Below, piece after piece: positions 1-64,000 of a stretch of 64,000 nt of DNA. Position 1 is the stretch's first letter; each line of letters begins with the position of its first letter. Under the pieces are notes generated by a model, which made no database searches, had not been told where the DNA came from, and saw nothing but the letters and a program-made list of their open reading frames with translations. The translations under genes and the position numbers were made by a program. This DNA is from Bacillus sp. EAC (lineage in GTDB: Bacteria > Bacillota > Bacilli > Bacillales > Bacillaceae_G), in NCBI RefSeq assembly GCF_002156875.1, contig NZ_NCSY01000002.1:186001-250000 (forward strand), in the 5' to 3' direction.

Positions 1-67
1 TCCATTACAGGAAACCATAGTTGTTTTGTATAGATTACATTAATAAAAATTCCTCGAAAAAATTACT

Positions 68-117
68 TTGACAGATAGAGTAATTATTGTTAACATTACT
101 CTATCAGATAGAATAAT
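68..117 (+). promoter_or_regulatory. Promoter with overlapping PadR-type operator
   Basis: A -35 box TTGACA (68-73) and a -10 box TAACAT (91-96) are separated by 17 bases. Overlaid on them is a perfect inverted repeat, GATAGAGTAAT (74-84) and ATTACTCTATC (95-105). CAGATAGAGTAAT (72-84) recurs as CAGATAGAATAAT (105-117), 33 bases away, about three helical turns. The site is immediately upstream of a padR gene, and PadR regulators commonly repress their own operon, so self-regulation is inferred. Confidence 0.75.
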
Positions 118-136
118 ATGTTTTAGAAGGTGGATT

Positions 137-463
137 ATGGTTAGAAGTGACATCATACGCGGACATTTAGATTCAATTATATTAAAATTAATTTTTGAGA
201 AAGATCGTTATGGTTATGAAATTTCACAAGAAATAGGATTACGTACAGACAATCGATTTCAGATTAAAGAAGCTACTTTATATGCAGTATTTCAGCGTTT
301 GGAAAAGAAAGAACTTGTTGAAGCTTATTTTGGAGATATCACCCATGGTGGAAAACGAAAGTATTACAAAATTACATCATTAGGTAAGGCATATTTAAAC
401 GAAATGGCGAAAGAGTGGCAGGAAGTTAAAGAAATTATCGATTTATTTATGGAGGACTTATGA
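137..463 (+). CDS. PadR family transcriptional regulator
   Basis: This small winged-helix repressor (108 residues) has the PadR N-terminal domain: a helix-turn-helix with YGYEISQEI, the segment EATLYAVFQRLEKKELVEAYF and the basic wing GGKRKYYKIT. The ATG at 137 is preferred because AAGGTGG lies just upstream. A longer reading back to position 68 would run through the promoter and operator. The stop codon overlaps the start of the next gene (ATGATG at 460), so the two are translationally coupled. It probably represses this three-gene operon; the inducer is unknown. Confidence 0.88.
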   Translation: MVRSDIIRGHLDSIILKLIFEKDRYGYEISQEIGLRTDNRFQIKEATLYAVFQRLEKKELVEAYFGDITHGGKRKYYKITSLGKAYLNEMAKEWQEVKEIIDLFMEDL

Positions 464-873
464 TGAGAAAAATTAAAAATCACATTGAAGAATTATTTAA
501 AGAAATTCCAAAAAGTAAAGAAACTGAGTTAGTAAAACAAGAGATCATTCAAAATTTAGAAGAAAAAGTAATGTATCTAATGGAGAATGGTAAAGAAGAA
601 GAGGATGCAATTAATAAGGCTATTGTTGAATTTGGTGATATTGAAGAGTTAAAAAAAGAACTTGGAGTTAAGCAACCCGAGATAGACAATCGAAGAATTA
701 AATTAGCAAAATTAAATTTAAAATTTGCTCTTTGTGGTAGTGCTTTAATAATTGCATTTTTTATCTTTATTAATTTCTACTATACACCTAAAACAATTTG
801 GTTCGTTTATCCGACATTCGGATTATTATGGTGGCCTTTATCAATGTACTTTTATGTACAACGTAAAAAGTGA
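460..873 (+). CDS. HAAS/DUF1700-like membrane protein
   Basis: This protein has 137 residues. The first ~70 form a charged helical HAAS-type (permease prefix/DUF1700-like) domain with the pattern EDAINKAIVEFGDIEELKKELG. After a linker come two hydrophobic segments (about 85-105 and 112-131) ending in PLSMYFYVQRKK. Genes of this type normally follow a padR gene in Bacilli, as here. GGAGG precedes the ATG at 460, which overlaps the padR stop. The C-terminal two-helix unit matches the repeat unit in the next gene. Biochemical function is unknown; a PadR-paired membrane stress or signalling role is typical for the family. Confidence 0.78.
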   Translation: MMRKIKNHIEELFKEIPKSKETELVKQEIIQNLEEKVMYLMENGKEEEDAINKAIVEFGDIEELKKELGVKQPEIDNRRIKLAKLNLKFALCGSALIIAFFIFINFYYTPKTIWFVYPTFGLLWWPLSMYFYVQRKK

Positions 874-884
874 GGGATGAAACA

Positions 885-1520
885 ATGAAGAATTATGTGA
901 AATTTGCTACTGCTGGATGCATTATGACAATGATATTTTTTATGATTGTTAATTTTATAACTTCACCTGATACGCTATGGTTTATCTATCCTAGTTTCTT
1001 CCTTCTTTTATGGCCTATTAGCTTATACTTTGTTTCGAAAAGATCATTAAAACAATTTTCATTTCTCCTTAGTTTAGTCATTATTGCATTTCTTTTTACT
1101 GAAAACTTAATTCATTCACCTGATTATTTATGGTTCTTATATGCTGCATATCCATTAATTTGGTGGCCAATCATTATGTATTTAGAAGAAAAAGCTTACA
1201 CATTATTTGTTGCCCTAATTGGTTGCATGATCACTATTGCATACTATTCAATTTTAAATTATCTTACCTCTCCAGAATACCCTTGGGCAATTTATCCTGC
1301 ATTTGTCGTGATGTGGTGGCCATTATCAATCTATCACGCGAAAAAGAAATCCTTTGTAGCCTATTCTTTTTATGCTAGTATTTTAATCAGTATTTTCTTT
1401 ATTTATGTAAATTACATTTCTTCGCCTCATACGATATGGGCAATCTATCCAATCTTTGCAGTTATTTGGTGGCCACTTAGCATGTATTTCTATGTGTATA
1501 AGAAGAAAAAAATAGTTTAG
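885..1520 (+). CDS. Membrane protein of four tandem two-helix repeats
   Basis: This is a 211-residue integral membrane protein of about eight transmembrane segments. It consists of four units of ~50-56 residues, each ending in a variant of SPxxxWxxYPxFxxxWWPLSMY. The same unit forms the C-terminus of the preceding gene, giving five copies across two genes. I chose the ATG at 885 because GAGGG sits 8 bases upstream; the GTG at 870 has no proper site. No catalytic residues are visible. The third gene of the PadR operon; function unknown. Confidence 0.75.
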   Translation: MKNYVKFATAGCIMTMIFFMIVNFITSPDTLWFIYPSFFLLLWPISLYFVSKRSLKQFSFLLSLVIIAFLFTENLIHSPDYLWFLYAAYPLIWWPIIMYLEEKAYTLFVALIGCMITIAYYSILNYLTSPEYPWAIYPAFVVMWWPLSIYHAKKKSFVAYSFYASILISIFFIYVNYISSPHTIWAIYPIFAVIWWPLSMYFYVYKKKKIV

Positions 1521-1550
1521 TTCAATTATAGAATCATAGTGCATTCATGT

Positions 1551-1580
1551 AGACTTCAAATTTAATTTGGAGTCTTTTTT
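1551..1580 (+). terminator. Rho-independent terminator of the PadR operon
   Basis: An imperfect hairpin (AGACTTCAAATT paired with AATTTGGAGTCT) is followed by a T-run, 30 bases after the stop of the repeat-unit membrane protein. Confidence 0.7.
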
Positions 1581-1586
1581 ATTTTA

Positions 1587-1654
1587 GTTGTTTTTGTAAA
1601 CTTTGTATCTGGTATTTTGTAGATTTCCACTACGGTGCTTGATTGTTCTTTTTA
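1587..1654 (+). repeat. Decayed left-end copy of the dispersed repeat
   Basis: The stretch begins TTGTTTTTGTAAACTTTG and continues into TTTTGTAGATTTCCACT. These match the left part of the dispersed repeat best preserved at 51883-52167. The central and right parts are missing, so this is a truncated relic. Confidence 0.5.
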
Positions 1655-1660
1655 ACATGA

Positions 1661-1690
1661 AAAAAGGAGCTTAAGCTCCTTTTTTTTATT
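1661..1690. terminator. Bidirectional terminator hairpin
   Basis: A perfect hairpin (AAAAAAGGAGC, loop TTAA, GCTCCTTTTTT) lies at the 3' end of the leftward LysE gene and overlaps its stop codon region. The runs of A and T on either side let it work in both directions. Confidence 0.8.
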
Positions 1691-2282
1691 CAATAAATGA
1701 AATAACCCCTAAAATAATAATTAGTAATCCAGCTATTTTATTAACTAAACCCAAATAAGGCGTAATTTTACTTCGAAAGATACTTACAATATTACTTAAA
1801 ATAAACCACCAAGCAATCGCACCTAAAAAGACACCGATAATTAATGAAAAAGCTGATAAATTAGTATTAGAACCCTTATCAATTCCTAAACCAGCAAACA
1901 TTGCGACGAAATTTAGGATTGTCACCGGATTGGTAATCATTAATAAAAATGTTGAAAGATACATTCCTATATAACTTTCACCTTTTAAATTGGCAGCAGT
2001 ATTTGATGGTTTTTTTAGAAATGTTTTGATTCCTAAGTAAAATAAAAAGACAGCACCTATAACCCTTAGCAGCATTTGCTGTTCAATCAAAAAAGATGAG
2101 ACAACAGAAAATCCAAATGCTGCTATACTTGCATAAATTAAATTTGCTGATGATGCACCTAAGCCAGTCATAAATCCGGCAGTTTTTCCTCTAGAAAGAA
2201 TTCTCTGTATACATAGTAATCCAATTGGGCCAACAGGTGCCGATACTGAAAAACCCAAAATAAAACTCTTTAGTAACAACAT
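1686..2282 (-). CDS. LysE family amino acid exporter (second copy)
   Basis: This is a 198-residue membrane protein with about six hydrophobic segments and the LysE N-terminal signature FSVSAPVGPIGLLCIQRIL. A second family motif, TNPVTILNFVAMFAGLG, lies in the middle. Members export amino acids or related small molecules. The ATG at 2282 is chosen because AAAGGA is correctly spaced; the upstream TTG at 2300 lies within that site. It follows a close homologue with a gap of about 40 bases and is downstream of an Lrp regulator, so the three probably form one operon. The substrate cannot be read from the sequence. Confidence 0.85.
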   Translation of the reverse strand: MLLLKSFILGFSVSAPVGPIGLLCIQRILSRGKTAGFMTGLGASSANLIYASIAAFGFSVVSSFLIEQQMLLRVIGAVFLFYLGIKTFLKKPSNTAANLKGESYIGMYLSTFLLMITNPVTILNFVAMFAGLGIDKGSNTNLSAFSLIIGVFLGAIAWWFILSNIVSIFRSKITPYLGLVNKIAGLLIIILGVISFIE

Positions 2283-2322
2283 CTTAAAAATTCCTTTCAA
2301 TATTCAATCTTAATGTGAGGTT

Positions 2323-2937
2323 TTAAAGTAAGCCGTATAATGCAATACCACCAAAAATAATAATAATGACCCCAGATAAACGATTAATAACTGTTAAAGA
2401 TTGATTACTTATTCGATTCCTAAACAAGCCTACTCCACTACTTAAAATAACCCACCATAAAGTAGACCCACAAAAAACACCTACAACTAAAATAACAGAT
2501 GCGATTAAATTATTATCTGAACTCGAAATACCTAATCCTGCAAAAATTGCAATGAAAGATAGAATCGTCATTGGATTTGTAAGCGTCAAAAATAAGACTG
2601 ATAAAAATGCACTAATGATATTTTTCTTTTGCGTGTCAGACTGATCAAAACTAGCTTTTGATCTGAGTGTTTTTATTCCTAAATAACAAAGGAAAAAACC
2701 TCCGATTAGTTGAATCCAAAAATGCTGACCAATTAAAAAATTAGTTATAACTGTCAGACCGAACCCCGCAATCAAACCATAAATCCCATCTGCTGTAGCT
2801 GCTCCTAAGCCTGAAACTAATCCCACAATCCTTCCATGTGCTAAAGTTCTTCTGATGCATAAAACACCGATTGGTCCAACTGGGGCAGCAATTGATAAAC
2901 CAATAATTAATCCTTTTATAAAAAATGCTATACTCAT
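2323..2937 (-). CDS. LysE family amino acid exporter (first copy)
   Basis: This 204-residue membrane protein has the LysE start motif GLSIAAPVGPIGVLCIRRTLA and the central TNPMTILSFIAIFAGLG. It is clearly homologous to the next gene in the operon, so the pair looks like an old tandem duplication. GGGAGGGG precedes the ATG at 2937. It begins 10 bases after the end of the Lrp-type regulator. LysE exporters are often controlled by an adjacent amino-acid-sensing regulator, which fits this arrangement. Whether the two copies act separately or as a hetero-oligomer is unknown. Confidence 0.86.
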   Translation of the reverse strand: MSIAFFIKGLIIGLSIAAPVGPIGVLCIRRTLAHGRIVGLVSGLGAATADGIYGLIAGFGLTVITNFLIGQHFWIQLIGGFFLCYLGIKTLRSKASFDQSDTQKKNIISAFLSVLFLTLTNPMTILSFIAIFAGLGISSSDNNLIASVILVVGVFCGSTLWWVILSSGVGLFRNRISNQSLTVINRLSGVIIIIFGGIALYGLL

Positions 2938-2947
2938 ATGCCCCTCC

Positions 2948-3418
2948 CTACTCTATTGAAAATTTATGTTTTTGTAGTGGAAGTCGAAAAGTCTCTTTCG
3001 TTGTATCCATTACAATTGTTGTTTTTGTTCGAATAACGCCTTTAAGTCCTTTAATTTCATGACTAATTACTCGGTCTAAATCCTTCGTATTTCTACTTTT
3101 AATTTTGAGTAAATAATCATCCTCACCAGCAATATGATGACATTCTTGTACTTCTTCTAATTGATTAATCAGTTCTAAAAATGGTGCTCTATTTTCAGGA
3201 CGCTCAAGTGATACTGCTACAAATGCTGTGAGTTCACTACCTACTTTTTCTGAATCAACTAATACCCCAAAGTTCTTAATTACACCTTGCTCTGTTAACC
3301 GATTCACTCGGTCTGCAGTAGCGGGAGCAGACAATCCAATTTCTGCTGCTAAATCGGCCCATTTGATTCTTGAATTATCCATTAAGCGATTAATGATTTT
3401 CAAATCGTAAGTATCCAT
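2948..3418 (-). CDS. Lrp/AsnC family transcriptional regulator
   Basis: This has 156 residues: an N-terminal AsnC-type helix-turn-helix (LKIINRLMDNSRIKWADLAAEIGLSAPATADRVNRL, about residues 4-40) and a C-terminal RAM ligand-binding domain (VQECHHIAGEDDYLLKIKSRNTKDLDRVI). Family members bind amino acids and often control exporters. The ATG at 3418 has GAAGG at a good distance; a TTG two codons earlier is too close to it. It is the first gene of the leftward lrp-lysE-lysE operon and is the likely regulator of the exporters. Confidence 0.9.
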   Translation of the reverse strand: MDTYDLKIINRLMDNSRIKWADLAAEIGLSAPATADRVNRLTEQGVIKNFGVLVDSEKVGSELTAFVAVSLERPENRAPFLELINQLEEVQECHHIAGEDDYLLKIKSRNTKDLDRVISHEIKGLKGVIRTKTTIVMDTTKETFRLPLQKHKFSIE

Positions 3419-3424
3419 TTTCAA

Positions 3425-3771
3425 ATACCTTCTTTTATAAGTTTTATTATATAATATCTTATTTTATGAAAGTAATTCAACACTTTCTCAAATGAAAACT
3501 ACTCTTTTTAAATGTTGGCTTACCATAAACCATTAAAATGACCATTTTCGAAATTTTAATTTCCTTCTACTATACTTAAATGCCACTTAGACTGTGTTTT
3601 GAACATTACTTTCTCAACAATTGAACGGGATCGTTCAAAACCAATCTTGAATAAAAAATTAAAAATTAATTAAAATCCAATATGGACTAGCTTTAATAAA
3701 CATATATTTTTTATATGCCTAATAACATGAAAAGGTAAGACAAACTTTTTTTATAGGGAGGCATCACTTTT
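3425..3771. other. Intergenic region with one palindrome
   Basis: This AT-rich region separates the leftward Lrp operon from rightward ymaF. It holds a perfect palindrome, TTGAACG (3621-3627), GGAT, CGTTCAA (3632-3638). It resembles but does not match the Bacillus LexA box, because the GAAC and GTTC halves are 6 rather than 4 bases apart. I see no gene here. Confidence 0.5.
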
Positions 3772-4146
3772 ATGCACAGAGACCCCTCAAATTTTGAACG
3801 TCAAAGAAATAAGGAATCAAACAATTCCAGTCAAAAAGCTCAAACCCATGTGCATGAGTTTCTTGCTAGCACTAAATTGGCAGAGGAAGGAGATGATCGA
3901 CATAACCATCGGTTTGCCGGAGTTACAAGTGAAGTAATTCCAAAAGGAAGACATAGTCATATCCATCGTATTACAGTTAACACAGATTTTTTAGATCATC
4001 ATCATGAAGTTATAATAGAAACTGGTCCTCCTATTCCTGTTGGAAATGGAAAACATGTACACTTCGTCAGAGGAATGACTACTGAAAACGACGAACATGA
4101 CCATGACCTTGAATTCGCTACTTTAATTGATAAACCTCTTGTGTGA
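3772..4146 (+). CDS. ymaF: YmaF family histidine-rich protein
   Basis: This is a 124-residue soluble protein of the YmaF family. It contains six evenly spread histidine clusters: HVH (26-28), HNH (44-46), HSHIH (61-65), HHH (76-78), HVH (95-97) and HDH (109-111). Such regular HxH motifs suggest metal binding, but the family has no established function to my knowledge. The N-terminal ~25 residues are polar and probably disordered. GGGAGG precedes the ATG. It is a single-gene unit ended by a bidirectional hairpin. Confidence 0.8.
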   Translation: MHRDPSNFERQRNKESNNSSQKAQTHVHEFLASTKLAEEGDDRHNHRFAGVTSEVIPKGRHSHIHRITVNTDFLDHHHEVIIETGPPIPVGNGKHVHFVRGMTTENDEHDHDLEFATLIDKPLV

Positions 4147-4240
4147 AAAGGTAGCTACTAATACTGCTAAATTAAATGAATATTGATTTATGTATGTTTA
4201 TGTCACATTTAATGTACATAAATTCTTTCTTTAAATGAAA

Positions 4241-4267
4241 AAGGACCTTCCATATATGGAGGTCCTT
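4241..4267. terminator. Bidirectional terminator between ymaF and VOC gene
   Basis: Hairpin AAGGACC...GGTCCTT with inner TCCA TATA TGGA stands between convergent genes. It serves ymaF and also reaches the stop codon of the leftward gene. Confidence 0.7.
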
Positions 4268-4667
4268 AACTACTCTTCAATCCTTTAGTATTCATTAATA
4301 CAATTCTCCACCCATCAGGATCTTCAATTGTAATGCTTTTTCCAAGCCAATATGGATTGTCTGGTTCGACTTCATCATAGCCTAGTTGATGAAGTCTATT
4401 TTTTACTAATTCAATTTCGGTTTGATCAGGTATATAAAATACTAGAAGATTATCCTTTGTAGGTGCAGGACATGGACTTCCATCGATATGTTGAGTAAAT
4501 TCTAGATGATATTCAACATTAGGTAATCCGAACATGATTCCATCATAGCCGTCATGGTTTTCAAACCCTCCAACCCGTTTTAATCCAAGTCCTTCACCAT
4601 AAAATTCAATAATTTTATCTAATTGATCTGTTGGTCTTGCAATTCGAAATTGCACCCAATTTCCCAT
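4266..4667 (-). CDS. VOC family (glyoxalase/dioxygenase-like) protein
   Basis: This 133-residue single-domain protein has the vicinal oxygen chelate fold: start GNWVQFRIARPTDQLDKIIEFYGEGLGL, a central YDGIMFGLP and the terminal motif IEDPDGWRIVLMNT. Proteins of this size act as glyoxalase-, dioxygenase- or resistance-type enzymes; the substrate is not predictable. The ATG at 4667 is chosen because GGAG lies 6 bases upstream, while the ATG at 4679 has no site. It stands alone, with a terminator overlapping its stop. Confidence 0.82.
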   Translation of the reverse strand: MGNWVQFRIARPTDQLDKIIEFYGEGLGLKRVGGFENHDGYDGIMFGLPNVEYHLEFTQHIDGSPCPAPTKDNLLVFYIPDQTEIELVKNRLHQLGYDEVEPDNPYWLGKSITIEDPDGWRIVLMNTKGLKSS

Positions 4668-4817
4668 AATAATCTCCATTCATTTATTAATAATTGTCTC
4701 TTTTCTTTAAGATTGTTTTTTAAAAGGTTTATTAGCGATCATGAAATTGAAAAGAAGTTGATTAGAATGGAAATCAACTAAAATCCTTCTTAAATAGCAA
4801 CAAAGTTTAAGAACAGC

Positions 4818-5366
4818 CTAATAATTTGAAGCACTCCACTCTTCATTTAGTTTTTTAGCTAATTGTGTATAAAGCTTTAACTCTTGGATTAAACCGTCAA
4901 CTAAATATGATGGATTTTCATCTAAACTTAACCCTCCGGAAATAAAATCAGTTGGATCAATAACTAATTGTTTTGATAATACATTTGCATAAAGTGCTCT
5001 TAATACAATTCTCATATTATTTAATGCATTTATTCCACCTTTTCCACCACCAGAAACAGCAATGATGGCAACAGGTTTGTCTTTAAAATGTTTACTTCCT
5101 AAAAAATCAAATGCATTCTTTAACGCTCCACTCATGCCCCCATGATATTCAGGAGTAGCTACAATAACTGCGTCAGCATTCTCCAATTGTGCTCTTAACT
5201 TTTGAATGTTTATTAATTCATTCTGTTCTTCTTGTCCGTTATAGATTGGTAAAACTAATTCACTTAGATCAATCGTTTTAATACCATATTTTTTAGAAAT
5301 AATTGCTGATAATTTCCCTGTTCGTCCTTCCTTCCTTGGACTTCCACTAATCATTACAATATTCAT
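4818..5366 (-). CDS. azr: NADPH-dependent FMN reductase / azoreductase
   Basis: This 182-residue flavodoxin-like reductase has the phosphate-binding loop GSPRKEGRTGK near the N-terminus, TPEYHGGMSGALKNAFDFL in the middle, and VSGGGKGGINALNNMR. It strongly resembles B. subtilis YhdA/Azr, which reduces azo dyes and quinones with NADPH and FMN. Start ATG 5366 has GAGGAG eight bases upstream. It lies downstream of yhcY-yhcZ, the same order as in B. subtilis. A hairpin separates it from yhcZ, so it may be partly uncoupled from that operon. Confidence 0.88.
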   Translation of the reverse strand: MNIVMISGSPRKEGRTGKLSAIISKKYGIKTIDLSELVLPIYNGQEEQNELINIQKLRAQLENADAVIVATPEYHGGMSGALKNAFDFLGSKHFKDKPVAIIAVSGGGKGGINALNNMRIVLRALYANVLSKQLVIDPTDFISGGLSLDENPSYLVDGLIQELKLYTQLAKKLNEEWSASNY

Positions 5367-5477
5367 ACTTTCCACTCCTCTTAGCTTTGTACTTTTAGTA
5401 TAGTCAAAAGAATTGTTGTAATCGTCAGTCGTTTGGTAGAACTTTTCTACACGTTTTGATGTAGATAAGAATTAAAT

Positions 5478-5503
5478 AAACCTACAACTAAAGTTGTAGG
5501 TTT
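5478..5503 (-). terminator. Hairpin between yhcZ and azr
   Basis: The palindrome AAACCTACAAC, short loop, GTTGTAGGTTT follows the yhcZ stop. The tail is only moderately T-rich (ATTTAATT), so it may be a leaky terminator lowering azr expression from the upstream promoter. Confidence 0.5.
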
Positions 5504-6150
5504 TAATCAGATAATCCATTTCGAATCGCATAAAGTGCTAATTGAGTACGATCTTGAAGCAGAGTCTTTGCCAATATATTTGATACATGTGTTTTCACAG
5601 TTTTCTCTGTTATAAATAATGCAGATGCAATTTCTTTATTGCTTTTACCTCGCGTAATTTCCTTTAATACATCAATTTCACGCTTTGTCAGTTTTTCTTG
5701 CAAAATATCTTCTTTTTTTGTTTCAGTTTTACTTGTTAATGCCGATACTAGTTGTGTCGTAACCTTAGAATGAAACTGTTTTTCTCCATTATAAATTTTA
5801 CGAATTGCTGACACTAACTCATCAGGGTCGCTATCTTTTAAATAATAGCCAGCTGCGCCAGCTTCAATTGCTGGTAAAATATGATCTTGATCATAAAAAC
5901 TAGTCAAAATCATTACCTTAACAGGATATCCCTCAATTTTAATTCGTTCAGTTGCTTGAATTCCATCTACTATCGGCATAGATAAATCCATAACGACAAT
6001 ATCAGGTTTTAATTCTTTTACTAATTTCAAAGCCTCTTCACCATTCGAAGCTTCCCCAATTACTTCAATATCTGTCTGGGTATTTAAAAAGAAAATTAAC
6101 CCTCTTCTGACAACATGATGGTCATCTGCAATTAATAGCTTAATAGTCAT
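5503..6150 (-). CDS. yhcZ: NarL/LuxR-type response regulator
   Basis: This is a 215-residue regulator. The receiver domain has acidic pocket D9-D10, the phosphorylation site D55 in VVMDLSMP, and the switch region ILTSFYDQ. The C-terminal LuxR helix-turn-helix runs LTKREIDVLKEITRGKSNKEIASALFITEKTVKTHVSNIL. It starts 17 bases after the yhcY kinase gene and must be its partner. It matches B. subtilis YhcZ and staphylococcal AirR-type regulators. The likely targets include the downstream azr gene, by analogy. Confidence 0.9.
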   Translation of the reverse strand: MTIKLLIADDHHVVRRGLIFFLNTQTDIEVIGEASNGEEALKLVKELKPDIVVMDLSMPIVDGIQATERIKIEGYPVKVMILTSFYDQDHILPAIEAGAAGYYLKDSDPDELVSAIRKIYNGEKQFHSKVTTQLVSALTSKTETKKEDILQEKLTKREIDVLKEITRGKSNKEIASALFITEKTVKTHVSNILAKTLLQDRTQLALYAIRNGLSD

Positions 6151-6166
6151 ACATTCTTCTCCTTCT

Positions 6167-7285
6167 TTAAAAAGGAATATTCATTGTGATCTTCGTCCCT
6201 TTATTTAATTCACTATCAACTTTAAATGACCCTTTGAGTGATTCAACTCTTTCCCTCATACTTTTTAAACCAAGAGTAGGGATAACAACATTCGAAGGGC
6301 AATTAAAACCAACGCCTTTGTCTTGAATGGTCATTTTCACATTCTTACTATTACTAGATAATTGCAGATAGATATCTGTTTGACCAGAATGCTTACGACA
6401 ATTATTTAAGGCTTCTTGACCAACTCGCCATAGAGTTTCTTCAATTTTAGCTGGTAAGACTGTAATTCCCTTTACATTTCTATGTACGTTCAATCCTAGC
6501 ATTTCGCCATAGTTAATTAATGCACTAACAATCCCTTTTTCAATTCCTTGTGGTCTAAGTTGCCAAATTAAAGCTTTCATTTCGGCTTGTGCTTCTTGAG
6601 CAATTTGTTGAATTTGATTAAATGTATCCTTTAAATTCTGATTATCTGATACATTCATCCCAGCTTTAGCTGTAACACTTATTGAAAATAGTAATTGACT
6701 AACTGAATCATGTAAATCCTTCGCTAATCGGTTACGCTCTTGAATTACCTCTATTTCTTTTACTCTTTCAGTTAATTGAATTCTTTTTATAGCCGTACCA
6801 ATTTGCAAGGCAACTGCACCTAATAAATTCAATTCTTCTTGATCAAATTGCAATTTATTAGAAGCTGCGACATTGAGTAAACCAAATGATTCTTCTCCTG
6901 CTTGTAGCGGAACAGTAGCATGGTGAGTTACGCCATTTGTTTCTCCCCATTTATGAATAATCGAATCTTCTAATCTTTTACACTCCATAATATTTGAAGC
7001 TTTATTTAACCTACCTTGCACATATTTACTAACACACCAGCAATCTCCGTTACACATTGGCTTTATTTCTTCATTTGTTAAAGCAGGTGGTAATTCATGT
7101 GAAGCAACCAATTCATAATTTCCATTTTTATCGATTAAGAATATCCAACCAGTGTCTAATCCAGTAACTTGAATTAATTTGGCTAACGCACAGTCGAGGG
7201 TACTATATAAATCAGTACCCTCATTCAATATTTCTGCAATTTCTTTTAATACTTGCAACTCTAAAAGAAACGATTCTTTTTTCAT
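6167..7285 (-). CDS. yhcY: GAF-domain sensor histidine kinase (YhcY/AirS-like)
   Basis: This 372-residue cytoplasmic kinase has no transmembrane segment. Residues ~10-170 form a GAF domain holding the cysteine cluster C78-x3-C82-x-C84 plus C102. Residues ~180-250 form a HisKA_3 domain with phospho-acceptor H192 in RLAKDLHDSVSQ, followed by an HATPase_c domain with GLKSMRERVESLKG. The S. aureus homologue AirS is known to sense oxygen or redox state through an iron-sulfur cluster in its GAF domain, and the cysteines here suggest the same. The start overlaps the SRPBCC stop by four bases. It phosphorylates YhcZ. Confidence 0.88.
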   Translation of the reverse strand: MKKESFLLELQVLKEIAEILNEGTDLYSTLDCALAKLIQVTGLDTGWIFLIDKNGNYELVASHELPPALTNEEIKPMCNGDCWCVSKYVQGRLNKASNIMECKRLEDSIIHKWGETNGVTHHATVPLQAGEESFGLLNVAASNKLQFDQEELNLLGAVALQIGTAIKRIQLTERVKEIEVIQERNRLAKDLHDSVSQLLFSISVTAKAGMNVSDNQNLKDTFNQIQQIAQEAQAEMKALIWQLRPQGIEKGIVSALINYGEMLGLNVHRNVKGITVLPAKIEETLWRVGQEALNNCRKHSGQTDIYLQLSSNSKNVKMTIQDKGVGFNCPSNVVIPTLGLKSMRERVESLKGSFKVDSELNKGTKITMNIPF

Positions 7286-7731
7286 CCTTTAACTAATTCC
7301 TTCATCCTGTTGTCCAACTGATCCAGTACAAATGGCCATGCTTCCTTGTGCTGATCTCTTGAAAGCTCATCAGGAAAACCAGCATGAGTTAACTTAATCA
7401 CTGCAGCTCCACTTTCATTTGTTTCAAACTCAACTGTTACAACTGTTTCCGCTTTTGTTCCTGCAGTAAACCAAGATATCTCTACTAGTTGATTTTGCTC
7501 CAATTTCAAGAAGCGACCGTAATGTGGATGACGTTTATCTTCAAAATGTGTTTCAAAGAAAAAGACTGAATTCACTTCTGCTTTCATGATAACTGAACCT
7601 GGAGCAGCAAACCAATCACCAAATTTTTCAGTCCAAGCCTCGTACAAAACATTTAAAGGTGTTTCCATTACTCTCTCAACAGATAAGCTATGTGGTCTAC
7701 TTGTAAGGTCTGGATAACTAATTACACTCAT
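7282..7731 (-). CDS. SRPBCC/AHSA1-like domain protein
   Basis: This 149-residue protein has the START/AHA1-like fold. Its features are an N-terminal strand with SVERVMETPLNVLYEAWTEKFGDWFAAPGSV, central FETHFEDKRHPHYGRFLKLE and the final helix AWPFVLDQLDNRMKELVKG. Such domains bind hydrophobic ligands; no specific activity is assigned. I placed the start at ATG 7731 because GGAGGT sits just upstream; the longer frame would run into the preceding gene. The stop overlaps the start of yhcY (ATGA), so it is coupled to the sensor kinase and may be linked to the same stimulus. Confidence 0.8.
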   Translation of the reverse strand: MSVISYPDLTSRPHSLSVERVMETPLNVLYEAWTEKFGDWFAAPGSVIMKAEVNSVFFFETHFEDKRHPHYGRFLKLEQNQLVEISWFTAGTKAETVVTVEFETNESGAAVIKLTHAGFPDELSRDQHKEAWPFVLDQLDNRMKELVKG

Positions 7732-7756
7732 TTCAATACCTCCAAAACAATTTTCA

Positions 7757-8299
7757 TTAACAATTTTCATTAATGATTGCTAGTACTTGGTGATCTTCCC
7801 ATTTTCCATTTATTTTTACATTTTTCTTTGCGATTCCTTCTTTGTGAAATCCTGACTTCTCTAATACTTTAATCGAACCTATATTGTGTGGCATAACCCC
7901 AGCTTCAATTCGATGTAGCTTTAACTCATTAAATGCATAATCTACAACTAACTGAACCGCTTCAGTTGTATAACCTTTTCCATTATGTTCTTCATTTAAG
8001 TAATAACCAACAAAACAACTTTGTAAATTTCCTCTTAAAACCTCTGCTAACATAGTGAGCCCTATTAGTTCGCCCGTGTCTTTTAAAAAGATTCCGAACG
8101 AGTAATAAAGATCTGTTTCGCTTCTCTCATTATTTCCTTTAATTCTTTCTTTTTGATAATCCAGTGTATAAAATTCTTCATCTTTAATATGAGTATATGG
8201 TTTGAAAAACTCAAAGTTTCTAACTTCAATATCCAATAAATCTTGTGCGTCACTTACTTCTAGTCTTCTCAAATATACATTATTACCTGTTAAATTCAT
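7757..8299 (-). CDS. GNAT N-acetyltransferase (RimJ/RimL-like)
   Basis: This 180-residue protein has the GNAT fold of the RimJ/RimL type: VYLRRLEVSDAQDLLDIEVRN at the start, the acetyl-CoA loop region NEEHNGKGYTTEAVQLVVDYAF, and the late motif PHNIGSIKVLEKSGFHKEGI. It probably acetylates the N-terminus of a protein or a small amine. It is the first gene of the leftward operon that continues with the SRPBCC protein, yhcY and yhcZ, separated by 25 bases from the SRPBCC start. Confidence 0.85.
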   Translation of the reverse strand: MNLTGNNVYLRRLEVSDAQDLLDIEVRNFEFFKPYTHIKDEEFYTLDYQKERIKGNNERSETDLYYSFGIFLKDTGELIGLTMLAEVLRGNLQSCFVGYYLNEEHNGKGYTTEAVQLVVDYAFNELKLHRIEAGVMPHNIGSIKVLEKSGFHKEGIAKKNVKINGKWEDHQVLAIINENC

Positions 8300-8344
8300 T
8301 TCTAAATCCCCCTTAATCCCTAATTCCAGTATTATCGCTCTATC

Positions 8345-9334
8345 TTACTTACCTTTTGCCCATAAAACTCTCTGATCAATATGACGAACTAGACGATGTA
8401 CAACCGGCTTAAATCCATTTCTTGGCCAAAATCTAGAAGATTCTATATTTGTCATTCGCCAATCTGTCTCGCATAATGTATAGCCATTTTCTTTTACATG
8501 TTTAAGTCCATTATATAATAAAGCTGACCCTACACCCATGCCTCTTGCAGATTCTACTGTTGCTCCAACCACTAAACTAATACAAGAATCTGGAATATAC
8601 ATATTGTCATCGGTAGCTTCTGCAGGCATATAAACTTGGAAACCAACAATCTCATCTTTATGGAGTGCCAACCAAAAATTTGCTGTGGAATCATCAATTA
8701 AGCTCGTGTAGCCATCTTGATAATCATTTCTTTCCTCAATAAAACCTGGAGCAAATACAGGTGCTTTAGCTTGATGCTCCATGATAACCGTTGCTAGTTC
8801 TCGAATAGATTCCTCATCTTCTTTATTTGCTAATCGGATTTGAAGATCATGATTTTCACTTAAAGACTCTGTTCCTTCTAAAATCTCATGAATCCCATGA
8901 ACTTGTTCATATGCAAAACCTAGTCGGAACCACGCATCTAATGTCATTCCGTCCCCACTTGGTACCATTACATAATGGTTGAAGGAACCATGTTTAACCA
9001 TCTCATTTGAAAAACGAGCATATAGTTCACGAATTAAATCTATATCCTCCTTCTCCGCTATAGCAAAACCTGCATATTTAATCCATGTATGTCGTTCACG
9101 ATTTTTATCAGTACTAATTGTACCTACCATATAACCAACTAATTTAGAATCACGCATTGCAGCTACACCAAAGCTCTTCTCCTTTAATAGTGCTTCAATG
9201 GCTTTTCTAGCAAATTCTACTTCCTCAAACTTAGCTGGTAGTTCAGGATTCATCATACGCTCATTTATATGCCGCTTTGCTAAAAGACTTGCAGCTTCAT
9301 CTATATATGAATTCTTAAACTCAACAATATTCAT
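8345..9334 (-). CDS. Double GNAT-domain acetyltransferase
   Basis: This 329-residue protein has two GNAT-like halves. The N-terminal half (about 1-160) is degenerate: it has a weak acetyl-CoA loop and carries VPSGDGMTLDAWFRLGFAYEQVHGIHEI. The C-terminal half (about 165-325) has the better loop VVGATVESARGMGVGSALLYNGLKH and the closing WPRNGFKPVVHRLVRHID. This two-domain arrangement is common among Bacillus GNAT proteins. CAGGAGG precedes the ATG. Substrate unknown. Confidence 0.82.
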   Translation of the reverse strand: MNIVEFKNSYIDEAASLLAKRHINERMMNPELPAKFEEVEFARKAIEALLKEKSFGVAAMRDSKLVGYMVGTISTDKNRERHTWIKYAGFAIAEKEDIDLIRELYARFSNEMVKHGSFNHYVMVPSGDGMTLDAWFRLGFAYEQVHGIHEILEGTESLSENHDLQIRLANKEDEESIRELATVIMEHQAKAPVFAPGFIEERNDYQDGYTSLIDDSTANFWLALHKDEIVGFQVYMPAEATDDNMYIPDSCISLVVGATVESARGMGVGSALLYNGLKHVKENGYTLCETDWRMTNIESSRFWPRNGFKPVVHRLVRHIDQRVLWAKGK

Positions 9335-9435
9335 CTTAATCCTCCTGAAGTCATAATAAGCTGGATTACAAATCGATTTTTGTCAGATTAATAGACAAAA
9401 ATCCGCATTTTAGTTCCAATTATTATTTTCAATAA

Positions 9436-9475
9436 AAAGAGCATTACTTCCTTCTTTTAGGAGTAATGCTCTACC
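9436..9475 (-). terminator. Orphan leftward terminator-like hairpin
   Basis: GAGCATTACT and AGTAATGCTC form a perfect ten-base stem. Read leftward, it is followed by TTTTTATTG, the pattern of a terminator. No leftward gene ends here: the double GNAT gene starts at 9334 and the MBL gene begins rightward at 9572. It could end an unannotated short transcript or attenuate the GNAT gene. Confidence 0.5.
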
Positions 9476-9571
9476 AATATTTATTGTTGAAATGATTTAA
9501 TTCCCTTCCTAATTTAAACGAATCCCTGTCTATGCTATACTACTGAAAAAAGATTAGAAAGAGTGATACAT

Positions 9572-10312
9572 TTGGAGATTACTTTTATTGGTTGTGGTGA
9601 TGCATTTAGTAAAGTATTAGGTCATAATAGTGCATTATTAACCTTTAATCATACGAACCTTCTTATCGATATTCCAGATTCAAACTACATTCGAATTGAA
9701 GAAATTGGTTTATCCTATAGCGATATCGATAATCTATTTATCACTCATTTACACGGTGATCACATCAATGGATTTGAAAAACTAGCCTATTATCGCAAAT
9801 TTATTTCACCCTTGGAAAATAAAGACAAGGACGTAAGCAAAATCAATTTATACATACATGAATCACTTAAAGCAGGTCTATGGGAAAGTGCAAAAAATGG
9901 ACTTCAATTCACCAATGATGGTGAGAAGAAGTTAGAGGATTATTTTAATGTTATTACTGTAGCAGACTCATTTGATATTAATGGATTAAAGTTTAATTTA
10001 ATTCAAGGCAAACATGTACCAAATATGCCAGTATTCGGTTTATTTGTAGAAAATGAGTTTTATTACTCAGCTGATAGTATTTACAATTCCTCATTATTAC
10101 AAAAAATTCTTCCAAAATCGAAAAAAGTATTTTATGATATTCACTTTTACCCTTTCGATATTCCAGTACATGCTAGTGTCCGAGATTTTAGCCAATTAAC
10201 ATACGATGAGAAAGAGAAAGTATACGCAATGCATTATGATGATAGCAAGGTTAAAATGACTTGTATTGATGGAATCAAACTTGTCCAACCTTTCCAAAAG
10301 ATACAGATTTAA
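9572..10312 (+). CDS. MBL-fold metallo-hydrolase
   Basis: This ~246-residue protein begins with the RNase Z-like strand ITFIGCGDAF and carries the metal-binding motif THLHGDHINGFE (HxHxDH). Further metal ligands are likely the histidine in QGKHVPNMPVFG and the aspartate in YYSADSI. Cytoplasmic. I prefer TTG 9572 because GAG of AGAAAGAG lies 8 bases upstream and homologues usually begin at this strand; the in-frame GTG at 9563 is the alternative. Single-gene unit ended by a hairpin. Possible substrates are phosphodiesters or nucleotides, not determinable here. Confidence 0.8.
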   Translation: MEITFIGCGDAFSKVLGHNSALLTFNHTNLLIDIPDSNYIRIEEIGLSYSDIDNLFITHLHGDHINGFEKLAYYRKFISPLENKDKDVSKINLYIHESLKAGLWESAKNGLQFTNDGEKKLEDYFNVITVADSFDINGLKFNLIQGKHVPNMPVFGLFVENEFYYSADSIYNSSLLQKILPKSKKVFYDIHFYPFDIPVHASVRDFSQLTYDEKEKVYAMHYDDSKVKMTCIDGIKLVQPFQKIQI

Positions 10313-10322
10313 ATTTACTTAT

Positions 10323-10358
10323 TAAAAAACCACTTTTTCTTCTCGAACAGTGGTTTTT
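10323..10358. terminator. Bidirectional terminator
   Basis: AAAAAACCACT and AGTGGTTTTTT form a stem with a long loop between the convergent MBL and VOC genes. Confidence 0.75.
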
Positions 10359-10366
10359 TATATGCA

Positions 10367-10735
10367 TTAATGAAGCTCTAAAAACTCAATTCGATTTCCA
10401 AACGGATCGGCTACGAAAAATCGAGTTCGCCCTTCAATAGGCGGTTCCTCTTTAATTTCAAAATTTAGTGTAATTAGTCTTTCTCTCAATACTTCAATGT
10501 TTGTCACAATAAGACCTGGATGCGCTTTTTTAGGAGAAACAAAATCTTCTTGAATGCTTATATGAATTTCTTGATTCCCACAAATAAACCAGCACCCACC
10601 TCTACCTTTTAAATTATCCGGTTTTGGTATTTCTTTCATTCCTAATATTTCGCCATAAAATTTTCTTGCCTCATTCTCACCACCTTTTGGTGAAACTAAT
10701 TGAATATGATCAATCCCTTTAATTTCGAAAGTCAT
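10367..10735 (-). CDS. VOC family protein (glyoxalase-like)
   Basis: This 122-residue protein has the vicinal oxygen chelate fold: IKGIDHIQLVSPKGGENEARKFYGEILGM, then WFICGNQEIHISI and the C-terminal FFVADPFGNRIEFLEL. Metal ligand candidates are H11 (by my count) and E120 or nearby. ATG 10735 has GAGG eight bases upstream; an in-frame GTG at 10744 is too close to that site. Function unassigned beyond the fold. It shares its terminator with the convergent MBL gene. Confidence 0.82.
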   Translation of the reverse strand: MTFEIKGIDHIQLVSPKGGENEARKFYGEILGMKEIPKPDNLKGRGGCWFICGNQEIHISIQEDFVSPKKAHPGLIVTNIEVLRERLITLNFEIKEEPPIEGRTRFFVADPFGNRIEFLELH

Positions 10736-10796
10736 TGCTAACACCTCTCTCGACTATAAGTACATTTTTAGATTAACAGAACTTGAAAATATGAAA

Positions 10797-10832
10797 AGCA
10801 TTACCCTTTTAGAAGTAATGCTTTTCAATCTA
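10797..10832 (-). terminator. Terminator of phhA
   Basis: GAAAAGCATTAC and GTAATGCTTTTC form a stem just after the phhA stop, giving TTTTC-type U residues on the leftward transcript. Confidence 0.7.
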
Positions 10833-10842
10833 TTCATGTTTA

Positions 10843-12579
10843 TTAAACTAGCTTTAAGCCATTTGTAATTAGGTTCTTTAAAGAATCTTCTTTTCGTAAT
10901 TCTTCTAGTTCAGTTCTTAGAGGTTGCACTAATTGTGCTAGTTTTGGATTAGAAACAGCTAACTCTAGAAGCTCTAAACGTAGCAACCAATCACTTTGAT
11001 GTGAGCGATTTAGTTCACTATGCGCAGCAATTAGTTTTGAAATACAATCATCACAGAAAGTATTCTTTTCTCTTATTACTCTAACCTGTTGGTATAAGTT
11101 TTCTAATTCCGTTAATGGAGCTGGTGTTACTCCGTCAGCTTCAACCTCTTTAAATGTCTCACTAAAGTAAGAAGCAGGGTCAGCAGCACCTGGGTAAGCT
11201 GATACAACACGTGATCCAACGGCCATATCAAAAGTTCCCCATTCTTTTTTAAACAATTCTTTCCCCTCACAAGAAACTGTACAGTCTTCAAATGAAATCA
11301 AAGCAACTTTATCATTATTTTTAATGATATTTACAATTCTACCGGAAGCGCTTACATTGCTTAAGAATTCTAAATCAACGTAGTTTCCAACAACAATACC
11401 TAAATTTTTAAGCGCATCATCATCACATTCTTCTAATTCAATATTCCCTTTTAGTTGCCCAATTGGTGTTCCGAATCCTTTAGCATGATAATCTTTACCA
11501 TGACCATCTAATTGCTTATTGTTAATTGACAGTGCTGTTTCACCTGTCGTATTAACATAAATTGCTTCTCCATTTGCATCCTTTAAGATTGCATGAACAA
11601 TACCTGTTACTTGTAAACCTGAGTTCAATTCAAATGTAGCGACGCTTTTCGATTTAAGTGCTTTATCCAAGCTTTCAGTTCCACCAACTCGGAATGCCAT
11701 TGTACTTGCTATTGTTTCTGCACCCTCCATTAGTTCATCAAAGCTTTTACAAACAAATAATTGTGATTGCATTTCAGTTATATTTTTTGGATGTAATGTA
11801 CTAGCTTCAATTGAGAAAGGTAGTTTCTCTACAGCATCAGTAAAGCAATGAGTACTTTCTCCAACAGATGATAGTAAGCCTGCACCGTAAATTTTCGGAT
11901 TATCAACTTCTCCAATTAAACCATATTCAACTGTTCTCCAGAATACGCGTGAAATTGTTTCAGCTTCAGAAATTCCAACGATTGCATTTTGTTTTTCTTC
12001 TACTAATTTTTGAGCAGCAGCCTTTTCTTCTGCAGTTGATTTTGGATCTTCCATGACAATCGTTAAATTTCTAACTGCTTCAAAAAGCTCCTGTTTTTCT
12101 TTCGTTGCGAATGCTTTCGCACCAATCGAACCAATTTTCTGTACGTACTCTCTAAATACTGGATCAAATAAAATTGGCGCATGACCAGCAGCCTCATGAA
12201 TAATATCAGGAGCTGGTGTGTATTCAATATTTGTTATTTGTCGAATTTCTGTTGCAATCGGTAAAATACCATTTGCTAACAGTTCAAAAAATGCAGCACC
12301 TGGAATTAATCCATTTACAATTCCTGCACCCCAACCAATTTTAGAAAGAGACTGGTTCATTTCAGCTACATTTGGAATTTTTTCCGTTTCAATTCCTGAT
12401 AGCTTAAGACCATCTACAAATGCAGCGTGTGCTTTATCTTTTAGCGCATGATGATTTTGTCTCATTACATAACGCCATACCGCATGATCAATTGGCGTGT
12501 ATAAATCATAGTTCTGCTCCGATAAATATTGCTTTAGATGAGGTGGTATTATTTTTGTTTCAAAAACTGCTTCTTTCAT
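10843..12579 (-). CDS. phhA: Phenylalanine 4-monooxygenase, long form
   Basis: This 578-residue enzyme hydroxylates phenylalanine to tyrosine using tetrahydrobiopterin, iron and oxygen. The catalytic domain (about 1-300) has the iron motif IIHEAAGHAPIL (H128, H133) and the third ligand E218 in FWRTVEYGL. There is no ACT regulatory domain. About 280 further residues have no recognised catalytic motif and end in a helical stretch; this long form (~580 residues) is typical of the Bacillus cereus group rather than the ~260-residue proteobacterial enzyme. Two tyrosine-type T-boxes precede it, so it is made when charged tRNA-Tyr runs low. Confidence 0.9.
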   Translation of the reverse strand: MKEAVFETKIIPPHLKQYLSEQNYDLYTPIDHAVWRYVMRQNHHALKDKAHAAFVDGLKLSGIETEKIPNVAEMNQSLSKIGWGAGIVNGLIPGAAFFELLANGILPIATEIRQITNIEYTPAPDIIHEAAGHAPILFDPVFREYVQKIGSIGAKAFATKEKQELFEAVRNLTIVMEDPKSTAEEKAAAQKLVEEKQNAIVGISEAETISRVFWRTVEYGLIGEVDNPKIYGAGLLSSVGESTHCFTDAVEKLPFSIEASTLHPKNITEMQSQLFVCKSFDELMEGAETIASTMAFRVGGTESLDKALKSKSVATFELNSGLQVTGIVHAILKDANGEAIYVNTTGETALSINNKQLDGHGKDYHAKGFGTPIGQLKGNIELEECDDDALKNLGIVVGNYVDLEFLSNVSASGRIVNIIKNNDKVALISFEDCTVSCEGKELFKKEWGTFDMAVGSRVVSAYPGAADPASYFSETFKEVEADGVTPAPLTELENLYQQVRVIREKNTFCDDCISKLIAAHSELNRSHQSDWLLRLELLELAVSNPKLAQLVQPLRTELEELRKEDSLKNLITNGLKLV

Positions 12580-12823
12580 TTCATCAATTCCCCTTTTTAA
12601 ATGATTTCACTTAACACTCTATTACCTTACTTTCTTAAAAATACCCGTTCTATTCAATCTTGCTAAAGCTTTTTTGAGCATTTCTAAGCAAGTTTTATTC
12701 ATCATTAAACCATTTCTACTTTTTCCAAATTACTCCTTCTTTCCCTAAAATCTTTTTTTATTCGGTATTTATAGTCATCAATCATTCACATCACTCCCCT
12801 CAAAGTTTAGGTGACTTATGGCA

Positions 12824-13078
12824 TAAAAAAAATCCCTACTGTTTGCACAGTAGGGACGAATTTTTCACTCGCGGTACCACCCTAGTTATTAGTAAATTAA
12901 CGTATCTATACTAATATCTTCATTTCATAACGGCTCTTCACCGTCTTCCCCTCACTTATACGTTTCGAAGAAGATGCTCCAGGATTGTAATTCATGTTGT
13001 TTTATGTACTGATTTGCACCACCACCAGCTCTCTTTTACAGGGAAAACATCACTACTAAGTTCCTATCATTGCTTGTT
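12824..13078 (-). promoter_or_regulatory. T-box riboswitch 2 (tRNA-Tyr), proximal to phhA
   Basis: Read leftward, it shows the Stem I element GAGAGCTGGTGGTGGTGC, the specifier context GAATTACAATCCTGG with codon UAC (tyrosine), and the T-box GGGTGGTACCGCG. A strong terminator follows (TCCCTACTGTG and CACAGTAGGGA stem, then eight T). Uncharged tRNA-Tyr would pair with the specifier and T-box and open the terminator. It is nearly identical to the T-box immediately upstream, and about 245 leader bases separate it from phhA. Confidence 0.92.
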
Positions 13079-13106
13079 ATTATTCAATTGCAGTTGTTTT
13101 ATAAAC

Positions 13107-13360
13107 ATAAAAAAGTCCCTACTGTTTGCACAGTAGGGACGAAAGGTTAAATTCGCGGTACCACCCTAAATTATTAGCATAAAAAATTATACTAATATCT
13201 TCATTTCATAACGGCTCTTCACCGTCTTCCCCTCACTTACGTTTCGAAGAAGATGCTCCAGGATTGTAATTCATGTTGTTTTATATACTGATTTGCACCA
13301 CCATCAGCTCTCTGTTACAGGGAAAACATCACTACTCTGATTCCTATCATTGCTTTTCGT
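13107..13360 (-). promoter_or_regulatory. T-box riboswitch 1 (tRNA-Tyr), distal to phhA
   Basis: This is the first T-box met by RNA polymerase on the leftward phhA transcript. It has GAGAGCTGATGGTGGTGC in Stem I, the same UAC specifier in GAATTACAATCCTGG, the T-box GGGTGGTACCGCG and its own terminator (GTCCCTACTGTG and CACAGTAGGGAC, then a T-run). The sequence differs from the second copy at only scattered positions, indicating a fairly recent tandem duplication. Two in series should give tighter control than one. Confidence 0.92.
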
Positions 13361-13376
13361 CATTTAATTAATACCA

Positions 13377-13405
13377 ACTTTATTCCTATTCTAACAAAAA
13401 GTCAA
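13377..13405 (-). promoter_or_regulatory. Probable sigma-A promoter of phhA leader
   Basis: Read leftward, TTGACT (13400-13405) and TAAAGT (13377-13382) are 17 bases apart and lie just upstream of the first T-box. Confidence 0.6.
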
Positions 13406-13454
13406 CAATTTTTTTAAAAAATTATTTCTCTTTTAAATTATTTTCAAATAATTA

Positions 13455-13862
13455 TTATTGTGTTCTCTGAAAAAATGTAATTAAATTGCCGTCTAAATCT
13501 AACGCATCAAATTCGCGAGACCCCCATGGTCGATCTCCTAATAAAGTATTTTTATGACATACTCCTAACGGTTTGAAAAAATTATATAATTTATCAATTT
13601 CAACTACTTGTATTCTACAACTTGCTGTTCCAGAAATAAACGATTCAGCGCCTGAAGTTACTGGACATATATTACTTTGCATCCCAGCTTTCCAGCCTTC
13701 ATCATCTGCTAGCCATAGATGAATTTCAACCTCATGACATGAAATGATCGCAAATCCTTTTTCAACATGATTGATTGTAAATCCTAGTTTATCACGATAA
13801 AAAATAGCACTCTTTTCAATATCTTTTACTGGTAGTGCAGGTATAGCATTTAGCATTCTCAT
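13455..13862 (-). CDS. VOC family protein, bleomycin-resistance-like
   Basis: This ~135-residue protein begins AIPALPVKDIEKSAIFYRDKLGF, typical of the bleomycin-binding branch of the VOC superfamily. It continues with EVEIHLWLADDEGWK and ends FDALDLDGNLITFFQRTQ. Drug binding is possible by family resemblance, but many such chromosomal proteins are unassigned. ATG 13862 is used; GGAG is 11 bases upstream, and the preceding in-frame TTG (8 bases) is an alternative start. It follows the phhA promoter region but is read leftward from its own signals. Confidence 0.78.
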   Translation of the reverse strand: MRMLNAIPALPVKDIEKSAIFYRDKLGFTINHVEKGFAIISCHEVEIHLWLADDEGWKAGMQSNICPVTSGAESFISGTASCRIQVVEIDKLYNFFKPLGVCHKNTLLGDRPWGSREFDALDLDGNLITFFQRTQ

Positions 13863-13899
13863 CAAAATTCACACTCCAACCAATACTATATAAATATAA

Positions 13900-14409
13900 C
13901 TACACTTTAGCCTTTTTAATAATCTCTCTTATAAATGGTTCCTTTTTCTTTGTATATGTTTGTCGATCAAATTGATATTTTTTTGCAAGTGATTTTTTAA
14001 GTTTATAATATTCAATTGCAGATTCCGGATGATTTCTTAAATAGTCTCTAAACAATATTTTTTCTACCCATTCAGTATTGTTGAATTCACAAATATGTAA
14101 ATGACAGGAGCCTTGTCCCCAGAGACCTTTTCTAAAAAATCTTCTATCAATTAGTTCAGGCTTCGGCACAAATTCATAATGAATAGAACTTAAAGGTTTT
14201 ATCAAATTATCCGCATCTTCTAAATTTGCAATCCCAACCATAATATCTATTATTGGTTTTGCTCCTAATCCTTTTACTGATGTGCTTCCAATATGCTCAA
14301 TATCGATAATCTCATGTGAAATAGCCGATAAGATATTGCACTTTTCGTTTTCATATTCACCTATCCAAACAGGATCATACTTACTTAGATTTAGTATTGC
14401 TGATGACAT
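13900..14409 (-). CDS. GrpB family protein (UPF0157)
   Basis: This 169-residue protein has the GrpB signature: YDPVWIGEYENEK near the start, then IEHIGSTSVKGLGAKPIIDIMVGI, and the distal GQGSCHLHICEFNN. GrpB proteins belong to the nucleotidyltransferase-like superfamily and are sometimes fused to dephospho-CoA kinase; their activity is not established. GGAAGGAG lies upstream of the ATG, a little further than usual. It ends 38 bases before the VOC gene, so the two may share a transcript. Confidence 0.82.
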   Translation of the reverse strand: MSSAILNLSKYDPVWIGEYENEKCNILSAISHEIIDIEHIGSTSVKGLGAKPIIDIMVGIANLEDADNLIKPLSSIHYEFVPKPELIDRRFFRKGLWGQGSCHLHICEFNNTEWVEKILFRDYLRNHPESAIEYYKLKKSLAKKYQFDRQTYTKKKEPFIREIIKKAKV

Positions 14410-14528
14410 CTCCCATCGTCTCCTTCCACAATTTTGTCAGTTTTTTATTACTATTTCTTCACAATAATTAATATTCCTTTTTTCATCCTTCAAACTAGAT
14501 ATACTATAACTCTATTATTTTTTTGTTA

Positions 14529-14556
14529 TTGACAATTTTTGCTGATAAATTATAAT
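14529..14556 (+). promoter_or_regulatory. Sigma-A promoter of bioY
   Basis: TTGACA (14529-14534) and TATAAT (14551-14556) are consensus boxes 16 bases apart, just upstream of the BirA operator. Confidence 0.85.
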
Positions 14557-14567
14557 TTAATTATCAT

Positions 14568-14598
14568 ATGTTAACTAAAATGATTAAATAGTTAACAT
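14568..14598 (+). promoter_or_regulatory. BirA operator
   Basis: A perfect inverted repeat, ATGTTAACT (14568-14576) and AGTTAACAT (14590-14598), with 13 bases between. It covers the expected transcription start of bioY. This TTAAC-type dyad is the Bacillus BirA-biotinyl-AMP binding pattern, so bioY should be repressed when biotin is plentiful. Confidence 0.85.
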
Positions 14599-14618
14599 AA
14601 CGAAAGGGAGATTTAAAC

Positions 14619-15185
14619 ATGCAACAAGAAAGATTGAAAATGCTTATTACTTCAGCTTTATTTGCATCAATTATTGGTATCTTAGCGCAAGTATCTATTC
14701 CACTACCTTTTTCTCCGGTCCCAATTACAGGACAAACATTAGCAATTGGATTAGCAGCAACCATATTAGGAAGAAAATATGGAACGATTTCAGTACTTAT
14801 TTATTTAGCAATTGGAGCAATTGGTGTACCAGTTTACGCAGAATTTTCAGGTGGATTTGCTGCTCTTGTCGGCCCAACTGGTGGTTATTTAATTGGATTT
14901 ATCCCAACTGTATTTATAATTGCTTATTATATTGAAAAAACACGCTTTACAGTCGTAAATGCCATGATCGCAAATACAATCGGAATGTTAGTTACCCTAA
15001 TATTTGGTACTATATGGTTAAAAATCGCTTTGTCTCTTAGCTGGACTGCTGCACTTACAGGGGGATTTTATCCTTTCATTCTACTTGGAATTGTTAAAGC
15101 ATATTTAGCATCTTCAATTGGTGTAATTGTAGGTAAACGTTTAATAAAAGCTAACTTATTAAAACGCGACCAAATTTCTGCTTAA
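14619..15185 (+). CDS. bioY: Biotin ECF transporter S component
   Basis: This 188-residue membrane protein has about six hydrophobic segments and the BioY signatures SPVPITGQTLAIGLAATILG and GPTGGYLIGFIP. BioY binds biotin in the membrane and imports it with the shared EcfAT energy-coupling module, which is not in this window. AAAGGGAG precedes the ATG. The promoter and BirA operator directly upstream show biotin-dependent repression. It is a single gene ended by a hairpin. Biotin supply also matters for the biotin-dependent carboxylase at 18-23 kb. Confidence 0.93.
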   Translation: MQQERLKMLITSALFASIIGILAQVSIPLPFSPVPITGQTLAIGLAATILGRKYGTISVLIYLAIGAIGVPVYAEFSGGFAALVGPTGGYLIGFIPTVFIIAYYIEKTRFTVVNAMIANTIGMLVTLIFGTIWLKIALSLSWTAALTGGFYPFILLGIVKAYLASSIGVIVGKRLIKANLLKRDQISA

Positions 15186-15187
15186 TA

Positions 15188-15223
15188 AAAAAGCTCATTC
15201 ATCTATTTGAATGAGCTTTTTCT
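15188..15223. terminator. Terminator of bioY
   Basis: AAAAGCTCATTCA and TGAATGAGCTTTTT form a stem flanked by A and T runs, three bases after the bioY stop. Confidence 0.85.
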
Positions 15224-15426
15224 AGTTAGTAATTAATACATTGAACTTCTGTGCTTTTCATGTTTAGTAGCGAAATTAATAATATCCACAATCCGCTTCT
15301 TTATTCACAGCTTGTTTTAAAAACCCTTTAAAAATCTACAATTCTTTAGAAATAAGCCACTATAAATAAGAAAAAAAAATAGCGCAGTATCTTACTAGTC
15401 CTTGATGCGACGCTTGTAGTTTACTA

Positions 15427-15945
15427 TTATTTCAAAGTCTTAAGTGATTTCACTATTGTTCTATCATTTTTTTGTAGAAGTGTAACGATATAATGTTGAT
15501 TTGGCTGATTAAATTTATCCATTTGCTTTTCAGGAATATAGAATTGCTCCAGATTATGTTTAATAACCAGTTCTACTGAACCGTCTTCTTTGTAATTATA
15601 AATATACCTTATCTCTGCTTTAATATATTTAGAATGCTTTGGTCGAGTATCTGTTGCGTAATCAAATTTATATAGTTCATTACTGCCTTTTTTTAAAACT
15701 ATAAAGACAGTCTGATTTTCTTTTGGACGCGATTTTCCCTTCCAGGCTTTATCTGTTATATGATCAAACTCATATGATAATTGTGCATAATGACCGAATA
15801 ATGGCTCTACAGGATCAATACTCATCGATTCGATTTTAAATGGTTTAGCTGTTTGCTTAAAATACATTATACTGCCGAGTAACGACAAAAGTAGAATAAA
15901 TTGTACAAGAGATAGGAAAAACAATTTTTTCTTATTTTTCATCAT
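15427..15945 (-). CDS. GDYXXLXY family membrane-anchored protein
   Basis: This ~172-residue protein has one N-terminal membrane segment (about 10-30) and a mostly beta extracellular domain. The family hallmark appears as GHYAQLSYEF. AGAGG lies upstream of two adjacent ATG codons (15945 and 15942); either may be used. The gene overlaps the end of the DUF2157 gene by about 14 bases, the usual pairing for these two families. Function of the pair is unknown. Confidence 0.8.
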   Translation of the reverse strand: MMKNKKKLFFLSLVQFILLLSLLGSIMYFKQTAKPFKIESMSIDPVEPLFGHYAQLSYEFDHITDKAWKGKSRPKENQTVFIVLKKGSNELYKFDYATDTRPKHSKYIKAEIRYIYNYKEDGSVELVIKHNLEQFYIPEKQMDKFNQPNQHYIVTLLQKNDRTIVKSLKTLK

Positions 15946-17194
15946 CCACACCTCTTGCTTTTTTCGATTGAACAAACACGCAATATAGAATAAGCGCAAG
16001 TATAATGAAAATAATTGATTTACTAATAAATGAAATCGATATTCCTATATATATACCGATAACAAGAGCTAAGAATGTAATAAATCCAACTATGATACCT
16101 GATTTTTCTTGGCGAGAGACTCCTTGGAATAATCGGATACATGAGTAGGCAAATAATAGTAGAATATCCGCAATTATATTAGCTAAATCATTTTGAACTC
16201 CTAAAATAGGAAGTAAGAAAATGAACATGAAAATCCAAAGATAACTTTTAATATGTTTAGCAGTTTTCCATTTTTGATAAATGATTTGAACTGCTAATAT
16301 AAGTAAAATTGCAATCATTACATTAAATAATGGAACTGCGATTGGCTTAAAAATGCCATATGAAAATTCATCTTGCATCTCACGGATTACACCATATGAT
16401 TCACCAACCATCGTGGTGATAAAGGTAGTTATCCATATGAATGGGGTAAAAAATGGTAATAATTTGTACTCAATAATGCCTCGCTCATTTAAATACCAAA
16501 ACAGAAACAACACAAGAATAATAGGAGTAATAAATTGACGATCTGTTATGGTCTCAAAAAATATGACAATTAAGTATCCCAGAAATGTATAATTAAAGCT
16601 TGCATTCCAGCTGTTTTTACAATTCTTTAAGAAGTAAACCGAACATAGTAATAATGGAATCTGAAGTAGAAAAACATATGTCATTTCGGTTTCTGCACTA
16701 TAGTATAGACTAAAAAATCCTATTCCCAAAAATAGATAATAAAACATATCGTGTTTTAAAAAATAGAAGTAAAAAAAAGCTAACATTGACCAGGTGATGA
16801 GAAAGATTGGACTTTTACTTGTAAATTGGTACATTTGTACAATTAGTATAAATGCAGCTGCATAACCGATGATATTTATAAAACTTAAACAATGTCCGAA
16901 CAACTCTTTCCCCTTTTGATAACTGACAAATGAAGCAGCATGGAAGAAAATCAACGTAACAAAAATAATGATTAATCTCACAGTTTGACTATATTCGTTC
17001 CAGTTACTACCAACAAGTGCAAGTATGGCAAACGCTACAAGTAAAGCAATTAAAAATGGAACGATATTCCCTAAAAATGATTGCTTCTCAGTTTTACCTT
17101 TATGGTTCTCGTATTCTAGTATTCGATTTACAGATTCATCATCCAGTAGGTCATGTTTACGCCATTCTTTGAGTTTTAAATCTAATTTATTCAT
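15932..17194 (-). CDS. DUF2157 polytopic membrane protein
   Basis: This 420-residue protein has a short N-terminal cytoplasmic domain (LKEWRKHDLLDDESVNRILEYE) followed by about twelve hydrophobic segments. The soluble start is the typical DUF2157 region. The distal end runs directly into the GDYXXLXY gene, with overlapping reading frames, so the two are made together. A G-rich site precedes the ATG. No catalytic motif or substrate is evident. Confidence 0.82.
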   Translation of the reverse strand: MNKLDLKLKEWRKHDLLDDESVNRILEYENHKGKTEKQSFLGNIVPFLIALLVAFAILALVGSNWNEYSQTVRLIIIFVTLIFFHAASFVSYQKGKELFGHCLSFINIIGYAAAFILIVQMYQFTSKSPIFLITWSMLAFFYFYFLKHDMFYYLFLGIGFFSLYYSAETEMTYVFLLQIPLLLCSVYFLKNCKNSWNASFNYTFLGYLIVIFFETITDRQFITPIILVLFLFWYLNERGIIEYKLLPFFTPFIWITTFITTMVGESYGVIREMQDEFSYGIFKPIAVPLFNVMIAILLILAVQIIYQKWKTAKHIKSYLWIFMFIFLLPILGVQNDLANIIADILLLFAYSCIRLFQGVSRQEKSGIIVGFITFLALVIGIYIGISISFISKSIIFIILALILYCVFVQSKKARGVDDEK

Positions 17195-17367
17195 TCGGCT
17201 ATGCCCCCTTTTTCACTAGTTTTCAACAACGTTGCTTACATTATTATTATAATTTACTAATGAAAATAATGTCTTCTTAATGTTATCATCTGAATAAATA
17301 TATCTTTTTCGATAAATAAATGCTTTAATCAAACGTTTGTTTAAGTCATAGGATTTATTTTTTAGGA

Positions 17368-17402
17368 CTAAAAAACATTGCTCCAAATACTGAAGCAATG
17401 TA
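17368..17402 (-). terminator. Terminator downstream of the DinB gene
   Basis: Leftward hairpin ACATTGCTTC, loop, GGAGCAATGT followed by TTTTT, 20 bases after the DinB-family stop. Confidence 0.8.
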
Positions 17403-17421
17403 AAAAAATTTCAATTATTAA

Positions 17422-17892
17422 TTAATCCCAAATAGTCGGGCGTTCTACTTTCATAGTCCTCATATAATCTAGTAATTGTCCAGTATGTATTGACTCATGA
17501 TACGCTATTCTTAACAACATATCTCCAAGTGATCGAATATAGCCTACATCAGAACGGTCTATTTTCACATTATCAAGGTCGTCTTCTTCAATTGACTTTA
17601 TATAGCTAATAAATTCATTTCGAAATGGTATTGATTGCTCCAAATCCTCATGAACAGTTGTAAAATCTCTTAGACTATACGGGTTTTCAGGATTCGAGAT
17701 ACTTCCCCTACACTTTAGCATTTGAAGATAAATATATTCACTTTCTAACACATGTCTAATCATCTCTGCACATGACATGGCTTCATCATCAGGTTTCCAA
17801 TCTAACATATTATTAGGTATCGAGTCCCAAACTTTAATACTTCTGCGTCTTATTTCTTCAAAGTTTAATAAAACTAAGTCGATTTGGTTCAT
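17422..17892 (-). CDS. DinB family four-helix protein
   Basis: This 156-residue protein belongs to the DinB/YfiT-like metal-dependent fold. It has AEMIRHVLESEYIY in the first half, with the first metal histidine, and the paired histidines YHESIHTGQLLDYM near the end. Relatives act as thiol transferases, but most DinB proteins are unassigned. GGAGG precedes the ATG. A single-gene unit with its own terminator. Another DinB-type protein is encoded at 61333. Confidence 0.85.
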   Translation of the reverse strand: MNQIDLVLLNFEEIRRRSIKVWDSIPNNMLDWKPDDEAMSCAEMIRHVLESEYIYLQMLKCRGSISNPENPYSLRDFTTVHEDLEQSIPFRNEFISYIKSIEEDDLDNVKIDRSDVGYIRSLGDMLLRIAYHESIHTGQLLDYMRTMKVERPTIWD

Positions 17893-18011
17893 TTTTCCCC
17901 CTCCTTATTATTAGTAAATTATACCATTTAATACATTTGATAGGAACTAGTGTTCTGTATTTATTCAATTTATTTTAACTAATATATTTATAATTGGCCA
18001 TTTTTCTAATT

Positions 18012-18041
18012 CAAGAAAAAACAGCCCTATCTCTAGGGCTG
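18012..18041 (-). terminator. Terminator of the yng operon
   Basis: CAGCCCTA and TAGGGCTG form a stem followed leftward by TTTTTTCTTG, just after the yngE stop. Confidence 0.85.
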
Positions 18042-18048
18042 CTAATGT

Positions 18049-19578
18049 TTATACTGGATATACACCATGTTTTTTCGTACTTGGCGTTTCATATGATTCT
18101 GAGTAGTAAGCAAACCGCTTAATTAACTCAGATCGTAGCTCTTCTGGTTGAATAACAACATCTACTACTAGTTCCGATGCTAAACGATAAATATCGATAT
18201 CCTCAGAGTATTCTTTACGTTTCTCTTGGATAAATGCAGCTTGCTCTTCTTTTGGTAAGCTTGCAATTTTATTTGCATATACTGCGTTTACTGCTGCTTC
18301 TGGGCCCATTACAGCAATTTGGGCAGATGGGAATGCAATCACACAATCTGTCTCAAATGCAGGGCCAGCCATTGCGTATAAACCTGCTCCGTATGCTTTA
18401 CGAACGATAACTGAAATTTTTGGTACAGTTGCGTTACTCATAGAATAAAGCATTTTTGCACCATGACGGATAATTCCTGCTCGCTCTACTTTTGTACCAA
18501 TCATAAACCCTGGTACATCCATCAAGAATAATAAAGGAATATGGTAGGCATCACATAAATTAATAAATTTTGCTGCTTTATCCGCAGAATCATGGAATAA
18601 TACGCCACCTTTTACCTTAGGTTGGTTAGCGACAATTCCAACGCTATGACCATCTATTCTAGCAAAACCAGTTACTAGCTCAGGTGCAAATAGCTTTTTA
18701 ATTTCAAAGAACGAATCTTCATCGACTACTCGATCAATAAATTCATAAATTGAAAATGGTACATTTTGATTGCTAGGGATAATTTCTGCCAATGACTTCT
18801 CTTTTTGCAGAGGATTTTTAGCCTCAACAACAGGAGATTGCTGTTTAAAATTTGTAGGTAAATAAGATAAATAATCTTTCAGTTTAGCAATCGCTTCTTC
18901 TTCAGATTCACATAGAACATCTCCACATCCAGAAACTGAGCAGTGCATTCTAGCTCCACCCATTTCCTCGAGTGTTACTTTTTCACCAATTACCATTTCA
19001 GCCATACGAGGAGATCCTAGGTACATTGAAGAGTTACCTTCAACCATAAACACTGCATCACAAAATGCAGGAATATAAGCTCCACCTGCCGCAGATGGAC
19101 CAAATAATAAACATACTTGAGGAACTTGCCCTGATAACTTGATTTGGTTATGGAAGATACGACCTGCCCCACGTCTACCTGGGAACATAAAAACTTGATC
19201 AGTAATACGTGCACCAGCAGAGTCCACTAAATATATGAGAGGACAAAGCATCTTTAAACATGTTTCTTGGATACGAATAATTTTCTCTACCGTTTTTTCA
19301 CCCCATGATCCTGCTTTTACAGTAGAATCATTTGCCATAACACAAACAGTACGACCATTAATTTTACCAATACCTGTAACAATTCCATCTGCTGGAAACT
19401 CGTCATTCATACAGTTGGCAAAAAAACCATCCTCTACAAAACTATCTTTATCTAAAAGCTGATTGATTCGCTCTCTAGCAAAGAGTTTTCCAATTTTCGC
19501 ATTGCTTTCGTGATATTTTTCTTTCCCACCAGAAAGTATTTGGTCTTTTCGAGCTTGGTAAGTTGCTTCGTTTTGCAT
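18049..19578 (-). CDS. yngE: Acyl-CoA carboxylase carboxyltransferase (methylcrotonyl-CoA type)
   Basis: This 509-residue biotin-dependent carboxyltransferase beta subunit transfers CO2 from carboxybiotin to an acyl-CoA. Crotonase-like signatures are present in both halves: the oxyanion regions LFGPSAAGGAYIPAFCD and AGLYAMAGPAFETD, and CoA-binding segments GGVLFHDSADKAAKFI. The length and the neighbours (isovaleryl-CoA dehydrogenase-like, enoyl hydratase, HMG-CoA lyase) favour 3-methylcrotonyl-CoA carboxylase, step four of leucine breakdown. Six bases after yngF. In B. subtilis this operon is expressed in the mother cell from sigma-E; no clear sigma-E promoter was found here. Confidence 0.9.
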   Translation of the reverse strand: MQNEATYQARKDQILSGGKEKYHESNAKIGKLFARERINQLLDKDSFVEDGFFANCMNDEFPADGIVTGIGKINGRTVCVMANDSTVKAGSWGEKTVEKIIRIQETCLKMLCPLIYLVDSAGARITDQVFMFPGRRGAGRIFHNQIKLSGQVPQVCLLFGPSAAGGAYIPAFCDAVFMVEGNSSMYLGSPRMAEMVIGEKVTLEEMGGARMHCSVSGCGDVLCESEEEAIAKLKDYLSYLPTNFKQQSPVVEAKNPLQKEKSLAEIIPSNQNVPFSIYEFIDRVVDEDSFFEIKKLFAPELVTGFARIDGHSVGIVANQPKVKGGVLFHDSADKAAKFINLCDAYHIPLLFLMDVPGFMIGTKVERAGIIRHGAKMLYSMSNATVPKISVIVRKAYGAGLYAMAGPAFETDCVIAFPSAQIAVMGPEAAVNAVYANKIASLPKEEQAAFIQEKRKEYSEDIDIYRLASELVVDVVIQPEELRSELIKRFAYYSESYETPSTKKHGVYPV

Positions 19579-19583
19579 TACGT

Positions 19584-20363
19584 TTACTCTCCTTTATATT
19601 GCGGTTTACGTTTTTCTTGAAAAGCAATTAAACCCTCCATACGATCAGTTGTATGTAGTAATGTTTCATATTCATACGTCTCTAATCTAAGCCCTAAGTC
19701 TAGTGGAAGATCGAAACCTCGTTGAATTGCTTTTTTTGCTGCACGTATAGCTAGAGGTCCTTTACTTGCTATCGTCTCACAAATTTCAAGTGCTTTATCT
19801 TGTAAATCTTCTATTTCAACAACTCGTTCTAAAATTCCATATTCATGCGCTTCAAGCGCATTTAGTCTTTTCGCTGTAAAAATTAATTCCTTCGCTTTTC
19901 CAATACCAATTAAGCGCGGAAGTCTTTGAGTACCACCAGCGCCTGGAATAATCGCCAACGAAGTTTCTGGCAAACCGACTAATGCTTCGTTATGGGCTAT
20001 TCGTAAATCACATGCTAAGGCAAGTTCAAGGCCACCACCTAGTGCAACTCCATTTATTGCTGCAATAGTAGGCATTGGTAATCTTTCAATTTTCTCAAAT
20101 AGTGTACCAATTTTTTCTACTGTATCTCGAGCTTCACTCTCTGTCATGCCTCTTCTTTCTTTTAAATCTGCACCACTACAGAAATAAGATGAGCCACTAC
20201 CAGTAAATAAAACAACTCGAACAGACGAAGTTTTCTTCAATTCATCCATTTCATTATGAAGAGCATCTAGTAACTCGCGCGATAATGAATTTGCTTGCTT
20301 TGTTCGATTTAGAGTAAAAATTCGAATATGACCGATATCATTCACTAGTAAAGATGATTCCAT
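19584..20363 (-). CDS. yngF: Enoyl-CoA hydratase (methylglutaconyl-CoA hydratase-like)
   Basis: This 259-residue crotonase-family enzyme has the oxyanion loop segments FCSGADLKER and GVALGGGLELALACDLRIA, plus the active-site stretch LPETSLAIIPGAGGTQRLPRLIG. In the leucine route it would hydrate 3-methylglutaconyl-CoA to HMG-CoA. It starts directly after the yngG stop codon with no gap, so translation is coupled. The family has wide specificity; the operon context makes the methylglutaconyl-CoA role likely. Confidence 0.9.
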   Translation of the reverse strand: MESSLLVNDIGHIRIFTLNRTKQANSLSRELLDALHNEMDELKKTSSVRVVLFTGSGSSYFCSGADLKERRGMTESEARDTVEKIGTLFEKIERLPMPTIAAINGVALGGGLELALACDLRIAHNEALVGLPETSLAIIPGAGGTQRLPRLIGIGKAKELIFTAKRLNALEAHEYGILERVVEIEDLQDKALEICETIASKGPLAIRAAKKAIQRGFDLPLDLGLRLETYEYETLLHTTDRMEGLIAFQEKRKPQYKGE

Positions 20364-21275
20364 TTAAATACTCTCCTTCGAACCATTCCATACGGAAAAT
20401 AATTTACTAACAGGTGTTAAATTCATTTGTTCAGCTATAAATGAGGTAGCGTTATGGAGTTTCTTTTCATCCACACCAGTTGAAATATCTAAACGGTGTA
20501 ATAAAGATACTACATCTTCAGTTGCTACGTTTCCACTTGCTCCAGGAGCATACGGGCAACCACCTAATCCACCATTTGATGAATCAAATCGCTCAATTCC
20601 AAATAAGAGAGAAGTATAAAGGTTTGCTACTGCACGCCCGTATGTATCATGAAAATGCATAGCAATCTGATCGACAGGGACTTCTCGTACTAGGTTTTCT
20701 AAGAAATCATTTACTTGTAATGGAGTAGCAATTCCAATCGTATCACCAAAAGAGATTTCATCTACACCACATTCGATTAATTCATTAGCCATCTTTATTA
20801 CTTTCATAGAATCAACATTTCCTTCATAAGGACAACCAAACACAGTTGAAATATAAGCTCTCGTTGATTTTTTTTGATTCTTACATTCTGTTATCATACT
20901 GCGAATATCGTTCATAGAATGTTCGATATTCGCATTTTTATTTTTCATATTATGCGTTTCACTAGCAGACAAAAAGAAATTAATTTCATCTGCATTTCCC
21001 TCAAACGCACTTATTAACCCTCTTTTATTTGGTACAAGAGCTGCATAAGTAACCCCATCTTTTTTCTTAAGTTTTGAAAACAGATCTACGGAGTCACTTA
21101 ATTGAGGAATCCAGTCTGGCCTTACAAAAGAAGAAACTTCGATATAAGAAAGACCACTTTCAACTAATAATTCAATCCATTCTAGCTTCTTTTCAGTTGA
21201 AACAAACTGTTTTTCATTTTGTAACCCATCACGTGGACCGACTTCTCTTAAAACGACTGATCGAGGTAGCTTCAT
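20364..21275 (-). CDS. yngG: Hydroxymethylglutaryl-CoA lyase
   Basis: This 303-residue aldolase-type TIM barrel starts with LREVGPRDGLQNEKQFV, the HMG-CoA lyase signature with catalytic R and D. Metal ligands lie in MAMHFHDTYGRA-type sequence (here AMHFHDTYGRA). The catalytic cysteine loop GLGGCPYAPGASGN is intact. It cleaves HMG-CoA to acetyl-CoA and acetoacetate, the last step of leucine breakdown. It begins 11 bases after the biotin carrier gene. Confidence 0.92.
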   Translation of the reverse strand: MKLPRSVVLREVGPRDGLQNEKQFVSTEKKLEWIELLVESGLSYIEVSSFVRPDWIPQLSDSVDLFSKLKKKDGVTYAALVPNKRGLISAFEGNADEINFFLSASETHNMKNKNANIEHSMNDIRSMITECKNQKKSTRAYISTVFGCPYEGNVDSMKVIKMANELIECGVDEISFGDTIGIATPLQVNDFLENLVREVPVDQIAMHFHDTYGRAVANLYTSLLFGIERFDSSNGGLGGCPYAPGASGNVATEDVVSLLHRLDISTGVDEKKLHNATSFIAEQMNLTPVSKLFSVWNGSKESI

Positions 21276-21286
21276 TATGTTTGCTC

Positions 21287-21508
21287 CTAACCTAGTTTTT
21301 CAACTTGGATTAATGTATCGCCTTCATTGACGAAATCGCCTTCTTGGACGAATACATTTACAACCTTACATTTATATGGAGTTGCATGTGGAATTTCCAT
21401 TTTCATAGATTCTAAGATTACATATTCATGATCAATACTAATCTCGTCCCCTACAGAAACTAATAATTTCCAAACGCTACCAGCCATCATTGCAGTTAAA
21501 TTTTCCAT
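21287..21508 (-). CDS. yngHB: Biotin/lipoyl attachment protein (carboxylase carrier)
   Basis: This is a 73-residue biotinyl domain with the biotinylation motif ESMKMEIPH; the second K is modified. It carries carboxybiotin between the biotin carboxylase (yngH) and carboxyltransferase (yngE). In many bacteria this domain is fused to the carboxylase; here, as in B. subtilis, it is a separate small gene 10 bases after yngH. The bioY uptake gene in this window supplies its cofactor. Confidence 0.9.
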   Translation of the reverse strand: MENLTAMMAGSVWKLLVSVGDEISIDHEYVILESMKMEIPHATPYKCKVVNVFVQEGDFVNEGDTLIQVEKLG

Positions 21509-21518
21509 TATATAATCC

Positions 21519-22859
21519 TCACTTCACTTTTTGATATTCATTAATAAAATTAGTTGCGTAGTTGCCTTCTTGGAATGAATTCGTTGAAAGAATATCAATC
21601 AGAAACGGTACATTCGTTTTAATTCCTTCGATCTGTACGTTTGAAAGATATGTATGCAGTTTATGAACTGCTTCTTTTCTAGAATTTGCTGTTACGATTA
21701 CTTTTGCTAGAAGTGGGTCATAAAATGGTGATACCACCCAACCATCATATAGATGTGTATCTACTCGCACACCATCTACTTCAGGGAAATTACAGTGTTG
21801 AACTGTTCCAGGAGATGGGAAGAATGTTTTAGGGTCTTCCGCATAGACTCTTACTTCAATGGAATGTCCTTTCATCTCTACATGATGCGGACGAATTGGA
21901 AGGATTTCACCAAATGTAATACGGAATTGCCATTCTACTAAGTCAATACCTGTAATTCCTTCAGTTACTCCATGTTCAACTTGTAACCTCGTGTTCATTT
22001 CTAAGAAGTAAATATTCTCGTTTTCATCAACTAAAAATTCGATTGTACCTACATTTACATATTTCATTTTATTTGCAATTGTAAGTGAATAGTCTTCAAG
22101 CTTTTTTCGGCCTCTTTCGGATAGGAAAGGTGATGGTGCCTCTTCAACTACTTTTTGATTTCTTCTTTGAATCGAGCAGTCCCTTTCAAATAAGAACACA
22201 ACGTTTCCAAGAGAATCAGCAGCAATTTGTGCTTCAATATGTCTTGGTTTTAAAATTGCTTTTTCAATAAACACATCATCATTTGCAAAAAATTGTAGAG
22301 CTCTTGTTTGTGTTGTTAAAAATTCTTTCTCAAGTTGCTGTTCATCTTCTATTAATTTCATTCCTATTCCGCCACCGCCACTTGAGGCTTTCAACATAAC
22401 AGGATAGCCAATTTGAGAAGCAATTTCTTTTGCTTCCTCAACTGATTGAATTGGGTGTGAATTACCTTTAATAACAGGAATATTTAATTCTTCCATGATT
22501 TGTCTTGCTCTAATTTTTTCGCCCATCATTTCTAAATGTTCAGGCTTCGGCCCAACAAATAAAATTCCTGCTTCTTTACACTTTTTAGCAAAATCGCTAT
22601 TTTCGGATAGGAAGCCGTACCCCGGATGAATTGCTGTTACATTATTCTCTTTTGCAATTTGAATAATTAAATCACCATTTAAATAAGTATCCTTTGTATG
22701 ATTCCCTTTAAGAGGGAATGCTTCGTCACTTAACTTAACGTGCAAACTTTCCTTGTCAGCATCTGAATAGACTGAAACAGTTTGATAACGAAGCTTTTTA
22801 CAAGTTTGGATAATTCGACATGCGATTTCCCCACGGTTTGCAATAAGTATCTTAATCAT
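21519..22859 (-). CDS. yngH: Biotin carboxylase subunit of acyl-CoA carboxylase
   Basis: This ~446-residue ATP-grasp enzyme begins IKILIANRGEIACRIIQTCKKL and has the glycine-rich loop SSGGGGIGMKLI, the catalytic EMNTRLQVEHGVTE and the C-terminal BC domain. It carboxylates the biotin on YngHB using ATP and bicarbonate. I chose ATG 22859 because AAGGAG lies upstream and the family starts here; the extra seven codons to 22880 overlap yngJ. Forms the methylcrotonyl-CoA carboxylase with yngHB and yngE. Confidence 0.92.
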   Translation of the reverse strand: MIKILIANRGEIACRIIQTCKKLRYQTVSVYSDADKESLHVKLSDEAFPLKGNHTKDTYLNGDLIIQIAKENNVTAIHPGYGFLSENSDFAKKCKEAGILFVGPKPEHLEMMGEKIRARQIMEELNIPVIKGNSHPIQSVEEAKEIASQIGYPVMLKASSGGGGIGMKLIEDEQQLEKEFLTTQTRALQFFANDDVFIEKAILKPRHIEAQIAADSLGNVVFLFERDCSIQRRNQKVVEEAPSPFLSERGRKKLEDYSLTIANKMKYVNVGTIEFLVDENENIYFLEMNTRLQVEHGVTEGITGIDLVEWQFRITFGEILPIRPHHVEMKGHSIEVRVYAEDPKTFFPSPGTVQHCNFPEVDGVRVDTHLYDGWVVSPFYDPLLAKVIVTANSRKEAVHKLHTYLSNVQIEGIKTNVPFLIDILSTNSFQEGNYATNFINEYQKVK

Positions 22860-22870
22860 ATTCTCGCTCC

Positions 22871-24016
22871 TTATCGGCATCCTAATTGACGTGCGATTAC
22901 CATACGTTGAATTTCAGATGTTCCTTCACCAATTTCAAGCAACTTCGCATCACGAACTAATCGTTCAATTCCATATTCCTTCATGTAGCCATATCCACCA
23001 TGGATTTGTAATGATTCATTCGCAATTTTGGAAGCGATTTCAGAAGCGTATAACTTTGCGAACGCCGCTTCTTTCGTAAAAGGTTTTCCATTATCTTTTA
23101 ACCATGCAGCTTTGTGTACCATATTTCGAGCTAGTTCAATTCCCATCGCCATATCAGCTAATTTAAACTGAATTGCTTGGAAACTTGAAAGAGGTTGTTT
23201 GAATTGTTTACGTTCTTTCGCATAAGCCAATGCTTTATCAAACGCTTTTTGAGCAATACCAACTGCAAGAGCTGCAATTGAAATACGTCCACCATCTAAT
23301 GTATATAAAAATTGGCCAAATCCTTTATCTGGATTACCTAAGATATTTTCTTTTGGAACTCTTACCTCATTTAAGACAATTTGAGTTGTATTTGAAGCAC
23401 GAACGCCCATTTTGTCATAAGGATCTGTAATTGTTAATCCTTCAGAATCCGTAGGTACGATAAATGCGCATATATTTTTCTTTCCATTTGCATCAATTGA
23501 AGTATAAGCTGTAACAATAATTGTATTTGCATACCCCGCATTTGTAATCCAGCACTTTTCTCCTGTAATCACATACTCATCGCCTTCTAAAACAGCTTTT
23601 GTTTGCGTTCCACCTGCATCCGATCCTGCATTAGGTTCTGTTAAACCAAAAGCGCCAAGTGTTTTACCTTCTGCCATTGGAACTAAGTACTTTTTCTTTT
23701 GTTCTTCTGTACCAAAATAGTAAATTGGAGAAGCACCTAGTGAACATGTTGCAGCAAAACTTAAACCAGTACCACCACATGCGCGCCCGATTTCTTCTAC
23801 AGCTAATGCATAACTAATAGTATCGCCGCCACTACCGCCGTACTCTTCAGGGAATGGAATACCTAATAAACCTAATTCACCCATTTTTTTGAAAGTTTCA
23901 ATTGGAAATCTGCTATCACGATCAAGTTCCTCTGCAAAAGGCTCAATTTCTTTCGCTGCGAAATCTCGTACCATTTCTTGAATCATTTGCTGTTCTTTAG
24001 ATAATAAAAAATCCAT
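22871..24016 (-). CDS. yngJ: Acyl-CoA dehydrogenase (isovaleryl-CoA type)
   Basis: This 381-residue flavoenzyme has the three acyl-CoA dehydrogenase domains. Visible signatures are GAFGLTEPNAGSDAGGTQTKA and the C-terminal QIHGGYGYMKEYGIERLVRDAKLLEIGEGTSEIQ. It oxidises acyl-CoA using FAD, probably isovaleryl-CoA given the neighbours. AAGGAGAG precedes the ATG. It is the first gene of the yngJ-H-HB-G-F-E operon; the acyl-CoA synthetase yngI that lies between yngH and yngJ in B. subtilis is absent. Confidence 0.9.
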   Translation of the reverse strand: MDFLLSKEQQMIQEMVRDFAAKEIEPFAEELDRDSRFPIETFKKMGELGLLGIPFPEEYGGSGGDTISYALAVEEIGRACGGTGLSFAATCSLGASPIYYFGTEEQKKKYLVPMAEGKTLGAFGLTEPNAGSDAGGTQTKAVLEGDEYVITGEKCWITNAGYANTIIVTAYTSIDANGKKNICAFIVPTDSEGLTITDPYDKMGVRASNTTQIVLNEVRVPKENILGNPDKGFGQFLYTLDGGRISIAALAVGIAQKAFDKALAYAKERKQFKQPLSSFQAIQFKLADMAMGIELARNMVHKAAWLKDNGKPFTKEAAFAKLYASEIASKIANESLQIHGGYGYMKEYGIERLVRDAKLLEIGEGTSEIQRMVIARQLGCR

Positions 24017-24251
24017 GTGTTAGTCACTCTCCTTCTAATATTAAGGTACGTCTTAAGAAACGTAAGAATGTCTCCAACTGTAAGAATTATCAGTGGAGTG
24101 GTTTCATTTTTATATTAAAAAATAACATAGTCTTACAATTAATAATATTCGATATTTTCTGCCGTTTACCTCTTTTCAAAAAAACCCTATTTTCGACTCT
24201 TTTCGACAATATCCTGATATTTGATACAGATCGTTAACCAAAAACAAAATA

Positions 24252-24285
24252 AAAAAGCATAACTTCTTGTTCGAAGTTATGCTTT
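24252..24285 (-). terminator. Terminator of the oxidoreductase gene
   Basis: AGCATAACTTC and GAAGTTATGCT form an eleven-base stem followed leftward by TTTTTTATTTTG. Confidence 0.85.
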
Positions 24286-24298
24286 TATCCTTATTTCT

Positions 24299-25279
24299 TT
24301 ATCTAATTACATCTAATAAAATCTTCCCTGTACTTCGTCTACTTTCTATTAATCTATGTGCATTAGCTACCTCTTCTATTGGAAACTGGTGACCTATTTT
24401 AATTGTAAGAAGTCGCTCTTCTAGTAATCGAAAGACATGTTTTGCTGTTTCATTTAAAATTTCAGGACGTTCCTTTCTAGTTGTCCCTAGGCTAAACCCA
24501 AGAATTGAGCGACAACTTGAATGTAATTCACTAGTTTTAAAATTGCCTTTTTCTCCGCTAGAATTTCCAAAATGAACTAATCTACCATAATGTGCTAAAC
24601 AATTCATGCTTTGCTCAGAAATTTTACCAGCAACTGAGTCCAATATTATATTTACCCCTTTACCATCTGTAATTTGGTTTACCTTTTCAGCAAAGTTTTC
24701 GCTTTCATAACAAATTACATGATCTGCTCCAGCATCTAAGGCAAAAGATTTTTTTAGTTCACTTCCCACTGTTCCAATTATTTTACTTGCACCTAATATC
24801 TTTGCCATTTGAATAGCTGTTGTTCCTACTCCACCTGCCGCCGAATGTATAAGGACCGTTTCGCCTTGTTCAATTCTTGCTAAATCCGCTAAAAGTTTAT
24901 ACGAAAGAAAAGATACAGTTAGACAAGCTGCAGCATTATCAAAATTAACTGCTTCAGGTAAGGCATATGTTAGATTTGCATTTGCTACTACATATTCCGC
25001 ATATGAACCACCTATAGGAAAAGCTGCCACTCTTTGACCAATCTTTAAATGCTTAACTTCAGATCCGACTGCTTCTATAGTACCAGCGCAATCGAGTCCA
25101 GGAATAAATGGAAATTGCCCTTCACCTTTTTTTCCGTACCTAGACTTTACATCTGCAAAGTTCACACTAGCTTTCACTACTTTAATTAATACTTGTTTTG
25201 CACTAATAGTAGGTATCTCTAAATCTACATATTTTAGAACTTCGGGTTTACCGAACTCTGTTACAACAATCGCCTTCAC
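24299..25279 (-). CDS. NADPH:quinone oxidoreductase, zinc-independent MDR family
   Basis: This 326-residue medium-chain dehydrogenase/reductase has the GroES-like start KAIVVTEFGKPEVLKYVDL and the NADPH-binding loop SAAGGVGTTAIQMAKILGA. There are no structural zinc cysteines, which places it with quinone oxidoreductases (QOR). It also has the family stretch FIPGLDCAGTIEAVGSEV. I start it at GTG 25279, which has GGGGTGA at good spacing and gives the family start; GTG 25288 is an alternative. Single-gene unit with its own terminator. Confidence 0.85.
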   Translation of the reverse strand: MKAIVVTEFGKPEVLKYVDLEIPTISAKQVLIKVVKASVNFADVKSRYGKKGEGQFPFIPGLDCAGTIEAVGSEVKHLKIGQRVAAFPIGGSYAEYVVANANLTYALPEAVNFDNAAACLTVSFLSYKLLADLARIEQGETVLIHSAAGGVGTTAIQMAKILGASKIIGTVGSELKKSFALDAGADHVICYESENFAEKVNQITDGKGVNIILDSVAGKISEQSMNCLAHYGRLVHFGNSSGEKGNFKTSELHSSCRSILGFSLGTTRKERPEILNETAKHVFRLLEERLLTIKIGHQFPIEEVANAHRLIESRRSTGKILLDVIR

Positions 25280-25419
25280 ATCACTCACCCCAACATAAAC
25301 TATTTAATTCAATCTTATCGTTAAAATGATTTATAGAATAATATTGATTCTTTATGTGTACCAATAAGCAAAACTTATGTGATACATTTCAAAATATCAT
25401 TATTAAAATGTAGTTCGTC

Positions 25420-25540
25420 GATTTCCACTCCAGGACGTCGTGGTATTAGCATGCCTACCTTTTCGACCACTGTGAGGTCTCATCTGTCCCGCTATTCCCA
25501 CAGGAGTCTCGCATCTTTCGTTCCAAGCACCTTCTTTATT
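25420..25540 (+). repeat. Dispersed repeat copy, internal-variant type
   Basis: It starts GATTTCCACTCCAGGACG and ends CGCATCTTTCGTTCCAA. Its middle has GTGGTATTAGCATGCC and GACCACTGTGAGG, a variant interior shared only with the copy at 51883-52167. The left outer part is not recognisable. The repeat appears to have displaced the 5' part of the gene fragment that follows. Confidence 0.75.
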
Positions 25541-25600
25541 TATAGTATGTTTTTAAAGCTGTATGTTAGTAATACTTCCCTTTGTTTACATGTACAACTA

Positions 25601-25723
25601 ATGAAGCAGTTGAAGATATTATTTGAAAAAGCAGGTTTCAAAAACCAAAAAGCAGGCAAAAATTATCTAATGGAAAATCAAATAAGAATTGATATCTTTA
25701 ATAGAAACGGAGAAAACAAATGA
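25601..25723 (+). pseudogene. Probable 3' remnant of an unidentified gene
   Basis: The last 40 codons encode FEKAGFKNQKAGKNYL and RIDIFNRNGENK, which looks protein-like, and the stop overlaps the ATG of the VOC gene (ATGA), as in an operon. The upstream part is in another frame: the neighbouring frame reads NEAVEDII and then stops, suggesting a frameshift. No ribosome binding site precedes the in-frame ATG at 25601, and the dispersed repeat lies just upstream. I read it as the surviving 3' end of a gene damaged by frameshift and repeat insertion. The family is not recognised. Confidence 0.4.
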
Positions 25724-26097
25724 TTAATATACTGGGTCAGGTTATGTTGTATGTAAACAACCAAGATGAGGCAGTGAAATTTTGGACAGAAAAAGTGGGC
25801 TTTAACGTAGTTTCTGAACATAACAACGAGGGGTTTAGATGGATTGAAATTGCTCCAACAAATGATGCGCAAACGAGCATTGTACTTCACAATAAAGAAC
25901 TAATTGCAAAAATGCAGCCGGAACTAAATCTTAGTACACCTTCATTAATGTTTTTTGCTAAGGATCTTGATGGATTATATAAAGGTCTTACGGATAAACA
26001 GATCAACGTGGGAGAACTTGTAACGATGCCATCTGGTAAAGTATTCAACTTTGCAGATAATGAAGGAAATTACTTTGCAGTAATGGAAAAGAAGTGA
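25720..26097 (+). CDS. VOC family glyoxalase-like protein
   Basis: This 125-residue protein has the vicinal oxygen chelate fold: LGQVMLYVNNQDEAVKFWTEKVGF, then WIEIAPTNDAQTSIVLHN and the C-terminal FADNEGNYFAVMEK. Its metal positions resemble the PhnB/YaeR-like branch, but the substrate is not evident. CGGAG precedes the ATG, which overlaps the stop of the gene fragment upstream. It ends before a long perfect inverted repeat. Confidence 0.83.
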   Translation: MINILGQVMLYVNNQDEAVKFWTEKVGFNVVSEHNNEGFRWIEIAPTNDAQTSIVLHNKELIAKMQPELNLSTPSLMFFAKDLDGLYKGLTDKQINVGELVTMPSGKVFNFADNEGNYFAVMEKK

Positions 26098-26140
26098 AAT
26101 ACGATATAAGAAATATATAATTTATTTAATAAAGTAGTCT

Positions 26141-26193
26141 ATAGGAGTAGAAAAGAGCTTGTCCAAATTGGACAAGCTCTTTTCTACTCCTAT
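26141..26193. terminator. Long perfect inverted repeat / bidirectional terminator
   Basis: The arms at 26141-26164 and 26170-26193 are perfectly complementary over 24 bases with a five-base AAATT loop. The inner part AAAAGAGCTTGTCC supplies T-tracts on both strands. It sits between the rightward VOC gene and the leftward DUF2642-like gene. Confidence 0.85.
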
Positions 26194-26280
26194 GCTTTCT
26201 TATTCTGTCGTTGTATTCTCCCTCCTATTTTAATACTCAAATTTGTAAAAAACTTCAAACTTTCCCGGAGGTTTCACTAA

Positions 26281-26946
26281 CTAAGGTAAATGAAAAGATT
26301 TAATGTGATTAAGCCTCAAATATGCAATTTCTCCATTCGCAGCTGTTAATTCTATAAGATTGTTTTCTACCTTCTTAATTAACCCAATTTTCATTGGATC
26401 AATCCCACCGTCAAATACAACCAGTTTTCCCTCTTCTTTCTTTAATTGGGCATCAAACGAACGTAATAGAGGAATGTTAGATGGATGAAAAGGTAAACTT
26501 TCATTATCTAAGGTGTAGGGATTAGCGTTGTGGTTATATGGTGTAAGCCATTTTAAATGTGATAGTGATATATACATCATTTTAAAAACTGGTGAATAAA
26601 AAACGATATAGTCACTTAAGACATTTGTAATATATCCATGAAAAGTTATATTCCCTGTAACATAAATTTCTGTAAAAATTCCTTTTGCATTTGTTAATAT
26701 TTTTCGATATGAGATCATACCGATATCTTCTGCAATTGAAGGTTCAATTGGATCGTCTATCTTTTCTCTGAAGTTGTTACTAAGACTAACCCTATGGATA
26801 TGAATCCATGGGATATAATAAAACTTTAAGCCATTGTATACTACTAGAACGTCCTTTCCAGAATCTGTAAGAATTCCTTCAAAATCTTTATCTCCAGATA
26901 ATTGTACAAAAACTTGTTTTCCAAGTAATGATTGAACATCATTCAC
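26281..26946 (-). CDS. Sm-like/DUF2642-like repeat protein (tentative)
   Basis: This ~221-residue soluble, beta-rich protein contains at least three repeats of the type GKQVFVQLSGDKDFEGILTDSGKDVLVVYNGLKFYYIPWIHI. Similar repeats with VxLxxxxxxxGxLxxxxxDxxVL patterns occur in DUF2642 proteins of Bacillus, some of which are spore-associated. I start at GTG 26946, where GGAGGAG is 8 bases upstream; the ATG at 26952 touches that site. It lies 31 bases downstream of the ArsB-type gene and may be co-transcribed with it. The family assignment is tentative. Confidence 0.6.
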   Translation of the reverse strand: MNDVQSLLGKQVFVQLSGDKDFEGILTDSGKDVLVVYNGLKFYYIPWIHIHRVSLSNNFREKIDDPIEPSIAEDIGMISYRKILTNAKGIFTEIYVTGNITFHGYITNVLSDYIVFYSPVFKMMYISLSHLKWLTPYNHNANPYTLDNESLPFHPSNIPLLRSFDAQLKKEEGKLVVFDGGIDPMKIGLIKKVENNLIELTAANGEIAYLRLNHIKSFHLP

Positions 26947-26983
26947 TAACATCTCCTCCTAGAGGTAAATTCAAATTGTCTTA

Positions 26984-28339
26984 TTAGGCGAAAATTAACT
27001 GTACCCAATAGAATAATAGAAATAATGTAACAATGGTTGTTAATGGGATGACTATTAGTGACACTTTTAAATAATCCTTCCATTTTACTTTAATCTTATT
27101 TTGTTTTAATATGTGCATCCAAATAAGAGATGCTAGAGTACCAATAGGCAATAACAATGAACCTATATCGCTACCTATAATATTCGCAAGATAGATTGTT
27201 TTCAAAGTGATTGGGTCAAGTCCCATTTCTGTTAACGTAATTGTTCCAACCATTAATGCAGGATGATTATTAAATAAGTTGGACAGTATCGATACTAATC
27301 CGCCCATGATAAAGCTTGCTTGGAGTAGCCCTTGATTTACGATTGGGTTGAAGAATTCTACTAGAAATGCAGTAAGTCCTGCATTATGAAGTCCGTAGAT
27401 TATGACATACATAGAAAACGCAAAAATAAGAATGTGCCAAGGTGTCTTTTTCAAAATATCGACTGGGTTTGTGCGTAAATGGTACCATCTCCATACTAGT
27501 AAGACGAGAGATCCAAGCACCGCAACCAGTTCAATTGGAATGGAAAGAAAAGATGCAACAAATAGTAAACATCGCATGATGAATACGAATGATAATACTT
27601 TTAACATAAATCTAGTTCGTTTTTGTTTTGTTTCAACTGAAATTTTAGTCTTTAATGGATGGAAATTTTTCGTAAAGAAAGATTCTTCAATATCATCTGT
27701 TGAAACTGGTAATGTTTTCGGTAACTTATTCTTTACAACCATGTACATTAACCATGACATAAATAGTAAACCTAATGTCGCAGGCACGAACATCATCGCA
27801 GTATGCATATAAAGCGTCATATGAACAATTTTTAAAGCGATTAAGTTAACGATATTACTTACACCAATAGGAGCACTGGAAGCTGTTGCGATTAGTGCAC
27901 CACTCAATAGATAAGGTATTTGTTGATGGGGTTTAAGACGTAGATTTCTAAGCAGTAAAATTAAAATCGGAGTAGTGATCAAGATACTTCCATCGTTATT
28001 AAATAATAGTGTCATCAAAAAACATAATAATTGGATATACCAATACAAACGATGACCCGAACCCTTCGCTAAACTTGCAAGTCTTGCAGCTGACCAGTGG
28101 AAAAAACCAAAGCTTTCTAAAATAACAGCCATGACAATCGTCGCGATAATTGTAATGGATGCTCCACCAATTTTATGAATAATATCAACAAGATTACTTC
28201 CTGATACAATTCCTGTTAATAAAATAATCCCTGCGCCTATCGCTGCTGGCCATGCTTCATTCAAACCTCTAGGTCTCCAAAATATGACTGCCATTGTCAT
28301 AAGAAACACAAGACTACTCACAAAAATATCAAAACTCAT
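26984..28339 (-). CDS. ArsB/NhaD-type ion transporter (IT superfamily)
   Basis: This 451-residue integral membrane protein has about twelve hydrophobic segments and belongs to the ArsB/NhaD ion transporter superfamily. Visible signatures are FLMTLLFNNDGSILITTPIL, ASSAPIGVSNIVNLIAL and LFNNHPALMVGTITL; paired asparagine/aspartate turns such as LFNND and LFNNHP are typical. It may export arsenite or a small carboxylate, or exchange sodium. No arsR or arsC gene is nearby, so arsenic resistance is not shown. AGAGGGTG precedes the ATG. Confidence 0.78.
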   Translation of the reverse strand: MSFDIFVSSLVFLMTMAVIFWRPRGLNEAWPAAIGAGIILLTGIVSGSNLVDIIHKIGGASITIIATIVMAVILESFGFFHWSAARLASLAKGSGHRLYWYIQLLCFLMTLLFNNDGSILITTPILILLLRNLRLKPHQQIPYLLSGALIATASSAPIGVSNIVNLIALKIVHMTLYMHTAMMFVPATLGLLFMSWLMYMVVKNKLPKTLPVSTDDIEESFFTKNFHPLKTKISVETKQKRTRFMLKVLSFVFIMRCLLFVASFLSIPIELVAVLGSLVLLVWRWYHLRTNPVDILKKTPWHILIFAFSMYVIIYGLHNAGLTAFLVEFFNPIVNQGLLQASFIMGGLVSILSNLFNNHPALMVGTITLTEMGLDPITLKTIYLANIIGSDIGSLLLPIGTLASLIWMHILKQNKIKVKWKDYLKVSLIVIPLTTIVTLFLLFYWVQLIFA

Positions 28340-28710
28340 TAATTCACCCTCTTTTGAACAATTTTAAGCATCTGACAACTACTTGTCCGATTCTTTATAT
28401 TATTGTTATTCGAATATATTAATCTCGTACTTAGGTTAAAGCCTATTTTTACGAATTTGTATGTTTGTCCAAATAGTGCAAATGTACCCTAAAGATAAAT
28501 GTTTAGTCTAACTGAATGCATAAAAAAAAGCTGTTATATCAGCTTTTAATTACATATTGATTCCTACATAGGCTATTGTTCAGTAACAAATAGGTTATGC
28601 AATTTCATAAAGATATAAAGCGGGTTTAAAAGTTAACTAATTCGAAACTTCAAATTTGTGGTCAATTTGATTATTGAGAAATCCGCATCAAAATATAGAA
28701 GAGTCAAAAA
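28340..28710. other. Intergenic region with an orphan leftward terminator
   Basis: This region lies between two leftward genes. It holds a hairpin, AAAAGCTG TTATAT CAGCTTTT (28526-28547), followed leftward by TTTTTTTTATGC, the pattern of a strong terminator. The thiE gene already has its own terminator at 28711-28752. The ~160 bases between the two could therefore hold a short transcript. No protein-coding frame with a ribosome binding site was seen. Confidence 0.45.
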
Positions 28711-28752
28711 AAATAAAAACTACCTTAAATTTATAAGGTAGTTTTTATTTTT
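28711..28752 (-). terminator. Terminator of the thi operon
   Basis: Leftward stem AAAACTACCTTA, loop, TAAGGTAGTTTT followed by TATTTTTTTT, directly after the thiE stop. Confidence 0.88.
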
Positions 28753-29388
28753 TTATTTATTAATACTATTCATTATATTTTCTGTTGCCGTTTTAATATT
28801 TTCTTTCCCTAAAATTGCAGAGACTATTGCAACACCATCAATTTTTGTTGACATTAGTTCCGCTACATTTTCTTCACTAATGCCACCTATTCCAACAATC
28901 GGAATTGAAATAGCTTCACGAATTTGTTTTAGTTCATCTATTGTGACATATTTTGCATCAAGCTTCGTACTTGTTGGATACATTGATCCAATTCCTACGT
29001 AGTCAGCACCTTGTTCTTGTGCGATAAGAGCTTCCTCTAGAGTAGTTGCAGATACGCCTATAAACATATTTTTACCAACTAGTTTTCTTGCAACCGTTAT
29101 AGGCAAATCCTCTTGTCCAATATGGAGTCCATCAGCCTCAATTGCTAGAGCAATATCAAGTCTGTCATTGATGACAAGGGGAATATTATATTTTGTCGTA
29201 ACTTCCTTTACTTGAATTGCAAGTTTATAAAATTCAAGACTACTGCAATTTTTCTCTCTAAGTTGAACGATTGTTGTTCCACCTTTAATCGCTTCTTCAA
29301 TAGAGTTAATAAGGTCTCTAGTTCCTAATACTTCTCGATCAGTTACTAGATATAACTTGTAATCAACTTGACTTGTTGTTATACCCAT
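28753..29388 (-). CDS. thiE: Thiamine phosphate synthase
   Basis: This 211-residue TIM-barrel enzyme joins HMP pyrophosphate and thiazole phosphate to thiamine phosphate. Motifs are VQLREKNCSSLEFYKLA near the start, NDRLDIALAIEADGLHIGQEDLP (pyrophosphate region), GVSATT, and VGIGGISEENVAELM. The start ATG overlaps the thiM stop by ten bases. It is the last gene of the TPP-riboswitch operon. Confidence 0.95.
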   Translation of the reverse strand: MGITTSQVDYKLYLVTDREVLGTRDLINSIEEAIKGGTTIVQLREKNCSSLEFYKLAIQVKEVTTKYNIPLVINDRLDIALAIEADGLHIGQEDLPITVARKLVGKNMFIGVSATTLEEALIAQEQGADYVGIGSMYPTSTKLDAKYVTIDELKQIREAISIPIVGIGGISEENVAELMSTKIDGVAIVSAILGKENIKTATENIMNSINK

Positions 29389-30191
29389 TCCATTTTCCCT
29401 CCATCAAGTAATGTGCTGACTGAAATCTTTGATACTTCATCAAATAAATTCACTCTAAACGTACCAATTGCCTGTTCTTCTGTTAATCGTTTCTTTGCTA
29501 ATTCGCCACTTAAGCCCATTGTTGTAATTCCTGCAATAGCAGCCTGGAAATAATCATTTGTTACACCAGCGTAAGTTCCGATAAGTGATGTGCTCATACA
29601 CCCTGTCCCCGTCACATCTGCTAACAATTTATCTCCATTTGAAATCATGCATACTTTTTCTTGTTCGGCAACGATATCCACTGCTCCAGTAATCGCAACA
29701 ACAGCACCTAACTTTGCAGAAAGTGATTTAGCGATTTCAACCCCATTTTCTTCGTCAGCAACTGAATCAACACCTTTGATCTGAACATTTAATCCAGATA
29801 TAAGCTTAATTTCTGACATATTTCCTCTCACTACAGCAAAACGAACCTCTTTTAAAAGTTTTGTAGTTGTTTCTGTACGAAGTGTTGTAGCTCCTACACC
29901 AACCGGATCCAAAATGACAGGAATACCTAATTGGTTTGCCTTTTTCCCTGCTGTTATCATTGATTGAATTGTTCTTTCATTTAGCGTACCAATATTAATT
30001 ACTAAAGCTGATGCAAAGCCAACCATTTCTTCTACTTCAGCTAGATCATCAGCCATCACTGGTGATCCCCCTAATGCAAGAACCATATTCGCACAATCAT
30101 TAACAGTCACGTAATTTGTAATATGATGAACTAAAGGTTTCTTTACTTTTACACTTTCAAGTAGTTGACTAATTTCTTTAATAATTGACAT
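29379..30191 (-). CDS. thiM: Hydroxyethylthiazole kinase
   Basis: This 270-residue ribokinase-like enzyme phosphorylates the thiazole part of thiamine for salvage. Motifs are VHHITNYVTVNDCANMVLALGGSPVMADD near the start and the ATP/anion-hole loop ADVTGTGCMSTSLIGTYAG with the catalytic cysteine. GGGGG precedes the ATG, which overlaps the end of cytX by 14 bases. Confidence 0.95.
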   Translation of the reverse strand: MSIIKEISQLLESVKVKKPLVHHITNYVTVNDCANMVLALGGSPVMADDLAEVEEMVGFASALVINIGTLNERTIQSMITAGKKANQLGIPVILDPVGVGATTLRTETTTKLLKEVRFAVVRGNMSEIKLISGLNVQIKGVDSVADEENGVEIAKSLSAKLGAVVAITGAVDIVAEQEKVCMISNGDKLLADVTGTGCMSTSLIGTYAGVTNDYFQAAIAGITTMGLSGELAKKRLTEEQAIGTFRVNLFDEVSKISVSTLLDGGKMEWV

Positions 30192-31413
30192 GTTTATTTC
30201 CCCCTAATTGTTTTTTCGTAAGTTTATTAACTAAAAATTGAAGAACAATATACATAAAACAAATTACAATCATACTTGGTACAGTGGCACCTAGAAAACT
30301 ATCAAACTTTACAAATTGGCGATAGATAAATATTCCCGCTACCCAAGTGATAATAGCCAACCAATCTAGTTTTAATGTTTCCCTTATTTTTGTTCGTTTT
30401 AAAAGGAAATAATCCGTTAATAAAATAGCGTATAATGGCGCAAAAAATGAACCAATTGTATATAAGAAGCCTTCATATTTTTCTATTGGAAAAACGATGG
30501 CTAGAAGTGTTCCAATAATCGTGAGTATAATAGCTACTTTTTTTCCATTTAATGTAGGAAGGATCGTAGTAATTGAAATCCCAGCTGAGTACGCATCCAT
30601 AAAAGTTGTCGTAACAGTTGCTAAAACAACAATCCCTAATGCAAATAAGCCTAAATTTGCACTCATTAATACAGCGACTGGGTCAAATTCATTAAATGCA
30701 AGTGCCGCACCTAGCCCTATAATATACATCCATGAACTACCTATCATGTAACCTAGGAAACTACCAATCGCGCCATCTCGTGTTGTTTTAGCAAAGCGAG
30801 TATAGTCACTAATTAAAGGTAACCACGATAATGGCATAATTACAGATAGCTCAACAGCAGCACCGAACGATAAACCTGAAGTGCTTGGTTTCAATAGAAG
30901 ATCATTATTTCTAAAAATGACATAACACAAAATAATTGTTAGCGCGAAAAGTAAGATAACAGCCACACTATTTAATTTTTTCATCGCATTTTGTCCATAG
31001 TACAACCAGATACAAATCAACACTCCAATGAAGATACACCATACCGCTGGTTGATTAAAGTGATAGTCATTCGTCGTTACTAAATTAATCGAGCGAGCTC
31101 CGGTTAAAATCATAATGGCCGTCCAACCAAGTAGCTGTAGTACATTTAGAATTGAAAATAGGTAACTACCATAACTACCAAAAGAAATCTTTGTTGATTC
31201 CATAGCCGTTAAGCGTTCCTTTGAACCTATTACTCCACCAAAAACTAGTAGTAGAGTTCCCATTAAATGTCCTAGTAATATTGCAGTTAATCCCTTTTTA
31301 AACCCTAGCGGTGCAATAAGCGCACCTGTCATTATTTCTGCAACGGAAACTGCTGCTCCGAACCAAAGTGTTGAAAAATTCCATTTTGTTAATTGTCCAG
31401 ATTGATTAGACAT
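30178..31413 (-). CDS. cytX: Hydroxymethylpyrimidine transporter, NCS1 family
   Basis: This ~411-residue permease has about twelve membrane segments and resembles the cytosine permease/CytX branch of the NCS1 family. Signatures include WFGAAVSVAEIMTGALIAPLG and PLISDYTRFAKTTRDGAIGSFLGYMIG. Its position between thiD and thiM under a TPP riboswitch marks it as an importer of hydroxymethylpyrimidine. The ATG at 31413 has AGGT eight bases upstream and overlaps the thiD stop by 8 bases. The longer frame to 31434 lies inside thiD. Confidence 0.85.
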   Translation of the reverse strand: MSNQSGQLTKWNFSTLWFGAAVSVAEIMTGALIAPLGFKKGLTAILLGHLMGTLLLVFGGVIGSKERLTAMESTKISFGSYGSYLFSILNVLQLLGWTAIMILTGARSINLVTTNDYHFNQPAVWCIFIGVLICIWLYYGQNAMKKLNSVAVILLFALTIILCYVIFRNNDLLLKPSTSGLSFGAAVELSVIMPLSWLPLISDYTRFAKTTRDGAIGSFLGYMIGSSWMYIIGLGAALAFNEFDPVAVLMSANLGLFALGIVVLATVTTTFMDAYSAGISITTILPTLNGKKVAIILTIIGTLLAIVFPIEKYEGFLYTIGSFFAPLYAILLTDYFLLKRTKIRETLKLDWLAIITWVAGIFIYRQFVKFDSFLGATVPSMIVICFMYIVLQFLVNKLTKKQLGGNKHVNY

Positions 31414-32212
31414 GATGTATACCTGCTTTTTCATATAATGAGTAAAAATGATGGACCGGACCTACGCCTTTACCGATTGAAAAAGAATGTTGAATTGCAA
31501 GTGTAATATAATCCTTCGCTTCATTAATCGCAGCAATTAATTCTATATCCTTCGCTAAATTCGATGCGATAGCAGATGATAATGTGCAACCTGTGCCATG
31601 TGTATTTGTGGTGTTAATTCTTACCCCGTTAAAACTTGTAAACTCTTCTCCATTAAAGCAAATATCAGTTGCATCATTTTCAAGATGACCGCCTTTTACA
31701 AGAACAGCTTGTGCTCCTAAAGAGTGGATTTGAATTGCGGCATCTTTCATTTCTTCAATTGTCGTTATTTTTCTTCCAGTAATCACCTCAGCCTCTGGAA
31801 GATTAGGCGTAATCAAAGTCGCTAACGGTATTAAATCTTGAATTAAAGCCTCTTTCGCATTTGGACTTAATAAATCAAAACCGCTTTTTGAAATCATGAC
31901 AGGGTCTAAAACAACTTGCTTTGGTTTATATTGCTTTAATTTATCTGCTATTGTTTTAATCGTATCGATTTGTGATACCATTCCAATTTTTACCGCGTCT
32001 ACTTCAATATCAGTAAAAATGGCATCCAACTGACTAGCAATCAATTCTGGAGTTATATCTTGAACAGCAAATACCCCTTGCGTATTCTGTGCTGTGACCG
32101 CTGTAATCACGCTCATCCCAAATACACCATGTGCTGAAAATGTTTTTAAATCCGCTTGAATACCAGCTCCTCCACTAGAATCAGAGCCTGCAATCGTTAA
32201 TACTTTTTTCAC
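31406..32212 (-). CDS. thiD: Hydroxymethylpyrimidine/phosphomethylpyrimidine kinase
   Basis: This 268-residue ribokinase-fold enzyme phosphorylates HMP and HMP phosphate. The start is KKVLTIAGSDSSGGAGIQADLKTFSAHGVFG. Later motifs are VLDPVMISKSGFDLL and the anion hole NTTNTHGTGCTLSSAIASNL. It starts with GTG at 32212, with GGGGGAAG in front. It is the first gene of the thiamine salvage operon, ~190 bases after the riboswitch terminator. Confidence 0.93.
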   Translation of the reverse strand: MKKVLTIAGSDSSGGAGIQADLKTFSAHGVFGMSVITAVTAQNTQGVFAVQDITPELIASQLDAIFTDIEVDAVKIGMVSQIDTIKTIADKLKQYKPKQVVLDPVMISKSGFDLLSPNAKEALIQDLIPLATLITPNLPEAEVITGRKITTIEEMKDAAIQIHSLGAQAVLVKGGHLENDATDICFNGEEFTSFNGVRINTTNTHGTGCTLSSAIASNLAKDIELIAAINEAKDYITLAIQHSFSIGKGVGPVHHFYSLYEKAGIHHV

Positions 32213-32407
32213 GTTTCTTCCCCCTATATATGAATAGACATTAATACCAAACAGATAGAAGATGTGACTTGATTTTAATCATAAATGTGGCAGCGACTGT
32301 ACAGCCCCGACAACCATAAGACAAAGAACAATAGAAGTTGTTTTTAACTTTCTATGGGACTTGGCTTATGACCTTTGGGGGACCTGAAGCCGGAACTAGC
32401 CAACAAA

Positions 32408-32440
32408 AAAAGCACAAATCCCATAGGGACTTGTGCTCGA
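32408..32440 (-). terminator. Regulatory terminator of the TPP riboswitch
   Basis: AGCACAAGTCCC, loop, GGATTTGTGCT, read leftward, followed by seven T. It lies between the thi-box and thiD, so thiamine pyrophosphate would act by ending transcription. Confidence 0.85.
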
Positions 32441-32472
32441 ACAAATCAATGTTATGAATACAAAAAATGTAT

Positions 32473-32580
32473 GTACTCAATCGCTCACTTTCCTACGCTG
32501 GCATTATCCAGATCAGGTTAAAGGGTTAAAGACATTTGTGTCTTAATCTCAGCCGACCATTTACGGCACCCCTAGTACTA
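32473..32580 (-). promoter_or_regulatory. TPP riboswitch (thi-box)
   Basis: Read leftward, it shows the start AGGGGTGCC, then GGCTGAGATT, the conserved AACCCTTTAACCTGATCTGG and the closing AATGCCAGCGTAGGGAAG-type segment (here AGCGTAGGAAAGTGAG). These are the sensor core of thi-box RNAs. It precedes a terminator and thiD. Confidence 0.95.
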
Positions 32581-32608
32581 TTCAATTATTTAATTTAATG
32601 ACTATTTC

Positions 32609-32637
32609 ATCTTAATTAATACATATACGAATATCAA
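32609..32637 (-). promoter_or_regulatory. Probable sigma-A promoter of the thi operon
   Basis: Leftward TTGATA (32632-32637) and TAAGAT (32609-32614) lie 17 bases apart, about 30 bases upstream of the riboswitch. Confidence 0.6.
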
Positions 32638-32667
32638 GTATTTAGACTAGTTTACGTAAAGTATTTT

Positions 32668-32702
32668 TAAAACCTCTCAAAAATTTGAGAGGTCTTATTT
32701 TA
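32668..32702 (-). terminator. Terminator of the iron permease operon
   Basis: GACCTCTCAAA and TTTGAGAGGT form a stem followed leftward by TTTTAAAAATAC. The stop of the lipoprotein gene is 216 bases away, with the dispersed repeat between them. This suggests that the repeat inserted between the gene and its terminator. Confidence 0.65.
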
Positions 32703-32915
32703 ATTGTTATTTAAGAAGGATCTTTGTTGATTTCCACTCCAGGATACTCGCTTTCCATGGGGCGTGCGATGAGCCTCCTCGGCATTTCGCCTGCGGGGTC
32801 TCATCTGTCCCGCTACTCCCATAGGAGTCTCGCACCTTCCATTCCAATCAACTTCTTTTCAATTTCATGCTTTTAATAAACCTTTTAAAAACAATAATCT
32901 TTTAGAAAAGAGCCC
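32703..32915 (+). repeat. Dispersed repeat copy between lipoprotein gene and terminator
   Basis: The core runs from GATTTCCACTCCAGGATAC (32729) to CGCACCTTCCATTCCAATCA. The right end is TTTTAGAAAAGAG at about 32900-32912, abutting the stop codon of the leftward lipoprotein gene. It has the standard interior GGGGCGTGCGATGAGCCTC and CTGTCCCGCTACTCCC. Confidence 0.8.
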
Positions 32916-32917
32916 TA

Positions 32918-33292
32918 TTATTTTAAATCTTTCACTTCATTTAAAACGTCAGTTAAATCATCTGCTGCTTGGTTAAGCGTATCTGCATCAAGAGGAGATA
33001 CTTTTACTCCAGCTTCAATAATATGAAGAGGTCCTTCAACTTTTTCATACAGGTCAGCGTCTTTATCTTTTACAGAGTCTTCGAATTTCTCCCAAGATCC
33101 TTCAAGTGCTTCGCCGCTTTCTTTTGCTTTTGCTTCATCGTTATCAGCAACTTGAGTTTTTAATTCTGTAATTGTTTTAATCATATCATCTGAACCATTT
33201 TTAATTGCTTTGTCTTCTTTTGTTCCACATGCAGATAAAGTTAATGATAATGCTAAAGCCATTGTTGCAACTAATTTTTTATTAGATAACAT
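32918..33292 (-). CDS. Lipoprotein linked to FTR1 iron permease
   Basis: This 124-residue protein begins with a lipoprotein signal peptide ending in LSLTLSACG; cysteine 22 would be lipidated. The mature part is acidic and helical (IKTITELKTQVADNDEAKAKESGEALEGSWEKFEDSVKDKD), resembling the small helical part of EfeM/EfeO-type iron-binding proteins. The start overlaps the FTR1 stop by 11 bases. It is likely a surface-exposed partner that delivers iron to the permease; a Fur box precedes the operon. Confidence 0.78.
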   Translation of the reverse strand: MLSNKKLVATMALALSLTLSACGTKEDKAIKNGSDDMIKTITELKTQVADNDEAKAKESGEALEGSWEKFEDSVKDKDADLYEKVEGPLHIIEAGVKVSPLDADTLNQAADDLTDVLNEVKDLK

Positions 33293-34781
33293 TTTTATTT
33301 TCCCCCGAATTTTTTATATTCATTTTATTTTTTTTATTTGAAATTCTATTATAAATAACGCTAGTAAATGCAATTAGTAATAAGATCACTTGTGGGATAA
33401 AGCTCTCCCAAGTTGAGTAAATTGCAAAGAAATCAATAGTAGGAATTGGCGCATGTGTAGCTGGCAGTAAACCAGATAGTTGTAAACCATGAATTCCCAT
33501 ACCAGCAAACTTAAAGCATAAATAGAACATTAGAATACTTGATATAAGGAAAAATGGTCTCATTGGCACTTTTAAACCAACTTTTAAAATTAAGAAACTT
33601 ACTAAAGCTAATATACCTACACCTAATGCGATTCCAGTTAATAAACTTGATAATTTGATTGACGATGCCATTCCAATAAAGAATAGAACAGTTTCAGTTC
33701 CTTCACGAAATACTGCTAAAAATGAAAGAATTGCTAAAGATAGTAAGCTACCTGTATTTAATGCTTTATCACTCTTGGTTTGAATATACGATTGCCATTG
33801 TTTTAAATTTGATTTACTGTGAAGCCAGTAGCTCATATAAAGCAACATAACCGCTGCAAATACCCCAGTCCAACCGGCAATTAAGAAATTATTACTTCCA
33901 AATGCACCTGTTGAGAATAGTAAGTTTACAATTACACCTAGTATAATACTTAAACCTAATCCAGCTCCTACACCAAACCAAATCCACTTACTTTTCTTTT
34001 CTTGACCAGATTTTTTTATAAAACCTAATAGTGCAACTACAACTAATAATGCTTCTAATCCTTCTCTTAATAAAATAGTGACTGCATCTAGCATTGTATA
34101 ACTAGTTTTAGCAGCTAATGGTAAAAGATAATCACGCATATCCGTTATCGTTTTTGTAGCTGCTTTAACGTCTGGTGATTTAGCTGATAACATGGCGTAT
34201 GAAGTAACCATATCTCTTTCAGCATCAGTGTAAACCTTTTGGGACTGTGTTAATACTACCCCTTCTATGCTGATCCAAGATTTTCTAAATTGATTAATTT
34301 GAGACTGAGCTCCAGATACATCATTATCTTTCAAGTCTGATAATGCATTGTTTAAAATCTGTATTAAATCTTCCACGCTACCCTTACTCTTAGTGCTTAG
34401 TTTAGATTCAGCGAATTGATGTGCGATAAATTTTTCATTTACTCCTTCTAATTCTTTTAAAGAAGTAACTAATGTATTTTGATTAATTGTTTTTTGAGCT
34501 AATGAGTATTGTACCATCCCCATTGCTTCTTCAATTTTGCCATAAGCTTCAATCGACTTATTTTTTATTCCATCTTCTTTAGCTAACCACTCTTTATTGA
34601 AGTTTTTATATTGCTGCTCAGCAGATGTAAAATCCCCTTTCTGTGCAGCTTGTATAGCGCTTTCAATAAATGAATTTGCATGAGTTAAATCTTCTTCAGG
34701 ACTTGCCGCGAAAATTTTAGTTGGCATCAGTATTAAAGTTAAAATGATAGGAATAACGATTTTAATTAGCGTTTGCCTCAT
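33282..34781 (-). CDS. FTR1/EfeU family iron permease with N-terminal domain
   Basis: This 499-residue protein has a signal peptide (residues ~1-25), an extracellular helical domain (~26-235) and an FTR1 permease domain (~240-485) with about seven membrane segments. Both REXXE iron motifs are present: LREGLEALLVV and FREGTETVLFF. It imports ferric iron. It resembles the Gram-positive fusion of an EfeO-like domain to EfeU; no EfeB peroxidase gene is nearby. A Fur box lies upstream (34806-34824), so it should be iron-repressed. Confidence 0.88.
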   Translation of the reverse strand: MRQTLIKIVIPIILTLILMPTKIFAASPEEDLTHANSFIESAIQAAQKGDFTSAEQQYKNFNKEWLAKEDGIKNKSIEAYGKIEEAMGMVQYSLAQKTINQNTLVTSLKELEGVNEKFIAHQFAESKLSTKSKGSVEDLIQILNNALSDLKDNDVSGAQSQINQFRKSWISIEGVVLTQSQKVYTDAERDMVTSYAMLSAKSPDVKAATKTITDMRDYLLPLAAKTSYTMLDAVTILLREGLEALLVVVALLGFIKKSGQEKKSKWIWFGVGAGLGLSIILGVIVNLLFSTGAFGSNNFLIAGWTGVFAAVMLLYMSYWLHSKSNLKQWQSYIQTKSDKALNTGSLLSLAILSFLAVFREGTETVLFFIGMASSIKLSSLLTGIALGVGILALVSFLILKVGLKVPMRPFFLISSILMFYLCFKFAGMGIHGLQLSGLLPATHAPIPTIDFFAIYSTWESFIPQVILLLIAFTSVIYNRISNKKNKMNIKNSGENKNVI

Positions 34782-34805
34782 TGTTGAAATTTCCCCTTAA
34801 GTAGA

Positions 34806-34824
34806 AATGATAATCATTTTCATT
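34806..34824 (-). promoter_or_regulatory. Fur box
   Basis: AATGATAATCATTTTCATT closely matches the Fur consensus TGATAATNATTATCA and sits upstream of the iron permease gene. A partial half-site (TTGATTATCATTAAA, 34935-34949) lies further upstream. Confidence 0.8.
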
Positions 34825-34901
34825 CTTGACTATAGACTGAATTAAATAGATAGTCAACAGGTAATTTTTTTCATCATTATTTTTAGGGGATTAAGAATGG
34901 A

Positions 34902-34933
34902 AAAAGCCGAGGATCCACCTCAGCTTTTAATAA
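34902..34933 (-). terminator. Terminator of the YdcZ gene
   Basis: Leftward AGCTGAGG, loop, CCTCGGCT followed by TTTTTCC, about 50 bases after the stop of the YdcZ gene. Confidence 0.7.
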
Positions 34934-34981
34934 AAATTGATTATCATTAAATAATTTAGGCTTATCCTAATTGGTTACTCT

Positions 34982-35464
34982 CTAAAACTTTGGCTGTATA
35001 ATATCTACTTGTTTCACTCGCTTTACTTGTCCTTTGCCTAATTTAAAAACTAATATACCTGCAATAATGACACTTACACCTATCAATTGTTTAAGTGTAA
35101 AAGGAACTTTTTCAAGTCCTAACAATCCTAATGAATCCCACGCTAATGCAAAAATGAGCTGTGACGTGAGAACGATCGATATCGCATATGTTGGGCCAAG
35201 TGATTTAACCGATTGCATTAAACTCACCACAACGCCTACTCCGATTACACCGCTAAACCAGTACCAAGGCTGCATATTGTGTAGTTCAAATAAATACTTT
35301 CCTTCTATAATAAAGCCAACTAATAATGATGCTAAAAAACCCATCCCCAAAACGATAGAGGTTGTTAGCCATTTTCCAGACTTTTCATTTACTTTACTGT
35401 TAAAAATATTTTGCAAACTAATAAGTGCGCCTGCAATACTCGATAATAGTAAACCAAGAATCAT
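34982..35464 (-). CDS. YdcZ/DUF606 DMT-family half-transporter (second)
   Basis: This 160-residue protein has about five membrane segments and the DUF606/YdcZ start LGLLLSSIAGALISLQNIFNSKVNEKSG. It belongs to the DMT superfamily; half-size members usually function as dimers. GGAGGGG precedes the ATG. It is the third member of a leftward set: YdcZ (36834), Crp/Fnr regulator (35633), YdcZ (here). The substrate is unknown. The two half-transporters differ in sequence and may form a heterodimer. Confidence 0.82.
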   Translation of the reverse strand: MILGLLLSSIAGALISLQNIFNSKVNEKSGKWLTTSIVLGMGFLASLLVGFIIEGKYLFELHNMQPWYWFSGVIGVGVVVSLMQSVKSLGPTYAISIVLTSQLIFALAWDSLGLLGLEKVPFTLKQLIGVSVIIAGILVFKLGKGQVKRVKQVDIIQPKF

Positions 35465-35496
35465 AATGATTCCCCTCCTAACATTTCATTATTTTT

Positions 35497-35631
35497 GGCT
35501 GATTCGTAACTATGTTGCTTTTAAAACATGTAAATTTCTAGATTTCCACGCAAGGAGTCTCGCACCTTCTGTTCCAATCATCTTCATAATGAACAATTGC
35601 TTTTACAAAACCTTTTCAAAAAAACAATCAG
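35497..35631 (+). repeat. Dispersed repeat copy with internal deletion
   Basis: The left part GGCTGATTCGTAACTATGTTGC leads to GATTTCCAC. It then jumps directly to the right core CAAGGAGTCTCGCACC, missing about 90 bases. The right flank CCTTTTCAAAAAAACAATC ends next to the stop of the Crp/Fnr gene. Confidence 0.7.
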
Positions 35632-35632
35632 T

Positions 35633-36331
35633 CTATTCATAAATATTATTACTTGCTAATGTGCTTAATCCCTCTCTGTCTTTAATGAGAATAGAGCCAT
35701 TAATCCGTTCTATGAACCCTTCTTTACAAAATTGTTGGATAACCCGATTTAAATGACGATAACTTGTTCCAATTAAATTCGCTGCGTCTTTTAGAGTTGC
35801 TGTACTCAATTGTTCATTAAGAAATGAATCAGAATCATCATATGAAATGGACAAAAGATAACTAGCTAAACGTACCTCTACGGGATACATCAAATTAAAG
35901 CTTAGAGAATTAGATTTTATAAAGAATTTTTCAGTAATTATTTCAAGAATAAATTGAAGAAATGGAGGATGATCACTTCCATATTTCTTTAACCAGCGAT
36001 GTTCAATTCCGATCATATAAACTGTTGATACAGCTTCAACAGTATTTAGAATCTCAGTTCCTCGAATATATTCAATGTCTCCTATCAATTCAAGTGGTTT
36101 CTTAAAGGATAAAATTAGTGTTTTACCTTCTGCAGAAGTTGTATATATTTTTAATTTCCCTTTTACTAAAACATACATATACTTGGGAGAGTCTCCTTGA
36201 TTGCAAATCAGTTCTCCTTGCTCAAATTTGTAAAGTGACATATGTTCTCTTAACTTTTCGTTAAATATCGATTCAATCTGATGGTATTTTAAATAATAGT
36301 CTAGTTGTTTTAGATCTCTCATTTCTTTCAT
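35633..36331 (-). CDS. Crp/Fnr family transcriptional regulator
   Basis: This 232-residue protein has an N-terminal cyclic-nucleotide-binding-like domain (EQGELICNQGDSPKYMYVLVKGKLKIYT, about 35-65) and a C-terminal winged helix with LKDAANLIGTSYRHLNRVIQQFCKEGFIERINGSI. It lacks the N-terminal cysteines of Fnr oxygen sensors. GGAGGTGA precedes the ATG. It lies between two YdcZ genes, all leftward, so it probably regulates that transporter pair. The ligand is unknown. Confidence 0.85.
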   Translation of the reverse strand: MKEMRDLKQLDYYLKYHQIESIFNEKLREHMSLYKFEQGELICNQGDSPKYMYVLVKGKLKIYTTSAEGKTLILSFKKPLELIGDIEYIRGTEILNTVEAVSTVYMIGIEHRWLKKYGSDHPPFLQFILEIITEKFFIKSNSLSFNLMYPVEVRLASYLLSISYDDSDSFLNEQLSTATLKDAANLIGTSYRHLNRVIQQFCKEGFIERINGSILIKDREGLSTLASNNIYE

Positions 36332-36376
36332 GATTAAAGTTCACCTCCAATATTAGCTTTATTATTGTTTAAAATT

Positions 36377-36600
36377 GGGCTGCTTCTGTAAAAATTATTT
36401 CTAGTTTATTAGGAGTTTTGTCAATCTACACTCCAGGATGCTCGCTTTCCGTGGGGCAGGCGCTGAGCCTCCTCGATCGTACCTCTCTGTGGGGTCTCAC
36501 CTTCCCGCTATTCCCACAGGAGTCTCGCACCTTCCGTTCCAATCATTTTCTCTAGTAATCGTACATTTAATATCCTTTAAGAAACAACAATCTTTTAGCT
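36377..36600 (+). repeat. Dispersed repeat copy (first of a tandem pair)
   Basis: It begins GGGCTGCTTCTGTAAAAATT and its core runs from CTACACTCCAGGATGC to CCTTCCGTTCCAATCA. It ends near AACAACAATCTTTTAGCT and is followed directly by a second copy. Confidence 0.8.
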
Positions 36601-36829
36601 TAGTTGTTTTCATAAATCTTGTTATTTTTTAATAGTTTTGTCTATTTACACTCCACAATGCTCACTTTCCGTGGGGCAGGCGGTGAGCCTCCTCGTTCGT
36701 ACCACTCTGTGGGGTCTCACCTTCCCGCTACTTCCACAGGAGTCTCGCACCTTCCGTTCCAATTATCTTCTTTCGTAATCTTACATTTTAATATCCTTTA
36801 AGAAACAACAATTTTTTAGAAAAGGGCTT
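36601..36829 (+). repeat. Dispersed repeat copy (second of a tandem pair)
   Basis: It begins TAGTTGTTTTCATAAATCTTG, has the core from TTTACACTCCACAATGC to CCTTCCGTTCCAATTATC, and ends TTTTTTAGAAAAGGGC next to the stop of the leftward YdcZ gene. It resembles the neighbouring copy more than the others (both have CGTAC in the centre), consistent with local duplication. Confidence 0.8.
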
Positions 36830-36833
36830 ATAA

Positions 36834-37259
36834 TTAATACCCTAATATAACAACACCAGCAATCATCATCCCGAAGCCAATGAATTGTGACGGATTCATT
36901 TTAAGTTTAGTAACACCAAACCATCCTTTACTATCAATAATAAAGGTTAGACTTAACTGAGCAACAAGTAAAGCTGATATCGAAAGTGTAATACCGTTGT
37001 TATGAATCGCAGTAACATTACTAAAAATAATTGGTGCACCAAAAGCTCCACTTATTAAGTACAATGGTTTCACTTTCTTTAACGAAACGACTTTTCCATC
37101 TCGAATGCTTGCAAATATTAGTAATGCCAAAATAAATCCAGTAAACTGAGTGATCGTCGCCGCTTGCCACGTTCCAATATCTTGGCTGATACTAGAATTA
37201 GCCACACTTTGTAGCGTAATTAGTGCTCCACCTACTATTGCAAATAGACTTCCTTTCAT
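36834..37259 (-). CDS. YdcZ/DUF606 DMT-family half-transporter (first)
   Basis: This ~141-residue protein has about five membrane segments and the family start GSLFAIVGGALITLQSVANSSISQDIGTWQAA, close to that of the partner gene at 34982. Start ATG 37259 has GAGGTG seven bases upstream; the ATG at 37265 is too close to it. It is the first of the YdcZ-Crp-YdcZ set and is separated from the regulator by two copies of the dispersed repeat. Confidence 0.8.
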   Translation of the reverse strand: MKGSLFAIVGGALITLQSVANSSISQDIGTWQAATITQFTGFILALLIFASIRDGKVVSLKKVKPLYLISGAFGAPIIFSNVTAIHNNGITLSISALLVAQLSLTFIIDSKGWFGVTKLKMNPSQFIGFGMMIAGVVILGY

Positions 37260-37369
37260 TTTCATACACCTCAAATTTTGATTTCTTCATTCATTAAACA
37301 TTAACCTATATGACCTTGTGAAGGACATATGTCCTCGGATAACTTTTAAACAAACGTTTGAATGAAAAA

Positions 37370-37400
37370 GAAAAGGGTCTTCAAATAAGAAGACCCTTAA
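37370..37400 (-). terminator. Terminator of the trp operon
   Basis: Leftward stem AAGGGTCTTC, loop TTATTT, GAAGACCCTT followed by TTCTTTTTC, just after the trpA stop. Confidence 0.88.
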
Positions 37401-37415
37401 ATAGTAGATTAGTGA

Positions 37416-38201
37416 TTAATTTGCAACTTCGCTCATTACAATGGATTCAACTAACTGTTTTATTTCATTTATTTTATTCTCATGGAATAAGTCGACAATT
37501 TTACTACCTACAACGACACCATCACTGTCTTGGCATAACTCTTTAACTTGTTCAGGACTTGATACACCAAAACCTGCAATAACAGGTTTATTACTTATCT
37601 CTTTAACGCCTTTTAAGAATGAAGATAAGCTCACATCTAGTTCATTTCGGGCACCGGTAATTCCTTTCACTGTAACTGTATATAAAAACCCGCGTCCCTT
37701 TTCTGCAATTTTGCTTATTCTTTCTTTTGGTGTAGCCATAGTGACTAAACGAATTAATTCAACTCCAGCTTGTTCAAGTTTAAATGAAATAATCCCTTCT
37801 TCTTCAATTGGTAAGTCAGGTATTATACAGCCATCTACACCAGCTTTTTCTATATCCGAAACGAACTCATCAATCCCATATGCTAAAATTGGATTCATAT
37901 AAGTCATCATCACTAATGGAACCGAGATCATCTTACGAACTTCCTGAATTTTTTCAATAACACCTCTTAAAGTTGTTCCTGCTTGTAACGCACGAATTCC
38001 TGCTTTTTGAATAACTGGCCCATCAGCCACAGGGTCTGAAAAAGGAATCCCAATTTCAATCGCAGAAGCTCCAAACTTTTCAAGTAAAGCTAATCGACCA
38101 CCTAATTTTTCTAATCCACCATCCCCCGCCATTACATAAGGAACAAATAACTTCTCCCCATTTAAAAGTCGTTTTGAAAACTGGTCCTCAATTCGATTCA
38201 T
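37416..38201 (-). CDS. trpA: Tryptophan synthase alpha chain
   Basis: This 261-residue TIM barrel cleaves indole-3-glycerol phosphate to indole, which passes to TrpB. Motifs are the catalytic IEIGIPFSDPVADGPVIQ, GVDGCIIPDLPIEEE and PVIAGFGVSSPEQVKEL. GGGGAG precedes the ATG, one base after the trpB stop. The last gene of the operon. Confidence 0.95.
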   Translation of the reverse strand: MNRIEDQFSKRLLNGEKLFVPYVMAGDGGLEKLGGRLALLEKFGASAIEIGIPFSDPVADGPVIQKAGIRALQAGTTLRGVIEKIQEVRKMISVPLVMMTYMNPILAYGIDEFVSDIEKAGVDGCIIPDLPIEEEGIISFKLEQAGVELIRLVTMATPKERISKIAEKGRGFLYTVTVKGITGARNELDVSLSSFLKGVKEISNKPVIAGFGVSSPEQVKELCQDSDGVVVGSKIVDLFHENKINEIKQLVESIVMSEVAN

Positions 38202-38202
38202 C

Positions 38203-39402
38203 CTATTTCTCCCCTTTCAATATTTCTCTAACTGTATGAACATCTTTATCTCCTCTACCAGATAAACAGATGACTAGTGTTTTATCTTCTTTCATTAAAG
38301 CTGCTTGTTTAATCGCATAAGCCACAGCATGAGCGCTTTCTAAAGCGGGGATAATCCCTTCCAATTTCGCCAATAATTGAAATGCTTCAAGTGCTTCCTC
38401 ATCAGTAATTGATTCATAATTTACTCTACCAATATCTTTTAAGTGGCAATGCTCTGGACCGACTCCTGGATAATCAAGTCCAGCTGAAATTGAATGTGCT
38501 TCTTGAATTTGACCATGCTCATCTTGAAGTAAATACATTAAAGCCCCGTGCAGTACGCCTGGAGAACCTTTTGTTAATGAAGCTGCTTGTTTATCCGTAT
38601 TTATTCCATGTCCCGCAGCCTCTACTCCGAATAGTTGTACATTTTTATCTTCAATAAATGGATAAAACATCCCAATCGAATTACTTCCACCACCGATACA
38701 AGCAACGATTGCATCTGGTAATTTATTATTTCTTTTCAGAAATTGATTTTTCGTCTCTTTTCCAATTACACTTTGAAAATCACGAACCATCATTGGGAAT
38801 GGATGTGGTCCCATTACTGAACCTAATAAATAATGTGTATCGTCTACATTTGCAACCCAATAGCGAAGCGCCTCATTGACAGCATCTTTTAAAGTCGCAC
38901 TCCCCGATTCCACACTAATTACTTTCGCCCCAAGAAGCTCCATTCGGAATACATTTAGCTCCTGTCTTCTAACATCTTCAGCTCCCATAAAAATGACACA
39001 TTCTAGATTTAACAGCGCACAAACAGTTGCTGTTGCTACGCCATGCTGACCTGCACCTGTTTCGGCCACAATTTTTCTTTTTCCCATTCGTAGAGCAAGT
39101 AATGCCTGACCAATTGTGTTATTAATCTTGTGAGCTCCTGTATGGTTTAAATCTTCTCGTTTCAAATATATTTGAGCACCTTTGGCGTATTTAGTTAGAT
39201 TCTCTGCAAAATAGAGTGGAGTTTCTCTACCAACATAATCTGTTAATAATTGTTCAACTTCTATTTCAAACGTTGGATCATCCTTTACTTTCAAATAAGC
39301 TTCCTCTAACTCAGTAATTGCTTGAACAAGTGTTTCAGGTATATATTTTCCACCATAGATTCCAAAATGTCCCTTTAGATCCGGAAGTGTATAAGCTGTC
39401 AT
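38203..39402 (-). CDS. trpB: Tryptophan synthase beta chain
   Basis: This 399-residue PLP enzyme condenses indole and serine. It has the PLP-lysine motif [38 protein letters not shown] and the phosphate-binding [13 protein letters not shown]. The full canonical length and motifs show it to be an active TrpB1-type enzyme. AGGAGG precedes the ATG; the trpF stop is one base upstream. Confidence 0.96.
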
Positions 39403-39403
39403 T

Positions 39404-40015
39404 TTAAATTCCTCCTAATTTCACTTTATTAATAAATGATTTTATTTTCTTTTCATCTTTGATTCCGCCCGTTTCTACACCACTACTTACATCAATCATC
39501 ACAGGTTTAATGAGTTCACTAGCCAATAAAACATTTTCAGTATTTAAGCCGCCTGCCAATATCAATTTTTCTCTAGGTATCTCTATATTCTGAAGTAGAT
39601 TCCAATCAAATGTTGTTCCGTTCCCACCATGATATTTTCCAGCTGGGCTATCTACTAAAACGTAATCACAATCATATTCCGTTATTCTATGAACATCTGA
39701 CTCATTCTCAATCCGAACCGCTTTTATAACAGGAAAACGTAATGAATGACAAAATTCTGGAGATTCATCACCATGCAACTGTAGATGCGTCAATCCTACA
39801 TCTTTATAAACTGACTCTAAAACCTCTTTTGTTTCATTGACGAATACACCAATTTTCAAAATATGATCTGGTATTGATATGGAAATCTTTTTTGCTTCAT
39901 CAGGATTAATTTTGCGTTTACTTTCAGCAAAAACAAATCCGATAGCATCCGCACCAGCTTCAACTGCCACTTGAGCTGTTTTTACATTAGTAACTCCACA
40001 AATTTTAACTTTCAC
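39404..40015 (-). CDS. trpF: Phosphoribosylanthranilate isomerase
   Basis: This 203-residue TIM barrel isomerises phosphoribosylanthranilate. It begins [33 protein letters not shown] with the catalytic cysteine C7. The catalytic aspartate lies in [20 protein letters not shown]. The start overlaps the trpC stop (ATGA). Confidence 0.95.
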
Positions 40016-40800
40016 TTTTTCACCTTCTTGATTAGAGGAATCAATAGCTCTCTTAAATTGACTGATAAGTCTTGGCTTTTCATTAATGCTTCACCTACTA
40101 AAATACCGTTTACACCCGCTTTACTTACTCGATTTGCATCTTCACGACTGAAAATTCCACTTTCACTAATGATGTAACCACCACTTGATTGAATTAAAGG
40201 AGAAAGCCTTTCTGTAACATCTAAATCCACTTCAAATGTTTTTAAGTTCCTGTTATTGATCCCAAATAATTTCGTACCTGTTTTTAGTGCTTTCTCTAAA
40301 TCCTCTTCATCATGGACTTCTACCAGCACTTCCAAATTTTGCTCTCTTGCATAGTGATATAATTCTCGTAATTTCGGTAAAGACAAAGCTGCTGCAATTA
40401 ATAAAATGATGTTGGCCCCGTGCTCTTTCGCAATATCAATTTGCACCTTATCGATCATAAAGTCTTTACATAATAATGGTAAATCCACTGTATCTCGTAC
40501 AATTTTCAAATCACTGAATGATCCTTTAAAAAAAGTTGTATCCGTTAAAACAGATATTGCTGCGGCTCCAAATTGTTCATATTTTTTAGCTTGTTCTGCA
40601 GGATCTAGATTGCGATTGATTATTCCTTTGGAGGGAGATGCTCTTTTGAACTCCGCAATAACAGACAATGTATTTGCGTCTTTTAAATGATTCATTAGTG
40701 AAAAATCTGTTTCATGATCGGTTGAATGTCGTACTACTTCTCTCAAATTTTTTATTTCTTTGTGTTTTTCAAAAATGATACGATCTAAAATAGTTTCCAT
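40012..40800 (-). CDS. trpC: Indole-3-glycerol phosphate synthase
   Basis: This 262-residue TIM barrel closes the indole ring. Motifs are VIAEFKRASPSKG (catalytic E and K), LLCKDFMIDKVQI and FGINNRNLKTFEVDL, and the phosphate loop SESGIFSREDANRV. It begins directly after the trpD stop and overlaps trpF by four bases. Confidence 0.95.
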   Translation of the reverse strand: METILDRIIFEKHKEIKNLREVVRHSTDHETDFSLMNHLKDANTLSVIAEFKRASPSKGIINRNLDPAEQAKKYEQFGAAAISVLTDTTFFKGSFSDLKIVRDTVDLPLLCKDFMIDKVQIDIAKEHGANIILLIAAALSLPKLRELYHYAREQNLEVLVEVHDEEDLEKALKTGTKLFGINNRNLKTFEVDLDVTERLSPLIQSSGGYIISESGIFSREDANRVSKAGVNGILVGEALMKSQDLSVNLRELLIPLIKKVKK

Positions 40801-41829
40801 TTAGATGACCTCCCTTTTAAGCTTTTTAGTTTTTTCTACTAATCTTAGTAATTTTTCGTAGGCTCCACCCGAATCTATGCTTTCCTCTGCCCTCTTGATT
40901 CCATCTGATATGGTTTCAGCTACACCTGATGTGAAGATTGCTAATCCTGCGTTTAATAAGACTGTATCTCGAAAAGCTCCCTTTTCACCTTTTAAAACTC
41001 TTAGAAGAATATCAGCATTAATAGATGCGTCTCCACCTTTAATCGCGTCATTTGGATAACAATTTAATCCTACTTCTTCTGGATGGAGTGTCATTTTTGT
41101 AAGCTCACCCTTCTCCAATAAAACTAAGTGATTTTCTCCAGCAAGGGATGCCTCATCTAGATGACCCGCTCCGTTTATAACTAACGCTCGCTTTCGACCA
41201 AGCTTTTGTAGCACCTGTGCAAAAACTTCTAAATAATCTCGTCTATAAATTCCTAACAATTGCGTTTCTAAATCTATTGGATTGGTTAAAGGCCCAATTA
41301 AGTTGAAAATGGTTGGAATTTGCAATTCTCGTCTCACTTTCATAACCTTCTTTAATCTTGGATGTACATAAGGTGCGAATAAAAAAGCTATTCCAATCTC
41401 ATCTAAGAGCTCCTCTGAATAATGTGTTGGAATGGATAATTCAACTCCTAATTGTTCCAATACATCTGCACTTCCCGTTTTACTGGAAATACTTCTGTTG
41501 CCATGTTTAGCAATCGGAATACCACAACCTGCTATAACAAATGCAGACGTTGTACTGACATTGAAGCTAGATGAGTTATCTCCCCCTGTCCCACAGTTAT
41601 CAATTACATGTTGAAACTTTCGAGTAAATCCAACTGTATTCTTTCGAATGGCATTAACTAATCCCGCGATTTCATTTACTGTTTCACCTTTTGTTTTAAG
41701 CGCTACTAAAAAGGCTGCAATTTCAGAATCTGATATTTGCTCATCTTGAAGTATTTGCTGAACAGCTAACTGCATTTCTTCCTCCGAAAAAGACTCTCGG
41801 TTAGCTAATCTTTGAAGGTACTCTTTCAT
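40801..41829 (-). CDS. trpD: Anthranilate phosphoribosyltransferase
   Basis: This 342-residue enzyme transfers phosphoribose to anthranilate. The PRPP-binding loop reads VIDNCGTGGDNSSSFNVST. It also has the KHGNRSISSKTGSADVLEQLGV stretch typical of TrpD. AAGGAGG precedes the ATG, and the gene overlaps the end of trpG by 29 bases. Confidence 0.95.
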   Translation of the reverse strand: MKEYLQRLANRESFSEEEMQLAVQQILQDEQISDSEIAAFLVALKTKGETVNEIAGLVNAIRKNTVGFTRKFQHVIDNCGTGGDNSSSFNVSTTSAFVIAGCGIPIAKHGNRSISSKTGSADVLEQLGVELSIPTHYSEELLDEIGIAFLFAPYVHPRLKKVMKVRRELQIPTIFNLIGPLTNPIDLETQLLGIYRRDYLEVFAQVLQKLGRKRALVINGAGHLDEASLAGENHLVLLEKGELTKMTLHPEEVGLNCYPNDAIKGGDASINADILLRVLKGEKGAFRDTVLLNAGLAIFTSGVAETISDGIKRAEESIDSGGAYEKLLRLVEKTKKLKREVI

Positions 41830-42412
41830 GACTAGTTTCCTCCTTTATTTCATTTAAAAAATTTAGTAATAACTGCTTCCCTGACTCTGTTCCGATCGAT
41901 TCTGGATGAAATTGCATTCCGAAAACAGGATATTTTCGATGCTTAATCGCCATAATCTCTTGGTCATCCATTGAAATCGCTAATGTTTCTATAAATGGAG
42001 GTAGACTCTCCTTTTGAATAACTAATGAGTGGTATCTCATGACTTCTAATGGTTTAGTCATATATGAAAATAAATTGTTTCCGTTATGTGTAATCTTTGA
42101 TGTTTTTCCGTGCTTAATTTGATTGGCACTTGTAATAATTGCACCAAATACGTGTCCAATAGCTTGATGACCTAGGCATATTCCTAAAATAGGAATCGTT
42201 TGGTAAAAGGTCTTAATCAATTCAATTGTTTCCTGTTTTTGATCCGGATGGCCGGGACCCGGTGAGAGAATGATCGCTTTAACGTTCATTTTCTTTATTT
42301 CATCAATTGAAATTTTGTCATAGCGGACAACTTCAATTTCTTCTCCAAGCTCTCCGAAAAATTGATAAAGATTATAAGTAAACGAATCATAATGATCAAT
42401 TAGTAGAATCAT
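41801..42412 (-). CDS. trpG: Anthranilate synthase glutamine amidotransferase component
   Basis: This 203-residue class I amidotransferase supplies ammonia to TrpE. It begins ILLIDHYDSFTYNLYQFFGELG, has the nucleophile in ILGICLGHQAIG and the catalytic H and E in FGMQFHPESIGTESG. B. subtilis has no trpG in its trp operon and uses pabA; here a dedicated gene is present, overlapping the end of trpE by 17 bases. It could also serve folate synthesis. Confidence 0.93.
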   Translation of the reverse strand: MILLIDHYDSFTYNLYQFFGELGEEIEVVRYDKISIDEIKKMNVKAIILSPGPGHPDQKQETIELIKTFYQTIPILGICLGHQAIGHVFGAIITSANQIKHGKTSKITHNGNNLFSYMTKPLEVMRYHSLVIQKESLPPFIETLAISMDDQEIMAIKHRKYPVFGMQFHPESIGTESGKQLLLNFLNEIKEETSHERVPSKIS

Positions 42413-43805
42413 GACTGACCTCCAAAAATGCTCTTAATTTATTTATTGTTTCTTCATATTCCAGTTCAGGTGAACTGTCATAAACAATCCCTGCACCAGC
42501 TTGAATATATGCTGAACTATTTTTCATAACGATCGTACGAATAGCTAATGCAAAATCAAGATTCCCGTTTGCTGATATATATCCAACTGCACCGGAGTAC
42601 ACACCACGTTTTGATTCTTCTAATTCGTTAATAATTTCCATCGCTCTAATTTTTGGTGCACCTGAAACTGTTCCAGCTGGTAAGCATGAAATAAATGCAT
42701 CAAGTGCTGTATAAGGTTTTTTTAATTTCCCGCTTACTTCAGAGACTAAGTGCATGACATATTTGTATTTTTCAACGTTCATATATTTCTCTAGCTTGAT
42801 AGAGCCAAACTCACAAACTTTACCAAGATCATTTCTTCCTAAATCTACTAGCATTTTGTGTTCAGCCAATTCTTTTTCATCTTGTTTTAATTCCTTTTCA
42901 ATGATGGAATCTAGCTCTAAAGTTTTCCCCCTTCGCTTTGTTCCAGCAATAGGATTCGTAATCACTTGATCTCCTTTCACTTTTATCAAGCTTTCTGGAG
43001 ATGTACCCGCAACAACACTGTCTCCGAAATCGATATAGTACATATACGGAGAGGGATTCTGAATACGCAGTTTGCGATAAAAATCGAATGGGTCTCCTCC
43101 AAATTTCGATTTCATTCGTTGGGATAATACGACTTGAAAAATATCTCCTGTTTCGATATATTTCTTTGCCTTTTCCACCCTTAACATAAACTCATCTTTT
43201 GTTATTTCTGGTGTGAAAGTGGAAAATATAACTGGCGTAATTTCCTCTAGATTCTTTTCAGCCAATATCTCCTGTTTCAATTTTGCAATCTCACTCTTTA
43301 AAACTTCCAAAGTCGTTTCATCAGAAAGTTTTGTTCCAACTAAATGAATTTTTTGTTCTAAATGATCAAATACAATTACTACTTCAAAAAACATAAGGTG
43401 TATGTCTGGCATTCCGATGCGATCGACTAATACTTCTCCTATTTCTTCAAATTGGCGAATGATGTCATAGCCAACATATCCAATCCCTCCACCTATAAAA
43501 GGAAGATCAAAAGCACTCAAATCGTTTAATGATGGCAAAAGCTCTCTCAGTTTTAAAAGAGGATTTCCAATAAACTCTTCTCTATGTCCGTTTCGATAGA
43601 CGATTTCGCCACTTTGATTTGTTCCGATTAACTCAAAAACTGGTTTAGAACCAATAAACGAATAACGACCCGAGTCCTGATGCTTAAACGAGCTTTCATA
43701 TAAAAACTTTTTACTCCCTTTAAGTTTTTTAAAAACAGAAATTGGTGTAAATAAATCTCCAATTATGGTATCAATGACGATTTCTACTGTGTTTTGCAAT
43801 GTCAT
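42396..43805 (-). CDS. trpE: Anthranilate synthase component I
   Basis: This 469-residue chorismate-utilising enzyme makes anthranilate with TrpG. Motifs are DIFQVVLSQRMKSKF, GTSPESLIKV, NPIAGTKRRGKT, DLGRNDLGKVCEFGSIKLEK, and AGAGIVYDSSPELEYEET. GGAGG lies before the ATG. It is the first gene of trpEGDCFBA and follows two tandem tryptophan T-boxes, so it is expressed when tRNA-Trp is uncharged. Confidence 0.95.
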   Translation of the reverse strand: MTLQNTVEIVIDTIIGDLFTPISVFKKLKGSKKFLYESSFKHQDSGRYSFIGSKPVFELIGTNQSGEIVYRNGHREEFIGNPLLKLRELLPSLNDLSAFDLPFIGGGIGYVGYDIIRQFEEIGEVLVDRIGMPDIHLMFFEVVIVFDHLEQKIHLVGTKLSDETTLEVLKSEIAKLKQEILAEKNLEEITPVIFSTFTPEITKDEFMLRVEKAKKYIETGDIFQVVLSQRMKSKFGGDPFDFYRKLRIQNPSPYMYYIDFGDSVVAGTSPESLIKVKGDQVITNPIAGTKRRGKTLELDSIIEKELKQDEKELAEHKMLVDLGRNDLGKVCEFGSIKLEKYMNVEKYKYVMHLVSEVSGKLKKPYTALDAFISCLPAGTVSGAPKIRAMEIINELEESKRGVYSGAVGYISANGNLDFALAIRTIVMKNSSAYIQAGAGIVYDSSPELEYEETINKLRAFLEVSHDSTN

Positions 43806-43842
43806 AACAACTTCAACCTCCTAAAGTTAAATATAAAAATAA

Positions 43843-44160
43843 AAAAGTCCCCTATACGCACAAAGATTGTGCATATAGAGGACGATTATTGTATACCGCG
43901 GTACCACCTCGATTGGATTAGATTTCTCTTAATCCCACTTTCAGATACGGGAAATTTATGTAGGAGTTTTATATGACATTAGTCAATATCCCCTTACTAT
44001 TCCGATATCCTATCCTTTTAACGGTGGAAATCCGTGCATCCCTACTACCATTTTCAAGATGCCTCTCGTAAGCCCATTCGATATAGGTTCCTGTGTCAGA
44101 CTCTCACCATCGTCTAACTCTCTGTGACTTTCACCAATATTTACTCTTCTTACTCAGCGA
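43843..44160 (-). promoter_or_regulatory. T-box riboswitch 2 (tRNA-Trp), proximal to trpE
   Basis: Read leftward it has GAGAGTTAGACGATGGTGAG in Stem I, the specifier context CGAATGGGCTTACGAGAG with codon UGG (tryptophan), and the T-box CGAGGTGGTACCGCGG. A long terminator follows (stem CCTCTATATGCACAA with TTGTGCGTATAGGGG, then TTTTTT). It is the second of two in series and lies about 40 bases before trpE. Confidence 0.93.
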
Positions 44161-44191
44161 TTTAGTTATATATTTTTTAAAAATGAATACA

Positions 44192-44460
44192 AAAAGGGCC
44201 CCTCGTCTTAAAAAAGGACGAGAGACCCGTGGTGCCACCTTCATTAGCTGATTAAACAGCTCGCTTTGTCAGTATCCAATCTAAGTTGATTGAATACCCG
44301 CCTTTTATAACGAGAAGACTACTCGCCAAAGCCTACTACTAAAACAAGGTTCGGTTTGGAAGCTCGGAAGTCCATTCGCGATTACTTTCACACTGATTCC
44401 CACCAACCATCAGCTCTCTAAAGTTTCCGTAATCGTTACTACTCTTCGTCAACGCTATGA
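44192..44460 (-). promoter_or_regulatory. T-box riboswitch 1 (tRNA-Trp), distal to trpE
   Basis: Read leftward it has AGAGAGCTGATGGTTGGTGGG in Stem I, UGG as specifier in CGAATGGACTTCCGAGC, and a variant T-box GAAGGTGGCACCACGG. A terminator follows (CTCTCGTCC... paired with ...GACGAGGGG, then TTTTT). It diverges clearly from the second trp T-box, unlike the near-identical phhA pair, so this tandem is older. Confidence 0.92.
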
Positions 44461-44494
44461 AAAATTTAATTGTTTTATACTTTAATTGTTCTTT

Positions 44495-44523
44495 ATATTA
44501 ATACTCAATAAATAAAAAGTCAA
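44495..44523 (-). promoter_or_regulatory. Sigma-A promoter of the trp operon
   Basis: Leftward TTGACT (44518-44523) and TAATAT (44495-44500) are 17 bases apart, just upstream of the first trp T-box. Confidence 0.75.
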
Positions 44524-44559
44524 TAAGTTAAATCTTACAAAATTCGATTTTTCATTATA

Positions 44560-44789
44560 ACCGTTTTCGTGATTTTTGATGCAATCTACCAAGGAGATTA
44601 GTTGATTTCCACTCCAGGATGCTCGCTTTTTAGTGGGGCGGGCGATGAGCCTCCTCGGCTGCGCCTTGCATGAGTCTCACCTGTCCCGCAGCTCCCACAG
44701 GAGTCTCGCACCTTCCGTTTCAACCAACTTCTTTTTCTGTGCTACCCTTTTAAAGTACTACCCAAATATCAACTTTTTTAAAAGAGGTC
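44560..44789 (+). repeat. Dispersed repeat copy upstream of the ger operon
   Basis: It starts CCGTTTTCGTGATTTTTGATGC, has its core from GATTTCCACTCCAGGATGC to CCTTCCGTTTCAACCA, and ends TTTTTTAAAAGAG. The flanks TTCATTATAA (left) and GTCATTACAT (right) look like an imperfect target duplication. Confidence 0.8.
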
Positions 44790-44938
44790 ATTACATATCT
44801 ATATCTAACTTAAATCAATCATTTCTATTCATATTTTAGTAAATAAATGGACTTCAAGTAACAGTATTTTTAAGTCTGTATACTCTTCAAATCTAAGGAA
44901 AGAATACAATTAATTAGACTGCTAAGGAGTAATAAAAA

Positions 44939-46399
44939 ATGAGTCAGGTAAGATCTTTAACGAGTGATTTAACCGATAATATACAGAAAGTCCAAGAGCT
45001 TTTAAGTTATACAGAAGATTTGATTGTTAAAGACATTTATCGAAATGGCGAGAGCTGTACCATTCTATACATTGAAACTTTAGTAAAAAATGAATTGATC
45101 TATTCATTTATTATAGAACCATTATTAAAAGACGCTTCAGAGGATATTGAAAAAATCATAAAAGGATATGAGATTACGACCTCTTCATTATTTACTGCTC
45201 TATCAAAGAGTTTACTGGATGGATTTTGTATTATTTTAAGAGAGAATTGTTCGACTGCAGTTATGACAGCAATTTCAGATGATCAAGGACGAACAATTCA
45301 AGAGCCTTCTAATGAACAAAACATCAATGGTCCACATGATGGGTTTGTAGAGAGCTTAAGTACGAATGTTCACTTATTAAGAAAAAGAGTTAAAAATCCT
45401 GATTTTAAAGTAAAATACTTTACGATTGGTAGTATGACTAAAACGAAAGTAGCAATTGTTTACGTAGATTCTTTGGCTAATAAATTGATGGTTGAAGAAA
45501 TAGAAAGGAGGATTTCATTAATTGAAATTGACAACGTGCATTCTACAGGAACCTTAGAGGAAATGATTGAGGAAAATCCTATTACACCTTTTCCGCAAAT
45601 ATTAAACACTGAAAGACCTGACAGAGCTGCATCCTATTTATTAGAAGGAAAAGTTAATATCATCGTTAATGGAAATCCGACGGTTGCAGTTTTACCTATT
45701 ACTTTCTTTTCATTTTATCAAGCGCCTGATGATTATAATCATCGCTGGTTAGTAGGATCATTTTTTCGAATTATCCGTGTGCTTAGCTTCATTATAGCGA
45801 TAAGTTTACCTGCCATTTACATTGCGATCGTTTCTTTTCATTCTGAAGTACTTCCGATCGGTATCCTATACTCAATTAGAGTATCTTTAGAATTTGTCCC
45901 TTTCCTTCCACTAATCGAGGCCTTTACGATGCAGATTATACTAGAACTCCTAAAAGAAGCAGCTATTCGATTGCCTTCTCCTATTGCTCAAACAATCGGT
46001 ATCGTTGGTGGTCTTGTTATTGGAACAGCAGTTGTAGAAGCACATTTAGTATCTAATACTATGATTGTTGTAATTGGATTAACAGCTATCGCATCATTTG
46101 TTGCACCTGTAAGTGAAATGGGGACAAGTGCACGATTATTAGGTTTTCCGACAATGATCGCTGCATCTATATTAGGATTTTTTGGAATTACTTTAACTTT
46201 GATGCTAATCTTTATGCATTTAAGTAAACTTCAAGCGTTTGGTATACCGTATTTTTCTCCTTTTGCACCTTTTAGGAAAGAAGATTTAAAAGATTCATTT
46301 ATAAGATTACCGGCATGGAAGATGAACAATAGACCGACTAATACAAATCCCCAAAAATTGAATCAACAAGGGGTCTCTAGGGTGTGGAAGAAAAAATGA
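44939..46399 (+). CDS. Spore germinant receptor subunit A (GerA/GerKA-type)
   Basis: This 486-residue inner-membrane protein has a cytoplasmic N-terminal domain (~1-240) and about five membrane segments (~270-430). Family signatures include FTIGSMTKTKVAIVYVDSLAN, PFPQILNTERPDRAASYLLEGKVNIIVNGNPTVAVLP and EMGTSARLLGFPTMI. It is the A subunit of a nutrient germinant receptor in the spore inner membrane. AAGGAG precedes the ATG. First of a tricistronic ger operon; expected to be expressed in the forespore, though no clear sigma-G promoter was found. Confidence 0.9.
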   Translation: MSQVRSLTSDLTDNIQKVQELLSYTEDLIVKDIYRNGESCTILYIETLVKNELIYSFIIEPLLKDASEDIEKIIKGYEITTSSLFTALSKSLLDGFCIILRENCSTAVMTAISDDQGRTIQEPSNEQNINGPHDGFVESLSTNVHLLRKRVKNPDFKVKYFTIGSMTKTKVAIVYVDSLANKLMVEEIERRISLIEIDNVHSTGTLEEMIEENPITPFPQILNTERPDRAASYLLEGKVNIIVNGNPTVAVLPITFFSFYQAPDDYNHRWLVGSFFRIIRVLSFIIAISLPAIYIAIVSFHSEVLPIGILYSIRVSLEFVPFLPLIEAFTMQIILELLKEAAIRLPSPIAQTIGIVGGLVIGTAVVEAHLVSNTMIVVIGLTAIASFVAPVSEMGTSARLLGFPTMIAASILGFFGITLTLMLIFMHLSKLQAFGIPYFSPFAPFRKEDLKDSFIRLPAWKMNNRPTNTNPQKLNQQGVSRVWKKK

Positions 46400-47487
46400 T
46401 ACCTAATACGAATACGATCTCTAAATTCCAGTTTTTTTTCTTTATTGTGCAGAGCCAGCTCGGCATCGGATTACTCTCATTACCTAATGTTGTCTATAGC
46501 ACTAGTAAAGGTGATGGATGGATTTCAACCCTTTTTGCTGGTGTAGTGGTTCAAATCACTCTAACCTTTTATTGGTTCTTGATGAAACGCTATCCAGATC
46601 TTGGTTATGCTGAAATAACTCAAAAAGTACTTGGAAGGTATTTAGGTAAATTCTGTAATTTATTTATTTTCCTCTTCTTTATTCTAACTGGTAGTTTAGC
46701 ACTTAAACTGTTTATCATTTGTATAAATTTATGGTTATTACCGTTAACACCCATGTGGATTCTCTCATTAATTATTATTTTGTCTTCCATTTATTTAACC
46801 GTAAGTGACTTGAGAATTATAGCTAGATTTTTCGTTTTAGCTTCTTTTCTAATCATATTACTATTCTTTCTATCTTTGTTAACATTCAATCTTCCACAAG
46901 AGTTTCAATATATTCTTCCGATAGGGAGTTCAGGCGTGAAAAATATCCTACTTGGTAGTAATAAGTCACTTATCTCAATGTTAGGTTTCGAAGGATTTCT
47001 GATTGTTTTTCCTTTTATTCTAAATAAAGAGAAAGGTGTATTTAAAACGATTTCTCTAGCAAATTGGACCGTTACTTTTATCAATACTTACTTTCTCTTT
47101 CTTTGTCTTATAAGTTTTAGTCCACTTCAGTTAAAAAAGCTTAAAGACCCTGTGCTATTTTTATTTGAAGCATTGTCATATGAAATGGTCGATCGATTAG
47201 ATTTAATTTTCGTATCAATTTGGATTGTTCCAATGACTACTTCAGTTATTGCTTATCTATATTTCTCTGTTAAAAGTATTGCTAAAACGAAATCGTATAA
47301 AAAAATGGTATGGATTAATGCAACACTAATCTACTTTATTTCAATTTTTCCTATGGATGAAATGAAAATAAATCTATTCAGCAAATATGTTACTTATTTA
47401 AGCTATGCAGTAGTATTCGCACTACCAGTCATACTTCTTGGCTTGTCTATCCTCATCAACAAACTGGAAATGAGTGAAAATACATGA
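46396..47487 (+). CDS. Spore germinant receptor subunit B (endospore germination permease)
   Basis: This ~363-residue protein has ten membrane segments of the GerB/APC-superfamily fold, starting NTISKFQFFFFIVQSQLGIGLLSLPN. It is thought to bind the germinant. The ATG at 46396 overlaps the stop of the A-subunit gene (ATGA), implying coupling; an in-frame GTG at 46384 is the alternative. The C-subunit gene overlaps its end in the same way. Confidence 0.9.
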   Translation: MIPNTNTISKFQFFFFIVQSQLGIGLLSLPNVVYSTSKGDGWISTLFAGVVVQITLTFYWFLMKRYPDLGYAEITQKVLGRYLGKFCNLFIFLFFILTGSLALKLFIICINLWLLPLTPMWILSLIIILSSIYLTVSDLRIIARFFVLASFLIILLFFLSLLTFNLPQEFQYILPIGSSGVKNILLGSNKSLISMLGFEGFLIVFPFILNKEKGVFKTISLANWTVTFINTYFLFLCLISFSPLQLKKLKDPVLFLFEALSYEMVDRLDLIFVSIWIVPMTTSVIAYLYFSVKSIAKTKSYKKMVWINATLIYFISIFPMDEMKINLFSKYVTYLSYAVVFALPVILLGLSILINKLEMSENT

Positions 47488-48602
47488 AGCGCATGATATT
47501 AATTACAATAACTTCCCTTATTTGCCTATTAGTTGGCTGTTGGGATCAGAGTTTATTAATTAATAAAAAATTCGTTAACGGTGTCAGCTTTGATTTAACA
47601 GATGAAGATAAAATTTTAGGGACAGTTCGAGCTTTAACTATTCAAAATAAAGGTGGCGGACTATTCGATGTAAAAGATGAAATTGTTGAAGCAACTCGCC
47701 CTGCCTTGACTGGAATTCAACTTGATCTTAACAATAAATTACCTGGACAAATCGATGCAAGTAAAGCTTATGTCATTCTAATAGGTCAAGAACTAGCTAA
47801 AAATGGTATACATCCTTTTCTGGATATTTTTTATCGAAATAAAAATGCTTATGTTGCCTCTAGAGTTGTCATTACAAAAGGGAAAGCTAGTGAACTTCTT
47901 GCACTTGAACCGGAAACGAGCCCAATTGCCTTTGTCATATTAAAAGGATTACTATCAGCAGAAATTTCATCAAAAATTCCAAAAGAGACTGTTTTTACTG
48001 CGTGGACTAAAATTGTCGATCCAGGTCAAGATATCGTGTTACCTTCCATAGATAAGGATAAATCAAATAAAATAATAATTGGAGGAATTAATTTATTTGA
48101 TGGGGACAAATTTACTGGAATTAGTTTAACTGGAAAAGACAGTAGCCTATTATTACTTCTAATGAATAGATTAGAGAAGGTAAGTGAAATTGCCTTATAT
48201 TTGGATAAAAAAAGAGGTGCCTCATTTTATGTAACTAGTTTAAAAAGAGATCTAAAGGTAAAAGTAAATAAATCAACAAATAAAATAATTAGTAAAGTAA
48301 ACCTAAAACTACATATTACTCTTGTGAACTACTCAAATAATCCTAATAAAAACATTAATCCTAATGAAAACATAAATATAGATAAACTCAATAAAGAAAT
48401 TTCAGCCGAGCTTACAAAGCAAGCTAAAGTCGTGACTGACTCACTTATTGAAGCGAATTGTGATGCCCTTGGAGTTGGAAGAAAACTAGCAAGTACACAT
48501 CCTGACCTTTGGAAGAAATTGAAATGGAAAAAAGAGTATAAGAATGTTCAATTTGAAACGAAAGTAAAAGTAATCATTGATAAAACTGGTTCAGTATTTT
48601 AA
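47484..48602 (+). CDS. Spore germinant receptor subunit C (GerC lipoprotein)
   Basis: This 372-residue lipoprotein has the signal peptide ITSLICLLVGC with the lipidated cysteine at about residue 19 (LVGCWDQ). The GerC fold follows, including the start motif WDQSLLINKKFVNGVSFDL. It completes the germinant receptor on the outer face of the spore inner membrane. The ATG overlaps the stop of the B gene (ATGA). The order A-B-C and overlaps are typical of Bacillus ger operons; the germinant recognised cannot be deduced. Confidence 0.9.
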   Translation: MKRMILITITSLICLLVGCWDQSLLINKKFVNGVSFDLTDEDKILGTVRALTIQNKGGGLFDVKDEIVEATRPALTGIQLDLNNKLPGQIDASKAYVILIGQELAKNGIHPFLDIFYRNKNAYVASRVVITKGKASELLALEPETSPIAFVILKGLLSAEISSKIPKETVFTAWTKIVDPGQDIVLPSIDKDKSNKIIIGGINLFDGDKFTGISLTGKDSSLLLLLMNRLEKVSEIALYLDKKRGASFYVTSLKRDLKVKVNKSTNKIISKVNLKLHITLVNYSNNPNKNINPNENINIDKLNKEISAELTKQAKVVTDSLIEANCDALGVGRKLASTHPDLWKKLKWKKEYKNVQFETKVKVIIDKTGSVF

Positions 48603-48693
48603 TCATTTCTTGTTTCAATTATCTATAATATTAAAATATCTAGTGCATGATATGAAAAGGTCAAAATAAGATTCATTAGGAGGAATCAGTACG

Positions 48694-49311
48694 ATGTTTG
48701 GACAGAAAAATAATCTATTTTTTGATATGCTCTTAAATATTGCCGAGAACTTATATTCTAGTTCAAAATATTATGTTGATTTTAATAGTAATAAGGCAGC
48801 TGACTTAAAGATTTTCTCTCAGGAAATGAAGAAATTCGAAACAAAAGGTGATACTCTTGTACATGAATTAATTGTGGAATTAAATAAAACATTTATTACT
48901 CCTATTGAACGTGAAGATATTCTTCAATTAGCATTAAAGATGGATGATGTTTTAGACGGATTGGAGCATTGCTCTGCTATGTTTGAAATGTACTCGATTA
49001 ACCAAAGTGATGATTATATGCACAAATTTATTAACAACTTACACAGTGCTTCGGGAGAAATTTTAAATGCAGTTAAATTGCTTTCAAAGAAAAAATTTTT
49101 AGAAATCAGAGTTCATGCAATCCAAATAAAAGATTATGAATCACAATGTGACGTATTGTTGAGATCTTCAATTAAAGAATTATTTAAGAAAGAATGGCAT
49201 ACGGTAAAAATTATGCAATTCAAAGAAATTTACGAAGTGTTAGAAGCTGTTTCTGATAGTGCACAAGATGTAGCAAATATGCTTGAGCAAATTATCATGC
49301 GAAATGCGTAA
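48694..49311 (+). CDS. DUF47/PhoU-like phosphate transport regulator
   Basis: This 205-residue helical protein of the DUF47 family (like B. subtilis YkaA) has the charged EREDILQLALKMDDVLDGLEHCSAMFEMY and repeated E/DxxxD patterns that bind metal clusters in PhoU-like proteins. It lies 11 bases before pit, the usual pairing, and is thought to modulate the transporter. AGGAGG precedes the ATG. Confidence 0.9.
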   Translation: MFGQKNNLFFDMLLNIAENLYSSSKYYVDFNSNKAADLKIFSQEMKKFETKGDTLVHELIVELNKTFITPIEREDILQLALKMDDVLDGLEHCSAMFEMYSINQSDDYMHKFINNLHSASGEILNAVKLLSKKKFLEIRVHAIQIKDYESQCDVLLRSSIKELFKKEWHTVKIMQFKEIYEVLEAVSDSAQDVANMLEQIIMRNA

Positions 49312-49322
49312 GGGTTAGGAGT

Positions 49323-50330
49323 ATGGAAACTATATTACTACTTACGATATTAGTCGTTATCTGTGCAATTGTCTTCGATTTTATTAATGGTTTTCATGAT
49401 ACAGCAAATGCTATCGCTACTTCTGTGTCTACAAAAGCTTTGAAACCAAGTAGTGCTATTATATTAGCATGCTTAATGAACTTTATAGGAGCAATAACTT
49501 TCACAGGCGTAGCAAAAACAATTACAAATGGAATTGTTGATCCAGTCTCAATCGAAGGAACGAATGGTCTGATCGTCGTTATATCAGCTTTATTAGGGGC
49601 TATCGTTTGGAATTTGTTAACTTGGTTGTACGGTATACCAAGTAGTTCATCCCATGCCATTATCGGAGCAATAGCTGGTGCCGCTGTTTCGGCAAAAGGA
49701 TTTTCTGTGTTAGAAGCAGATGGATTTATAAAAATTATTCAAGCACTACTAATTTCACCTATCATTGCGATTATAGTGGGCTTCATCGTTATGACAGTGT
49801 TAGCACTTATTTTTAAACGGTCAGATCTTTCTAGAACAAATAAAGGTTTCCGTTTTTTTCAAGTATTCACTGCTGCATTACAATCTTTTACCCATGGTAC
49901 AAATGATGCACAAAAAGCAATGGGAATCATAATGATTGCCCTAATTGCTGCAAAGATTGAAACGCCTGGTGCAGATGTGCCATTATGGGTTCGTATATCT
50001 TCTGCAGCAGCAATGGCGCTAGGCACATCAATTGGGGGTTGGAAAATCATTAAAACCGTTGGCGGGAAAATAATGAAAATTCGCCCTGTGAATGGAGCTG
50101 CTGCTGATTTATCCTCAGCTGCAATTATTTTTACATTTACATCACTCCATTTACCGGTCAGTACTACGCATGTAATCTCATCTTCAATTATGGGGGTTGG
50201 ATCTGCACAGCATATTAAAGATGTTAACTGGGGTACTGCTAGACGAATGGTTATAACATGGATTATTACAATACCTATCTCTGCCACTGTATCCGCTATT
50301 TTCTATCAAATATTACGATTATTTATGTGA
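49323..50330 (+). CDS. pit: Low-affinity inorganic phosphate transporter
   Basis: This 335-residue membrane protein of the PiT family has about ten segments. The two inverted signature repeats are present: FINGFHDTANAIATSVSTKAL near the start and FTHGTNDAQKAMGIIMIALI in the second half. It takes up metal-phosphate with protons or sodium. Co-transcribed with the DUF47 gene and ended by a strong hairpin. Confidence 0.92.
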   Translation: METILLLTILVVICAIVFDFINGFHDTANAIATSVSTKALKPSSAIILACLMNFIGAITFTGVAKTITNGIVDPVSIEGTNGLIVVISALLGAIVWNLLTWLYGIPSSSSHAIIGAIAGAAVSAKGFSVLEADGFIKIIQALLISPIIAIIVGFIVMTVLALIFKRSDLSRTNKGFRFFQVFTAALQSFTHGTNDAQKAMGIIMIALIAAKIETPGADVPLWVRISSAAAMALGTSIGGWKIIKTVGGKIMKIRPVNGAAADLSSAAIIFTFTSLHLPVSTTHVISSSIMGVGSAQHIKDVNWGTARRMVITWIITIPISATVSAIFYQILRLFM

Positions 50331-50362
50331 AGTACGTTTTTACATAACCTCTTTATTCACAT

Positions 50363-50411
50363 TAAAAAACCTTCTAATTCCTTTAATATCTAGGAATTGA
50401 AGGTTTTTTTG
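50363..50411. terminator. Bidirectional terminator between pit and MFS gene
   Basis: AAAAAACCTTC...AATTCC and GGAATT...GAAGGTTTTTT form a long stem with flanking A and T runs between convergent genes. Confidence 0.88.
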
Positions 50412-50436
50412 AAAGTTTTAACTGCGTTGTTCGATC

Positions 50437-51714
50437 TCAAGTATTCAACTCAGCAGTTCGATTTGGTTTGACTTCTGATTCACCTTTAACTCGTCTTTCT
50501 AATGCAGGTGTAATCCGGACGAAGATAATAATACCAATTACTCCTAAGCTTGTTAAAAAGAAAGATGTCGCAAATTTTGAAAGAAACGCACTTAGTGCAA
50601 CCGTTATTGAACAAATAAACATTGCCAAATTAAACGTTAAACCAGCAACAGCCATATAAGAACTTCTTGTTTCTTCTGAAGGTAGATGGGCCATATAGTT
50701 TTGTTGAACTGGAACACGAAGAACTTCTGCAACTGTTGCTACAAACATCGCTATAAATAATAATAATATGGAATTACTATAAGAAATTACGGCATATCCT
50801 CCTACGAATGCTACACAACTCCAAATGAGTGTAAGTTGATCATTCATATTCTTGACAATCTTTGTCGCAAATAGCGCCATTACAACTACTAGAATTGTAT
50901 TTTCCGTTCTTAGGAAACCTGTCATTTCGATCCCACCGAATGACCAATTCAGTAGATGTTGGGTTTGGAAATCATTCGTTAATCGAATACCAATGTAATT
51001 TGATAACTGAAATTCCATTGAAAGGACTAGTAAACCAGCAAGTACATATAGGATAAATAATTTATCTTGAAATACATCACGATAATTTGAAATCATTTTT
51101 TTCGCGTGAGAACTGATTGTTTTCATTTCTGATTGTTGTGTTATCAAACTTTCTTTAACGAAAAATGTAACTAAAACCCATGTAATGAACGAAGCAACTG
51201 AAAGAGCCAGTAACAGTTCGAACAAATACGATTTGAATAAAAATCCGCCAAACACTCCACCAATTGCAATTGATAAATTGTTCGACCAATACATGATGGA
51301 ATACATCAGTTTTCGTTCTTCAGGTTTACTCACATCAATCAGCATAGCTTGATTCGCAGGACCGGCCAATCCCCAACAAATACTATTAACTGTCATCATT
51401 AAAAATGTGATAAGTGGTGATGAAAACCATGGTGAATTACAGAACATCATCGTTATAAACGCTAATAACCGTAATGTTTCCGCAAACACCATTGTCTTTT
51501 TTCGACCGAATTGATCTGAAAAATACCCACCAAAAAAGTTCATGATAATTCCAATAAAAACATTTACTAGCAATAGCAATCCAGCGTGTTTTACGCCAAA
51601 ATGCTTTGATAGATAAATAGCCATAAACGGAAAAATCATACTGCCAATTGCCGAACTTAGAAAAGATTCGAGTAGTCGGATTTTAATATTTCTGTGAAAT
51701 TTAAGTAGATTCAT
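50437..51714 (-). CDS. MFS transporter (DHA1-type drug exporter-like)
   Basis: This 425-residue major facilitator has twelve hydrophobic segments and the loop motif GGYFSDQFGRKKTMVFAETLR between helices 2 and 3. It resembles exporters of the DHA1 group, but the substrate is unknown. AGAGGTT precedes the ATG. No regulator is adjacent; a dispersed repeat separates it from a second leftward MFS gene. Confidence 0.85.
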   Translation of the reverse strand: MNLLKFHRNIKIRLLESFLSSAIGSMIFPFMAIYLSKHFGVKHAGLLLLVNVFIGIIMNFFGGYFSDQFGRKKTMVFAETLRLLAFITMMFCNSPWFSSPLITFLMMTVNSICWGLAGPANQAMLIDVSKPEERKLMYSIMYWSNNLSIAIGGVFGGFLFKSYLFELLLALSVASFITWVLVTFFVKESLITQQSEMKTISSHAKKMISNYRDVFQDKLFILYVLAGLLVLSMEFQLSNYIGIRLTNDFQTQHLLNWSFGGIEMTGFLRTENTILVVVMALFATKIVKNMNDQLTLIWSCVAFVGGYAVISYSNSILLLFIAMFVATVAEVLRVPVQQNYMAHLPSEETRSSYMAVAGLTFNLAMFICSITVALSAFLSKFATSFFLTSLGVIGIIIFVRITPALERRVKGESEVKPNRTAELNT

Positions 51715-51870
51715 TGTTTTTTAACCTCTCGTTTTTCCAATAATTTCATCGATATAACAATCCTATAACACTTATCGTTCATAAACAACACACTTGTTTG
51801 TTAATTCATATTATTCAATCTCTTTTTTCACATAAAAAGAGAGTTGCATACCAACCCTTACCTTTTCACT

Positions 51871-52179
51871 CCTTTTACATAGCTGTTTTCGTAAACCATG
51901 TTGCTATTAAAAAAGAATTTCGTAGATTTCCACTCCAGAATGCTCGCTTTCCGTGAGGTGGGCGATGAGCCTTGAGCCCACACGATGTGGGTCATGCATG
52001 CGTTACGACAGGACGTCGTGGTATTAGCATACCTACCTTTTTGACCACTGCTAAGGTCTCAACTGTCCCGCTAATCCGATAGGAGTCTCGCATATCCGTT
52101 CATCATCTTCTGTATTTACAGTTTGCTTTAAAACCCCTTTTAATAAAAACAATCTTCTAGAAAACAGCCTTTTACATAG
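51871..52179 (+). mobile_element. MITE-like repeat element with 12-bp flanking direct repeat
   Basis: The element (51883-52167, 285 bp) has inverted ends CTGTTTTC (51883-51890) and GAAAACAG (52160-52167). The 12 bases CCTTTTACATAG occur exactly on both sides (51871-51882 and 52168-52179), the second overlapping the stop codon of the leftward MFS gene. This looks like a target-site duplication. The interior shares the family core (GATTTCCACTCCAGAATGC ... TAGGAGTCTCGCAT), a central hairpin (GAGCCCACA...TGTGGGTC) and the variant segment also seen at 25420. It encodes no transposase, so it would be moved in trans. Confidence 0.8.
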
Positions 52180-53383
52180 AGAATGATGTTTCATCTTTTA
52201 TACTAAGTTTTTTATACACTTTTAAATAAACCCATAATGCATTTAAAAATAACAATGCACTTGTAATAAGAAATACATATCTTATACCTAAATAGGCGCC
52301 TACTTGTCCACCTAAGATTGAACCTACAAATACCCCTAAATATCCTGCGGACATGTTAAAACCAAAAACTCTACCGGTCAGTGAATCAGGTGTAATTCTC
52401 TTAACCAATGTATTAACAGAAGGATTTAAACCTGCTGTCGCTAACCCTAATAAAAATCGGAAAAACATTAATTCCCAAGCATTTTTGACAAAAGCTTGTG
52501 GAATAATCATTAATCCTGCCAATACAAGTGCCCCTAAAATCACTTTCTGTGGCCCAATTCTATCAGAAAGCTTTCCTAGTCTTGGCGCAGCAATTATATT
52601 TGCTAATCCCGAAGCTGAAAATGCCATACCTGCTAATAAAGCAACATGACTTGAATGACTTGATATCTGCATAATATAGACAGTAATCACTGGTTCAATC
52701 GAATACAATGCAAGAGTTAATACAAAAAAGGTCACAAACATTGTAATCGTTAAACTTTTGTCCGGAATAATTCTCCATATTTCTTTCATTCTAAGTACTT
52801 TTTTATCCTGACGCGTAAAAGATTCCTTTACAAACAATGCGGTAGTAATGAATGCAATTAATAATAAAGCTCCAGTTATATAAAATACATTTTCTAAACC
52901 AAGCGTCTCTCCAATATAAGCACCGATCATTGGTCCAAGTAATGAACCCCCGACGCTTGCTGTAGAAAGCGTACCTAAAGCCCAACCTGCGTGTTCTTTA
53001 TCCGTTTGAGTAGCGATTAATGTAGTACAAGCCGTACTATAGCCTGTAATGATTCCCTGCAATAACCTTAAACCAATCAGTACATATACATTTTGAGCAA
53101 AGCCCATACTAAATACAACTATCGCCATTCCAAGACTTGCTCGCAAAAGCATTGGTTTACGACCAAATTTGTCTGCTGCTAAACCCCAAATAGGTGAAAA
53201 TATGGCAGAAATAACAAATGTAGCACCAAATGCAATCCCTGAAAATTGATCGATTAATGCTACATTATGAACCCCGAGGTTTTTAATGTATAAAGGTAAA
53301 ACTGGGCCAAGTTGACTCATCCCTATACTCGTTACAAACATCCCGAACCAACAAACGATTAAATTTCTTCTCCACATGCTCAT
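52172..53383 (-). CDS. MFS multidrug exporter (DHA1 family)
   Basis: This 403-residue major facilitator with twelve segments has the motif A loop GLAADKFGRKPMLLRASLGMA and the antiporter motif C-like TASVGGSLLGPMIGAYIG in helix 5. These are features of drug:proton antiporters. It is divergent from a tetR gene with an operator in the intergenic region, the classical layout of a regulated drug pump. GAGGG precedes the ATG. The repeat element lies at its very 3' end. Confidence 0.88.
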   Translation of the reverse strand: MSMWRRNLIVCWFGMFVTSIGMSQLGPVLPLYIKNLGVHNVALIDQFSGIAFGATFVISAIFSPIWGLAADKFGRKPMLLRASLGMAIVVFSMGFAQNVYVLIGLRLLQGIITGYSTACTTLIATQTDKEHAGWALGTLSTASVGGSLLGPMIGAYIGETLGLENVFYITGALLLIAFITTALFVKESFTRQDKKVLRMKEIWRIIPDKSLTITMFVTFFVLTLALYSIEPVITVYIMQISSHSSHVALLAGMAFSASGLANIIAAPRLGKLSDRIGPQKVILGALVLAGLMIIPQAFVKNAWELMFFRFLLGLATAGLNPSVNTLVKRITPDSLTGRVFGFNMSAGYLGVFVGSILGGQVGAYLGIRYVFLITSALLFLNALWVYLKVYKKLSIKDETSFSM

Positions 53384-53551
53384 AATAACCCTCTCCCTTT
53401 TTTGTAAAACTAAGGAATTCCACTATAATAGACCTCTTTAATTAGAGACGTAATGAAAATATCACCCGATAAATCAGTTTAGTAGTAATTAAAAATACGC
53501 ATTTAACATCCGACACCTTTTAAGATAAACTTAAACTATAAATTAAAGTTT

Positions 53552-53574
53552 GTAAACTATATATTATAGTTTAC
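53552..53574. promoter_or_regulatory. TetR-family operator
   Basis: A perfect inverted repeat, GTAAACTATA (53552-53561) and TATAGTTTAC (53565-53574), with three bases between, lies between the divergent MFS and tetR genes. Partial copies of the half-site (TTAAACTATAAATT at 53531; GTTAAACTA near 53592) flank it. It would let the repressor control both directions. Confidence 0.78.
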
Positions 53575-53633
53575 GTACAATACATTATAATGTTAAACTA
53601 ATTTTATAAAGTAATATGATAAGGAGTAATAGA

Positions 53634-54197
53634 ATGGTGCAAAAACGAAATTTGACTAAGGAAAAGATTATTGAGGCTGCTTTTTTATTGGCAGATGAAA
53701 TCGGTCTTAATCAAGTTACTTTCCAAAAAATTGCAGAAAAATTACAGATAAAATATCCATCACTATATAATCATTTCACTAATATGGATGACCTTAAAAT
53801 AAAAATGACTATCTACCTTTTGAATAAATTGAATTCGAATTTAATGCAAAAATTAGTCGGTAAAAGTGGTGAGAATGCAATAAAAGAGTATGCCTATGTT
53901 TATCGTGACTTTGCATTCAAAAACAAGACGGGGTATGGATTATTTATGAATATTCCAAGCACGCAAGATGAGGAAGTTAGACGTTTAGCGAAAGAAACTA
54001 TGGGTATTATTCATCAAATCTTAGATTTTTATATTAAGGATGAAACGCAATTAATTCATAAAGGAAGAGCTCTAAGGAGTCTACTACATGGATTTGTCTC
54101 CATGAATTTCCTTGGTTATTTCCAACATCCTGTAAATGTAGAAGACAGCTTTCAATCGATGATCGATGATTTTATTTTATCCGTTTCGAGAAATTAG
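53634..54197 (+). CDS. TetR/AcrR family transcriptional regulator
   Basis: This ~187-residue repressor has the TetR helix-turn-helix in residues ~8-55: LTKEKIIEAAFLLADEIGLNQVTFQKIAEKLQIKYPSLYNHFTN. The C-terminal domain resembles the WHG/TetR_C_33-type region with HKGRALRSLLHGFVSMN. ATG 53634 has AAGGAG seven bases upstream; the ATG at 53616 lies before that site. Divergent from the MFS pump and probably its repressor. Confidence 0.88.
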   Translation: MVQKRNLTKEKIIEAAFLLADEIGLNQVTFQKIAEKLQIKYPSLYNHFTNMDDLKIKMTIYLLNKLNSNLMQKLVGKSGENAIKEYAYVYRDFAFKNKTGYGLFMNIPSTQDEEVRRLAKETMGIIHQILDFYIKDETQLIHKGRALRSLLHGFVSMNFLGYFQHPVNVEDSFQSMIDDFILSVSRN

Positions 54198-54236
54198 AAA
54201 TGGTAAATACATTCTCACATTAAATCATTAAAAAAA

Positions 54237-54276
54237 GGGAGGTGTGGTAAAGCATTTTAGCTTTACCATAAAAATG
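54237..54276 (+). promoter_or_regulatory. Shine-Dalgarno separated from the ATG by a perfect hairpin
   Basis: A near-ideal ribosome binding site, GGGAGGTG (54237-54244), is 29 bases before the ATG at 54274. Between them GGTAAAGC (54246-54253), loop ATTTTA, GCTTTACC (54260-54267) form an 8-bp stem. Folding the hairpin would bring the site to ~7 bases from the ATG. The in-frame GTG at 54244 lies inside the ribosome binding site and would be too close. Confidence 0.6.
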
Positions 54277-55014
54277 AAAATAGCTAAAGGTATAGAAACG
54301 ATCGAATTAGTTATGAAGTTAACTGGGCCAGAAAGTATCATCCATCCGACTTTGATTTGGGATGAAAATGAAACTATTTTAGTGGACACTGGAATACCTG
54401 GTCAAAATGGAGAAATTAACGAAGCAATCGAAAAAGCTGACGTACCAAATAACAAGCTGACAAAAATTATTCTTACACACCAAGACTTTGACCATATTGG
54501 AAGTCTCTCTGAAATTCTAAAAACTTCTGACCATAAAATTGAAGTCTTAGCACATGAAGTAGAAAAACCCTATATCGAAGGTGACAAGCCATTAATTAAA
54601 ATGAATGCAGAACGAGTAGCAAAAATGACGGAATCTCTTCCAGAGGAACAACGCCAGAAAATAAAAGCTATATTTGAAATACCATTAAGCGCTAATGTAG
54701 ATAAAACAATTAGCGATGAAGAGTTATTACCTTACTGTGGAGGAATCACTGTTATCTATACACCTGGACACACTCCTGGTCACGTTAGTTTGTATCATCA
54801 CCAGAGTAAGACATTAATTGCTGGAGATGCACTTGTAGCAGATAATGGGATCTTAATGGGTCCTAGACCGGCTGTGACACCTGATATGGAGACTGCGCTT
54901 CAATCTATTAAGAAATTTACAAAATATGATATTGAACAAGTGATTTGTTACCACGGTGGATTGGTTAAAGAAAATGTGAACCTACAAATTTCTGAATTGG
55001 CTAATTCTAATTAA
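54274..55014 (+). CDS. MBL-fold hydrolase
   Basis: This ~246-residue metallo-beta-lactamase-fold protein begins KIAKGIETIELVMKL, the usual family start. It has the metal motif LTHQDFDHIGSL (H-x-x-x-D-H variant: THQDFDH), a second site in YTPGHTPGHVSLYH, and the distal histidine in VICYHGG. ATG 54274 is chosen on family length; the in-frame GTG at 54244 would add ten residues encoded by a hairpin. It follows tetR by about 75 bases and may be in its regulon. Confidence 0.82.
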   Translation: MKIAKGIETIELVMKLTGPESIIHPTLIWDENETILVDTGIPGQNGEINEAIEKADVPNNKLTKIILTHQDFDHIGSLSEILKTSDHKIEVLAHEVEKPYIEGDKPLIKMNAERVAKMTESLPEEQRQKIKAIFEIPLSANVDKTISDEELLPYCGGITVIYTPGHTPGHVSLYHHQSKTLIAGDALVADNGILMGPRPAVTPDMETALQSIKKFTKYDIEQVICYHGGLVKENVNLQISELANSN

Positions 55015-55037
55015 CTAGCAAGTTTCAATCTAAATAG

Positions 55038-55070
55038 TAAAGGGCACCTTTCTCGAGGTGCCCTTTTACA
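55038..55070. terminator. Bidirectional terminator
   Basis: AAAGGGCACCT, loop, AGGTGCCCTTTT between the MBL gene and the convergent UvrA-like gene. Confidence 0.88.
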
Positions 55071-55117
55071 ATTATTCTCTTTTGAATTACTTAACGCCAT
55101 TTACATATCATTCAAGA

Positions 55118-58100
55118 TTAATTATTTCGCTCGAGACACTCATAAACTGCCATCATATCTCGTTTATTCAATTCACGAATTCGGTTGAAGATTGGAATAT
55201 CTGCAACAGCTTCAGTCAGTAGGCTTTCAGAAACAACATCACTTACTTTGCCAGTTAGCCATGTATGTACGTCTATACCTTCAACGATTTCCTTACGCCC
55301 CTCGTCATTAATACCACTTGCATAACAACTTACACAAGGGATTGATAATTTATATACGCCATCATGGAGATTATCTTCTGAAATGACTTTCTTCCCTTTA
55401 CAGAATGGACAAGGATTACTTGCTTTGATTTTATTAATTAACGTAACAATTTTTTTGTAACCAAACGCTTCATATACGTAAGTTAGTTTTTTGTATTTTC
55501 CATTCGTAAAATATTTATCTATAATGGTTTCTCTTGTTTCAGAAATATTGGCGAAATCACAGATTGAAATTAGGTTTTTGCTACTTATCGTTTCAATATT
55601 GCCTTTAATACTATCCCAAAAAGGTAGAACATTTTGTAAAACTACTTCATAGCCAACAAAGCTAGCTTGTTCTATTTCATACATTTTCAGGGCAACCTGA
55701 GTCTCCCTCGGAAGTAAAGAGACATCTTCTGCAAGTGAAAGATCGCCACCAACAATTGATTTTAGTTTTTCTAGTTCTGGTAAGTTCCCTACTGCTTTGA
55801 TGACCTGATCAATCGGCTGATTAATAACCTCCCGAATATCTGTTTCTCCAAATTTTAGTTTTTTATGATGGTTAAGCACTGTTCCATGACAAACAGGACA
55901 AGTGATCATCTCTTTTGACGTTTTCATATTCTCTTTTATAGGTGATTTTGAAATAGACATATAACGTCCAATGACGATATTAAATCCTTCCCAGATTCTC
56001 GAAGCTTTACCTGCTTTATCATAAAATGACTTTTCCCAATAACCATATAAAAACGTATTCTTTTCAGCTTCTGTCATATCATTGTAGCTCTTACTGATAT
56101 CGTGACCGAGTTCGTTCTTTATTTCATCAAATAGGAATTGTAGTTTAGGATATTGATAATATTTTAATACCTCCATCACGTCTGGATGCAGTAATCCATC
56201 CCAAAATGGAACTGTTTTATCTTGAATTACTACGTCTATATCAAATTTTTCAATGACTCGACGACCGGAACAACATGGACAATGATTTTCTTGATAATAG
56301 AAATCAAAACTTCTTGTATCTTTATTGGTCGGATGGGCTGCCACTATATGATTGATCAATCCACCAGTTTCATAAAGAAAACTAAATTGACTATACAAGT
56401 GTCTTTCAAGGTCAATGGCAATGACCGGAGCAATTGTTTCGGAGTCATACTCACCATAAATTACACGAGCAATTGGTGATAAGCTTTTTAAAATACCACC
56501 TTTATAGACATTTTCAGCATTTTTAAAATATGCAATATGATCAACTTTTAAGTAGTTAATTCCATTTCGTGACCTTAGTGTTGAAGAAATTTGTAATGGT
56601 GTTACGTTATCTGAATGATCTTTTTGTCGATAATAATCATCATGACTAACAACATCAAGATGTTGAACAGGCTGCGCTCGTCTTTTTCCAAAATCAACAA
56701 TAAAATCAGAGCTCTCTAGCATATAAGCATTATGCTCAATCATCAAGATTGAGACCGATTCATCTTGTAGAATAACTCTAACACTATCTATAAATTGATT
56801 TAAAATATTTTGAGATAACCCTTTTGATGGTTCGTCAAAAATAAAAAGTGTATGTGGGTTTCTAGTGTTGGCAAATAGTTCTGAAACTAAATGAACACAT
56901 TGAAACTCACCAGTCGATAATGTTTTCGTTTTTCTTTCCAAAGTTAAATAACCAAGGCCAAGTTTAATCAACAAGCTAAGGCGTTTATAGGCTATGTCTT
57001 CACTTGGCAGATCATCAATAATATCTTCAATCGAGCGCTGAAAAATATCATCAATGTCATCACTATATTTAGTGAGTTTCTTTTTAATATCGAGAAATGT
57101 CGCAACAGTTGAAAGACTTGTAATCGATTGGTTTCGATCTTGTCCAACCATAACTAGCTTATCTTTTGGATAGCGCTTCACGAAATCTTTCGCCATGCAT
57201 TCATTAACCAATGTCGATTTACCACAGCCAGACTCACCAGTAAAGGTTACAAGTCTATTTTTTGGAATCTGAATGTCAGAAATGTGAATATTACGGCAGA
57301 AAAGATCATGAAATTGATAATAGTCTACTGGAGTTTCCTGGTTTCGTTCCCAGCTAATTGGTTTTGGACGTGGAGATTCTTCCACTATTTTTCCGCCATA
57401 TTTTCCACTACCTGGTCCGAAAAACACTTGCTCATCAGTTATATTGAGCACTGTATCAGAATGGTCAATGAGCCAAATTTGGTTTTTATAACCTAATTGT
57501 TTAATCTGATCTAAAATTCTTAATAGCGTTTCATGATCTAGGCCAACCGAAATTTCATCAATAATAATAACGGTATTCTCACTTGTTGCCATAAATTCCG
57601 CTAAATAAAGTCGAGTTAATTCCCCGCCTGATAAAGTTCCCATAATTCGATTTAACGATAGATAACCTATATTCATATTAATAATATTTTTAAGTATATT
57701 TTGTTTCGCTTCACCAATATGTAAATCCTCTATAAGTGTATAAATGGATTCAATACTCAAGTTGTTAATATCGGAAATAGTATACGGTTTATCAAATAGA
57801 TCAATTGTATAGTGCAAAACTTCTTGATTATAGCGTTGTCCATTACATTTTGGACATTCGACGTTTTTTGTATAACCACGTCCTTTACAATCCGGACACC
57901 AGCCTAGTGGATTATTGAATGAAAAAACTTCTGGAGATAGATTAAATTTTTCAGCAAGACAATCACGAATCTCTTTAAAAACACCTGTATGCGTGCCAAT
58001 TGTTGATCGTGGATTTGAAGATATTGACGATTTTCCAAGAAAAAGGACTAAGGGCATTTCTTTCATTTTAATCGCACTAAAATTTGTTTCCATAATATTC

Positions 58101-58288
58101 GGAAAAAGATACTGATACTCAGCTTTAGGCAATAAAGAAACGAGGCGCTTCTTTGATTCTTCTCCGATTGTTTGGCAAAAAGTTGTTTTTCCGGATCCAG
58201 ACAAACCAGCAATCCCCAACGATTTATCTACTGGTAGTGTTGCATCTAATTTGCTAATATTGTTCGCAATTAGTTGATTTATTTTCAT
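55118..58288 (-). CDS. UvrA-like double ABC ATPase with zinc-finger C-terminal extension
   Basis: This ~1056-residue cytoplasmic protein is related to excinuclease subunit UvrA but reorganised (numbering from the upstream ATG at 58294). The first cassette has Walker A GLSGSGKTT (30-38), a zinc module C133/C136/C147/C150, signature LSGGE (221) and Walker B IIIDE. The second has Walker A GESGCGKST (353), LSTGE (459) and LFIFDEP, without a zinc finger. A further ~500 residues carry CPCC (672-675), CPVCHG (799-802) and a four-cysteine site (962, 965, 987, 990). The UvrB-binding domain of true UvrA seems missing. ATG 58288 fits GAGAGG at 8 bases. It may act on DNA or in drug resistance; function unknown. 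Confidence 0.8.
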   Translation of the reverse strand: MKINQLIANNISKLDATLPVDKSLGIAGLSGSGKTTFCQTIGEESKKRLVSLLPKAEYQYLFPNIMETNFSAIKMKEMPLVLFLGKSSISSNPRSTIGTHTGVFKEIRDCLAEKFNLSPEVFSFNNPLGWCPDCKGRGYTKNVECPKCNGQRYNQEVLHYTIDLFDKPYTISDINNLSIESIYTLIEDLHIGEAKQNILKNIINMNIGYLSLNRIMGTLSGGELTRLYLAEFMATSENTVIIIDEISVGLDHETLLRILDQIKQLGYKNQIWLIDHSDTVLNITDEQVFFGPGSGKYGGKIVEESPRPKPISWERNQETPVDYYQFHDLFCRNIHISDIQIPKNRLVTFTGESGCGKSTLVNECMAKDFVKRYPKDKLVMVGQDRNQSITSLSTVATFLDIKKKLTKYSDDIDDIFQRSIEDIIDDLPSEDIAYKRLSLLIKLGLGYLTLERKTKTLSTGEFQCVHLVSELFANTRNPHTLFIFDEPSKGLSQNILNQFIDSVRVILQDESVSILMIEHNAYMLESSDFIVDFGKRRAQPVQHLDVVSHDDYYRQKDHSDNVTPLQISSTLRSRNGINYLKVDHIAYFKNAENVYKGGILKSLSPIARVIYGEYDSETIAPVIAIDLERHLYSQFSFLYETGGLINHIVAAHPTNKDTRSFDFYYQENHCPCCSGRRVIEKFDIDVVIQDKTVPFWDGLLHPDVMEVLKYYQYPKLQFLFDEIKNELGHDISKSYNDMTEAEKNTFLYGYWEKSFYDKAGKASRIWEGFNIVIGRYMSISKSPIKENMKTSKEMITCPVCHGTVLNHHKKLKFGETDIREVINQPIDQVIKAVGNLPELEKLKSIVGGDLSLAEDVSLLPRETQVALKMYEIEQASFVGYEVVLQNVLPFWDSIKGNIETISSKNLISICDFANISETRETIIDKYFTNGKYKKLTYVYEAFGYKKIVTLINKIKASNPCPFCKGKKVISEDNLHDGVYKLSIPCVSCYASGINDEGRKEIVEGIDVHTWLTGKVSDVVSESLLTEAVADIPIFNRIRELNKRDMMAVYECLERNN

Positions 58289-58495
58289 AATCATTTCCTC
58301 TCAATTTCTACTTTTTCTATCTAGCATCATCATAGCAGAATTATTTCTTACAAAATTCAATGATATTGCCTAGTCTTTTGTATACTATGACCGTTTTACT
58401 GATATAAACATCATACCCATTTTTCCATTTATTGTTAACATCAAATATGACAGATACATGAAATCTAGCACATACTATTCGTGGAGGTGATAAAC

Positions 58496-58636
58496 ATGGG
58501 TAACAATCAAAATCCACATGTTAAAAAGAAAAAACAAAATTCAGGAATACCTGAGCCTGCTGCAGTAAATTCAGAAGGATATTTTGCTCCAAAAAAATCG
58601 AATGCTGAAGCACTTAATGAAGTAAAAAACCAATAG
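58496..58636 (+). CDS. Small hydrophilic protein (46 residues)
   Basis: A perfect GGAGGTGAT site precedes ATG 58496. The product is 46 residues, very polar and lysine/asparagine-rich: it begins GNNQNPHVKKKKQN and ends SNAEALNEVKNQ. There is no signal peptide or membrane segment. Size and composition resemble small acid-soluble spore proteins, but I cannot match it to a named type. A short hairpin (GACCGTC TTAT GACGGTC) follows. Confidence 0.65.
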   Translation: MGNNQNPHVKKKKQNSGIPEPAAVNSEGYFAPKKSNAEALNEVKNQ

Positions 58637-58726
58637 AAATAGACCGTCTTATGACGGTCCTCCTGATTGACTGCATTGAAAACATTCCACTTTAACCGAT
58701 CAAAACTATTATTTTCTTTTTTACGT

Positions 58727-58954
58727 TTAACTCGATTCTATTTCAACAAAAACGATTTTTCCAGTATGGCAATAAAGCAATAAATTCTGATGTTCTTCTT
58801 CACTATAATATGTGTAACAAGTAAGGTCTGTAAATTCGCCACGGGATATGTCGTGTATTGTGTTTGTAAGTTTGTATGTACTCCCACGATATTTCATCTT
58901 ACGTTCGATTGACGGTTGTTCAGTTAATATTTGTTCCTTCGATCGGAAATCCAT
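58727..58954 (-). CDS. Hypothetical protein, 75 residues
   Basis: A short soluble protein beginning DFRSKEQILTEQPSIERKMKYRG, with the beta-rich end LLLYCHTGKIVFVEIESS. AAGGAG is correctly placed before ATG 58954; the longer frame to 59032 has no site. I do not recognise the family. It lies between the small protein gene and the amine oxidase gene, in the same direction as the latter. Confidence 0.6.
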   Translation of the reverse strand: MDFRSKEQILTEQPSIERKMKYRGSTYKLTNTIHDISRGEFTDLTCYTYYSEEEHQNLLLYCHTGKIVFVEIESS

Positions 58955-59103
58955 TGAGCTCACTCCTTTTTCTTTCCCTCTTAGTATTGCCGCGACCGAT
59001 GAGATTAGACGTAATTTGCGTTGTGAATACATTTATTCAAATACTAATGAATTGACATTCCTTCTAAAAAAGGATTGCAGAGGCAATTCGAATAACCCGA
59101 ACC

Positions 59104-60567
59104 TCATTCCCTTTTATTAACTTCATACGCTACTCGAACGCCGGACTCAATTGCTCCTTGAATCCAACCTGGCGTAGACGAAATGTGTGCCCCTGCAAAA
59201 TGGATTCTTCCTTCAGGAGTGCTCATGTAAGGACCCAATTCTTTTTGTTGATATGGTTTCGACATGACAAATGCTCCACCAGAAAAAGGATAGTCTGACC
59301 AGCTATGAGTACTTCCTACAATAAATTCTTCATATACTATTTTTCCAAATATATACGAAAGATTCTCTAGTGCTTTTTTTATTCGATCTTCTTCTGACAT
59401 ACTGTCCCAAATGAATGCATCAGATCCCCATGTATAGCTAGCTAAAACGACTCCAGTGCTATTAGAGCCTAACTCATGACTAGGAAAATATGAAAATTTT
59501 ATCGGTAAATCAGTTGTTATCTTACCTCCGTATAGACCCATCTTTTCCCAAAATCTTGTTTTGAATTGAAGTCCAATTTTTGTCGAGTCTGCATAGTGCA
59601 TCTCTCTAATTGCTTTCCATTTATTATAAGATATAGACTCATATGGGAAGAGCTGCACGAAGTCCAATAAAGAAAAAGGAATGGTCACAATAACTAAGTC
59701 AGAAGTGACTTGGTGTTTAGTAAAATTTTTCTTATCATCAGTAAAGACTGATACACCAGTATTTTCTTGTACGATTCTGGTCAGTTGTTGATTAAAATAA
59801 AGATTGTCACTTAGTTGATTTAAAAATGAATTCGGCAACTGATCGTTTCCACCAGTAATTTCGTAAAGTTTAAGGTCTTCTTCAAGAAGTATCATAACTT
59901 CTCTTAATACTGACGTAAAAGCAAGTTCAAGAAACCCTTCTATTCCAACTATAGCCTCAATCATATCGACTGCTCCTATAGATAATGATAACCCGACAGG
60001 ATTATCCTTCAAAAAATTCTCCATTGAATATTGATCGTACTTATTAATCACAATTTCCCAATTTTTTTGAGGGTCTTGTTTAACAAATTTAAGAACAGGA
60101 TCCACTGCTAGTTTTAATAGTTCTTCCGCTGTTTTACCTCCCTCAATAGGAGCTAATGGAAATCTTAATAAATGGGGGTTACTTTCATAATATTTCTCTC
60201 GTGTTAAAACATTATTTACATAGATTGGATCATTAGGAGTACTATTAATAAACTCATTAACAGGTAGATTAAATTTGTTTATATATTCGAATGTAAGTCG
60301 GTGAACTGAAGGTATTCGCATTGCTCCCAATTCGACATACTGGTTATTTATAAATGGTTGCCTTTTAGTATATACACGACCACCGAGTCTATCATTTATC
60401 TCTAAAATCGTTACTTCATGTCCTGCCTCTTTTAATAAAGATGCAGCAACTAAACCTGACATTCCAGCGCCCACAATCGTAACTTTCTTTGATTTGTTTG
60501 TTTTTTCTAATCCACTTCGAATGAAAGATACTATTTGTTCCATTGTAAGATTTAATTTATTATTCAT
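59104..60567 (-). CDS. Flavin monoamine oxidase family protein
   Basis: This ~487-residue FAD enzyme has the dinucleotide-binding start VTIVGAGMSGLVAASLLKEAGHEVTILEINDRLGGRVYT and the GG-motif. It continues with YVELGAMRIPSVHRLTFEY, and ends GRIHFAGAHISSTPGWIQGAIESGVRVAYEV, the C-terminal FAD motif. This layout fits monoamine oxidases and L-amino acid oxidases. The substrate is probably an amine or an aromatic amino acid. ATG 60567 has GGAAGAG upstream. A single-gene unit. Confidence 0.85.
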   Translation of the reverse strand: MNNKLNLTMEQIVSFIRSGLEKTNKSKKVTIVGAGMSGLVAASLLKEAGHEVTILEINDRLGGRVYTKRQPFINNQYVELGAMRIPSVHRLTFEYINKFNLPVNEFINSTPNDPIYVNNVLTREKYYESNPHLLRFPLAPIEGGKTAEELLKLAVDPVLKFVKQDPQKNWEIVINKYDQYSMENFLKDNPVGLSLSIGAVDMIEAIVGIEGFLELAFTSVLREVMILLEEDLKLYEITGGNDQLPNSFLNQLSDNLYFNQQLTRIVQENTGVSVFTDDKKNFTKHQVTSDLVIVTIPFSLLDFVQLFPYESISYNKWKAIREMHYADSTKIGLQFKTRFWEKMGLYGGKITTDLPIKFSYFPSHELGSNSTGVVLASYTWGSDAFIWDSMSEEDRIKKALENLSYIFGKIVYEEFIVGSTHSWSDYPFSGGAFVMSKPYQQKELGPYMSTPEGRIHFAGAHISSTPGWIQGAIESGVRVAYEVNKRE

Positions 60568-60861
60568 AGAAATCAACTCTTCCACGGATTTTAGGATACC
60601 CTATAAATTTATTCGAAATTATATATGTTTAGAATTAATACATATTGAATCAATGTAATTTTGAAATGCTTCGTTTCATTAACAAGCATGAAATATTCCC
60701 CATTCTTGTCCTATATTCTATTAGTATGAGAATTAATTGATAGAGTTCAGGCTTATGTTTAAGAGGCTGTTTAATATTAGAGGAAAAATGTAGAAGAAAT
60801 AGAATACAGTAATGGTAATATATAAACCTAATTTTAAGTGGACAACAAAGGAGATCTAATT

Positions 60862-61299
60862 ATGAGTATTCGTTTTAATAAAGTACAGGATGTTCTAGAA
60901 AATTACAGATCTGCAATTTACGAAAAGGATGTTGAGAGATTTGTATCGACATACTCTGCTGACGTGCATGTTTATGATTGTTGGGAAAATTGGGAGTGCA
61001 TCGGTATTGTCCAATGGAAGGAAACGGTGAAAGACTGGTTTAATGGTTTAAGTGAGGATGGCCATTTACTCAAAACAGATTTCGATAATGTAGTAGTTGA
61101 AGAAAATTCTAACCTCTCTTTCGTTCATTGTGCAGTTACGTTCACTGCTCTAGCAGAATCAGGAGAGAAAATTCGTCAAATGACAAACAGATTCACATTC
61201 GGATTAAAAAAAGAAAATGAATCATGGACAATAATCCATGAACATTCATCATTGCCATTAAGTATGGAAACTGGGAAGGGTATTTTTAACTTAAAGTAA
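60862..61299 (+). CDS. SnoaL/NTF2-like protein
   Basis: This 145-residue protein has the NTF2-like cone fold: an N-terminal helix (KVQDVLENYRSAIYEKDVERFVSTYSADVHVYD) followed by beta strands with VVEENSNLSFVHCAVTFTALAESGEKIRQMTNRFTFGL and the closing WTIIHEHSSLPL. Such proteins bind or isomerise small molecules; function unassigned. AAAGGAG precedes ATG 60862; the longer frame from 60838 has no site. It may be co-transcribed with the DinB gene that follows 33 bases later. Confidence 0.8.
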   Translation: MSIRFNKVQDVLENYRSAIYEKDVERFVSTYSADVHVYDCWENWECIGIVQWKETVKDWFNGLSEDGHLLKTDFDNVVVEENSNLSFVHCAVTFTALAESGEKIRQMTNRFTFGLKKENESWTIIHEHSSLPLSMETGKGIFNLK

Positions 61300-61332
61300 T
61301 ATTACGATAGCTATTAAAGGAGGCGTTAATCA

Positions 61333-61800
61333 TTGAATCGAATTGACCTGCTTTTAAACGTGCTAGATACAACGTTCGATAAGGAAAGTTGGTATGCACC
61401 GCTCAAGCATGCTATTGATGGAATCAATGCAGAACAAGCAAGTTGGAGGCCTGCTGGACAGTCAGCCACCACTATTTGGGAGACCGTTAATCACCTTATT
61501 TATTACAAAGAGAGACTTGTTGCGAACATTGAAGGTCGTCAATGGACGCGGATCGACGGTAATGAGACCTTTTATATCACTGAACAATCCAATGATGATA
61601 ATGAATGGAAGAAAGTAGTAGATCGACTTGAAACCATTCATAACAGTTTAAGACATTTGCTGAGTAAGATGTCAGATGAGGATCTTGACCAAAATTCTTT
61701 CGAGAGTAATCTACTAGACATAATGCTACACGACGCTTACCATACAGGCCAAATTATTCAAATCAGAAAAATGCAGGGGTCCTGGCCTTCCCATCGATAA
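61333..61800 (+). CDS. DinB family four-helix protein
   Basis: This 155-residue protein of the DinB_2 fold has the three metal histidines in TIWETVNHLIYYKERL and MLHDAYHTGQIIQIRKM. The start is TTG, with an excellent AAAGGAGG site nine bases away. Related to the DinB protein at 17422 only at fold level. Relatives use a nickel or zinc site; substrate unknown. It ends at a good hairpin. Confidence 0.83.
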   Translation: MNRIDLLLNVLDTTFDKESWYAPLKHAIDGINAEQASWRPAGQSATTIWETVNHLIYYKERLVANIEGRQWTRIDGNETFYITEQSNDDNEWKKVVDRLETIHNSLRHLLSKMSDEDLDQNSFESNLLDIMLHDAYHTGQIIQIRKMQGSWPSHR

Positions 61801-61858
61801 CTTTTGTAACAACATTTGTGTATAATTCATTAGTAGAAAAAGGAATGTATATAAAAAA

Positions 61859-61905
61859 TAACCTGTATCTATGATTATCAAGTAATCAACGATACAGGTT
61901 TTATA
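61859..61905 (+). terminator. Terminator of the DinB gene
   Basis: AACCTGTATC and GATACAGGTT form the outer stem, with an inner stem TGATTA/TAATCA, followed by TTTATATTT. Confidence 0.82.
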
Positions 61906-61958
61906 TTTCGTGAGTTTTCATTCTTATATAGGTGGTTTCCTGGAGTCTTAATTTCTTT

Positions 61959-62144
61959 TTACTTACCCAAGATTGCCATTGTCCCTTTAAACACTAAGAA
62001 AAGGGAGAAAATTACAATTGCTAAAATACCAATTACAGTTGTTAATGGCTCTAAACTTGCTAAGAAAGTGCCTTCTAAAGGAACTTTTATTAATGCAAAA
62101 CCAGCTAAAATACCAGCTAACATTTGAAGAATAAATCGATCCAT
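61959..62144 (-). CDS. Small two-helix membrane protein (61 residues)
   Basis: GGAGGG precedes ATG 62144. The product has two hydrophobic segments, LQMLAGILAGFALI and VIGILAIVIFSLFLVFKG, with a short polar loop. It begins MDRFILQM. No family is recognised. The longer frame to 62243 has no site. Confidence 0.68.
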   Translation of the reverse strand: MDRFILQMLAGILAGFALIKVPLEGTFLASLEPLTTVIGILAIVIFSLFLVFKGTMAILGK

Positions 62145-62334
62145 GTTGTTTTCCCTCCTATCAATATATTTTATGTACATTTGAAAGGTAGGTTCAACAA
62201 AAGATAGACTTTTATAAAAATGTGCGTATATCATGGTCAACATCTACACGTTATTTTCGTCATTTTGGATCTTGAAAGATTTCTAATAAGAATTCTCAAA
62301 AATCATAGTCAATAGGTTCAAAATACTTTCGCTT

Positions 62335-62679
62335 CTACACGATTGGTTTTTCAAAGATAAATACGGATACAGCCATATCCTCTTCAATCTTTGCATCCGA
62401 AAATAAATGAAGTAGCTTCGAACCGACAAGCTCTTCCATTTCTTCAGGAACCTCCTGCCTATATACATCCCTAATCATTTCGGTTCTCGCACTATGAATT
62501 ACTTTTTTTCCTTCTTGGGATTTTGCTATAAACTTTTCCGTAGGAGTTAGAATACCACTCATTGTCGTTACTGCCATATTCTCAACGAAATGAGTAAAAA
62601 TCCGCTCTGGGCCCTTTCCGAAAATTTCTTTCCGCATTTTCCGCACGATATCATTAAACGCTGTTTCCTTTTTCCCCAT
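62335..62679 (-). CDS. DUF2294 family protein
   Basis: This 114-residue soluble protein begins GKKETAFNDIVRKMRKEIFGKGPERIFTHFVENMAVTTMSGILTPTEKFIA, which matches the DUF2294 family (Na-translocating decarboxylase-associated in annotation, function unknown). It continues GKKVIHSARTEMIRDVYRQEVPEEMEEL. TTAGGAGG precedes ATG 62679. Single gene. Confidence 0.82.
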   Translation of the reverse strand: MGKKETAFNDIVRKMRKEIFGKGPERIFTHFVENMAVTTMSGILTPTEKFIAKSQEGKKVIHSARTEMIRDVYRQEVPEEMEELVGSKLLHLFSDAKIEEDMAVSVFIFEKPIV

Positions 62680-62761
62680 ATTCTTGCCTCCTAACAATTC
62701 AATTCTTACTAAATTTACTGATTAATTTTGTCTTGTTTTTTTGGATGAGAGGAGTATAATT

Positions 62762-62824
62762 ATGTCTATTGAACATAATTTATACAAATTTTATGAATGG
62801 AATTCTAATAAAATATTTTGTTAG
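62762..62824 (+). CDS. Possible 20-residue peptide gene
   Basis: GAGAGGAG is seven bases before ATG 62762. The frame encodes 20 residues, beginning SIEHNLYKFYEW and ending IFC, then TAG. A strong terminator hairpin follows at 62880-62931. It may be a short peptide gene, a leader, or the start of a decayed gene; there is no independent support. Confidence 0.35.
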   Translation: MSIEHNLYKFYEWNSNKIFC

Positions 62825-62879
62825 AGCTCTATTTAATATTCCCAATGGAATGATTCATTAGTAGGAATTGCTAATTGAT

Positions 62880-62931
62880 TACTCCACCACAACATCTCTT
62901 TAGATGATCTCTTGTGGTGGAGTTTTTTTGT
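62880..62931 (+). terminator. Strong rightward terminator
   Basis: ACTCCACCACAA and TTGTGGTGGAGT form a perfect 12-bp stem with a 20-base loop region, then TTTTTTT. It ends a rightward transcript that starts after 62697, upstream of the TRIC-type gene. Confidence 0.8.
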
Positions 62932-63032
62932 GTGGAAAAAGAAAGCAATCTTTTCTCTCTCACGATACTCTATTCCATTGGTCCCATTTTTCAATTAACT
63001 ATTAACATACTATATTAGGGGGTATTAGAGGA

Positions 63033-63641
63033 ATGTCTTGGACAGTTCTACATTTTATCGGAATTATTTCATATGCAGCAAGTGGAGCATTTGTTGCTCT
63101 TGAAGCTGAATATTCTTTTATCGGAGTTTACGCTTTGGGATTAACCACAGCATTCGGAGGAGCGATGATTCGAAATTATATTATCGGTGTCCCTGTCTCT
63201 GAACTATGGATCCATTCCATCATTTTAACGGTTTTAATGACTCTGACAATCATCGTATTATTACCGCTAAAGTGGATCAATCATTGGAAACGATGGAGTT
63301 TATTTTTTGATTCAATTGGACTTGCTTCATTTGCTCTCCAAGGAGCAATGTCAGCAAAAGAAGTTTTTTCGGATGATTTTGGCGTAATGATATTGGCATC
63401 TATGTTTACCGGCGTTGGAGGAGGGATGATTCGTGACATAATAGCTGCTCGAAAACCTCTTGCCTTAAAAGAAGAAATCCATGCAATATTAACGATTTTA
63501 TGTGCTATATGTATATGGCTTGGTTGGAACAGCCCACTTCAGTTGACTCTGATTGTCCTGGTTGTTATCGCTTTACGCATGTCTGCTATTCGCTATCAGT
63601 GGAGGCTGCACTTACCCTGCCACTTTAGAAAAGGGAGTTAA
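63033..63641 (+). CDS. TRIC cation channel family membrane protein (UPF0126)
   Basis: This 202-residue protein has about six or seven hydrophobic segments in two similar halves. The two halves carry GGAMIRNYIIGVP and GGGMIRDIIAARKPLAL, the signature of UPF0126/TRIC-type channels (like B. subtilis YvgT). Bacterial members conduct K+ or other cations. A G-rich site lies upstream. Single gene. Confidence 0.85.
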   Translation: MSWTVLHFIGIISYAASGAFVALEAEYSFIGVYALGLTTAFGGAMIRNYIIGVPVSELWIHSIILTVLMTLTIIVLLPLKWINHWKRWSLFFDSIGLASFALQGAMSAKEVFSDDFGVMILASMFTGVGGGMIRDIIAARKPLALKEEIHAILTILCAICIWLGWNSPLQLTLIVLVVIALRMSAIRYQWRLHLPCHFRKGS

Positions 63642-64000
63642 ACAGATACATTTATGTATTCTACTGCCAGGTGAAGATTCTTTAGGAAAATCAATCTATA
63701 AAAAGGTGATTTAAGTTTTAGCAGTCAAATAAAACTTAACTACTTAATTTTTTAAAAAAGGAAACACATATAAGCCCAGCTAGTCACCTTACTGGGCTAT
63801 ATTAGAATATTAAAGAAAATTTTAACCGGTGAACCTTAGACTTTTAACAATAATTTTCAACTTCTTCAGTGGGAGCCTATATCGAAAATAACTTTAGACT
63901 ATGTCCAACTTTTATATATTATTGGAGCAATTTTTTAAACTTAAAACCTGATTAACTTAGACATCTTACCTTACATAATCCTATATAGTTCAACAGTACA
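63642..64000. other. AT-rich 3' region without a recognised gene
   Basis: No convincing coding frame. A hairpin GCCCAG...CTGGGC (63773-63800) followed by TATATT may be a weak terminator for the TRIC-type gene. Nothing else is recognisable before the window ends. Confidence 0.5.

What the first reader, a model, noticed from the sequence alone, without database searches (positions are those of the whole stretch)
55118..58288. Rearranged UvrA-like ATPase with a zinc-rich C-terminal half
The first ABC cassette resembles the second cassette of canonical UvrA: FSFNNPLGWC, the C133/C136/C147/C150 module and the RYN motif are all close to UvrA's C-terminal zinc finger. The second cassette lacks a zinc module. 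The last ~500 residues contain a stretch ending CPVCHGTVLNHHKKL that resembles UvrA's N-terminal insertion, plus two other cysteine sites, but no Walker A. So the parts look permuted and partly duplicated. The UvrB-binding domain seems absent, so it probably does not do ordinary excision repair. UvrA paralogues include drug self-resistance proteins such as DrrC.
Basis: partly seen in the sequence, partly recalled or inferred. Interest (0 to 1): 0.8.

Follow-up and report, generated by a model that had tools for sequence, protein, structure and literature searches.

The report
Two-in-one UvrA with split duties
A gene from a soil-type Bacillus relative encodes a DNA-repair-like protein that looks like two copies of the damage sensor UvrA fused head to tail, the first keeping the ATP-driven motor and the second, worn-down copy keeping the DNA-touching parts; it is a new variant of a known family whose job is probably coping with DNA-binding chemicals.

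Summary
The ORF is real: minus strand, 1056 aa, two ABC cassettes with complete ATPase motifs, a zinc module in the first only, and a C-terminal half with four CxxC pairs (two possible zinc modules) and no Walker A. The family is tight (72-99% identity in 30 genomes), patchy across Bacillales, under purifying selection in all parts, and poorly congruent with UvrA, which fits repeated transfer. All 32 carrier genomes tested also have a normal uvrA. Permutation is not supported. A model of the C-terminal half (pLDDT 78) aligns in order with UvrA from its N-terminus to about residue 846, suggesting a worn-down second UvrA; sequence confirms only the middle of it firmly. The first half is a UvrA without insertion domain and Zn3. 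Best reading: tandem UvrA with complementary loss, motor in one copy, DNA reader in the other. The UvrB-binding domain is missing from both, so ordinary excision repair is unlikely. Tolerance of DNA-binding xenobiotics is inferred; an ArsR-AHSA1 pair is next upstream in 20 of 80 loci. New variant of a known kind.

The parts
55118..58288 (-). Whole gene, 1056 aa, tandem UvrA-like protein
   Evidence: ORF and translation; NCBIfam UvrA NF001503 300.6 bits against a cut-off of 1147
57359..58288 (-). Residues 1-310, ABC cassette A (GLSGSGKT, LSGGE, DE, H276); a UvrA nucleotide-binding domain without UvrB-binding domain and without insertion domain
   Evidence: hhalign E 1.1e-32 to UvrA NBD2; free trees with NBD1, not decisive; invariant motifs
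57833..57925 (-). Residues 122-152, compact zinc module C131/C134/C145/C148
   Evidence: Cys invariant in 40 members
56654..57331 (-). Residues 320-545, ABC cassette B (GESGCGKS, LSTGE, DE, H519); resembles UvrA NBD2 with the Zn3 module missing
   Evidence: hhalign 330-536 to UvrA 616-903, E 7.1e-26, 204 columns
56399..56500 (-). Residues 597-630, possible remnant of UvrA NBD-I just after Walker A (LKSLSPIARVIYGEYDS..APVIAIDLE); no P-loop
   Evidence: hhalign 600-627 to UvrA 54-87, E 0.011, 2 of 200 column shuffles as good: weak
55769..56317 (-). Residues 658-840, Zn2 module split by the UvrA insertion domain (C670/C673 ... C797/C800)
   Evidence: hhalign to UvrA 262-448, E 8.5e-16, 0 of 200 shuffles; hmmsearch of PDB sequences E 1e-7
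55499..55726 (-). Residues 855-930, predicted dead ABC core (LPRET in place of LSGGE, YEVVLQN for Walker B, ISICDF for H-loop; residue assignments by eye)
   Evidence: AF2 secondary structure and structural alignment; no sequence signal (131 of 200 shuffles as good)
55235..55417 (-). Residues 958-1018, possible Zn3-like module (C960/C963/C985/C988)
   Evidence: hhalign to UvrA 734-791, E 0.006, 17 of 300 Cys-fixed shuffles as good; structural alignments run on to UvrA ~846
54244..55014 (+). Neighbour, convergent: metallo-beta-lactamase-fold hydrolase (not part of the system)
   Evidence: not beside the family gene in congeners
59104..60585 (-). Neighbour upstream: flavin amine oxidase (not part of the system)
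   Evidence: not beside the family gene in congeners

Best explanation
The protein is a head-to-tail fusion of two UvrA-type units that have undergone complementary loss. The N-terminal unit (1-550) keeps two complete ABC cassettes (the motor) but has lost the UvrB-binding domain, the insertion domain and the Zn3 module. The C-terminal unit (about 560-1056) has lost the P-loop, the ABC signature, Walker B and H-loop residues and most of its second nucleotide-binding domain, but keeps the modules with which UvrA touches DNA: Zn2 plus insertion domain, then a Zn3-like module. One chain would thus work like a UvrA dimer with labour divided: ATP binding and hydrolysis in the first unit move the DNA-reading second unit on and off DNA. 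Because UvrB cannot be recruited through the known domain, it most likely acts without UvrB, as reported for Ecm16, recognising DNA distorted by bulky or intercalating chemicals and removing or displacing them. Shown: intact ATPase motifs, displaced Zn2-insertion domain, missing UvrB-binding domain, purifying selection on all parts, incongruence with UvrA. Inferred with support from a model: dead second UvrA core and Zn3-like module. Inferred only: DNA binding, ligand type, mechanism.
Against: The dead ABC core (840-935) has no detectable sequence similarity to UvrA (131 of 200 shuffles score as well; none against NBD-I alone). Its support is a model whose alignment held 39 UvrA insertion-domain fragments, which may have drawn the rest towards UvrA; model stretches for 556-574 and 592-619 have pLDDT under 50. 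In 7 of the first 25 VIA rows model residues 1-361 align with NBD-II instead, over 212-236 residues, and rmsd of the long alignments is 7.5-15.2 angstrom. The best sequence match of the last segment is to the second Zn2 pair (UvrA 392-412), Zn3 comes second at the level of the highest shuffle, and it is not significant once cysteines are held fixed (17 of 300). The full-length model was poor (pLDDT 57). Most loci share no partner gene, and no ligand is known. Cassette A still has its own zinc module, so the split is not perfectly clean.
Confidence: 0.5

Rival explanations
1. Module transplant: a UvrA-like double cassette to which only the Zn2-insertion-domain module was moved or added, the rest of the C-terminal half being lineage-specific and unrelated to UvrA. 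It would work much the same way but not be a second UvrA.
For: Only 658-840 has firm sequence homology; 840-935 has none.
Against: Structural alignment of the model follows UvrA's order over 323-448 residues including both flanks in 18 of the first 25 rows; weak matches on both sides lie in UvrA's order.
Confidence: 0.27
2. Class II UvrA relative (UvrA2, Ecm16, DrrC type): an accessory UvrA that protects against DNA-binding antibiotics, with an extra C-terminal domain.
For: UvrB-binding domain and Zn1 absent, as in Ecm16 and UvrA2 (PMC10192343, passages); ATPase motifs intact; patchy and apparently transferred.
Against: Class II proteins keep the insertion domain in NBD-I and Zn3 in NBD-II; here both are missing from the cassettes. 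Biosynthetic clusters were not searched for.
Confidence: 0.12
3. Circular permutation: cassette A is NBD2, cassette B is NBD1, and the C-terminus is the rest of NBD1.
For: Cassette A's best profile match is NBD2; AU test does not reject A with NBD2, p 0.54.
Against: Free trees join A with NBD1 and B with NBD2, support 94 and 95/94; cassette B also matches NBD2 best; the C-terminal half is in UvrA order.
Confidence: 0.06
4. Anti-phage defence ATPase (MADS-like).
For: PADLOC mad3 model matches, E 3.6e-31.
Against: The cell's own ordinary UvrA matches mad3 far better, E 2e-114, and the C-terminal half alone matches nothing in PADLOC at E 0.001, so this is general UvrA similarity. Neighbours were not scanned for defence genes.
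Confidence: 0.03

Closest known systems
UvrA, excision-repair damage sensor (TIGR00630, PRK00349)
   Same: Two ABC cassettes, zinc module, homologous Zn2-insertion domain
   Different: No UvrB-binding domain; insertion domain (and a possible Zn3-like module) sit in a C-terminal second unit; 300.6 bits against a cut-off of 1147
Class II UvrA: Deinococcus UvrA2, Ecm16, DrrC
   Same: No UvrB-binding domain or Zn1; Ecm16 protects E. coli with and without UvrB (PMC10192343, passages)
   Different: Single units (756-874 residues in that paper's Table 1) with insertion domain and Zn3 in place
Double-length UvrA model PRK00635 (1809 positions; chlamydial, recalled)
   Same: By its length another tandem UvrA (recalled, not examined)
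   Different: The present protein is 1056 aa because its second unit appears eroded; the 148-bit match was not studied further

Membership tests
UvrA (nucleotide excision repair) | Two ABC cassettes with complete Walker A, signature, Walker B, H-loop | tested here: met
   Invariant in 40 members; hhalign to UvrA E 1.1e-32 and 7.1e-26
UvrA (nucleotide excision repair) | UvrB-binding domain with Zn1 between the Walker A part and FSFN | tested here: not met
   Only about a dozen residues there in cassette A and about ten in the C-terminal half
UvrA (nucleotide excision repair) | Insertion domain inside NBD-I and Zn3 inside NBD-II | tested here: not met
   Absent from both cassettes; insertion domain found at 658-840 instead
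UvrA (nucleotide excision repair) | Curated family cut-off (NF001503, TIGR00630) | tested here: not met
   300.6 against 1147 and 264.9 against 729.8 bits
Class II UvrA (UvrA2 / Ecm16 / DrrC) | Lacks UvrB-binding domain and Zn1 | tested here: met
   Sequence against the description in PMC10192343 (passages)
Class II UvrA (UvrA2 / Ecm16 / DrrC) | Zn2 with insertion domain in NBD-I and Zn3 in NBD-II of one unit | tested here: not met
Class II UvrA (UvrA2 / Ecm16 / DrrC) | Confers resistance to a DNA-binding drug | not testable with these tools
   Needs a bench assay
Tandem UvrA with dead second unit (proposed here) | C-terminal half folds as UvrA in order, without ATPase residues | tested here: inconclusive
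   AF2 model and structural alignment support it; sequence supports only 658-840 firmly

The most novel reading that the evidence does not exclude
A single-chain, asymmetric UvrA dimer: after tandem duplication the first copy became a pure ATP motor and the second an ATPase-dead DNA reader, giving a UvrB-independent, horizontally shared machine that strips genotoxic ligands from DNA in soil Bacillales.
Probability: 0.4. Interest if true: 0.75.

Novelty: new variant of a known kind. Interest (0 to 1): 0.58.

Why it matters
How UvrA couples ATP turnover to DNA reading is hard to study because every protomer of the dimer carries both functions.

Tried and rejected
Full-length AlphaFold model with 40 members: mean pLDDT 57, not used for matching. 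LexA box: GAAC-N4-GTTC in 0 of 80 upstream stretches of up to 400 bases (the window and 79 of the 80 named loci), so no sign of SOS control by that motif. Viral contigs: 169 pattern stretches, none a relative. Phages: 44 records match, 0 over 80% of the query. Plasmids: 763 match, 1 over 80%, a Niallia taxi megaplasmid. Anti-phage defence: PADLOC hits are general UvrA similarity. Columns that tell NBD1 from NBD2: A tied 6 to 6, B 8 to 5 for NBD2, partly marred by misalignment. Neighbour Pfam tally over 86 of 157 nearest neighbours (most members of already named clusters left out): no common family, MarR 5 of 86, MFS 3 of 86. Synteny in the genus (13 genomes): none of the listed hits of the window's amine oxidase or hydrolase lies beside the family gene in a congener. 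Literature searches for a tandem, fused or permuted UvrA showed none in the listings of the held library; most subscription papers are not held. A search for AHSA1/YndB and flavonoids gave nothing usable. PMC10413001 (passages) treats uvrA-like genes of actinobacteria only.

Full report
What is there. The ORF lies on the minus strand, window 55118-58288, 1056 aa. The genome is a 4.33 Mb assembly of 28 contigs. The cell has an ordinary 952-aa UvrA elsewhere (C21:165871-168726).

Anatomy of the N-terminal unit. Residues 1-310 and 320-545 are ABC cassettes; the ATPase motif residues are invariant in 40 aligned members, the second signature reading LSTGE. Profile-profile comparison of 92 members with 47 ordinary UvrA proteins gives cassette A to UvrA 616-914 at E 1.1e-32 and cassette B to UvrA 616-903 at E 7.1e-26, with only 204 aligned columns in B; the alignment printed, from the uncleaned set, shows that B skips the Zn3 module. 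Cassette A keeps a compact zinc module (C131/C134/C145/C148) with ten residues between the CxxC pairs, so no insertion domain there, and no UvrB-binding domain.

Which cassette is which. A core tree (25 UvrA proteins, 8 members) joins B with NBD2 (94) apart from A and NBD1. A smaller tree with a richer model gives A with NBD1 at 95/94, but the AU test accepts A with NBD2 (p 0.54) and A with B (p 0.39). Mean identity of A is 0.350 to NBD1 and 0.301 to NBD2; of B 0.312 and 0.310. Canonical order is mildly favoured; permutation is neither shown nor excluded by the cassettes themselves.

Anatomy of the C-terminal unit. Residues 658-840 match UvrA 262-448, i.e. first Zn2 pair, insertion domain, second Zn2 pair and what follows (E 8.5e-16, 0 of 200 column shuffles). 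The same region pulled UvrA-sized ORFs (952-984 aa) out of a genome search, best E 1e-14, in 11 of the 14 matching genomes, and UvrA out of the PDB (E 1e-7). The four cysteines are invariant across 84 members and 39 UvrA fragments. Upstream, 600-627 resembles UvrA 54-87, just after Walker A (E 0.011; 2 of 200 shuffles as good). Downstream, 840-935 has no signal (131 of 200). In the last segment the best match is to the second Zn2 pair, UvrA 392-412 (0 of 200 shuffles as good), and the second best, 958-1018 to the Zn3 module 734-792, equals the highest shuffle; with cysteines held fixed 17 of 300 shuffles do as well.

Reading. The elements with which UvrA contacts DNA, the insertion domain and the Zn3 hairpin (PMC7835731, passages seen), are missing from the N-terminal unit and present, firmly and tentatively respectively, in the C-terminal unit; the ATPase residues show the reverse. 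This is complementary loss after tandem duplication. In Ecm16 the insertion domain is needed for DNA binding and resistance, and E. coli with and without UvrB is protected (PMC10192343, passages seen); the same logic is proposed here.

Distribution and history. Genome contigs: 160 relatives among pattern matches, best 80 kept. Even draws, the window's own genome included: full-length members in 27 of 397 genomes of the order plus 2 remnants; 11 of 398 of the class, plus 1 genome with a remnant only and 4 with partial hits to UvrA-sized ORFs; 3 of 398 of the phylum, the other 11 hits being partial. In these draws members score about 960-1050 bits, remnants 52-148 and UvrA-sized ORFs 55 or less: no intermediates. 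In 30 genomes family and UvrA identities correlate only moderately (r 0.63, Mantel p 0.001; family more alike than UvrA in 262 of 435 pairs): six congeners of the window have UvrA at 95% but family at 79.5-85.5%, while eleven genomes with UvrA at 72-78% have family at 76-86% (family compared over about 990 residues). Paenibacillaceae need at least 5 label changes on well-supported branches of the family tree, though the tool notes that this is no proof of transfer. 32 genomes were tested, of 37 G-handle genomes with a full-length member, and all 32 have ordinary UvrA. I read this as an accessory gene spread by transfer.

Neighbourhood. In 20 of 80 loci an ArsR-type regulator and an AHSA1/SRPBCC protein are the nearest upstream genes on the same strand (AHSA1 in 23), with varied outer flanks (Pfam names from representatives). 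In four others (L041, L044, L048, L055) an ArsR-type gene and another AHSA1 gene lie next downstream. Elsewhere AHSA1, VOC, DUF4256, DinB-like or DNA alkylation repair genes occur beside it, but there is no general partner. In the window the gene stands alone. This points to small-molecule stress rather than SOS; it is circumstantial.

Verdict. Observation confirmed; homology of the displaced insertion domain confirmed; permutation replaced by tandem duplication with complementary loss as the best reading, at about 0.5.

Noticed in passing
G000 genome, one copy at window 59104-60585: The genome carries 7 flavin amine oxidase matches at E 1e-120 or better, its 12 congeners 1 to 6 each.
   Followed up: no
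L139, L140, L153 (G711, G555, G1040): C-terminal remnants of the family (those in G711 and G555 with in-frame stop codons); G711 and G555 gave no full copy, G1040 also has a full one: the gene is also lost.
   Followed up: no
L085:7221-7928 (Niallia taxi) and L035, L041, L044: A DNA alkylation repair (PF08713) gene lies 39 bases upstream on the same strand in L085; members of the same cluster occur within 8 kb in 4 of 80 loci (Pfam checked for L085 only).
   Followed up: partly
L189:8774-9649: On the Niallia taxi megaplasmid a vanY-type gene predicted by PLSDB lies about 0.6 kb from the family gene.
   Followed up: no
window 50437-54197: Two MFS transporters and a TetR regulator near the gene.
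   Followed up: no
Synonymous divergence of the N- and C-terminal parts differs in opposite directions between pairs (L009 against L013), hinting at recombination within the gene.
   Followed up: no
window 960-1003 of the protein (55280-55411): The last zinc module also matches Lar-type restriction-alleviation zinc ribbons weakly (Pfam E 6e-4; PHROG 599), probably through the CPFC motif.
   Followed up: no
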